A stretch of DNA of 32,549 nt from a virus. Shown here piece after piece: positions 1-32,549 of this stretch; the first letter of the stretch is position 1; each line of letters starts with the position of its first letter. The translations under genes and the position numbers were made by a program. The notes under the pieces were generated by a model that worked only from the letters and a program-made list of their open reading frames with translations, made no database searches and was not told the DNA's origin. The stretch is taken from IMG/VR virus record IMGVR_UViG_3300028024_000173, positions 1-32,549 of that record; one strand, 5' to 3'.

Positions 1-285
1 ATGCCACGTTTACCAAAACGCACTTGGACTCGGGAAGGCATCAAAGCGGAAATCCGCGACCGCGGCATCACGCTTGAAGCCTTGTCGAAATCCTGGGGCT
101 ACAGCCCGAAAGCCGTTACCCACACTTTGTCGCGACCCTGGCCCGCCATCGAAGCCCGTATCGCCGAATTTCTCGGCATTCCCGCGACCGAACTTTGGCC
201 AGAGCGGTACCGCGCTGACGGATCGCCGGCCGGTGCTGCTGGCAACTATGCCGCCCGCCGCCCTGAGACTCAGGCCGCCGCCTGA
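1..285 (+). CDS. ner: Ner-like DNA-binding transcriptional repressor
   Basis: The 94-residue protein matches the Mu Ner/Nlp family along its first 70 residues. It has an N-terminal W-T-R-E-G segment, a helix-turn-helix around residues 25-47 (LEALSKSWGYSPKAVTHTL) and the family's closing motif ELWPERYR near residues 64-71. Known Ner proteins bind the early control region and damp early transcription after induction. It is first in a rightward early cluster that leads to the transposase, as in Mu. The ATG is at base 1 of the window, so no ribosome site or operator can be seen, and a slightly earlier start cannot be excluded. The Ala/Pro-rich tail after residue 73 is longer than in Mu Ner. Confidence 0.92.
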   Translation: MPRLPKRTWTREGIKAEIRDRGITLEALSKSWGYSPKAVTHTLSRPWPAIEARIAEFLGIPATELWPERYRADGSPAGAAGNYAARRPETQAAA

Positions 286-358
286 TCCGCTCTGAATTGA
301 CGCAAGCCTAGTCCCTCACGCTCTCCCCGGACAGTCAAAACGACAAGGTTATTTGAAC
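286..358. promoter_or_regulatory. Short gap between ner and the ParB-like gene
   Basis: These 73 bases hold no ORF. A TTGACG at 298-303 could be a -35 element, but no convincing -10 follows at 16-18 bases. AAGG at 345-348 is the likely ribosome site for the next gene, 10 bases before the ATG at 359. A promoter is possible but unproven; read-through from the ner transcript is equally likely. Confidence 0.25.
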
Positions 359-1174
359 ATGGCAACCAAGATCCTCTCTATTCCCCTGGCGCAAATCTCT
401 GTTGAAGGGCGCTTGCGTTCCGTTGACCCGGATTGGGCGGCCGGCCTGGCTCTCTCCATCGAGCAAGTCGGGTTACATACACCGGTCTTGGTCGCCAAGG
501 CAGGCGACGGTTATCGCCTTGTGGCGGGCGCTCATCGCTTCCAGGCCGTCAAATCTCTGGGGTGGGAGAAAATCGAGGCATCTATCGTTGACGGCAATAA
601 GCTGGAATTGCGCCTCCAGGAAATTGACGAAAACCTCTTCCGCCGCGAACTAAATGCACTCGACCGGGCGACCTTCCTTGCCGAGCGTCACGCGATCTAC
701 GAGGAATTGCACCCGGAAACGAAGAAGGGCGCGGCCGGTGCTGCCGTCCGCTGGCATGCGAGCGAAAAGTTTTCGTTTGCATCCGAGACGGCGGAAAAGC
801 TCGGCCTTTCCGAGCGCTCCATTCAGCTTTCAATAGCGCGCTACCGCAATATCCACGCCGATGTGCGCCAGCAAATCAACGGCACCTGGATTGCCAACAA
901 GGGCAGCGAGCTTGATGCGCTTGCCCGTCTTTCACCAGCCGAACAGAAAAAGGCGGTCAAACTCGTCCTTCGTGAGAAAGACCCGCTGCCGTCCATCGGC
1001 GCCGCCGCCCGCGAAATCAATGGCACTCGCGACGCCATCAATTCCGATGAAGACAAGGCGTTGCTGAAGCTGATGGCAGTCTGGCGCGGCAGCACCGCCG
1101 CCACACGCGGCGCCTTCATTGCATGGCTCGACGAAGAGGGCGAGTTGGGCGGCCGAAAAAAGAAAGCGGCTTGA
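359..1174 (+). CDS. ParB/Spo0J N-terminal domain protein
   Basis: The 271-residue protein starts with a ParB N-terminal (ParBc) domain: IPLAQISVEGRLR, then an IEQVGLHTPVLV segment and the box GAHRFQAV, which corresponds to the GERRxRA box of ParB, within about residues 5-80. The middle, around residues 125-160, has a helix-turn-helix look (TAEKLGLSERSIQLSIARY), as in ParB KorB-like domains. Related proteins bind DNA and some bind CTP. No ParA partner is visible nearby, so plasmid-type partition is unlikely; a regulatory or transposition-accessory role is inferred from its place between ner and A. TTG at 353 is an in-frame alternative start, but ATG 359 is better placed after AAGG. Confidence 0.8.
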   Translation: MATKILSIPLAQISVEGRLRSVDPDWAAGLALSIEQVGLHTPVLVAKAGDGYRLVAGAHRFQAVKSLGWEKIEASIVDGNKLELRLQEIDENLFRRELNALDRATFLAERHAIYEELHPETKKGAAGAAVRWHASEKFSFASETAEKLGLSERSIQLSIARYRNIHADVRQQINGTWIANKGSELDALARLSPAEQKKAVKLVLREKDPLPSIGAAAREINGTRDAINSDEDKALLKLMAVWRGSTAATRGAFIAWLDEEGELGGRKKKAA

Positions 1175-1196
1175 TCAGGAAGGCGGGGTTTAGATC

Positions 1197-1664
1197 ATGG
1201 CGCGCATAAAAGGCGATAGCCGGACAGCCGATCTCCTAAGCTGGTTGCCGCCGGAGCCTGTCCAATCTTTCGATAGCGAAACCGTCCGCGCCGCATCCCT
1301 TCACGCGGGGCTATGCCGGGCACTGAAAGAGGCTCTTAGAAGCTGCAACAAGTCTCGCGAGCAGGTCGCGGAAGAAATGTCCGAGTACCTCGGCGAAGAC
1401 GTTAGCAAAAACATGCTCGACGCCTATGCCTCGGAAGCACGCGCCGAACACATCATTAATGTCATTCGGTTTATCGCACTGATCAGTGCGACACGCGATC
1501 AACGCCTATTGAACTGGATCGCCGAAATGTTCGGGTGGGCGGTAATTGATCAGCGGTACTTGCCGGCGATCAACGTCGCTTTACTGGCCGATAAGAAAGA
1601 GGAAATCGAGCGGCAGCTTCAGGTGGCGCAGCGGAACCTGAAGAACGGGAGCGCCGGGCTATGA
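1197..1664 (+). CDS. Uncharacterised protein directly upstream of transposase A
   Basis: This 155-residue soluble protein has no signal peptide or membrane segment. Residues 35-75 contain a possible DNA-binding helical stretch (ALRSCNKSREQVAEEMSEYL) resembling a divergent helix-turn-helix, and the C-terminal 25 residues form a charged helix that could be a coiled coil. It overlaps the transposase start by four bases (ATGA), so the two are probably translationally coupled. Similar short proteins lie before A in other alphaproteobacterial Mu-like phages, but I know of no assigned function. A role in regulation or in transposition is inference from position alone. Confidence 0.7.
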   Translation: MARIKGDSRTADLLSWLPPEPVQSFDSETVRAASLHAGLCRALKEALRSCNKSREQVAEEMSEYLGEDVSKNMLDAYASEARAEHIINVIRFIALISATRDQRLLNWIAEMFGWAVIDQRYLPAINVALLADKKEEIERQLQVAQRNLKNGSAGL

Positions 1665-3604
1665 AGCAATGGTTTACGCCCGCCGATCTCGCTGCTTTGG
1701 CCTTGCCCGGCATGCCAGCCACAGCACGCGCCGTGCAGTTGATGGCGCAGCGTGAGAATTGGAAGCGCCCCGACTGGCAGTGGCCAACCAATGAGCAAGG
1801 GCGCTGGCGGCGCCGAGAAGCGCGCGGCGGTGGCGTCGAATATCACTATTCGCTGTTGCCGACCCGCGCACGGGCCAAGATCGTTTCAATGCATGTGACG
1901 CCCACTGGCGACGAGCGCGCCGAGGCAAAAGCCGACCTGTCACACCGTGAAATGTGGTCATTCTTCGATGCGCTCCCCGAGAGGAAAAAAGAAAAGGCAC
2001 GTGAGAAGCTTGCGGCGCTGGATGAGATCAACGCATTGATCATTTCCGGCATGCACAAGGACATCGCTTGCCAGATGGTTGCGACGCAACGGGATATAGC
2101 GCTGCGCACTGTCTACAATTGGCGCGGGCTTGTGGCTGGAAAAGACCGGGCTGATTGGTTGCCATATCTCGCGCCACGCCACGTCGGCACGATGACTGAG
2201 GCGCCCTGTGATGCGGGAGCCTGGGAATATCTCAAGGCCGACTATCTCCGCCTGGAACGGCCGAACTTTTCAGATTGCTACCGCCGCTTGACGCGCATTG
2301 CCGAGGGCAAGGGTTGGACCATCCCGAGCAACGATGCCCTATTGCGGCGCGTCCAGGCGTTGCCGGCTCCGCTGCTGGTTCTGGCACGTGATGGCGTTGA
2401 GGCCCTCAAGCGCATGTTCCCAGCCCAGGAGCGCGACCGTTCGGTATTTCATGCGCTCGAAGCGGTCAATGCTGACGGCCATAAGTGGGACGTTTGGGTC
2501 CGCTGGCCCGATGGTGATATCGGCAGACCTGTCATGGTCGGCTTTCAGGACCTCTATTCCGGCATGATCCTGTCATGGCGCGTTGACCGGACTGAAAACA
2601 AAGAGACGGTGCGCCTTGCCCTCGGTGATTTGATCGAGACATTCGGCATCCCCGACCATTGCTGGTTGGATAATGGCCGCAACTTTGCAAGTAAGTGGCT
2701 GACCGGCGGTATCCCCAACCGCTACCGCTTCAAAGTTCGCGACGAGGAACCGGCCGGCATTCTCACAACTGTGGGAACCGAAGTCCATTGGACCACGCCC
2801 TATAGCGGGCAGTCGAAGCCGATTGAGCGGGCATGGCGGGACATGGCGCAGAGCATCGCGAAGGACCCGCGATTTGCTGGTGCCTGGACCGGAAACACGG
2901 TCGCGGCCAAGCCAGAGAATTACGGCAGCAACGCCGTCGATCTCGACATCTTTATTCAGGTCGTGGGCGAAGGGATCGCGGAACACAATGCCCGCCTCGG
3001 TCGCACGTCGCGCATCGCTGCCGGCCGTTCGTTACGCGATGTGTTCATGACCTCTTACGAGGTAAGTCCGATCCGTAAAGCAACCCCGGAGCAGCGCCGC
3101 CTTTGGCTGCTCGCCGCCGAGGGTATCCGGTCTGATACCGTCAACGGTTCCATGCGGATTGAAGGAAACCGTTATTGGGCGGAATTCCTGCACGCCTTTC
3201 GCGGCCAAAAACTGGTCGCACGGTTCGATCCGCAAAGCCTGCATGACGGCATCCATGTCTATCGCCTTGATGGCGCCTATGTCGGCTATGCCGACTGCAT
3301 CGAAGCGGCCGGCTTCAACGATGTGAACGCGGCCCGCTCGCATGCCCAGACACGCCGCGCTTGGATGCGCGCCCAAACGGAGATGCTGAAGGCGGAACGC
3401 AAGCTATCGATTGAGGAAGTGGCGGCCATGTTGCCGACCATTGAGGAACCTGCACCGTTGCCCGAAACAAAGATCGTGCGGCCTGTCTTCGGAAATCTCG
3501 CGATGAAACCAGAAACCGAGATCGACCCCGACCGGGACGAAGACGAGGTGCTGACCAATTTTGGCCGGGGATTGGCCCTGGTCAAAAATAACGCCGACCT
3601 CTGA
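1661..3604 (+). CDS. A: Mu-type DDE transposase (gpA)
   Basis: The 647-residue product fits the MuA family (about 660 residues). The N-terminus has the Mu winged-helix DNA-binding domain (residues about 3-70, with KQWFTPADLAALALPGMPAT). Helix-turn-helix end-binding domains follow, then an RNase H-fold core. The catalytic triad is visible as D272 (in NADGHKWDV), D337 (in WLDNGRNF) and E389 (in SKPIERAWRDM), with spacings like D269, D336 and E392 of MuA. The C-terminus (about 470-647) corresponds to the Mu transposase C-terminal beta-barrel and the B-interacting tail. The enzyme nicks phage ends and joins them to target DNA. No frameshift or lost catalytic residue is seen. Confidence 0.97.
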   Translation: MKQWFTPADLAALALPGMPATARAVQLMAQRENWKRPDWQWPTNEQGRWRRREARGGGVEYHYSLLPTRARAKIVSMHVTPTGDERAEAKADLSHREMWSFFDALPERKKEKAREKLAALDEINALIISGMHKDIACQMVATQRDIALRTVYNWRGLVAGKDRADWLPYLAPRHVGTMTEAPCDAGAWEYLKADYLRLERPNFSDCYRRLTRIAEGKGWTIPSNDALLRRVQALPAPLLVLARDGVEALKRMFPAQERDRSVFHALEAVNADGHKWDVWVRWPDGDIGRPVMVGFQDLYSGMILSWRVDRTENKETVRLALGDLIETFGIPDHCWLDNGRNFASKWLTGGIPNRYRFKVRDEEPAGILTTVGTEVHWTTPYSGQSKPIERAWRDMAQSIAKDPRFAGAWTGNTVAAKPENYGSNAVDLDIFIQVVGEGIAEHNARLGRTSRIAAGRSLRDVFMTSYEVSPIRKATPEQRRLWLLAAEGIRSDTVNGSMRIEGNRYWAEFLHAFRGQKLVARFDPQSLHDGIHVYRLDGAYVGYADCIEAAGFNDVNAARSHAQTRRAWMRAQTEMLKAERKLSIEEVAAMLPTIEEPAPLPETKIVRPVFGNLAMKPETEIDPDRDEDEVLTNFGRGLALVKNNADL

Positions 3605-3651
3605 TGCAACGGAGGCCGGCGCAAATGCAACCACAAACAGGAGCAGCCTAT

Positions 3652-4620
3652 ATGAACGCGATTACTGCTGACAAGGGTACTTTCAGCAACGAACACCAAG
3701 ACGCCCTGCGCGACGAAGTGCGGGCCATCATGGAACGTGAGGGAATGTCTCAAGCCGATGTCTCGAAGGCATCCGGCGTCAAGTACGGCACCTTCACCGC
3801 TTGGTTGAGCGGTACTTATGCGGGCCGCAATGAGAATGTGGCGGCCGAGGTGCAAATCTGGCTTGAGGCTCGAAAAGAGCAACAGAACACCCTCACGAAG
3901 ATCCCGCAAGCACCGGGCTTCCAAGCCACGACAACGGCTCGGCACATTCTCGACGTGCTGAGCTTCGCCCAGGCTTCGCCTGATTTCGTGTTGGTCGTGG
4001 GGGGCGCCGGCATCGGCAAAACAACATCGCTGAGGCGCTATCAGGAAACCAATCCAAACGTTTGGATGATTACCATGTCTCCGACCAGCTCGTCTCCGCA
4101 TGCACTCTTGATGGAGCTTTGCGAAGAAATGCGCCTCTCCGAACGTCAGCCAATGAAGCTAATGCGCGCTATCGGCCGCAAGGTTGCAGGCTCCAGTGGC
4201 CTTATTATCGTGGATGAGGCACAGCACCTTACATCGAAAGCGATTGATCAGCTTCGGTCTATTTTTGATCTCGGCGGCGTCGGTGTCGCGTTGGCGGGAA
4301 ATGAAACAGTCTATAGCCGCCTGGAGGGCGAAGGCCGCAAGGCCGGCTTCGCGCAGATGTATAGCCGCATTGGCATGCGAATTACGCGACCCAAACCACA
4401 TGCACAAGACATCTGCGCGCTGATCAAGGCCTGGGGCATTGAGGACAAGGATCAGGCCGATCTGCTGAAAGTCATTGCCCGCAAGCCGGGCGCCCTTCGC
4501 GGCATGACGAAGGCTCTAAAGCTTGCCTCTATGCTCGCGGCCGGCGACGGGGCGCCGCTCGGCACCAAGCATATCAAACAAGCGTGGTCCCAACTTTCCA
4601 GCCAAGACCTCGCGGCGTAA
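3652..4620 (+). CDS. B: Mu B-type AAA+ ATPase, target DNA activator
   Basis: The 322-residue product has an N-terminal helix-turn-helix (SQADVSKASGVKYGTFTAWL) and an AAA+ core with Walker A GGAGIGKTT (G117-T125) and Walker B LIIVDEA (L184 onwards, D188 E189). A C-terminal helical domain ends in a region rich in K/R and Q. MuB binds DNA with ATP, directs transposition to B-coated target DNA and stimulates A. The gene follows A with at most a one-base overlap. Three in-frame starts exist: ATG 3604, ATG 3625 after GGAGG at 3611, and ATG 3652 after CAGGAG at 3639. I prefer 3652 because spacing is good and the protein then starts near the helix-turn-helix, but 3625 is also plausible. Confidence 0.93.
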   Translation: MNAITADKGTFSNEHQDALRDEVRAIMEREGMSQADVSKASGVKYGTFTAWLSGTYAGRNENVAAEVQIWLEARKEQQNTLTKIPQAPGFQATTTARHILDVLSFAQASPDFVLVVGGAGIGKTTSLRRYQETNPNVWMITMSPTSSSPHALLMELCEEMRLSERQPMKLMRAIGRKVAGSSGLIIVDEAQHLTSKAIDQLRSIFDLGGVGVALAGNETVYSRLEGEGRKAGFAQMYSRIGMRITRPKPHAQDICALIKAWGIEDKDQADLLKVIARKPGALRGMTKALKLASMLAAGDGAPLGTKHIKQAWSQLSSQDLAA

Positions 4621-4631
4621 TGGGGGCAGCC

Positions 4632-4841
4632 ATGTTGTCGAACGAACTTCGCAATATTGCCGCCGCAATTGCAGCCCTTCCGATTGACGGCGCCCATCGT
4701 CCCGATCTGGCGCAAAGGCTCGATGCTATTGCGGCCGGCGTCGAGAGCTTGGAAGCGATCACCATTCCTGACTATGTGCGCGTTATCCCGGCCGATTGCC
4801 GGGATAACGTCCTCGCCTTCCGAAAGGCGGGTGCCATATGA
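4632..4841 (+). CDS. Small uncharacterised early protein
   Basis: This product of about 69 residues begins LSNELRNIAAAIAALPIDG and looks helical and acidic. ATG 4632 follows a GGGGGC run; the alternative ATG 4620 overlaps the stop of B and would add four residues. Its stop overlaps the next start (ATGA at 4838-4841), so it belongs to the early operon. I recognise no domain. Its 3' end carries a perfect 12-bp inverted repeat (4781-4809), so selection on this stretch may be for DNA or RNA structure as well as protein. Confidence 0.6.
   Translation: MLSNELRNIAAAIAALPIDGAHRPDLAQRLDAIAAGVESLEAITIPDYVRVIPADCRDNVLAFRKAGAI
4781..4809. repeat. Perfect 12-bp inverted repeat inside an early gene
   Basis: CGTTATCCCGGC (4781-4792) is followed by a 5-base loop CGATT and the exact reverse complement GCCGGGATAACG (4798-4809). 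It lies in the 3' part of the small gene after B. No T-run follows, so it is not a standard intrinsic terminator. The arms contain TTATCCC, the first seven bases of a DnaA-box-like word (TTATCCACA), and a DnaA-domain gene starts 355 bases downstream. Confidence 0.85.
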
Positions 4842-5167
4842 GCGCAAAGGCATTTGAGACGGGTGAACCCATAACACTCACGGCTGGCAGCGACGCTGCT
4901 ACCGGCAAGGTGGTAGCTCATTGGCTGGCCGATCAAAGGCAGGTGCTGGCGATCAGCTTTGGTGATGGGAGCCGACACGCCATCGTTGTCGATCTCAAAA
5001 ACGGCATAGACGGGAAATCGTCTGTCATCGTCGGGCCGGTGAACATGATAACGGCCCGTCAAGTCGCCCTCACGTTGCTCTCTGGTCGCCGGCCGCTACT
5101 CTCTGTGGCGGCCGAGGCCAACATTCTGGCGGTGGCCCTCATTGCGTTGACGGAAGGTGCGGCATGA
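4838..5167 (+). CDS. Uncharacterised early protein
   Basis: The 109-residue protein is predicted soluble, with beta-strand-like segments in the first 70 residues (ITLTAGSDAATGKVVAHWLA, then VLAISFGDGSRHAIVVDL) and a hydrophobic helical C-terminus (ANILAVALIALTEGAA) that is too short and mixed to call a membrane segment. It overlaps both neighbours by four bases (ATGA), which places it firmly in a translationally coupled early operon with the DnaA-domain gene. No family is recognised. Confidence 0.65.
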   Translation: MSAKAFETGEPITLTAGSDAATGKVVAHWLADQRQVLAISFGDGSRHAIVVDLKNGIDGKSSVIVGPVNMITARQVALTLLSGRRPLLSVAAEANILAVALIALTEGAA

Positions 5168-5649
5168 GTGCGTCACGACCAACTTTGTCGCCCGCCGTCA
5201 TTCAGCAGCATATCGCGAAGAGCTACGGTCTTGATGTTCGCCTGTTTAAGTCGAAGCGGCGAACCCGTCATTTAATTCGGCCGCGCCAGATTGCCATCTG
5301 GCTTACTAGAGAACTAATGCCGCTGTACTCGCTGGTGCAGATCGGTCGCGCTTACAACCGCGATCACACGACCGTTATGCATGCCATCCGCAAGATTGAA
5401 GAGATGTCACGTCGATCATCATCGTTCTTCGACATGCTGACGATCATCCAAGACGATATCCTCGCGACCACGCGGCCCGCCGATCCGAAAGATGTTTCGG
5501 ATGAGCTACAGGCCCGAGAGCTGGCAAGGACGGTTTCGTTGGGCTTGTCATTGCTCGCCAAGAGCGATCCCGCCGCCACAATCCGCATCTTCGAGCCTAT
5601 CGCCAAGCGGATTGCTTCGGGCCTGGAATCTACAGAGGCAACACAATGA
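5164..5649 (+). CDS. Stand-alone DnaA domain IV-like DNA-binding protein
   Basis: Residues 10-81 of 161 match the C-terminal DNA-binding domain (domain IV) of the replication initiator DnaA. Visible hallmarks are KSKRRTR (29-35), RPRQIAIWLTREL (39-51), a LVQIGRAYNRDHTTV stretch (57-71) and the signature RDHTTVMHAIRKIE (66-79). In DnaA this domain reads DnaA boxes, with the H-T-T residues contacting bases. No AAA+ domain is present, so the protein cannot open an origin by itself. The remaining 80 residues are helical with no known domain. It lies in the transposition operon, so it may act as a repressor, recruit host replication proteins, or compete with host DnaA; all three are inference. Confidence 0.85.
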   Translation: MSASRPTLSPAVIQQHIAKSYGLDVRLFKSKRRTRHLIRPRQIAIWLTRELMPLYSLVQIGRAYNRDHTTVMHAIRKIEEMSRRSSSFFDMLTIIQDDILATTRPADPKDVSDELQARELARTVSLGLSLLAKSDPAATIRIFEPIAKRIASGLESTEATQ

Positions 5650-5759
5650 TGCGGGCACTCCTGGCGCGACTATTCGGCCGCCGCCGCAAAGCTCAGGCGC
5701 TCCCGCATTTTGAGCGGCTGCTGATTGGTAACACGATCACCACAAGGAAGGGTAAGTAA
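5646..5759 (+). CDS. Tiny basic protein ORF (37 aa)
   Basis: An ATG at 5646 overlaps the DnaA-domain stop (ATGA) and is preceded at a good distance by AGAGG (5634-5638). It opens a 37-codon frame ending in TAA at 5757-5759, three bases before the next gene. The product is basic with an early FGRRRK cluster. Tight packing with both neighbours and a proper ribosome site argue for a real small gene, or a leader that couples translation to the DUF3164 gene. No homologue is recognised. Confidence 0.5.
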   Translation: MMRALLARLFGRRRKAQALPHFERLLIGNTITTRKGK

Positions 5760-5761
5760 CT

Positions 5762-6388
5762 ATGACCACTGAGACCACCACCGCTATACCGGCCGGAATG
5801 ATGATGGACGCCAAGGGACGTTTCGTCCCCGAACATCTCGTGGGCGATCTCGACAAATTGCAGGACCAACTTGTCAAGGCCGTGATGGGGTATGCCGAGC
5901 CGCTATCATCCCAGATTTCACGCTTTAAGGTGCATACGTTCGATGACGTCCACAGCTTCATGGCGCTGGCGGCCGAAAAATATGGGGCGAAGCCGCGTGG
6001 GCAGAAAGGCAACATGACGTTTCAGAGTTACGACGGTTGCCTGAAGCTGATTGTCGCCGTTCAAGACCGCCTCGACTTTGGCCCCGAGCTTCAGACGGCG
6101 AAAGACCTGGTTGATGAATGCATAGCCGAATGGGCCTCCGATAGCAGGGGAGAAATCCGAAAGCTTGTCACTCACGCCTTTGATGTCGATAAGGCGGGAA
6201 AGATCGACCGCGGAGCGCTTTTCTCTTTGCGGCGACTCAACATCGATGATCCGCGTTGGCTTCGGGCAATGGAAGCCATCGGCGACAGCATGCGCGTCAC
6301 CGGTTCTAAGACCTATATCCGGCTTTATCGCCGCCCCTCGGCAACCGACAAATGGTCGCTTGTCACCATTGATCTTGCAGCGGCTTGA
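5762..6388 (+). CDS. DUF3164 family phage protein
   Basis: The 208-residue product matches the DUF3164 family of Mu-like phages. It opens with an IPAGMMMDAKGRFVPEHLV segment, a typical 'D-x-x-G-R-x-V-P' start. A long helical middle and a conserved C-terminal half follow (IDDPRWLRAMEAIGDSMRV, then TYIRLYRR). The family sits in the early or middle operon of transposable phages next to host-nuclease inhibitor and GemA genes; its biochemical role is unknown to me. Database copies are sometimes wrongly named sulfate transporter, but no membrane segment is present here. The ATG at 5762 follows an AAGGAAGGG ribosome site. Confidence 0.85.
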   Translation: MTTETTTAIPAGMMMDAKGRFVPEHLVGDLDKLQDQLVKAVMGYAEPLSSQISRFKVHTFDDVHSFMALAAEKYGAKPRGQKGNMTFQSYDGCLKLIVAVQDRLDFGPELQTAKDLVDECIAEWASDSRGEIRKLVTHAFDVDKAGKIDRGALFSLRRLNIDDPRWLRAMEAIGDSMRVTGSKTYIRLYRRPSATDKWSLVTIDLAAA

Positions 6389-6399
6389 GGCAGGCAGCG

Positions 6400-6864
6400 G
6401 TGACACCCGACCAGATCGCCGAGCTGCTGGCATGCGAGGACTGCGCCTATGACAACGTTGCACACTGGCGTCGCATCGTGTCACCAGACGCCCGGCGATC
6501 TTGGGAACGGGCCGCACGGCAGGCCATGGATCGGATGAAACAGGCGGCAATGGGGCTCGTCGGCGGCCCCATCGGGCGAAACGCTCTTTCGGTGTTGATG
6601 CGTGAACGCATCGACGATCTCGCTCGCGAAATGACTGGTATAGAAATCGTCATCGCCCCGGCCGATTGGCCAGCCTATCTCGAAAGTCTCGATGGTCGGG
6701 GTTGGTTGATGGGTGAAAGTGAGCGCGATAGAGCCGCGCGCCGGATAGCCGGCCGGCAGAAACAGAACCATCGCTACATCGTGAAGCTCGCCCGCATTTT
6801 GGCGCTGGGCCTCGAACACCCCGCCATGGTGCCGGTAAATCCTACATCCTCGGAGGCAGCATGA
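6400..6864 (+). CDS. Uncharacterised early/middle protein
   Basis: The product of about 154 residues is predicted soluble and mostly helical, with two cysteines in ACEDCAYD near the N-terminus and a basic C-terminal stretch (RAARRIAGRQKQNHRYIVKLAR). GTG 6400 follows GAGG at 6387-6390 with good spacing. TTG 6385, overlapping the upstream stop, is an alternative that adds five residues. It is in one operon with DUF3164 and gemA. I do not recognise the family; the basic C-terminus would fit nucleic acid binding, but that is a guess. Confidence 0.7.
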   Translation: MTPDQIAELLACEDCAYDNVAHWRRIVSPDARRSWERAARQAMDRMKQAAMGLVGGPIGRNALSVLMRERIDDLAREMTGIEIVIAPADWPAYLESLDGRGWLMGESERDRAARRIAGRQKQNHRYIVKLARILALGLEHPAMVPVNPTSSEAA

Positions 6865-7148
6865 ATGAACCTCGCGTAATAGCCGCCCTTGACCTCGCTT
6901 GCTTATTGCAGGTGCTGGGCGCCCGTCTGTCAACATTGGCGCCAGAAGAGCGCGTCAGATTGCGCCGTTATACGGTGCGCGGAATGGCAGCTCTCAATGG
7001 CCGGCCGTTGCCGGCCGGTGAAGAAATCGACTTGCCGACTGGGCTTGCTGCGTTCGATGCAATCTGTTCGGCATTGGTCGGCCTGGGTATCTCAAACGCC
7101 GAGTTGGCCGCGCACTTCAACGATGGCGCGTTGAACCGGACACGCTAG
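6861..7148 (+). CDS. Small uncharacterised middle-operon protein
   Basis: This 95-residue protein starts at ATG 6861, overlapping the previous stop (ATGA) and following GGAGG at 6851-6855. The sequence is helical (DLACLLQVLGARLSTLAPEE, then GLAAFDAICSALVGLGISNA) without a membrane segment. It lies immediately before gemA. No domain is recognised; small helical proteins of this size are common here in Mu-like phages of alphaproteobacteria. Confidence 0.65.
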   Translation: MNEPRVIAALDLACLLQVLGARLSTLAPEERVRLRRYTVRGMAALNGRPLPAGEEIDLPTGLAAFDAICSALVGLGISNAELAAHFNDGALNRTR

Positions 7149-7159
7149 GAGCCGCGACG

Positions 7160-7603
7160 ATGACGAACACAACTGACCCTCGCCGGGCGGAGATTGCCAA
7201 GATTAAGATCGGGCAAAAGGAGCTTCGCCTTGATGAAGAGACTTATAGGGCAATGCTGAAGGCGCGGACGGGATGCCGATCTGCTGCCGATCTGACAGGC
7301 ATCCAACGGCGAGCGATCCTTGATCACATGGCAAGCCTCGGTGCCTTCAAAGGGCATGCGAAGCCAGCCCGCAATGCCGTGGCGCGCAAGGTCTTCGCGC
7401 TTTGGGATGAGTTGGCCAAGGCGGGCAAGGTACGCGATACATCGCGCGAAGCGCTGCGCGCTTTCGTTCGTCGTCAGACTATCAACAAGAAGCAACCGGA
7501 GGGTATTGGCGACCCGGAATGGCTGACGGCAAAGGACGCAATCCGGGTCATCGAAGCGTTGAAGGCATGGTTAGAGAGGGACGGCAATGGAAAGCTTGCG
7601 TGA
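7160..7603 (+). CDS. gemA: GemA / Mu gp16-like regulatory protein
   Basis: The 147-residue protein matches the Mu gp16/GemA family (DUF1018). Family features seen are the opening AKIKIGQKELRLDEETYRAM, a 'L-T-G-I-Q-R-R-A-I-L-D-H' helix near residues 50-65, a central FALWDELAKAGKVRD and a C-terminal WLTAKDAIRVIEALKAW. Mu GemA is reported to influence host gene expression and DNA gyrase or supercoiling; the mechanism is not firmly established. It has an AGGAG ribosome site starting at 7148 and overlaps the Mor-like gene by 17 bases, matching the Mu order gp16 then gp17/mor. Confidence 0.92.
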   Translation: MTNTTDPRRAEIAKIKIGQKELRLDEETYRAMLKARTGCRSAADLTGIQRRAILDHMASLGAFKGHAKPARNAVARKVFALWDELAKAGKVRDTSREALRAFVRRQTINKKQPEGIGDPEWLTAKDAIRVIEALKAWLERDGNGKLA

Positions 7604-8009
7604 GCGCTACGGCTATTTGCCGCGAGGCCTCGTGATCGTCAACGAGACGGTGGGCGAAGATGCAATGTTGCGCCTCGCTGCCAAGCTGGGCGGGCTACGG
7701 GTTCGTTGTGCGCGGGCATGGAGCGCGGATCATGAGATTGCCCAGCTATTCGGTCAGAACACTGCCGAGGTAATTCGGCACGCCTTGTTTACTGGCGGTA
7801 TCGATCGTTGGGACGTCCCCATGATGGGACATGCCTTGACGCGCGCCCGTCGCGCCCGCATCCTGGCCCTTCGGAAGGAAGGTAAGACCGCAAACGAGAT
7901 TGCTTTGTTGCTTGGCATCACGCAGCGGACTGTATTCTATCGGCAAGATGAAACCGAAGCAGATCCCCGGCAGATCGACCTAGAGAGCTTACTTAAGCAG
8001 ACTGGCTGA
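7587..8009 (+). CDS. mor: Mor-family middle/late transcription activator
   Basis: The 140-residue protein has the Mor/C architecture. A dimerisation region contains two G-G turns (AKLGGLRVR near 33-40, and TGGIDRW near 69-75). A helix-turn-helix at about residues 89-119 (RILALRKEGKTANEIALLLG, then TQRTVFYR) closes the protein. Mor and C bind as dimers just upstream of weak -10 elements and recruit RNA polymerase to middle or late promoters. It is last in the early/middle cluster, just before a terminator and the lysis genes, exactly where Mu places mor. No separate C gene is seen, so this protein may serve both middle and late activation. Confidence 0.85.
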   Translation: MESLRERYGYLPRGLVIVNETVGEDAMLRLAAKLGGLRVRCARAWSADHEIAQLFGQNTAEVIRHALFTGGIDRWDVPMMGHALTRARRARILALRKEGKTANEIALLLGITQRTVFYRQDETEADPRQIDLESLLKQTG

Positions 8010-8047
8010 AACGTCTCACACCCCTTTCAGGTGCCCTCTCTGTTTCA
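8007..8047. promoter_or_regulatory. Candidate operator: TGAAAC...GTTTCA inverted repeat downstream of mor
   Basis: TGAAAC (8007-8012) and its reverse complement GTTTCA (8042-8047) flank a smaller CACC-7-GGTG repeat. The region lies between the activator gene and the lysis genes, where a late promoter for an activator of the Mor/C type would be expected. No good -35/-10 pair is seen, which is normal for promoters dependent on such activators. The assignment is speculative. Confidence 0.3.
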
Positions 8048-8052
8048 CTAAG

Positions 8053-8080
8053 ACCGTCCCATTGGGGCGGTTTTTTCTTT
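8053..8080 (+). terminator. Intrinsic terminator at the end of the early/middle operon
   Basis: ACCGTCCC (8053-8060) pairs with GGGGCGGT (8064-8071) through one G-T wobble across a three-base loop, followed by TTTTTTCTTT (8071-8080). This is a textbook Rho-independent terminator on the + strand. It separates the replication and regulation genes from the lysis and late genes. Confidence 0.9.
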
Positions 8081-8101
8081 GGCGAAACGAGAGGCCTATA
8101 G

Positions 8102-8743
8102 ATGGCTAAGACGCTTCCGCGCGGCATTCGGAACAACAACCCTGGCAACTTGCGCCGGAGCGGCGATAAGTGGCAGGGCTTGGCGCCGCAACAGACCGAC
8201 CGAGAATTCTTCGTTTACATCGACGCCGTTTATGGCATCCGTGCTCTAGCGCGTACCCTGATCACCTATCAGGACAAATACGGCCTTAACACCATCAACG
8301 GACTAATCTCCCGGTGGGCACCCAACACCGAGAATGACACGGGCGCCTATATCGACAGCGTCGCCAAGGGCCAGCCGGTGACCGCACCCCTGGACTTGCA
8401 CAGGTATGATCATCTTAAGCCTCTTGTTCTCGGCATCATCCAGCACGAGAACGGTGTGCAACCCTACACGGCGGCACAAATCGACAAGGCTTTGGCACTG
8501 GCCGGTGTTGAGCCGCCGCGCAAGCCGCTTGCGCTAACCGGAACGGTCAAGGGCGGCACAGCCTCGGCGCTCGGCATTGCAGGGACGGGTGTTAGCGAGA
8601 CGCTGCAGGATGCGGCAGCGCAAATAAGCCAACTGACACCGTATCTCGAAACTGCAAAATGGGCGTTCCTTGCGCTCACATTGGCCGGTGTCGGTTACAT
8701 GCTGTATCGCAGGTGGGACGATCATCGTCGGTTGGCGCGATAG
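8102..8743 (+). CDS. Membrane-anchored lysozyme/transglycosylase-like endolysin
   Basis: The 213-residue protein begins with RGIRNNNPGNLRRSGDKWQG, the hallmark of a phage lytic enzyme family often annotated 'structural protein' or P5-like lysin. The globular part spans about residues 5-130, with HENGVQPY near 115. A linker and a C-terminal transmembrane segment follow (about 184-202, WAFLALTLAGVGYMLYRRW) with a basic tail. It probably cleaves peptidoglycan for lysis. The C-terminal anchor suggests a tail-anchored enzyme, which is unusual compared with soluble endolysins. It is the first gene after the terminator and has an AGAGG ribosome site. The exact bond cut cannot be told from sequence. 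Confidence 0.8.
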   Translation: MAKTLPRGIRNNNPGNLRRSGDKWQGLAPQQTDREFFVYIDAVYGIRALARTLITYQDKYGLNTINGLISRWAPNTENDTGAYIDSVAKGQPVTAPLDLHRYDHLKPLVLGIIQHENGVQPYTAAQIDKALALAGVEPPRKPLALTGTVKGGTASALGIAGTGVSETLQDAAAQISQLTPYLETAKWAFLALTLAGVGYMLYRRWDDHRRLAR

Positions 8744-8745
8744 CC

Positions 8746-8982
8746 ATGGGCGCCGCGATCTGGCTGGTCGTTCGGCCGTATGCCCTTAAGGCACTGGCCG
8801 TAGTCGCGGCCATCGTCACGGTTCTCGCAATCCTGGCCCGCGCAAAGAACGCGGGCCGGATGGCAGAGCGCGTCGAAATAGCGCAACAGGCCAGCCGGAT
8901 CGAAAGGGAGATGGCCAAGGCCGGGGCAAAGAGAACGACCCAGGCCGAAATGCTGAAGCGCCTTGACGAGGGGACGTACTAA
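8746..8982 (+). CDS. Probable inner-membrane spanin (Rz-like)
   Basis: The 78-residue protein has one N-terminal transmembrane segment (about residues 13-31, ALKALAVVAAIVTVLAILAR) followed by a charged helical region (AERVEIAQQASRIEREMAKA) likely to be a coiled coil. That is the layout of i-spanins. The next gene starts on the last base of its stop (TAATG) and codes a lipoprotein, which supports an Rz/Rz1-type pair. Spanins fuse inner and outer membranes in the last step of lysis. It is shorter than most Rz proteins, so a holin-like role is an alternative. Confidence 0.65.
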   Translation: MGAAIWLVVRPYALKALAVVAAIVTVLAILARAKNAGRMAERVEIAQQASRIEREMAKAGAKRTTQAEMLKRLDEGTY

Positions 8983-9218
8983 TGAACCGCCTTTTACTTG
9001 CGACGGCGCTGCTGGTTGCCGGGTGCGAGATACCGCGCAATATTCCGACCTGCCCCAGGATCATCGAATATAGCGGCGCGTTTCAGGCACAGGCTCAGGC
9101 ACAGATAGCGGCAACCATACCGGAAGGATCGCCAGTTGACGTGATGCTTCAAGATGGAATGCACCTGCGCGATCAGGTCCGATCTTGCGAGCGTGAGCGA
9201 GGCAAGCATGCACTTTGA
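8982..9218 (+). CDS. Small lipoprotein, probable outer-membrane spanin (Rz1-like)
   Basis: This 78-residue protein begins with a clear lipoprotein signal: MNRLLLATALLVAGC, with lipobox V-A-G-C and acylated C15. The mature part has extra cysteines at CPR and SCER and a QAQAQAQI repeat. Directly following a single-membrane-segment protein with a one-base overlap, it fits the outer-membrane partner of a spanin pair. Its mature part lacks the proline-rich composition common in Rz1, so the call rests on lipobox and context. Confidence 0.6.
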   Translation: MNRLLLATALLVAGCEIPRNIPTCPRIIEYSGAFQAQAQAQIAATIPEGSPVDVMLQDGMHLRDQVRSCERERGKHAL

Positions 9219-9573
9219 AACTCAGTTGGTCGCCTGGGCTTTCGGCTTACTGACGGTCTTCATTGTCGCCGTGTTCGGGCTGCTCAAGTGGTTCTTTTCC
9301 CGCTACATCAGTGGTGTGGATGCGCAAATCGCGGCTCTCGAAAACCGTCTTTCTGCAGCCAGTAAGGAAAGCAAAGAGGCGATTGAAAAGGAGGCAAATC
9401 AGCGTCGCGAGCTTGAGCGTGAATTCCGAGGCTTCCTCGCCTTGCTGCCCCAGCAATACGTTGCGCGTGAAGACTGGATACTTATGGCGTCGAAATTCGA
9501 CAGCAAAATGGATGGCCTCGCCAACATGCTGACCAACGCAGTCAAAGAGCTTTTAATACGGGGACCTAAATGA
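9208..9573 (+). CDS. DUF2730/gp25-like membrane-anchored coiled-coil protein
   Basis: ATG 9208 opens a 121-residue protein, preceded by GAGG. It has an N-terminal membrane segment (residues about 8-28, AWAFGLLTVFIVAVFGLLKW) and then a long coiled coil (SGVDAQIAALENRLSAASKE onwards). This matches the layout of Mu gp25 / DUF2730 proteins, which sit between the lysis genes and the gp26-gp27 packaging genes. The role is not established. It overlaps the lipoprotein gene by 11 bases in another frame and the next gene by four. Confidence 0.65.
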   Translation: MHFETQLVAWAFGLLTVFIVAVFGLLKWFFSRYISGVDAQIAALENRLSAASKESKEAIEKEANQRRELEREFRGFLALLPQQYVAREDWILMASKFDSKMDGLANMLTNAVKELLIRGPK

Positions 9574-9878
9574 ATGTGATTGATATGGATCGCGCAAAGC
9601 GGGAAACAGCCCGCTGGCGCATCCTTTGCACGCTCAACGCCGGCCGGCCGATTGGCGTATCTGAGATGATCATCTTTCGTGCGCTCTCGGACGCGGAACT
9701 GCACCTGTCGCCGCATGAAGTCCGGGAAGAACTGGACTATCTCGAAAAGAAAGACCTCGCTCAAACGAAACGAAGCGGCGGCAATTGGTCGGCGGAATTG
9801 ACTGCCAGGGGCATCGATATTGTCGAATACACGGCCGAGTGCCCGGCGGGCATCTCGCGCCCTGAAAAGTATTGGTGA
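9570..9878 (+). CDS. Mu gp26-like winged-helix protein
   Basis: The 102-residue protein looks like a small winged helix: RWRILCTLNAGRPIGVSEMI, then HLSPHEVREELDYLEKKDLA, then a beta wing (SGGNWSAELTARGIDIVEY). Proteins of this family (named after VpaChn25_0724) lie just before the small terminase gene in Mu-like phages, as here. The function is unknown; DNA binding linked to packaging or late control is plausible. It starts at ATGA overlapping the upstream stop and ends four bases before the DUF3486 gene. Confidence 0.75.
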   Translation: MNVIDMDRAKRETARWRILCTLNAGRPIGVSEMIIFRALSDAELHLSPHEVREELDYLEKKDLAQTKRSGGNWSAELTARGIDIVEYTAECPAGISRPEKYW

Positions 9879-9882
9879 CGCC

Positions 9883-10446
9883 ATGCCGCCGCGTTCAAAA
9901 ATCTTGCTGCTGCCGGCCGAGGTTCGCCAGGAGCTAGACCAGCGATTGATCGCGGGTGGCTTCAGCGGCTTTGTGGAGTTGTCGGAGTGGCTGTCGAGTA
10001 AAGGCTATGAGGTAGGCAAGAGTGCGATCCATGCCTATGGCCAGTCGTTCCAAGATAAGGTCGATAAGATCAAGCTCGCGACAGAACAGGCCAAGGCGAT
10101 TGTCGAAGGCAGCAGCGATGACGGCGCAGCTATGAACGAGGCGCTGATGCGCTTGGTGCAAGAACGGCTGTTCTCGATCCTAGTCGAGGCGAATATTGAT
10201 CCGAAGACGATCAACATTTCTTCGATCACGAAATCGGTCGCCGAGCTTGGTCGCACAGTTATTAAGCAGAAAGAGTTCCGTCAGAAATACGACGCAGAAC
10301 TCGCTGCCCGTACCAAGCTGGCGGGTGACAAGGTTGCGGCCATGGCACGCGATAAAGGATTGTCGGCAAGCGTGGCGCAACAGATGCGCCGCGAAGTGCT
10401 GGGCATCAGGGTAAGGCCGCCGAAAGATGACGGGGCCAATGTCTGA
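9883..10446 (+). CDS. Small terminase subunit-like protein (DUF3486, Mu gp27)
   Basis: ATG 9883 gives a 187-residue protein of the DUF3486 family. It opens with PPRSKILLLPAEVRQELDQR, then a helix-turn-helix-like segment (FVELSEWLSSKGYEVGKSAI) and a long helical body. Mu gp27 is regarded as the small terminase subunit that recognises the phage end for headful packaging. The gene overlaps the large terminase gene by a few bases. An in-frame upstream start at 9820 would lie inside the previous gene and has no ribosome site. Confidence 0.88.
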   Translation: MPPRSKILLLPAEVRQELDQRLIAGGFSGFVELSEWLSSKGYEVGKSAIHAYGQSFQDKVDKIKLATEQAKAIVEGSSDDGAAMNEALMRLVQERLFSILVEANIDPKTINISSITKSVAELGRTVIKQKEFRQKYDAELAARTKLAGDKVAAMARDKGLSASVAQQMRREVLGIRVRPPKDDGANV

Positions 10447-12001
10447 GAACACCGGCATTGATGACGTTCTAACGCCGGCTGAGTTGCCAGCGGATCATGA
10501 TCCGCTGGCGGACGGCATTCTGATGTTGCATCAGAAGAAGTGGCTTGAGGATGCATCATCTCTCAAGCTGGCCGAAAAGGGCCGCCGCACCGGCATCACC
10601 TATGCGGAGGCGCTGGACGATACGATTACCGCCGCGTCATCGACTGAGGCGGGCGGCGATAACGTAATCTATATCGGCGACACGAAGGAAAAGGGCATTG
10701 AGTTCATCCGATACGTGGCGCACTTCGCCCGCGTCATCGCGAAAGAGCTTTGCGAGATCGAGGAGTTTCTTTTCGAGGATCGCCGTTCTGACGGCAACAG
10801 CAAGCACATAAACGCCTACCGCGTTCGCTTCAACAGCGGCAAGCAAGTTGTGGCGCTGTCGTCTCGGCCTGAGAATATTCGCGGCTTGCAGGGCATCGTG
10901 GTTATCGACGAGGCGGCCTTTCACAAAGACGTGGGCGCCGTAATCGAGGCCGTTAACGCCCTGCTGATCTGGGGCGGTAAAGTACGGATCATCTCTTCCC
11001 ACAACGGGGAGGACAACCCATTCAATCAGCTGATCAAGGACACGCGGGCCGGGCTGTATGATTACAGCATCCATCACATCGCGTTTAGCCTCGCCGTCGA
11101 TAACGGACTATTCGAGCGCGTATGCTTGATTCGTGGCGAACAACCGACTGATGCAGGCAAGGCTGAATGGTTGAGCCGTATCCGCCGATCTTATGGCCCG
11201 CGTCATGAAGCCCGAGACGAAGAGCTAGAGGCGATCCCGCGCAAAAGCTCGGGGGTCTACTTCCCGCGAAATCTGGTGCAGCAAAGCCAGGATGAGACAG
11301 TTCCGACCATCTCCTTCAACAAGCCGGCCGGTTGGTATCTCGATGACCAGCGGCTGCGGCAGGCGGAAGAATGGTTCCTTGAGCATCTCAAGCCGGTGTT
11401 GGATCGATTGGACCCAAGGCGCCGCAGTGTGTTCGGTCAGGACTTCGGCCGGGATGGCGATTTGTCAGTCATCGTGCCGGCACAGGAGATCGGCGCCGGT
11501 AGGTGGCGGGCGGCGTTCAACCTCGAACTGCGCCGCATTCCGTTCGACGTTCAGCAATATCTCTTGTTCAAGATCATTGATGCATTACCGAATTTTCATC
11601 ATGGCTCGCTCGATGCACGGGGAAATGGTCAGTCACATGCCGAAGCCGCGCAGCAGAAATTCGGCGTCGAGCGCATCACATGCGTCAAAGCGACAGTCGA
11701 ATGGTATGCGAAGTGGTTCCCCGAATATCGGGCCGCGCTTGAAGAACGATCTTTCTTGTTGGCGGCTGGTGAGGATGTGCTGTCCGATCACCGCTTGTGC
11801 ATTCTGAAAGGTGGTCGCCCGGCCGTCTCCGATGATCATGTTAAAGGCTCTGATGGCGAGCAGCGGCATGGCGACAGCATGATTGGCAGTCTGTTGGCCT
11901 GGTCCGCCACGGAAACGCCAGCGGAGCAGTTCGGTTACACCACACTTAGAGACGCCGTCGATATCAAGGCCGGCGCCTTCAGAACGAAAGGTTGCATGTA
12001 A
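10439..12001 (+). CDS. Large terminase subunit (Mu gp28-like)
   Basis: The product of about 520 residues is a packaging motor. The Walker A-like motif is the deviant form KGRRTGIT (residues about 47-54), typical of gp28. Walker B is IVVIDEA (D157 E158). Motif III follows (GGKVRIISSH). The C-terminal nuclease shows FGQDFGRDGD (D335) and a late acidic/His cluster (DDHVKGSDGEQRHGDSM). It translocates DNA into the prohead and cuts it when full. ATG 10427 is an alternative start adding four residues. The stop overlaps the portal start (TAATG). Confidence 0.93.
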   Translation: MSENTGIDDVLTPAELPADHDPLADGILMLHQKKWLEDASSLKLAEKGRRTGITYAEALDDTITAASSTEAGGDNVIYIGDTKEKGIEFIRYVAHFARVIAKELCEIEEFLFEDRRSDGNSKHINAYRVRFNSGKQVVALSSRPENIRGLQGIVVIDEAAFHKDVGAVIEAVNALLIWGGKVRIISSHNGEDNPFNQLIKDTRAGLYDYSIHHIAFSLAVDNGLFERVCLIRGEQPTDAGKAEWLSRIRRSYGPRHEARDEELEAIPRKSSGVYFPRNLVQQSQDETVPTISFNKPAGWYLDDQRLRQAEEWFLEHLKPVLDRLDPRRRSVFGQDFGRDGDLSVIVPAQEIGAGRWRAAFNLELRRIPFDVQQYLLFKIIDALPNFHHGSLDARGNGQSHAEAAQQKFGVERITCVKATVEWYAKWFPEYRAALEERSFLLAAGEDVLSDHRLCILKGGRPAVSDDHVKGSDGEQRHGDSMIGSLLAWSATETPAEQFGYTTLRDAVDIKAGAFRTKGCM

Positions 12002-13575
12002 TGGCGAAGCTGCTGGGGCCTGATGGCCAGCCGATCAATCGTGCGGCGTTGGCCGAGGAAGTGGCCACGCCAACACTGACGGGCGTGCGGTCACTCTGGA
12101 GCGATACCGTTGCGTCAGGCCTCACGCCGTCCCGGCTTGCCAGCATCCTGATGCGCGCGAACGACGGCGATATATTCGACTATCTGACGCTGGCGGAAGA
12201 GATGGAGGAACGCGAGCCCCACTATGGGTCGGTTCTCGGCACTCGCAAGCGCGCAATCTCCGGTCTTGATGTGACTGTAGAGGCGGCGAGCGATGAGGCA
12301 AGAGATCAGGAGATCGCCGACGCGGTGCGGGATCTGGTGAATAAGCCGATCTTTGGCGAAATGCTGGACGATCTACTCGACGGTCTGGGCAAGGGTTTCT
12401 CCGCAGTCGAAATGATGTGGGGCCTGACGCAGAAAAAACGGATGATGCCGGTATCCTATGAATGGCGCGATCCGCATTTTTTCCAGTTCGACCGGATAAC
12501 AAAGCGTGAACTCATGCTGCGGGATGACAGCAATCCGGACGGCGTACCGTTGCCACCCCATAAATTCATTATCCATACACCGCGCTTAAAAGCTGGCATC
12601 CCCATCCGAGGCGGCTTGGCGCGGTTGGCGTCGTGGTCATTCATCTTCAAAAGTTACGGCGTGAAAGACTGGATGGCCTTTGTTGAGGTCTTTGGCATGC
12701 CGCTACGGTTGGGACGCTATGGCCCGAGTGCAACCAAGGAAGACAAGGAGACGCTGCTGCGTGCCGTGGCCAATCTCGGGAGCGATGGCGCGGCGATCAT
12801 TCCTGAGTCGATGCGTATCGAATTTCCGGCCGTTGTGACAGGTGACGGCTCCAAGGTGTTTCGCGAGCTTGCCGAATGGGTGGATAAGCAAACATCGAAG
12901 GCCGTTCTCGGTCAAACCATGACGACGGATGACGGCGCCAGTTTGGCGCAGGGGCAAGTCCATAATGATGTGCGCCGGGATATCCAGGTTGCTGACGCCC
13001 GCCAGACCGCGAACACCATCAATCGCTTCCTGGTTCAATCGTTCGTCGATTTCAATTTCGGAACGCAGGAAAACTATCCGGCTGTCCGGTTGCCTGTAAT
13101 CGAACCTGAGGACACAACCGAGCTTGCGACCGCATTGGAAAAGTTGGTGCCGCTCGGTCTTAAAGTCGAAACGTCAGTTATCCGTGACAAGCTCGGCCTG
13201 CCAGACCCGGCAGACGATGCTGATGTCTTGCAGGCTGCGGTCAAGCCGCAGGCGACTGACCGCGCGACCAATCGGCACAGGCCGGGTTGTCCTTGCTGTG
13301 GCACCGTGCGGGCACGCAACAGCGTGCAAGTCGGGAATGCCGATGGCATCGACCGCATGATCAATGATGAACTAAACGACGGTTGGGAGCCCGTTATGTC
13401 GCCGCTGATTGATCCGGTCGAAAAGCTGCTGTCGGAATGCAAAAGCTACGAAGAAGCAATGGAGCGTTTACCGGAACTGGCGGGTTCGGTCGATCCGGCT
13501 GCCATCATCGAGAGCTTGACGCGGATGTCATTCACCGCGCGGGCGCAGGGCGATGTTACCGACGATCTGGATTAG
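12001..13575 (+). CDS. Portal protein (DUF935, Mu gp29)
   Basis: The 524-residue protein matches the Mu gp29 / DUF935 portal family. It starts MAKLLGPDGQPINRAALAEE, contains the region EREPHYGSVLGTRKRAISGL (about residues 71-90) and has a central KSYGVKDWMAFVEVFGMPLR, all typical. A C-terminal HRPGCPCCGTVRA cysteine cluster is a less common addition that might bind metal. The portal forms the dodecameric ring for DNA entry. ATG 12001 overlaps the terminase stop and follows AAAGG; a TTG at 11992 is less likely. Confidence 0.93.
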   Translation: MAKLLGPDGQPINRAALAEEVATPTLTGVRSLWSDTVASGLTPSRLASILMRANDGDIFDYLTLAEEMEEREPHYGSVLGTRKRAISGLDVTVEAASDEARDQEIADAVRDLVNKPIFGEMLDDLLDGLGKGFSAVEMMWGLTQKKRMMPVSYEWRDPHFFQFDRITKRELMLRDDSNPDGVPLPPHKFIIHTPRLKAGIPIRGGLARLASWSFIFKSYGVKDWMAFVEVFGMPLRLGRYGPSATKEDKETLLRAVANLGSDGAAIIPESMRIEFPAVVTGDGSKVFRELAEWVDKQTSKAVLGQTMTTDDGASLAQGQVHNDVRRDIQVADARQTANTINRFLVQSFVDFNFGTQENYPAVRLPVIEPEDTTELATALEKLVPLGLKVETSVIRDKLGLPDPADDADVLQAAVKPQATDRATNRHRPGCPCCGTVRARNSVQVGNADGIDRMINDELNDGWEPVMSPLIDPVEKLLSECKSYEEAMERLPELAGSVDPAAIIESLTRMSFTARAQGDVTDDLD

Positions 13576-13578
13576 GCC

Positions 13579-14943
13579 ATGGCGGAAGAATACGCATTCG
13601 ATCCGAAGCCCTCGCCGGAAGCGCTGGCTTTCCTGAAATCGAAGCGGCTGAAGCCGGGCTTTTCCTATAAGGACGTTTGGGGGGAAGAGCACGCTTACAA
13701 CTTCACTGTCGCGAAGATGTTGCAGGCCGACTTGCTCAAGTCGGTGCAGCAGAGCCTAGTTGATGCACAGGCGGCGGGACAGACTTTCCGCGATTGGGCG
13801 AAGGGCATTCAGCCCGAGCTTGCGCGGCGCGGCTGGTGGGGCAAGGGCATCCAGGCTGACCCGAAGACCGGCGAAGAAAAGCTGGTCCAGCTTGGAAGCC
13901 AGCGCCGACTGCGTACCATCTATGACGCCAACATGCGATCCGCACGCGCGGCCGGTCAATGGGAGCGCTTCCAGCGGACCAAGACAGCCTTGCCCTATCT
14001 GCTGTATGAGCTGGGTCCAAGCGAGCGGCACCGTCCTGAGCATGTCGCACGGGCCGGGAAGATCGCGCCGATTGATGATCCTATCTGGCAATACTGGATG
14101 CCGCCCAACGGATGGGGCTGCAAATGCCGGGTTCGACAGGTCGGCCGCACAGAGGCCGCCCGTCGAGGCTTTGCCCAGCAGCCAGCGCTGACGGCTAGTG
14201 ACATGACAGACTGGACCAACAGCAGGACCGGTGAGACCTTCCGCATTCCCAAGGGTATCGATCCCGCCTGGGCCAGCAATGCCGGCCTTGCCCGACAGCA
14301 AGGCGAAGCCACGCGATTGCTCGGCGAAAAGCTGATTGACGCCGATCCCGCAACCGCCGCCGCCTTATGGGATGGTGCCGCCAAGAGCCTGACGCCGGGC
14401 GTCACTCAGGACTGGCAGCGTTTCGTTGACCGCTATTGGAATGCGCCTGACGCTGCGGCCCGCGATCATAAGGGTGGTTCTCGCTTCGTCGCCGGTATGC
14501 TCAAGCCGCAGGTGATAGATGCGCTCAGGCAGCGCGGGGTTGTCGTGTCATCTGCCGCCATCACGATTGATGACAAGCAACTCCTGCACCTCTCACGTAC
14601 TGACAAGCTGACAGCGGCCGTCGAATTGCCGGACAGGAGCATCGGCAAAGGTGTGGCGATTTCGCGTGAGGACATGGAAGGCTTGCCGGCCATCCTTGCC
14701 GAGCCTGAAGCTGTGCTGCTGGATCGCGAACGCGGCACCATTGAGGTGGTGTTTCAGCCGTCACAGGAGGACGGGCGTCTCGGGCGCATCATCATCGAGA
14801 CGGATAAGCGCGTACCGGTGACGCCATCGCTTGCCGACGAGAAGCGGACTAAGCCGACAGTGAACAGCATCACCACCGCCGGCCTTGCCCGGCCGGCCAA
14901 TGTCTATGACGAGAATGTCTATGAGGTGCTCTGGAAGAGATAG
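13579..14943 (+). CDS. MuF-like minor head protein with C-terminal extension
   Basis: The 454-residue product carries a MuF / SPP1 gp7-like minor head domain in its first 200 residues, with the family motif WMPPNGWGCKCRVRQV near 174-189. MuF proteins are packaged in the head and may travel with the DNA. Beyond about residue 295 there is a separate alpha/beta domain: a 'LLHLSRTDK' segment, then MEGLPAILAEPEAVLLDRER and GTIEVVFQPSQ. It resembles the C-terminal nuclease-like (PBECR-type) domains found fused to MuF. I see no confirmed catalytic set, so nuclease activity is only suggested. The stop codon TAG is also the first three bases of the direct repeat starting at 14941. Confidence 0.88.
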   Translation: MAEEYAFDPKPSPEALAFLKSKRLKPGFSYKDVWGEEHAYNFTVAKMLQADLLKSVQQSLVDAQAAGQTFRDWAKGIQPELARRGWWGKGIQADPKTGEEKLVQLGSQRRLRTIYDANMRSARAAGQWERFQRTKTALPYLLYELGPSERHRPEHVARAGKIAPIDDPIWQYWMPPNGWGCKCRVRQVGRTEAARRGFAQQPALTASDMTDWTNSRTGETFRIPKGIDPAWASNAGLARQQGEATRLLGEKLIDADPATAAALWDGAAKSLTPGVTQDWQRFVDRYWNAPDAAARDHKGGSRFVAGMLKPQVIDALRQRGVVVSSAAITIDDKQLLHLSRTDKLTAAVELPDRSIGKGVAISREDMEGLPAILAEPEAVLLDRERGTIEVVFQPSQEDGRLGRIIIETDKRVPVTPSLADEKRTKPTVNSITTAGLARPANVYDENVYEVLWKR

Positions 14944-15027
14944 GATCGGTTGGAGGGCGTCACTTCCTCATTCCGGGGCGCTCGCCCCGTGCCTGACCGT
15001 CTTCCAGGCGCTCAACCGATCCTGGGA

Positions 15028-15055
15028 TTGACTCTAGAAAACGCTCCGCTAAAAA
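15028..15055 (+). promoter_or_regulatory. Weak candidate promoter before the protease/scaffold/capsid genes
   Basis: TTGACT (15028-15033) is followed after 16 bases by TAAAAA (15050-15055), inside the non-coding gap. The -35 is good; the -10 is poor. It could give extra transcription of the head genes, but activator-dependent late transcription makes a sigma-70 promoter unnecessary. Confidence 0.3.
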
Positions 15056-15128
15056 TCAAGCCGTGGACGCCCGAGCGGGGTATTTGGCCCCGGATGTAGC
15101 GGTCAGGCGCCCGATCCGGCCCCAAAGC

Positions 15129-15156
15129 CTCTTAATCGCTCTTAAATTCCTCTTAA
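15129..15156. repeat. Three CTCTTAA direct repeats phased at one helical turn
   Basis: CTCTTAA occurs at 15129-15135, 15139-15145 and 15150-15156, with starts 10 and 11 bases apart, so all three face the same side of the helix. This spacing is typical of protein-binding direct repeats. They lie about 90 bases upstream of the protease ATG. Chance cannot be excluded for a 7-mer. Confidence 0.55.
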
Positions 15157-15244
15157 AACCCTGATCCGGGACGCCCCCGCTAGCCGTGGCGTCTCCGAAC
15201 CTTGTTCGCCCCATATCGAGGGGGTGACGCCCTAGGATCGGGGC

Positions 15245-16285
15245 ATGACAAAAACCACCTCAATTCCCGGCTCCCTCGCGAAGCTTCCCTCGGTCGGTGC
15301 GTTTAGCCGGCCGGGGGATGCCCTCGATATCGGCCGTGCCCTTAATGAGCTTCCGGCGGGTGCTGTGCCGGACTGGATCGAACTGTTGCCGGCGGCTGAG
15401 ACTGTAGCTGGAGCCGATGGCCGCCAGTGGTTGAACGATCAGCCGCAATCCGTCGCCGCCGCCTTCGGCCGCCCATTGCCGGTCGATTGGGAACATGCCT
15501 CGGAACTCGCTGCACCGCTCGGCAAGGAAGCCCCCGCCGCAGGCTGGATTGAAGAATTGCAGGCGCGCGACGGCGGATCGATTTGGGGTCGCGTCGAATG
15601 GACCGAGCGCGCAAAGGCACAGATCCAGGCTCGCGAGTATCGCTTCATTTCCCCCGTCTTCGATTACGAGCGGGCGACCCTCCGCATCCGCCGCATCGTT
15701 TCGGCCGGGCTGACGAACAGCCCGAACCTTTCCCTTCGCGCGCTCAATCGGGCGCAACTTCTCGACCACGCAAACCAACCAGGAGAAACCGGTATGAGCA
15801 ACCGCGTGACCAAGTCCCTCGGCCTGATCGATGGGGCGAACGATGACCAAATCGTCGCAGCTATCGACAAGCTGAAGGGCGATTTTGAGACGGCAAAGAA
15901 CCGGGCGGAAACGCCCGACATCAACCATTTCATGCCGAAGGCCGACTATGACGCGGTCCTTGCTCGCGCGACCAACGCCGAAGCGAAGTTGAAGGAAACC
16001 GAGGACGGCGCTCTGAAGGCCGAAGCCGAGGCCGTAATCGATGCCGCGCTGAAAGACGGTAAAATCGTTCCGGCAAGCCTTGACTACTACCGCGCAACCT
16101 GCCGTGACCGCACTGGTCTGGATGCATTCAAGGCTTTCGCTGCCTCGGCACCGAAGGTCGTTGCCGATAGCGGCCTTGACGGCAAGACCCCATCGAACAG
16201 TGGCGGCACGCTCACGAATGAAGAGCGCGCGGTGTGCAGGCAGCTCGGCCTGACGGACGAGCAGTTCGCCAAGGCCCGCGCGTAA
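15245..16285 (+). CDS. I: Prohead protease with C-terminal scaffold (Mu gpI-like)
   Basis: The 346-residue protein matches Mu protease I. The N-terminal half (1-180) is the protease. H84 in PVDWEHASE and S136 in EYRFISPVF are likely catalytic residues, and SAGLTNSPNLSL (153-164) is the conserved closing segment. The C-terminal half (184-346) is a charged helical scaffold with a coiled coil (ATNAEAKLKETEDGALKAEA). The protease matures proheads and cuts the scaffold. ATG 15245 follows CGGGG after the structured gap. An internal in-frame start at 15794 is annotated separately. Confidence 0.92.
   Translation: MTKTTSIPGSLAKLPSVGAFSRPGDALDIGRALNELPAGAVPDWIELLPAAETVAGADGRQWLNDQPQSVAAAFGRPLPVDWEHASELAAPLGKEAPAAGWIEELQARDGGSIWGRVEWTERAKAQIQAREYRFISPVFDYERATLRIRRIVSAGLTNSPNLSLRALNRAQLLDHANQPGETGMSNRVTKSLGLIDGANDDQIVAAIDKLKGDFETAKNRAETPDINHFMPKADYDAVLARATNAEAKLKETEDGALKAEAEAVIDAALKDGKIVPASLDYYRATCRDRTGLDAFKAFAASAPKVVADSGLDGKTPSNSGGTLTNEERAVCRQLGLTDEQFAKARA
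15794..16285 (+). CDS. Z: Nested in-frame scaffold protein (Mu gpZ-like)
   Basis: AGGAGA at 15781-15786 stands eight bases before an ATG at 15794 that is in frame with the protease (Met184). Translation from here gives a 163-residue scaffold without the protease domain, starting MSNRVTKSLGLIDG. Mu is known to make its scaffold Z from an internal start in gene I, so the same arrangement is expected. The strong ribosome site inside a coding sequence is the direct evidence. The product should be made in excess over protease and removed during head maturation. Confidence 0.8.
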   Translation: MSNRVTKSLGLIDGANDDQIVAAIDKLKGDFETAKNRAETPDINHFMPKADYDAVLARATNAEAKLKETEDGALKAEAEAVIDAALKDGKIVPASLDYYRATCRDRTGLDAFKAFAASAPKVVADSGLDGKTPSNSGGTLTNEERAVCRQLGLTDEQFAKARA

Positions 16286-16319
16286 CCCCCGACCTCAATG
16301 CAAGCAAGAGGAACAATCG

Positions 16320-17210
16320 ATGATCGTTAATTCCGCTGCCCTTTCCAATCTGTTCGTTGGTTACAAGGCAGCCTTTCAACAGGGCTTCAACGAAGCCACA
16401 CCGGACTACACCAAGATCGCGACGGAGGTGCCCAGCGCCACGGCCGCCGAGGATTACGCCTGGCTCGGTGAATGGCCGCGTCTCCGCGAATGGATCGGCG
16501 ACCGCGTCGTGAAGGATATCACGGCGCACAAGTACACCGTGACCAACAAGTCGTATGAAGCGACAGTGGGCGTTCCCAAGCCCGCCATCGCCGATGACAC
16601 CTTCGGCGTTTACAAGCCGATGATGCAGGAGATGGGGCGGGCGGCACGTATGCATCCCGACGAAATGATTTTCTCCCTCTTGTCCGCGGGTTTCGGCACT
16701 CTCTGCTATGACGGCCAAAATTTCTTCGATACCGATCATCCGGTACTGACTGATGGCACCGCTGGTACAGTCTCGAATATGCAGGCCGGTACGGACCCGA
16801 TGTGGGCGTTGCTCGATACCAGCCGCGCACTACGTCCGCTGATCTATCAGAAGCGTCAAGAATACCAGTTCGTCTCGGTCGATAAGCCGAATGACGAGTC
16901 CGTCTTCAAGTCGAACCAGTTCCTCTACGGCGTCGATGGTCGCGGCAATTCGGGCTTTGGCTTCTGGCAGATGGCCTATGGCTCAAAAGCTCCCCTCACG
17001 CTGGAGAACTTCCGCGCCGCTTGCGAGGCGATGGGCGCTCTCAAGAGCGACGAGGGCCGGCCTCTCAACATCAAACCGACCATCTTGGTTCATGGTCCCA
17101 GCAACCGCAGCAAGGCGCGCGACTTGATCCTGGCTGCGAACCTCGCGAACGGCCAATCGAACACCGAGTATCAGGCGGTCGATCTGTTGCAAACCGGCTG
17201 GCTCGACTGA
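16320..17210 (+). CDS. T: Major head (capsid) protein, Mu gpT-like
   Basis: The 296-residue protein matches the Mu-like major head subunit. Family features include the N-terminal ALSNLFVGYKAAFQQGF, then IATEVPSATAAEDYAWLGEW and RLREWIGDRVVKDI. A central NFFDTDHP and a C-terminal VHGPSNRSKARDLILAANLA are also typical. It should adopt the HK97 fold and form the icosahedral shell. The size is close to that of Mu T (about 305). A good AGAGGAA ribosome site precedes the ATG, as expected for the most abundant virion protein. Confidence 0.96.
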   Translation: MIVNSAALSNLFVGYKAAFQQGFNEATPDYTKIATEVPSATAAEDYAWLGEWPRLREWIGDRVVKDITAHKYTVTNKSYEATVGVPKPAIADDTFGVYKPMMQEMGRAARMHPDEMIFSLLSAGFGTLCYDGQNFFDTDHPVLTDGTAGTVSNMQAGTDPMWALLDTSRALRPLIYQKRQEYQFVSVDKPNDESVFKSNQFLYGVDGRGNSGFGFWQMAYGSKAPLTLENFRAACEAMGALKSDEGRPLNIKPTILVHGPSNRSKARDLILAANLANGQSNTEYQAVDLLQTGWLD

Positions 17211-17218
17211 GGCAAGCG

Positions 17219-17482
17219 ATGAGGAAAGCACTCTCTATCATCGCGCCGGCTGGCCCGTTCTGGCGGGCCGGTCTGAAGTTCGACCGAGAAGCGCGTGTTA
17301 TCGCCCTGGACGAGCTGACGAAAGATCAGCTCGAAAAAATCAAGAGCGAGCCGCGCCTGTCGGTCGAGGCGGCCGAGTTGCCGGATGATGGCCGCAGCGG
17401 CGGCACGACTGGTGACGAAAGCGGCAAGGCACCCGCCAAGGAAGCGGGCGGCAAGGCCACATCCGGCAAGAACAGGAAATAG
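17219..17482 (+). CDS. Mu gp35-like small head protein (HI1506-related)
   Basis: ATG 17219 gives an 87-residue protein. The first 55 residues have the gp35/HI1506 pattern: an aromatic-Arg segment PFWRAGLKFDREARVIALDE, then QLEKIKSEPRLSVEAAE. The rest is a low-complexity Gly/Lys/Ala tail (GKAPAKEAGGKATSGKNRK). It lies just after the major head gene, as gp35 does in Mu. Its role, perhaps head stabilisation or decoration, is not proven. A longer reading of the frame from 17021 would overlap the capsid gene and is rejected. Confidence 0.75.
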   Translation: MRKALSIIAPAGPFWRAGLKFDREARVIALDELTKDQLEKIKSEPRLSVEAAELPDDGRSGGTTGDESGKAPAKEAGGKATSGKNRK

Positions 17483-17484
17483 CC

Positions 17485-17640
17485 CTGTTCACGCCTCGCC
17501 TTGAGACCTCGATCAGTGCGGCGGCATCGGCAATCCAAAAGGTTGTCGATGCCGCCCATGTACCGACAAAGGTTCGCCGGGACGCATTGACGGAAATCCG
17601 CATTCGCCTCGACGAAGCAGAGAAGAACCTGAAGGACTGA
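17485..17640 (+). CDS. Candidate 51-residue protein with a CTG start
   Basis: Between the gp35-like gene and gp36 a 51-codon open frame runs from CTG 17485 to TGA 17638-17640. AGGA at 17474-17477 stands seven bases before the CTG. The predicted product is amphipathic and helical (SAAASAIQKVVDAAHVPTKV, then ALTEIRIRLDEAEKNLKD) and looks like real protein. No ATG, GTG or TTG is available in frame after the upstream stop at 17413. Alternatives are a -1 frameshift extension of the gp35-like protein or a chance frame. The gene order leaves exactly this space for a small gene. Confidence 0.45.
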   Translation: MFTPRLETSISAAASAIQKVVDAAHVPTKVRRDALTEIRIRLDEAEKNLKD

Positions 17641-17643
17641 TCC

Positions 17644-18081
17644 TTGTACGCATCCGCGCAAGATATCATCGACCGCTACGGCAACGATGGCTGGCTTGTC
17701 ACCGATCAGGACGACCAGACTGGAATTGACTCCAAAGCCGAGCGCGCGTTGAACGACGCTGCGGCGCGGATCGATGCGAAGCTGGCGGCGCGTTATCAGT
17801 TGCCGCTCACGGCCGCCCAATTGGTGACGGCCGGCGAAGCCTTGCGCGGACTGGCTATCGATATCGCTCGTTATTTCCTCGCCAGCAATGGAACGCTGCT
17901 GACCGACGATATCCGCAAACGGTACGAAGACGCCGTGAAGCTGCTCGATGATATCGCAGCCGGCAAAGCCGCTCTGCCGATGCCGCCGGTTGAAGTGCCG
18001 GGCGGTGATAATTCAAGCGATACAGTACAGATGACTTCCGAGCCGCGATTGTTTACGCGCCGTCGCATGTGGGGCCTGTAA
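17644..18081 (+). CDS. Mu gp36-like head-tail connector protein (DUF1320)
   Basis: The 145-residue protein matches the DUF1320 / Mu gp36 family. It opens with YASAQDIIDRYGNDGWLVTD, then has a helical core ALNDAAARIDAKLAARYQLP and RGLAIDIARYFL. This family resembles head-tail connector proteins of the HK97 gp6 type. The start is TTG 17644, with AAGGA at 17632-17636 giving suitable spacing. The stop overlaps the next ATG by one base (TAATG). The C-terminal FTRRRMW motif is usual for the family. Confidence 0.88.
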   Translation: MYASAQDIIDRYGNDGWLVTDQDDQTGIDSKAERALNDAAARIDAKLAARYQLPLTAAQLVTAGEALRGLAIDIARYFLASNGTLLTDDIRKRYEDAVKLLDDIAAGKAALPMPPVEVPGGDNSSDTVQMTSEPRLFTRRRMWGL

Positions 18082-18530
18082 TGAGCATCGCGCTTCAAAT
18101 TCAACCCCAAGGCATCGAGCAACTTGAAGGCGCGCTATCGCGTCTCGCTTCTCCCGACTTGCATTCGTATCTGGAGGTCATGGGCGCTTTGGTCGAAAGC
18201 CAAACCCGCGCCCGCCTCTCAGAGGAAAAGAAAAGCCCCGGCGGTGAAGAATGGGCGGAATGGTCTGCGCGCTATGCCAGCACTCGCCACAGCGGCCAAA
18301 AGCTGCTCGAAAGCCGGGGCGACCTTATCGGCGATATTCACTACATCGTCGAAGGCGATGCGGTGTGGATCGGCTCGGCGCTGGTCTATGCCGCAAAGCA
18401 CCAGTTGGGCGCCAAAGACGGCACCACGCCTGCCCGCGAGTATCTTGGCCTATCGACGGCCAATGAGGCGGACCTGATCGAGGAAAGCCTTCTCTTCCTA
18501 GCGGCGCAGGTTGAGGCAGGGCGTCAATGA
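18081..18530 (+). CDS. Tail completion / virion morphogenesis protein (P2 gpS / Mu gpG type)
   Basis: ATG 18081 gives a 149-residue protein of the phage virion morphogenesis family. Typical segments are VMGALVESQTRARLSEEKKS, SPGGEEWAEWS, KLLESRGDLIGDIHYI and AKHQLGAKDGTTPAREYLGL near the C-terminus. Relatives close the tail or help head-tail joining. It begins the tail block. It overlaps the upstream stop by one base and the downstream start by four. In Mu, gene G lies before the protease, so the position here is closer to P2-type order. Confidence 0.9.
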   Translation: MSIALQIQPQGIEQLEGALSRLASPDLHSYLEVMGALVESQTRARLSEEKKSPGGEEWAEWSARYASTRHSGQKLLESRGDLIGDIHYIVEGDAVWIGSALVYAAKHQLGAKDGTTPAREYLGLSTANEADLIEESLLFLAAQVEAGRQ

Positions 18531-19006
18531 TCTACGACTTGCTCTCCCTCCGCGATGCCGTCGCCACGAAACTGAAGGCTGAACTCCCACAGCTTAAAGA
18601 GTGCGTCCCGCATCCAGGCCGGTTCGATCTGGCCGAACTTGCCAATTACAGCATGCAGTCGCCGAGCCTCCGCATAGGCATGCTCGGCATGCAGCGGCCC
18701 GATGCCGTTCACACGTCGGAAACCGATTACCCCTTTCGTTTGGCGGCCTATGTCACCACCGCCGACCAGCCGAAGAAACCGCGCGATGTTACAGCCCTGG
18801 AAATCGTCAACTATCTTTTGGCGAAGCTGCCCGGCCGGCAATGGGGTGGTGAAAACGTGCTGCCGATCCAGGCGCTGACGGTGACGGCCGACAACCTCTA
18901 TTCCTCGAAAGTCGGCACCAAGGGTATTTCACTTTGGGCCGTGACCTGGTTGCAGCCGATCCGCCTCGGTGGCGACGACCTGGTGCTTGAGGTCGGCAAT
19001 GGCTGA
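18527..19006 (+). CDS. Mu gp37-like tail terminator-type protein (DUF1834)
   Basis: The 159-residue protein fits the DUF1834 / gp37 family. Family-like parts are YDLLSLRDAVATKLKAELPQ, a central FRLAAYVTTADQP and the C-terminal TVTADNLYSSKVGTKGISLW. Members are thought to cap or terminate the tail tube in Mu-like phages. ATGA overlap with the upstream gene and an 8-base overlap with the V-like gene place it in one translationally coupled unit. Confidence 0.85.
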   Translation: MIYDLLSLRDAVATKLKAELPQLKECVPHPGRFDLAELANYSMQSPSLRIGMLGMQRPDAVHTSETDYPFRLAAYVTTADQPKKPRDVTALEIVNYLLAKLPGRQWGGENVLPIQALTVTADNLYSSKVGTKGISLWAVTWLQPIRLGGDDLVLEVGNG

Positions 19007-19475
19007 TCTCGCTTTTCTGCTCGCCGAACTCGACCGCCGCCTAGCCAATATGCTCAAGGTCGGCACGGTCGTTAAGGTCGATCACGGCAAGGCGCTGGCG
19101 TCGGTCGAAATCCGGACGGCGAGTGGCACGATCACCACGCGGCTCGTGCCGATCCCGGCGGGGCGCGCGGGAGAGGTCAAGCGTTGGTCTCCTGTCTCCG
19201 TAGGCGAGCAAGTGATGGTTGCTAGCCTCGGCGGCGAGACTGGCGCGGCTTTCATCATTGGTCCCTATTATCAGGCGAGCATGCCGGCGCCGGGCAACAA
19301 CGGCACAACCGAAATTGTCACTTTCCCTGACGGAACCGTGATTGAGCACGATTGGGGCGCCGGTCAGATGAGCATCAAGACCCCCGCCGATCTAACCATC
19401 GAAGCGGCAAACGTCACCATGAAGACGGGCACAATTCGCTTTGTGTATTCCGCCTTTGAAATGGTGGAAAGCTGA
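18999..19475 (+). CDS. V: Baseplate spike / assembly protein V-like
   Basis: ATG 18999, with GAGG six bases upstream, gives a 158-residue baseplate spike of the P2 gpV / Mu gp45 group. An N-terminal OB-fold is expected (VGTVVKVDHGKALASVEIRT, then WSPVSVGEQVMVASLGGETG). A C-terminal beta-helix-like repeat follows (TVIEHDWGAGQMSIKTPADL, then TIEAANVTMKTGTIRF). The spike pierces the outer membrane at infection. It is shorter than P2 V (211 residues), and the PAAR gene next to it probably supplies the sharp tip. Confidence 0.88.
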   Translation: MADLAFLLAELDRRLANMLKVGTVVKVDHGKALASVEIRTASGTITTRLVPIPAGRAGEVKRWSPVSVGEQVMVASLGGETGAAFIIGPYYQASMPAPGNNGTTEIVTFPDGTVIEHDWGAGQMSIKTPADLTIEAANVTMKTGTIRFVYSAFEMVES

Positions 19476-19477
19476 TC

Positions 19478-19747
19478 ATGGCTCACGGTATCGCCGTCAA
19501 AGGCTTGGACGCTGCCGGCGGCACGCAGATTGCTGCCGGCCGTCGCACCACCTGGAATGGCCAACCGATCGTCTGCCTCGGCGATCCGGTGACCCCGCAT
19601 GGCAACGGCACGCATAGCAGTCCGGTGATGGCGGAAGGCCATCACGCGATCCGGTGGAACGGCATTCCTGTTTGCTTTGAAGGACACCACGCGAATTGCG
19701 GCCATGCCACCAGCGGCCGGCCGAAGACCACCAGCGACACACTTTGA
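19478..19747 (+). CDS. PAAR-domain spike tip protein
   Basis: The 89-residue protein has the PAAR pattern: IVCLGDPVTPHGNGTHSSP, then GHHAIRWNGIPVCFEGHHAN and a final CGHATSGRP. The many His and Cys residues are the expected metal ligands at the tip of the cone. PAAR proteins sharpen the spike of contractile tails. It follows the V-like gene by two bases. P2 itself carries no separate PAAR gene, but many P2-like tails have one here. Confidence 0.9.
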   Translation: MAHGIAVKGLDAAGGTQIAAGRRTTWNGQPIVCLGDPVTPHGNGTHSSPVMAEGHHAIRWNGIPVCFEGHHANCGHATSGRPKTTSDTL

Positions 19748-19761
19748 AAAGGAGCAGTGCA

Positions 19762-19980
19762 TTGGCGACGAAAACCTACACCGTTATTTCCGGTCTCAGT
19801 CACGCCGGGAAATTCTACAAGCCCGGCAAAACAATCGAACTGTCGGACCGACAGGCCCAATACCTAGTCCTGGGTGGCCAGATCACCGAGGGCAAGGCGA
19901 AGCCGGCGCCGGCCGCTAAGGTCGCAAGGACGGAACCGGATCACCCTGGGGCCGTGGCTCCGGCGAAGAAGACGAAGTAA
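19762..19980 (+). CDS. Small uncharacterised tail-region protein
   Basis: TTG 19762 follows AAAAGGAG with good spacing and gives a 72-residue protein. The first 45 residues look like a compact beta/alpha module (YTVISGLSHAGKFYKPGKTI, then ELSDRQAQYLVLGGQI), a pattern common in short phage proteins of unknown role. The rest is an Ala/Pro/Lys-rich tail ending APAKKTK. Earlier in-frame ATGs would overlap the PAAR gene. Its function is not recognised; it lies between PAAR and W. Confidence 0.65.
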   Translation: MATKTYTVISGLSHAGKFYKPGKTIELSDRQAQYLVLGGQITEGKAKPAPAAKVARTEPDHPGAVAPAKKTK

Positions 19981-19982
19981 TC

Positions 19983-20333
19983 ATGCGCGGCATGACGGCT
20001 GCCGGCGGCAAGGTCTTGAGCGATGAAGCTCATATCTCGCAGTCGGTCATGGACATTCTGATGACGCCGCTCAATTCCCGGGTCATGAGGCGTGACTATG
20101 GCAGCCGTTTGCCGTTGCTGATGGACCGGCCCATCACCCAGGAAAACGCGGTTGAGGTCTATGCAGCCGTCGCGGAAGCGCTGGGCAGATGGGAGCCGCG
20201 CATCCAGGTGCAGCGCATTCAGCTTGTTTCGGGCAATCAAGCCGGCGGTGCGGTGTTCGAAATCGCCGCAATCAATCTCGAAACCGGCAAGCCCTGGAAC
20301 TTGACCTTTAGCCAGGAGCAAATCGCCAGATGA
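19983..20333 (+). CDS. W: Baseplate wedge protein W (gpW/gp25 family)
   Basis: The 116-residue protein matches P2 gpW and T4 gp25. Key segments are HISQSVMDILMTPLNSRVMR, RRDYGSRLPLLMDRPI and a C-terminal INLETGKPWNLTF. These proteins form the core of the baseplate wedge and are related in fold to lysozyme without being enzymes. The gene overlaps J by four bases (ATGA), as is usual in P2-like tails. Confidence 0.93.
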   Translation: MRGMTAAGGKVLSDEAHISQSVMDILMTPLNSRVMRRDYGSRLPLLMDRPITQENAVEVYAAVAEALGRWEPRIQVQRIQLVSGNQAGGAVFEIAAINLETGKPWNLTFSQEQIAR

Positions 20334-21316
20334 GCGCCTTTACCGCCGTCGATCTCGCCAACCTGCCAGCACCGAACCTGATTGAGCCGTTGGATTTTGA
20401 GACGATCTTCGAGGATATGAAGGCCGATTTCATTGCTCGGAACCCGGCCGAGTATACGGCTTTGGTGGAGAGCGATCCTGGCATAAAGCTTATCGAGGCC
20501 GCCGCCTATCGCGAATTGCAGGTGCGGCAGAGCTTCAACGAGAGAGCAAAAGCTGTGTTGCTCGCTCAGTCGCGCGGCCCCGACCTCGATAACCTCGCAG
20601 CCTTTTATGAAGTGGAGCGGCGGCTTGTCGATCCCGGTGACCCGGCCGCATACCCGCCGATTGATCCCATCTGGGAGTTGGACGAAGATCTCCGGCGCCG
20701 CGCGCAGATGGCGCCGGAAGCGCTGACAGTTGCCGGGTCGGAAGGGGCTTATGTCTTTCATGCCCTATCGGCTGGCCAGCAACCCATCGACATGCAGGTT
20801 GACAGCCCGTCACCCAATGTCATCACCGTTACCTATCGATACGCCCCATCTCCGGTCGCCTCGCAGGTTCGCCATGCAAGCGTTGATTCGCCTGTACCCG
20901 GTCAAGTCGTGGTGGCCGTTCTATCGCGCGTTGGCGATGGGACGCCGTCGCCTGACCTCGTACAGCAGGTGCGCAACAGTCTCGGCGATGAGGACGTACG
21001 CCCGCTGACGGACGATGTCTATGTCAACCCTGCCGCAATTATCTCTTATCAAGTCGAAGCTGAAATCACCCTCTATAGCGGCATCGATAGCGAGTTGATC
21101 CGTCAGGCCGCGGTGGATGCGGTTCAGCAGCTTGCGACCGAGCGCCACCGCCTGGGTGATACAATTGCATTGTCGGCCGTTGACGGCGCGCTGTGTCGCC
21201 CTGGCGTCCAGAAGGCACGGATTGTCCAGCCGGCGGGCGACATCATTTGCACCAAGGCTCAGGCGGCCTTTTGTACCGGCATCACCGTGACCGTCGCCGG
21301 TGTCGCTAATGTCTGA
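20330..21316 (+). CDS. J: Baseplate assembly protein J
   Basis: The 328-residue protein fits P2 gpJ (302 residues) and the Baseplate_J family. The N-terminal half contains VESDPGIKLIEAAAYRELQV and RGPDLDNLAAFYEVERRLVD. The centre has the hallmark GSEGAYVFHALSAG, then a beta region VITVTYRYAPS. The C-terminal repeat VQQVRNSLGDEDVRPLTDDV is also typical. It joins W and I to make the wedge. The stop overlaps the I-like start by eight bases. Confidence 0.93.
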   Translation: MSAFTAVDLANLPAPNLIEPLDFETIFEDMKADFIARNPAEYTALVESDPGIKLIEAAAYRELQVRQSFNERAKAVLLAQSRGPDLDNLAAFYEVERRLVDPGDPAAYPPIDPIWELDEDLRRRAQMAPEALTVAGSEGAYVFHALSAGQQPIDMQVDSPSPNVITVTYRYAPSPVASQVRHASVDSPVPGQVVVAVLSRVGDGTPSPDLVQQVRNSLGDEDVRPLTDDVYVNPAAIISYQVEAEITLYSGIDSELIRQAAVDAVQQLATERHRLGDTIALSAVDGALCRPGVQKARIVQPAGDIICTKAQAAFCTGITVTVAGVANV

Positions 21317-21968
21317 TGTGGTCACGATCCTGCCGGCCAATGCGACGCAGCTTGAACGCGACGTTGAGGCAGCGGCGGCACGTATTGGCGATGTGCCGTA
21401 CCCGGTCGATACGCTCTGGAACCCGGATAAATGCCCGGTTGTCTTTCTTCCCTGGCTTGCCTGGGCGCTGTCCGTGGATCTCTGGAAATCGGATTGGCCC
21501 GAGGCCCGCAAGCGTGCGGCGATCAAACGCAGCATCGCTTGGCATCGTCGCAAAGGCACTGTGGGGGCAGTGCGCCGGGCAATTGCAATGCTCGATATGG
21601 AGATGATCGAGATCGTCGAATGGTTCCAAGTCGAGGCAAAACGCGACACTTACGCGGTGTTGCATGGCCGGCCTTATACCTTCGCCGTCAATGCCGGCCT
21701 GTCCTCACGCAGCGTCTCAATGCAGATGTGGGATGAGCTATTCGACGCAATCTGGGAAGCGAAGAATGTCCGCTCTCATCTCATGCAATTGCGGCTCTAC
21801 CTGACGCAGCATTGCATCGCGCCGCGCATCGGTGCCGCCGCGTATTTCGGCGAAGACACCACGATCTATCCGTATGAGCTTCAGCCCATAGAGCAATCGG
21901 AAGAGACCTATTATGGCCTTGCGCACTATGGCGCGGAAGTCGGCTACCTCTATCCAAGAGCGAGTTAA
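21309..21968 (+). CDS. I: Tail protein I (baseplate/fibre attachment)
   Basis: ATG 21309 gives a 219-residue protein of the P2 gpI family. Segments VVTILPANATQLERDVEAAA and CPVVFLPWLAWALSVDLW are characteristic, as is AIKRSIAWHRRKGTVGAVRR. P2 gpI links wedges to the tail fibres. The C-terminus, after residue about 170, is Tyr-rich and probably fibre-specific. The gene is next to the fibre gene H. The frame could begin three codons earlier, but 21309 is the better-placed ATG. It must not be confused with the Mu-type protease I gene in this window. Confidence 0.9.
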   Translation: MSDVVTILPANATQLERDVEAAAARIGDVPYPVDTLWNPDKCPVVFLPWLAWALSVDLWKSDWPEARKRAAIKRSIAWHRRKGTVGAVRRAIAMLDMEMIEIVEWFQVEAKRDTYAVLHGRPYTFAVNAGLSSRSVSMQMWDELFDAIWEAKNVRSHLMQLRLYLTQHCIAPRIGAAAYFGEDTTIYPYELQPIEQSEETYYGLAHYGAEVGYLYPRAS

Positions 21969-21973
21969 TTCAC

Positions 21974-23311
21974 ATGGCTGATGATTATTATACGCTGATC
22001 ACTTCGACGGGTAAGGCAAAGCTGGCGGCAGCGATAGCTGCGGGTGTCGCTGTCAACATCACTCAGATGGCGGTTGGTGATGGCATGGCGGCGCCGAGTG
22101 AAATCCAGACGACGCTTGTCGCCGAGAAGTATCGGCAGGCGATCAACGGCATTCGCGTTTTGCCGGATAATCCGGCCTGGGTCGAGATCGAGGGCGTCAT
22201 TCCGCAGACAGTTGGCGGCTGGTATGTGCGAGAAGTCGGCATCTTCGATGATGCAGGCGCGCTGATCGCCGTCGCCCGTTACCCGGAAAGCTTCAAACCG
22301 CAGCTCGATAGCGGCACCGGCAAGGACCTATATATCCGGTTGATCTTGGAGGTCGGAAATACGTCCTCGGTTAATTTGCTGATTGATCCGGCAATCGTTC
22401 TGGCCACGCGCAAGTATGTGGATGACACCATGGCCGACCACGAGAACAGCCATGACCACCCATATGCAACGACCGAGTTGCCGGGCTTCGTTGAACTGGC
22501 AACCCTTTCCGAGGCCAGAGAAGGCGCAGACGATCAGCGCGCAGTGACACCCAAGGGGTTATGGGGCGCGCTGAATTCCGTGGTACAGGCCGGGCAATGC
22601 TACTTGCAGCTCGTTGGTGACAATCTCGTCCTCATCCCCAAGAACGGGGATCTGATGTTCATCGGCGGCAAGCCCGTACACGTGCCCGGCACTGGTGTGC
22701 AACTCGGTTCTGCCGGTAACGCCGTTAACACGTCGTATTATATCTACGCGCAGGCCGATGATGCCTCGCTGCAACTGGAAAAGTCCGCGACTGCATATAC
22801 AACCGACCCCACCACGGGCATCACCGTTAAGATCGGGGCGCCGTCAAGAACGTTGGTTGGTTTCGCGCGTACCGATGCGAATGGCAAGTGGATCGACACG
22901 CAAGGAAACGTCGGTGTGCTTTCCTGGTATCAGCAGCGGCCCAAAAGCAGCGCTGCCGCACAGACCTCGTCCGGTACGACCCTCGCGTCAAACGGCCAAC
23001 ACCAATTAGCCGGGACGGCAAGCCGCAATTTCTTTCTATGCTGGGCTGGCGCTTCGGTGGACCTTCAGATTGCGTTGGACGCCAGCGTGAGCACCACAAA
23101 TGGTCTCATTACTTGGATGCACCTAGACGGCGTTGCCGGTAAGAACGCGATCATGACGAACCAGACACCGAACCGGTGGCAGCAGATCGTCAGCACAAAG
23201 GCAACCGGCCTATCAGAGACTCAGCATCTGCTTGAAGTCTATGTGGCGTGCCAAGCCGGGCCGGTCATAACCATTTACCACAGTTATTCAGAACTCACGG
23301 TTCAAGGCTGA
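21974..23311 (+). CDS. H: Tail fibre protein (P2 gpH-like)
   Basis: The 445-residue protein starts with the tail-fibre N-terminal domain (DUF3751-like): DDYYTLITSTGKAKLAAAIA, then ITQMAVGDG and GWYVREVGIFDDAGALIAVA. A fibre repeat of the type LPGFVELATLSEAREGADDQ with AVTPKGL follows near residues 170-195. The C-terminal 240 residues are Ser/Thr/Gly-rich beta sequence without clear similarity; this part should bind the host receptor. A phage-variable tip and conserved base is the usual design. Confidence 0.88.
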   Translation: MADDYYTLITSTGKAKLAAAIAAGVAVNITQMAVGDGMAAPSEIQTTLVAEKYRQAINGIRVLPDNPAWVEIEGVIPQTVGGWYVREVGIFDDAGALIAVARYPESFKPQLDSGTGKDLYIRLILEVGNTSSVNLLIDPAIVLATRKYVDDTMADHENSHDHPYATTELPGFVELATLSEAREGADDQRAVTPKGLWGALNSVVQAGQCYLQLVGDNLVLIPKNGDLMFIGGKPVHVPGTGVQLGSAGNAVNTSYYIYAQADDASLQLEKSATAYTTDPTTGITVKIGAPSRTLVGFARTDANGKWIDTQGNVGVLSWYQQRPKSSAAAQTSSGTTLASNGQHQLAGTASRNFFLCWAGASVDLQIALDASVSTTNGLITWMHLDGVAGKNAIMTNQTPNRWQQIVSTKATGLSETQHLLEVYVACQAGPVITIYHSYSELTVQG

Positions 23312-23321
23312 GAGGTTCGGC

Positions 23322-23975
23322 ATGTACTATCTCGACACGAAGGATGGTCCCAGCAATTCGCTATATCCAAAGCCCTTTCAGAACAGGAACGGGGTTGACG
23401 TCATCGACGAAGATTTCCTCCGGCCCGCCGACGAACGTATGGCTCTCGGCATCTGGCCGTTGGAGAACGATGAAAGGCCAGACGAAAACGACTTTGATGT
23501 CATCGGCGAAGAATACGAACACCGGGAAAGCGTCGTTGTTCGTCATTGGCTAAAGCAACCGAAGTCCGCCGCCGATCTCGCGGCAGCGCAGGCTGCGGCT
23601 TTGAAGGCAACGCGCACCAGTGCAGTGGCGGAGATCGACGCGCAAGCGGGTATCGAGCGGACACGTTACATCACCATCGCCCCCGGCCAGGAGTTGACCT
23701 ACGTCACCAAGCAACAGCAGGCGGCGGCGTTCCAGGTCGATCCCGAGCCGTCGCAGGAGAAATACCCGCTGATCTACGCCGAGATCGGCATTACGGGGGA
23801 CAATCCGCAGGCCGTCGCCGTTGCGGTGTTGGATGCGGCGCATGCCTGGGGTTTGATCGGCTCCGCCATTGAGGCGGTGCGATTGAGCGCTAAGCAGGCC
23901 GTGGCTGCGGCTGCCGACATCGCAGCCATCGACGTCATCATTCAAAACCTGACTTGGCCCGAGGAGGCAGACTAA
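23322..23975 (+). CDS. Fibre-associated protein, probable fibre assembly chaperone
   Basis: The 217-residue product follows the fibre gene with a GAGG ribosome site. Its N-terminal 80 residues are acidic with many Pro/Asp/Glu; residues 80-217 are helical with EIDAQAGIERTRYITIAPGQ and an Ala-rich C-terminus. The helical EIDAQ region resembles DUF4376-like and P2 G-type fibre-assembly proteins, which usually lie here. I cannot identify a firm family match, so the role is inferred mainly from position. Confidence 0.6.
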   Translation: MYYLDTKDGPSNSLYPKPFQNRNGVDVIDEDFLRPADERMALGIWPLENDERPDENDFDVIGEEYEHRESVVVRHWLKQPKSAADLAAAQAAALKATRTSAVAEIDAQAGIERTRYITIAPGQELTYVTKQQQAAAFQVDPEPSQEKYPLIYAEIGITGDNPQAVAVAVLDAAHAWGLIGSAIEAVRLSAKQAVAAAADIAAIDVIIQNLTWPEEAD

Positions 23976-23977
23976 TT

Positions 23978-24325
23978 ATGTGGACCGCTATCAAAGCGAA
24001 GCTCATCGCGATCTGGAATACGCTCACCACGGACATCGATTGGGAGGATGTCCTTATCCATGTCGGTGTCGGCGCCGGCCTGACAATCCTCATCGGCCTG
24101 CTGGACAACCCTTGGTACGGCGCGGCCATTGCCTGCACGTTTTTCTATGCACGTGAACAGGCGCAGCAAGGTGACAAGGATGTGCCGCCCATCGGCTGGC
24201 GGAAGTTCGTCCCGGTCTATTGGGGACCGCATGGGCAAGCAGAGTTTCTGCCCCTTTTGCCAGTCACACTCGCGTTAGCCTGGGGCCTGACTTGGATCAA
24301 GGTTCATTTCGCCTTTCACCTTTAG
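23978..24325 (+). CDS. Small membrane protein between fibre and sheath genes
   Basis: ATG 23978, after GAGGAGG at 23961, gives a 115-residue protein with probable membrane segments at about residues 27-50 (VGVGAGLTILIGLLD onward, then WYGAAIACTFFYA) and 90-112 (FLPLLPVTLALAWGLTWIKV). The middle is polar. It is inserted where P2 has no gene. It might be a holin-type protein missing from the lysis block, or a superinfection-exclusion protein. Neither is shown by the sequence. Confidence 0.7.
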   Translation: MWTAIKAKLIAIWNTLTTDIDWEDVLIHVGVGAGLTILIGLLDNPWYGAAIACTFFYAREQAQQGDKDVPPIGWRKFVPVYWGPHGQAEFLPLLPVTLALAWGLTWIKVHFAFHL

Positions 24326-24336
24326 GAGCTACGACT

Positions 24337-25025
24337 ATGGCGACCGATTTCTTGCATGGTATTGAAACCATCGAGCTTAGCAACGGAGCGCGGCCGATCC
24401 AGGTCGCGAAATCATCCGTCATCGGCTATGTGGGCACCGCCAAGCGCTGCGCGTTGCGGGCATGCTCGCGCGTCGCGACAATGAGCAAGGTTTCTGGTGG
24501 TCGCCGTCCAATATGATCATCGAAGGCGCCATCGGTATGTCACGGCCGGTTGACTGGTACATCAATGACGTCAATTGCGCGGCCAACTACCTGAACAGCC
24601 AGCAGGTGACAACGATCATCCGCAATGACGGCTTCCGCCTGTGGGGCAACAGGTCGCCGGCACAAGACCCGCTGTGGGCTTTCCTGTCGGTTCGTCGAAC
24701 GGCCGATATGGTCTATGAAAGCTTGGAACAAGGGCTGCTCTGGATCATGGACAGGCCGATTATCCCGTCCACAATCGAGGATCTAGAAGAAACGGTGAAT
24801 GCCTTCCTTCGGAAGCTGAAGGCAATGGGCGCGCTGCTCGGCGGAGAGGCTTGGTTGCCCCGCGATTTGAACAGCGCCACCGAATTGCAGGCCGGCCATG
24901 TCTATCTGAAGCTGGACCTCGAACCGCCCGCACCGTTGGAGCGACTGACCATCTACGCTCAGCGCAACGGCGACTACTACATTGAGGCCCTGGATAACTG
25001 GTTGGTGGACAAACCGTCCAACTAG
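24337..25025 (+). pseudogene. FI: Tail sheath protein FI, internally deleted and frame-shifted
   Basis: ATG 24337 with a GGAG ribosome site begins a proper P2-FI-like sheath (ATDFLHGIETIELSNGARPI, then SVIGYVGTA at residues about 28-36). At about 24441 the frame loses similarity and stops at 24514-24516. The C-terminal sheath domain continues in the -1/+2 frame from about 24450 to 25025: RVAGMLARRDNEQGFWWSPS, then VTTIIRNDGFRLWGNRSPAQ and DPLWAFLSVRRTADMV. P2 FI is about 396 residues; here only about 35 N-terminal and 190 C-terminal residues remain, so roughly 170 residues (about 0.5 kb) are missing. The product cannot form a normal sheath. Confidence 0.88.
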
Positions 25026-25062
25026 ACGCCGCCGCTCTGCACCCTGACAGGAGACACACAAC

Positions 25063-25557
25063 ATGATCCCGCAGACCATTCGTCAGTTTAACGCGTTTAT
25101 CGATGGCGTTGGCTATGCCGGCCGCGTCACCGATAGCACTACGCCCAAGCTGACGCTGAAGACCGAGGATTACAACGCCGCCGGCATGGGTGGTACCGAT
25201 GTCATCCCGCTTGATCTCGACAAGATGGAAGTCGAACTGACCTTCCTGGAGCATACGCCCGCGCTTCTCGGCGTCATCGGCAGGGCCAATATTCCGATGA
25301 CCTTGCGTGCCGCTGCGAAGCGCGACGATGAAACGGCGGTGCCGCTGGTATGGACCATGCGCGGCATCTTCACCGAGCTTGATTCCGGACAGCTTAAGGC
25401 CGCCGCAAAGGTCGAACTGAAGCTGAAAGGCGTGTTGCGCTACAACAAGCTGACGCATAGCGGACAGTTGATCCATGAAATCGACATCGAAAACGGCGTG
25501 CGGAATATCGGCGGCACCGATCAGATGGCCGACATCCGCGCCGCTATTGGCATGTAA
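25063..25557 (+). CDS. FII: Tail tube protein FII
   Basis: The 164-residue protein matches P2 gpFII (172 residues). It starts IPQTIRQFNAFIDGVGYAGR, has KTEDYNAAGMGGTDVIPLDL and a centre with KMEVELTFLEHTPAL. The C-terminal YNKLTHSGQLIHEIDIENGV is diagnostic. It forms the rigid tube inside the sheath. The gene looks intact, unlike the sheath gene 37 bases upstream. A CAGGAGA ribosome site precedes the ATG. Confidence 0.95.
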   Translation: MIPQTIRQFNAFIDGVGYAGRVTDSTTPKLTLKTEDYNAAGMGGTDVIPLDLDKMEVELTFLEHTPALLGVIGRANIPMTLRAAAKRDDETAVPLVWTMRGIFTELDSGQLKAAAKVELKLKGVLRYNKLTHSGQLIHEIDIENGVRNIGGTDQMADIRAAIGM

Positions 25558-25569
25558 GGAACTACGGAT

Positions 25570-25878
25570 ATGACCAACAAGACCGTTTCACTGGAAACGC
25601 CGCTCGATCTAGGCGACCGCAAGCTTGAGGAACTTCTTCTCCGTAAGCCCACCGCTGGCGACCTGCGGGGCGTCTCGATGCTTCAACTCCAGCGTTGGGA
25701 CACGGATGAATGCCTCAAGGTTGTGGGGCGCATCAACCTCAACCAGGTCACGGTGGGGGACCTGGAAAAGCTGGAACCCTACGATCTGGCAGCCTTGATT
25801 TCGCAGGTAGCCACTTTTTTTATTTCGCCCAAGGCCATTCTGGCGGCGACGTTGGAGGCGACGTCGAAAGCGTCATAG
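25570..25878 (+). CDS. E: Tail assembly chaperone E (zero-frame product)
   Basis: The 102-residue zero-frame product matches P2 gpE. It contains VSLETPLDLGDRKLEELLLR, then KPTAGDLRGVSMLQLQRW and VTVGDLEKLEPYDLAALISQ. The family acts with the tape measure protein during tube assembly. Near its 3' end (codons 82-84) lies a run of seven T bases at 25815-25821, where a share of ribosomes should shift to the -1 frame and make the longer E+E' protein. Confidence 0.9.
   Translation: MTNKTVSLETPLDLGDRKLEELLLRKPTAGDLRGVSMLQLQRWDTDECLKVVGRINLNQVTVGDLEKLEPYDLAALISQVATFFISPKAILAATLEATSKAS
25815..25821 (+). promoter_or_regulatory. -1 ribosomal frameshift site T TTT TTT
   Basis: Zero-frame codons read ACT TTT TTT ATT, so the heptamer T TTT TTT (25815-25821) fits the X XXY YYZ slippery rule. 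After the slip, reading continues TAT TTC GCC into the E' frame. P2-like phages use a comparable site at the same place in gene E. Confidence 0.88.
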
Positions 25879-26024
25879 ACAACGCGTTGGACGATGTCGC
25901 CTTCGTCTACCATTGGTCGCTGACCGACCTCATGACCATGCCAATCGACCAACTGTTTGATTGGCAAACCCGCGCCCGCCGCCGGTTGCCACTGCCTGTT
26001 GTTCTTTGCGAGCCACTAAGATGA
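25821..26024 (+). CDS. E': E' extension of the tail assembly chaperone (reached by -1 frameshift)
   Basis: The -1 frame after the slippery run stays open for 67 codons to TGA 26022-26024. It carries the GpE family signature: ALDDVAFVYHWSLTDLMTMP, then IDQLFDWQTRARRRLPLP. There is no good independent start at its head, so it is expected only as a fusion to E, about 151 residues in total. The fused form is needed in small amounts for tape-measure chaperoning in P2 and lambda-type tails. Its stop overlaps the tape measure start (ATGA at 26021). Confidence 0.88.
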   Translation, partial: YFAQGHSGGDVGGDVESVIDNALDDVAFVYHWSLTDLMTMPIDQLFDWQTRARRRLPLPVVLCEPLR

Positions 26025-28498
26025 GCAACCTAAGCATCGCCCTAATCCTGAGTGCCGTGGACCGCATGAGCGGCCCCTCGAAAGCGGCGATGGCGGCGAC
26101 CCGGAGCGGCATCAATGACGTAACGCGGGCACAGGCCGAGGCTGACCGCGCATCTTCCGGCCAAGCCATGGTGTCGGCTTGGCGGGCGCGCAGGCAGGCC
26201 GTGGCCGATGCCGGCGCCGCTGCGGCGGCCACACAAGCGCAATTGACGCAGCTTGCCCGAGAGGGCGGCAAAGGTTCTGCCGAGTGGACCAAACTGGTGC
26301 GTGCCGCGCAAAATGCGAAGACGGCCGAACAGCAGCAAGCTGTTGCCCTGGCAAATCTCCGCAAGGAAATGCAGGCGGCCGGCATCGACACAACGCGGCT
26401 CGCCGAGGCGCAATTGTGGCTCGGCCGCGATGCCGAGCGGGCGCAGGCGCAATTGGCGGCTGCCAGTGCCAAGGCTCAAGTTACACAGGCCCGGCAGGCT
26501 GCGGCGCAATCCCGCCGCGCCGAAATGCAGGCGAATGGCGCCGAGCTTCAGGGGATGGTCGCGCAAGCGGCGGCCATGGCGGCGACGGGTGGACCGGTCG
26601 GATTGTCGGTTCGGTCCGCCATGGGATTTCAGGACTCGTTCGCCGATCTGAACAAGGTTGCCAATTTCGACCCGACACAGGCGCAAGCCATGTCGGCCGC
26701 GCTTCTGGAAATGCAAACCCGTATTCCCATGGCTGCGACTGGTCTTGCCGACATCATGACGGCGGCGAAGATGTCCAATGTCGCGAACCCGGACCTGATC
26801 CGCTTTACGGAGACGGCGGCGAAGATGGGCGTTGCCTTCGATCTCAGCGGCAAGGAAGCCGGCTCGATCATGGCGGCGTGGCAATCCGGCATGAAGCTGA
26901 CGACAGACCAGACCTTTGCGCTGGCTGATGCGGTCAATCATCTGTCCAACAATGGGATGAACGCGAGCGCCGCCGGCATCGCCGAGGTGATCCAGCGCCA
27001 AGGCGCCGTCGCACAGACCGCCGGTCTTGCGGCCCAAGAGACGGCTGCGCTTGCTGCGGCCTTTCTGTCGGCGGGTGCCGGCCCGGAGATCGCCGCCACC
27101 GGCCTGAAGAATTTCCTCGGTGCCCTGACGGATGGCACCAAAGCGACGACACAGCAGCGCGAAGCCTGGGATTTCCTCGGATTCGATCCGGAGCAACTGT
27201 CAGTCGATATGCAGCGAGATGCGCAGGGTACTATCACAAAGGTCATGGAGCGTCTGACCGCCGCCTATAATGACCCATCCGTCCGCGATAAGGTGCCGGC
27301 GCTCACCAGCGTGCTTTTCGGCGAAGAGAGCAAGGGCGCAATCATGCCATTGCTGACGAACCTGGATATGGTGCGGCGGGGTTTCTCACTGGTTGGCGAT
27401 CAAAGCCAATATGCCGGCTCGATGCAGCAGGAATACGACCAGCGCTCCAAGACGGCATCCAACTCGCTCGCATTGATGCGCGGGGCGGCCAATAGTCTGG
27501 CCGTGGCAATGGGCACCCAATTGTTGCCGGCGGTTTCGGCGGTTTCAGGCGCTGTCACCTGGCTGTTGTCCAGCGCGGCCGACTTTGCGACGGCCTTTCC
27601 GGTTATGACCCAGGTGGTGATGTACGGCCTTACGGCCTTCACCGCTATCACTGCGGCGGTGATGGCGGCGCGTATCGCCAAGATCCTGTACAAGCAAACC
27701 GTTCTCAACGTGAAGATCGCGTGGGACATCCTGACTGGCGCCGGCACCAGAGCGGTAGCGGTCTTCAATTTTGTGCGGACTGCCGTCATGCTGACTGCGG
27801 GTGCCATGCGCGCCATGGCAATCGCTGCCATGGCAACCCCGATCATTTTGGTTATTGCCGGCATAGCCGCCGCTGCCACGCTGATCTATCTATATTGGGG
27901 GCCGATCAGCGGGTTTTTCGCGGGCGTGTGGGACGCCATAAAGGGACCGGCTCTGGTCGCGTGGAGCTATCTCAAAGAGCTTCTGGCTTGGACGCCGCTC
28001 GGTGTCATTGTCGAAAATTGGGGACCGATCTCCAATTTCTTCAGCGGCCTGTGGGATGGCATTACAGCCAAGGCCGCGGCTGCCTGGAACTGGATCAAGG
28101 ACACCGTTCTAGGTCCGCTGATCGCTCTTAAGAATACGCTCGGCGGTGCCTGGAATGCGGTCTTTGGCGGCGGCACTGATGCGGCTGCGAACAGCGCCAG
28201 CGCTCAGGCGGCGGTCCAAGCCCAGGCGGCCCAGAATGCGACGATCCCCATGCCGCCTCGTTTGGTTGCCAACGATAATCCGGCTGGCTCTGCCAATGAC
28301 AACTCCGTGAGCGTCCGGCCAGTTGCTGCGGCCGTCGGTGGCACGACCTACAGCTTTCAAGTCTCGGTCACGCTTCAAGGCGTCGGGATGAATGAGGTTG
28401 AAGGGATGGTTCGTAAGAGCGTCGAGAGCGGCATCCGGCAGTCGATGGCCAACGCGCGGGCCGATAGTCGCGCTGTCAATTACGATCAACCGGAGTGA
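26021..28498 (+). CDS. T: Tail tape measure protein
   Basis: ATG 26021 gives an 825-residue protein. Residues about 60-190 are Ala/Gln/Arg-rich helices likely to be coiled coil. A TP901-type core follows (AMGFQDSFADLNKVANFDPT, then LAAAFLSAGAGPEIAATGLK). Hydrophobic segments lie near residues 530-550 and 595-625 (TPIILVIAGIAAAATLIYLY), with two copies of a W-GPIS-FF motif after them. Tape measures set tail length and may pass into the host membrane. The size is close to P2 gpT (815). Confidence 0.93.
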   Translation: MSNLSIALILSAVDRMSGPSKAAMAATRSGINDVTRAQAEADRASSGQAMVSAWRARRQAVADAGAAAAATQAQLTQLAREGGKGSAEWTKLVRAAQNAKTAEQQQAVALANLRKEMQAAGIDTTRLAEAQLWLGRDAERAQAQLAAASAKAQVTQARQAAAQSRRAEMQANGAELQGMVAQAAAMAATGGPVGLSVRSAMGFQDSFADLNKVANFDPTQAQAMSAALLEMQTRIPMAATGLADIMTAAKMSNVANPDLIRFTETAAKMGVAFDLSGKEAGSIMAAWQSGMKLTTDQTFALADAVNHLSNNGMNASAAGIAEVIQRQGAVAQTAGLAAQETAALAAAFLSAGAGPEIAATGLKNFLGALTDGTKATTQQREAWDFLGFDPEQLSVDMQRDAQGTITKVMERLTAAYNDPSVRDKVPALTSVLFGEESKGAIMPLLTNLDMVRRGFSLVGDQSQYAGSMQQEYDQRSKTASNSLALMRGAANSLAVAMGTQLLPAVSAVSGAVTWLLSSAADFATAFPVMTQVVMYGLTAFTAITAAVMAARIAKILYKQTVLNVKIAWDILTGAGTRAVAVFNFVRTAVMLTAGAMRAMAIAAMATPIILVIAGIAAAATLIYLYWGPISGFFAGVWDAIKGPALVAWSYLKELLAWTPLGVIVENWGPISNFFSGLWDGITAKAAAAWNWIKDTVLGPLIALKNTLGGAWNAVFGGGTDAAANSASAQAAVQAQAAQNATIPMPPRLVANDNPAGSANDNSVSVRPVAAAVGGTTYSFQVSVTLQGVGMNEVEGMVRKSVESGIRQSMANARADSRAVNYDQPE

Positions 28499-28501
28499 TG
28501 C

Positions 28502-28912
28502 ATGGCCCTTCCGGTCCAAATGGCAATCGGTGCTTATCGCTTTCAGGTATCGACCGCCGCGTATCAGCAGCTACAGCGTAAATATGGGTGGCGCTGGACG
28601 AAGGTTGACCGGGCCGCCCGCGCGCCGGCAATGCAATATGTCGGCCCGGCTTTGCAGGAGATGACCTTTGACGGAACGATCTATCCGCATGAGCGCGGCG
28701 GTTGGCAACAAATCGAGGCCATGCGCAAAGAGGCGGATAAGCACCAGCCCTTGCCGCTGGTATCCGGCTTTGGCGAGGTCTTCGGGGATTTCGTCATCTT
28801 GACGATCCAGGAGACACTATCGCGGTTCCTGATCGGCAACGCGGCCGGGCGGATCGATTTCACCATGAGCATTCAGGAATACGTGCGTGATCCCAGCGAG
28901 GGCGGGCGGTAA
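28502..28912 (+). CDS. U: Tail protein U
   Basis: The 136-residue protein matches the P2 gpU family. Visible family segments are AYRFQVSTAAYQQLQRKYGW, ALQEMTFDGTIYPHERGG and SGFGEVFGDFVILTIQETLS. gpU acts at the tail assembly stage near the tape measure. It starts three bases after the tape measure stop, and its last base is the first base of the X start codon (TAATG). Confidence 0.95.
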   Translation: MALPVQMAIGAYRFQVSTAAYQQLQRKYGWRWTKVDRAARAPAMQYVGPALQEMTFDGTIYPHERGGWQQIEAMRKEADKHQPLPLVSGFGEVFGDFVILTIQETLSRFLIGNAAGRIDFTMSIQEYVRDPSEGGR

Positions 28913-29124
28913 TGGCGACGACGTATCGGACCATGCAAGGCGATATGGTTGATGAGATTTGCTTTCGCCACTATGGCCGTACCGCCGAGCTGGTGGAGAT
29001 GGTGTTAGAAGCCAATCCCGGTCTTGCTGCGAAGGGTCCGAAGCTATCGGCCGGCCTTGTCATCAACCTGCCGGACGCGCCGTCGCCGGCCCGCACCGCG
29101 CAAGTCATCAAGCTGTGGGATTGA
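28912..29124 (+). CDS. X: Tail protein X (LysM-like)
   Basis: This 70-residue protein matches the P2 gpX family, a short LysM-like fold: YRTMQGDMVDEICFRHYGRT, then VEMVLEANPGLAAKGPKLSA and GLVINLPD. Such domains are thought to hold the tape measure-hub contact or to bind peptidoglycan. It lies between U and D exactly as in P2. Confidence 0.95.
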   Translation: MATTYRTMQGDMVDEICFRHYGRTAELVEMVLEANPGLAAKGPKLSAGLVINLPDAPSPARTAQVIKLWD

Positions 29125-29128
29125 TGCG

Positions 29129-30178
29129 ATGACGCCGACATATCGCATCACTGCCGGTGGGAAAGATGTTACCTCGGTCCTTGCCAGCCGGCTTGTATCG
29201 ATCACCGTCACCGATGAAACCGGCGATAAGAGCGACCAGATCGACATCACGCTAGACGACAAGGTCGATATGAACGGCGGTTACATTCAATTGCCGACCA
29301 AGGGCCTTATTTTATCGGTCGCCCTCGGCTATGTCGAAACAGGACTTGTCGATCTCGGCCGCTATGTCATCGACGAGACCAAGCTATCCGGCCCCGATCC
29401 GCGCAAGATCACGATCAAGGCCAAGTCCGCCGATATGAATTCGGCGATTAAGTCGCAGAAGACCCGCACATGGAAGGGTCAAAAGCTTGGCGGCATCGTC
29501 ACCAAGATCGCGTCCGAGCATGGATTGACGGCGCGTGTCTCGCCCGATCTCGGGACCAAGGATATCGCGCAGATTGACCAGACGAATGAAAGCGATCTCC
29601 ATTTCTTGACGCGCATCGCGGGCGGCTATGGCGCCATGGTCAAGTCGGCCGATGGCAATCTGATTGTAGCGTTGCCCGGCGATGGAAAGACGACGAGCGG
29701 AAAATCCCTGCCGTCGCGGTCGATCCGGTTGGAGGATATCACCTCGTACGATTGCACATTGCCGGAACGCGGCTCTTATGGGTCGGTCAAGGCGCGGTGG
29801 CATGACACGGCCAACGGTCAGACGCGAACCGTTTCCTACGGCGATGAAAGCGACGGGCCGGAATATGTCTTGAACAAGGACTATGCAGACGAAGCTTCGG
29901 CCCTGGAGGCGGCAAAGTCCAAGAAAGGTGTGCAGGACCGTGGCACCGGGGAGTTGCGCCTTGATCTACCGGGCGATCCGACATTGGCGGCCGAGATGAT
30001 CGTCAACGTATCCGGCATCCGGCCGGGCATTGATGGCGCGTGGCGCGTCACGAAGGCCGAACACAAGTTGGAAGACGCTTTGCTGACGACCCTCACTTGC
30101 GAGTTGGGCAACGGCCAGAGCAAGGCCAATAAGAAAGGGGGAAACCGCTTCGGCAATTGGGAAGAACGCCCGCAATAG
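29129..30178 (+). CDS. D: Baseplate hub protein D
   Basis: ATG 29129 gives a 349-residue protein of the P2 gpD / T4 gp27 hub family. Segments TDETGDKSDQIDITLDDKVD and ALGYVETGLVDLGRYVIDET are typical. So are KTRTWKGQKLGGIVTKIASE and NESDLHFLTRIAGGYGAMVK. It closes the central hub that holds the spike. It is the last gene of the P2-type tail block; palindromic DNA and the com gene follow. Older annotations call it 'late control D', but it is structural. Confidence 0.95.
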   Translation: MTPTYRITAGGKDVTSVLASRLVSITVTDETGDKSDQIDITLDDKVDMNGGYIQLPTKGLILSVALGYVETGLVDLGRYVIDETKLSGPDPRKITIKAKSADMNSAIKSQKTRTWKGQKLGGIVTKIASEHGLTARVSPDLGTKDIAQIDQTNESDLHFLTRIAGGYGAMVKSADGNLIVALPGDGKTTSGKSLPSRSIRLEDITSYDCTLPERGSYGSVKARWHDTANGQTRTVSYGDESDGPEYVLNKDYADEASALEAAKSKKGVQDRGTGELRLDLPGDPTLAAEMIVNVSGIRPGIDGAWRVTKAEHKLEDALLTTLTCELGNGQSKANKKGGNRFGNWEERPQ

Positions 30179-30210
30179 GCGGGGGCTAGGCTGCGCTAAC
30201 AGCCCGAGCC

Positions 30211-30228
30211 GCGCGGTGGTCGCCGCGC
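30211..30228. repeat. Hairpin GCGCGG/CCGCGC between D and com
   Basis: GCGCGG (30211-30216) pairs with CCGCGC (30223-30228) over a six-base loop. It is the first of two stem-loops in the gap after the tail genes. No T-run follows, so it could be a Rho-linked stop, an mRNA 3'-end stabiliser or part of the com control region. Confidence 0.5.
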
Positions 30229-30238
30229 CCAGTAAACT

Positions 30239-30266
30239 GGCCCGCACTCCTGCGCAGGAGCGGGCC
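30239..30266. repeat. Large hairpin with perfect 14-bp palindrome upstream of com
   Basis: CTCCTGCGCAGGAG (30247-30260) is a perfect palindrome. It is flanked by GGCCCG (30239-30244) and CGGGCC (30261-30266), which extend the stem with a two-base CA bulge on the left. It lies 20 bases before the com ATG. It may be a regulator-binding palindrome, comparable in position to the OxyR/Dam control region of Mu mom, or a transcription terminator without a T-tract. Confidence 0.65.
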
Positions 30267-30286
30267 GAGTCACCACAGATAGGACC

Positions 30287-30493
30287 ATGGAGTCAATCAG
30301 GTGCGGCCAATGCCGCAAGTTGCTAGGCCGGGCAGCCATCCAAGCCGGCCGAGTCGAGATCAAATGTCCCCGATGTGGGACGATCAATCATTTGAAGGCC
30401 GGGAGCCTCGAAACCAGTGCGGCCAGACCGCCGGAAACAGAGGCCCGATATGGCACAGAAGCCAATCCGCCAAACCGGCACAATCGCCGATAA
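30287..30493 (+). CDS. com: Com-like zinc-finger translational regulator
   Basis: The 68-residue protein closely follows Mu Com: MESIRCGQCRKLLGRAAIQA, then EIKCPRCGTINHLKA. Four cysteines (C6, C9, C27, C30) form the zinc site. Mu Com binds the com-mom mRNA and opens a stem-loop that hides the mom start, so it activates translation of the overlapping gene. Here the overlapping gene codes a DNA methyltransferase, with a 44-base overlap. The ribosome site is weak (AGGA only two bases from ATG), but the N-terminal match to Com fixes the start. Confidence 0.92.
   Translation: MESIRCGQCRKLLGRAAIQAGRVEIKCPRCGTINHLKAGSLETSAARPPETEARYGTEANPPNRHNRR
30419..30431 (+). promoter_or_regulatory. Candidate Com-responsive stem-loop before the methyltransferase start
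   Basis: GCGG (30419-30422) pairs with CCGC (30428-30431) over loop CCAGA. It is enclosed by a bulged outer stem between GGGAGCCTC (30401-30409) and GAGGCCC (30440-30446), which would cover the AGAGG ribosome site of the methyltransferase (ATG 30450). This is the arrangement expected if Com must open the RNA. The fold was drawn by eye, not calculated. Confidence 0.5.
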
Positions 30494-31460
30494 ATTCTTT
30501 GCTTCTCCTTTCACAGTTCTGAATGCCCGTGATGGCTGGTGGCAGGCCCGGAAAACGGCATGGCGCCGGCTCGGCCTGGATAGCGGCGCCGGCCGAGATG
30601 GGCTGTTGCTTTACAGCCCCGGCTCGTTGCCGCCGGCCGCTTATCAATTGCGCTCTGCCGCCGAGGCAAGACTAGGCCGAAAGGTGTCCTGGCCGGAATT
30701 GCAGAAGCTTCACCCCAGCGCCATCAACCTGACCGGCACAAGCCTGTTTGATCCGGTGCTATGCGAACTGATGTACCGCTGGTTCAGCCCGGCCGGCGGC
30801 ATGGTGCTTGATCCCTTTGCGGGCGGTGTCGTGCGCGGCGCCATCGCTGCGAAGCTGGGCCGGTCGTATTGGGGCCTCGATCTCAGCGCCCGCCAGATAG
30901 CAGCCAATAAGGCGCAATGGCGGCGGCTGGCCGTTCCCGGCGATGCGGTGCCGATCTGGAAACGTGGCGATGCAGGCAAGCTTGCGCGTCTCTGCCCAGC
31001 CGATCTGGCGGCCGACCTCATTCTGACCTGTCCGCCCTATGGCGATCTTGAGCGGTACAGCGACGATAGAGCCGACCTTTCCACCATGCGCTATCCGCAG
31101 TTCATGGCGGCCTTTGAGCAGATCCTCAAGGCGGCGGCCGACCGGCTGAAGCCTGGCCGTTTTGCGGTTGTCGTTGTGGGGGATTTCCGAGACGGCAAGG
31201 GCATCTTGCGGGGCTTTCCCAGCGATACCATTGCGGCGGCGGCGGCGGCCGGGTTGCAGCTATACAATGACGCAGTGCTTGTCACCCAGGCCGGCAGCCT
31301 GCCGATCCGCGTGGGGAAAATCTTCGGCCCGACCCGAAAGCTCGGCCGGTGCCATCAACATGTCCTGGTCTTTGTGAAAGGCGACCCGCGCCGAGCCATG
31401 GAAGCCTGCGGCCCGGTCGATGTCGGGGAGATCGCTGGCCTTACTGATAGCGCCGAGTAA
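30450..31460 (+). CDS. DNA methyltransferase (amino type, N4-cytosine or N6-adenine)
   Basis: The 336-residue protein shows an AdoMet-binding motif LDPFAGGVVRG (D121-G126 core) followed by WGLDLSARQIA. The catalytic motif is TCPPYGD (C194 P195 P196 Y197), a variant of (D/N/S)PPY. VVVVGDFRDGKG follows as a later strand. The order motif I before motif IV suggests an alpha/gamma-like arrangement. It should modify phage DNA against host restriction, filling the place of Mu mom. No restriction endonuclease partner is seen. It overlaps com by 44 bases and the reverse-strand gene at its 3' end by 20. Confidence 0.87.
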   Translation: MAQKPIRQTGTIADKFFASPFTVLNARDGWWQARKTAWRRLGLDSGAGRDGLLLYSPGSLPPAAYQLRSAAEARLGRKVSWPELQKLHPSAINLTGTSLFDPVLCELMYRWFSPAGGMVLDPFAGGVVRGAIAAKLGRSYWGLDLSARQIAANKAQWRRLAVPGDAVPIWKRGDAGKLARLCPADLAADLILTCPPYGDLERYSDDRADLSTMRYPQFMAAFEQILKAAADRLKPGRFAVVVVGDFRDGKGILRGFPSDTIAAAAAAGLQLYNDAVLVTQAGSLPIRVGKIFGPTRKLGRCHQHVLVFVKGDPRRAMEACGPVDVGEIAGLTDSAE

Positions 31461-31725
31461 GGGCGTCCCGGCCGGCGGCAATCAGTGCCTCGGGGTCTTT
31501 GCCGATCTGGCGGTAAAAGCTTGGATTGGTGAAGGCCCCACGGGCGCTCAGGATGGCGCCCCGTTCGTCGCCAAGGCGGGGGAAACTGGCGGCCAGCTTA
31601 ATCGCTTCGCGCCATTGGCCGGCGGCCATGAATTCCCGGAGGATCGATATCTTTGTCGGCTTCATGATGGCCGGACGTTCGCCGAACCCGGCCCGACCGT
31701 CGAGAGGCGTTGTCGCAGGAATCAA
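31441..31725 (-). CDS. Small conserved phage protein, reverse strand
   Basis: This 94-residue protein is read leftwards from TTG 31725, with a strong AGGAGG seven bases upstream (31733-31738 on the - strand). An in-frame Met at residue 21 (MKPTKISILREFMAAGQWRE) could be a second start. The C-terminus, FYRQIGKDPEALIAAGRDAL, is a pattern I have seen in small hypothetical proteins of alphaproteobacterial phages. Its function is unknown. It is the first reverse-strand gene in the window and overlaps the methyltransferase end by 20 bases. Confidence 0.75.
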   Translation of the reverse strand: MIPATTPLDGRAGFGERPAIMKPTKISILREFMAAGQWREAIKLAASFPRLGDERGAILSARGAFTNPSFYRQIGKDPEALIAAGRDALTRRYQ

Positions 31726-31731
31726 TGTATT

Positions 31732-31748
31732 GCCTCCTAGTAGGAGGC
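31732..31748. promoter_or_regulatory. Perfect 8-bp inverted repeat over the ribosome site of the reverse gene
   Basis: GCCTCCTA (31732-31739), a single G, then TAGGAGGC (31741-31748). On the - strand the left arm contains the AGGAGG ribosome site of the reverse gene, so the RNA could fold and hide it, or a protein could bind here between two divergent genes. The HEPN-like gene starts 36 bases to the right on the + strand. Confidence 0.6.
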
Positions 31749-31783
31749 TATCCTGAAGCAGCGAGTCGGTTTAGGGGCGAAAT

Positions 31784-32305
31784 ATGAAGAAGGTCAGAGT
31801 AAACACCGGTTTAAGGGCGGAAACAGTCGAACTCTATGCAAGGGAGTATTTTTTTGCTTTCGAGATAATCTCCGCCAACAATGCGAAAGTCCGGGAAATT
31901 ATTTTCAAGGACAACCCCTTCAATATTTCGCCTCGAATCCGACGAAAACTACGCTCTGGTGAGCTGAAGGAACCGATAACGCCGCTCGTGACATGCCTAG
32001 CATTTTCTTTAGAGCTGTATCTGAAAGCGCTTCTAGTGAAGTTAACCGGGGAATGTCCTCGCGGGCACGACTTGAAATGTCTCTTCGGAATGTTCGATGA
32101 GCCTGTCAAAAGGGGCATCATCCAGGGATGCTGTGACATTGACCCGGAACTAAATTTTGACAATGTCGGTAAGTTCATCGAGCGCATAGCCACCGGCTAC
32201 GTGGATTGGCGCTACGCATACGAGGAGCAAAGCCAAACTTATATGATCAACTTTGGCGCAATTCTCGTGAAGTCGCTCCAGCAGATGCTAAAAAATCCGG
32301 CGTAG
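31784..32305 (+). CDS. HEPN-like protein, accessory (moron-type) gene
   Basis: The 173-residue protein is helical and resembles HEPN-superfamily proteins. It has TPLVTCLAFSLELYLKALLV (66-85), then GHDLKCLF (94-101) and the late motif DWRYAYE (141-147), seen in many small HEPN-like proteins. The classical R-x4-6-H RNase motif is not evident, so catalysis is doubtful. Codons are visibly AT-richer than in the tail genes, which suggests separate acquisition. HEPN proteins often take part in defence, toxin-antitoxin or signalling, so a host-protecting or anti-phage role is possible but only inferred. Confidence 0.65.
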   Translation: MKKVRVNTGLRAETVELYAREYFFAFEIISANNAKVREIIFKDNPFNISPRIRRKLRSGELKEPITPLVTCLAFSLELYLKALLVKLTGECPRGHDLKCLFGMFDEPVKRGIIQGCCDIDPELNFDNVGKFIERIATGYVDWRYAYEEQSQTYMINFGAILVKSLQQMLKNPA

Positions 32306-32309
32306 ATTT

Positions 32310-32549
32310 CTATTCTTTTTCGTCTGGCTTTCCGAAAGCGTAACCCATAGCGGCTCCTAGAAGGGTCGCGGCCTCACCGGAAAGAGCGTCGTTCAAAGCC
32401 AATAGGCCGACGAGTGGGATAGAGGTCGCAAGGACGGTAAATCGTATGAACTGCCAACCGATCCCTTTTTGGTTTACGGATCGGTTGTATAGGCCGCCAC
32501 CAATGACGGCCAGAATTGCAAGTGCTAAAATCACAGAGATAAGGGACAT
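32310..32549 (-). CDS. Small two-span membrane protein, reverse strand
   Basis: The 79-residue protein is read from ATG 32549 at the window edge. Two membrane segments are visible, at residues 2-21 (SLISVILALAILAVIGGGLY) and about 36-55 (RFTVLATSIPLVGLLALNDA), with a polar C-terminus ending KPDEKE. It converges with the HEPN-like gene, separated by four bases. Its upstream region lies outside the window, so whether it belongs to the phage or to the host flank is not clear. No family is recognised. Confidence 0.65.
   Translation of the reverse strand: MSLISVILALAILAVIGGGLYNRSVNQKGIGWQFIRFTVLATSIPLVGLLALNDALSGEAATLLGAAMGYAFGKPDEKE

Follow-up and report, generated by a model that had tools for sequence, protein, structure and literature searches.

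The window analysed here, a single contig of 32,549 bases that makes up the virus record, encodes a Mu-like transposable phage with a P2-type contractile-tail module. A gene for a phage-type HTH regulator opens the record, in which no host gene was noticed, and the word prophage in the first-pass annotation is not supported by what was seen. The Mu-like character is seen in transposase A (phrog_310, E = 2e-151), transposition protein B (phrog_296, E = 7e-90), the Mu-type head genes for the gpT capsid (PF10124, E = 1.6e-120) and gpF (PF04233, E = 2e-18), and Com (PF10122, E = 4e-15). Further genes encode a ParB-like protein, a terminase, a portal and a protease. The Com-like zinc-ribbon protein lies at the right side of the record, and its ORF (PF10122) is overlapped by a DNA-methylase-like ORF (PF01555; both within 30287-31460), an arrangement that recalls Mu com-mom with the methylase replacing Mom. 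Near the right end, a HEPN-domain ORF (PF05168; 31784-32305) may be a host-defence or toxin-type cargo gene. An Rfam search returned no match.

The tail genes follow the P2 order, V-PAAR-W/gp25-J-I-H and then FI-FII-E/E'-T-U-X-D, with the sheath gene FI itself broken. All of those described below lie on the plus strand. The baseplate and fibre genes V, PAAR, W (gp25), J, I and H (19005-23311) are whole and colinear with those of the nearest relative; the small PAAR-motif protein (19478-19747) is encoded right after the baseplate spike gene V and is likely the spike tip. Downstream of the sheath gene, the tail tube gene FII (25063-25557) is whole and matches positions 1-165 of 165 of PF04985 (E = 5e-42). 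It is followed by the tail assembly chaperone gene E with its -1 frame extension E' in an overlapping frame (25570-26024; PF10109, E = 3.2e-11), the tape measure gene T (26018-28498; PF10145, E = 3.4e-29) and the whole genes U, X and D (28502-30178; PF06995, E = 3.8e-34, PF05954 and PF05489). As in the P2-type arrangement for programmed frameshifting, gene E contains a slippery T7A run (25815-25822). Family matches are near full length for tube, chaperone, U and X and span the expected domain in T and D; together with those for V, W, J, I and H, they bear out the view of the first-pass annotation that the other structural genes it could judge are whole.

The sheath gene lies in two pieces. The 5' part, of the P2 FI type (24337-24441, frame 1), begins with an ATG preceded by an AGGAG ribosome-binding site and encodes 35 conserved residues that include the N-terminal arm (tblastn; phrog_23, E = 1.6e-9); its frame runs on to a stop at 24514-24516. 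The 3' part (24453-25025, frame 3, stop at 25023-25025) encodes the end of the subtilisin-like domain and the complete C-terminal domain, and was recognized by PF17482 (E = 2.3e-13), the tail end of PF04984 and phrog_23 (E = 4.9e-61). At the junction, 24442-24452, lie bases without a clear match to either side of the relatives, and the frame switches here. When full-length relatives were compared with the window using tblastn, two matching pieces were found and nothing between them. Alignments of the N piece covered 31-44 residues at 52-66% identity (E about 1e-6 to 2e-9), and those of the C piece 175-184 residues at 47-57% identity (E down to 2e-66), all of the latter in frame 3. At this level of sequence similarity, the two-piece homology is far beyond chance. 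The N-side homology ended at 24441, and once at 24444; the C-side homology started at 24450, 24453 or 24456, with a single looser alignment from 24396, and ended at about 24986-25004. These alignments with intact FI relatives, which had been proposed as a check, place the breakpoint between 24441 and 24450-24456. Together with the phrog_23 match they agree with the first reading of the locus, which put the N part to about 24440 and the C part from about 24450 in different frames.

Placed on the PHROG tail sheath profile (phrog_23, 496 positions), the N part corresponds to positions 19-71 and the C part to positions 295-471. The window keeps positions 100-167 of the 168 in Phage_sheath_1 (PF04984), and with them the final two fifths of the subtilisin-like domain, and an essentially complete Phage_sheath_1C (PF17482, positions 2-99 of 104). 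Of the elements of a functional sheath, the N-terminal arm is present and the C-terminal domain is complete; a complete N-terminal alpha-beta-alpha (subtilisin-like) domain, from which at least 172 residues are gone, and one continuous frame are missing. The C part also aligns to residues 209-379 of the R-pyocin sheath PA0622 (PDB 3j9q; E = 7e-39), a P2-type FI, with the C-terminal fold kept. Set against P2 FI and 3j9q, the window lacks about 170 residues, which begin after the N arm and reach into the N-terminal domain as far as its middle, and its two parts do not share a frame. What remains of the 3' side looks like a gene: it retains all invariant residues of the family alignment, its third-position GC is coding-like (0.75, versus 0.74 in the tube gene) and it is 59% identical to a copy in an alphaproteobacterial genome.

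We measured the size of the loss from the spacing of motifs on either side of the junction, which is 531-534 bases in the short relatives L009, L019 and L137 and 23 in the window. Relative to these short genes (389-391 residues), the net loss is 508-511 bases or 172-174 residues, about 43% of a 391-residue gene. Against the long type of 570-572 residues (L004-L007), it is about 1,030 bases or about 347 residues. The long-type genes are the closest relatives from viral contigs in the C part (53-56% identity) and carry an extra insert. As judged from these alignments, 172-174 missing residues are a minimum, and the parent may have been of the short or the long type. The earlier estimate of about 170 residues, or 40%, is therefore right as a lower limit, and the fraction comes nearer to 60% against the genes of 571-572 residues. 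Versus every relative checked, the DNA differs in length by a net 1 mod 3, and the fusion of the N and C parts is thus out of frame. Related sheath genes (L004-L007 and L010-L039) form size classes of about 389-399, 475-483 and 570-572 residues, set apart by variable insert domains that precede the C part; sheath inserts like those in some of these relatives have been described for phage XM1 (PMC10457771).

The missing middle was not found elsewhere in the window: middle segments of five relatives, searched in six frames, gave chance-level matches only (best E = 0.03). The record has a single sheath match and no second sheath gene. Among 48 related sheath loci that were not cut at the 5' side, none lacked the middle, and we rejected a split sheath as a trait of the family. 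The N part was in frame with the C part in 46 of the 48. The two frame-broken loci, L008 (3365-4531) and L148, come from public assemblies and either retain the middle or have no defect other than a broken frame. Intact sheaths (L004-L007, L009, L019/L044 and L137-L140; about 50-59% identity in the C part and 52-66% in the N part) are each encoded in one open frame, of 389-572 residues where measured, unlike that of the window.

The nearest phage relative, IMGVR_UViG_3300028024_000087 (L046/L131), shares 84-87% DNA identity over most of positions 1194-23471 (77% and 71% in parts), with the same gene order through the tail fibre. The match stops at 23471, 866 bases before the sheath gene, and therefore cannot show whether the sheath of this relative is whole. 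To the left of the break, 28 genes could be compared (the comparison leaves out the small ORF at 17209-17482, which is uninformative there); each aligned in one piece and none looked broken. The base quality of the record therefore looks good, and the comparison argues for a break limited to the sheath gene. The protease and major capsid genes (15245-17210) are 75% and 60% identical to those of this relative, compared with at least 90% in flanking genes, which suggests a swapped capsid segment. Searches with the sheath C part, terminase, tube, gpD and tape measure for a near relative that crosses the junction returned only this same phage, which ends too early. The ten nearest terminase relatives yielded one distant sheath match, at 26% identity, and 385 sampled genomes from the class of a Niveispirillum relative contained no near relative (best sheath 59%, best terminase 54%).

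We considered whether the loss occurred in the phage or in the assembly. We somewhat favour a real deletion that happened recently and affects at least the copy sequenced over a pure assembly collapse, in which the real sheath gene is whole and the assembler passed over its middle because of mixed strains, uneven coverage or a repeat within the gene. Assembly collapse is the less probable of the two, yet a serious contender, and everything else together receives a very small share; these weights are judgements and not computed values. Several observations fit a collapse. The window is a single virus record and not a curated genome, the exact junction sequence was found in no other viral contig, no near relative spans it, and the two other frame-broken sheath genes (L008 and L148) also stem from unverified assemblies. 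Furthermore, assembly could fail at the inserts of the long-type relatives (about 180 extra residues), which are probably variable, and the remainder of the late operon is whole, as would be expected from an assembly error too. Against a collapse stand the 28 unbroken genes in the comparison with the nearest relative, and the fact that assembly failure more usually breaks a contig than removes a stretch from within it where no repeat is visible at the junction. In the favoured reading of a real deletion, the sheath gene of this Mu-like phage would carry one internal, out-of-frame deletion of about 0.5-1.0 kb. If real, the deletion would be recent rather than long-decayed, because the C part keeps its coding-like third-position GC and all invariant residues.

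As written, the gene would give no working sheath, because most of the N-terminal domain is gone, the frame is shifted and the record has no second sheath gene. Its product would be a 59-residue peptide made of 35 sheath residues followed by frame-shifted ones. The first ATG of the C part is not preceded by a ribosome-binding site, and this part would be made little or not at all. Solved sheath structures have an inter-subunit handshake formed by both termini together with the C-terminal domain, while the N-terminal domain stands apart as an alpha-beta-alpha sandwich of its own (PMC10457771). For the intact relative L019 (391 residues), a good fold was predicted (mean pLDDT 83.5); its residues 34-205, the stretch absent here, hold 13 of 25 predicted secondary-structure elements and the bulk of the N-terminal domain. 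For the C part of the window alone, the first 79 residues, an orphaned half-domain, mostly had pLDDT below 50, and only the C-terminal domain, which resembles that of solved sheaths such as 3j9q, was predicted well. These structure predictions are consistent with a loss of sheath function.

It could be argued that the gene is not broken, and that ribosomal frameshifting fuses the N and C parts or that the two, made as separate proteins, act together as a reduced sheath. The retained N arm and C-terminal domain are the handshake elements of solved sheaths (PMC10457771), and the C-terminal domain is predicted to fold on its own. However, gene E has its clear T-run whereas no slippery heptamer was found in 24337-24516, and programmed frameshifting was rejected as a means of joining the parts; the C part lacks a ribosome-binding site, this form is absent from all relatives, and about 80 residues of the orphaned half-domain are predicted to be unstructured. 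We consider this reading very improbable. The same low weight goes to a helper prophage, or another sheath gene carried by the host, that provides the sheath in trans: co-residence is conceivable, as sheath-family genes occurred in 32 of the 385 sampled genomes of one bacterial class, whereas the record itself holds no second sheath. Least probable of all is a lineage that is stably sheath-less, with tube, spike and fibres that do not contract, or that stably uses a reduced sheath of N arm and C-terminal domain.

With the sheath gene broken as written, heads, tubes and baseplates would still be possible; sheath would not polymerize and the tail of a phage with exactly this sequence could not contract. 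The claim in the first-pass annotation that the phage looks unable to make a contractile tail stands as a consequence of the written sequence; as a fact about the phage, it is conditional on that sequence being right. Relict status or the production of defective particles, which was also raised, is speculation. Incomplete structural gene sets are also common in defective prophages and tailocins such as BceTMilo (PMC5411513); tailocins, however, keep the sheath and have lost the head, whereas the phage in the window keeps head and tube and has a broken sheath. No new architecture is suggested, because no relative shares the form and no expression route was found for the C part; what the locus shows is a commonplace gene break or a gap in the assembly rather than a novel type of system. 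A lone defective gene in one record supports no more than that. Annotators should check the reads at 24441-24453 before they list this record as an intact contractile-tail phage. A deletion that is real and has become fixed in a population would make the phage a natural sheath-minus variant for studying how tube and baseplate assemble without a sheath; no natural phage with such a sheath deletion was described in the open literature that we searched, a weak negative with subscription papers outside its scope.
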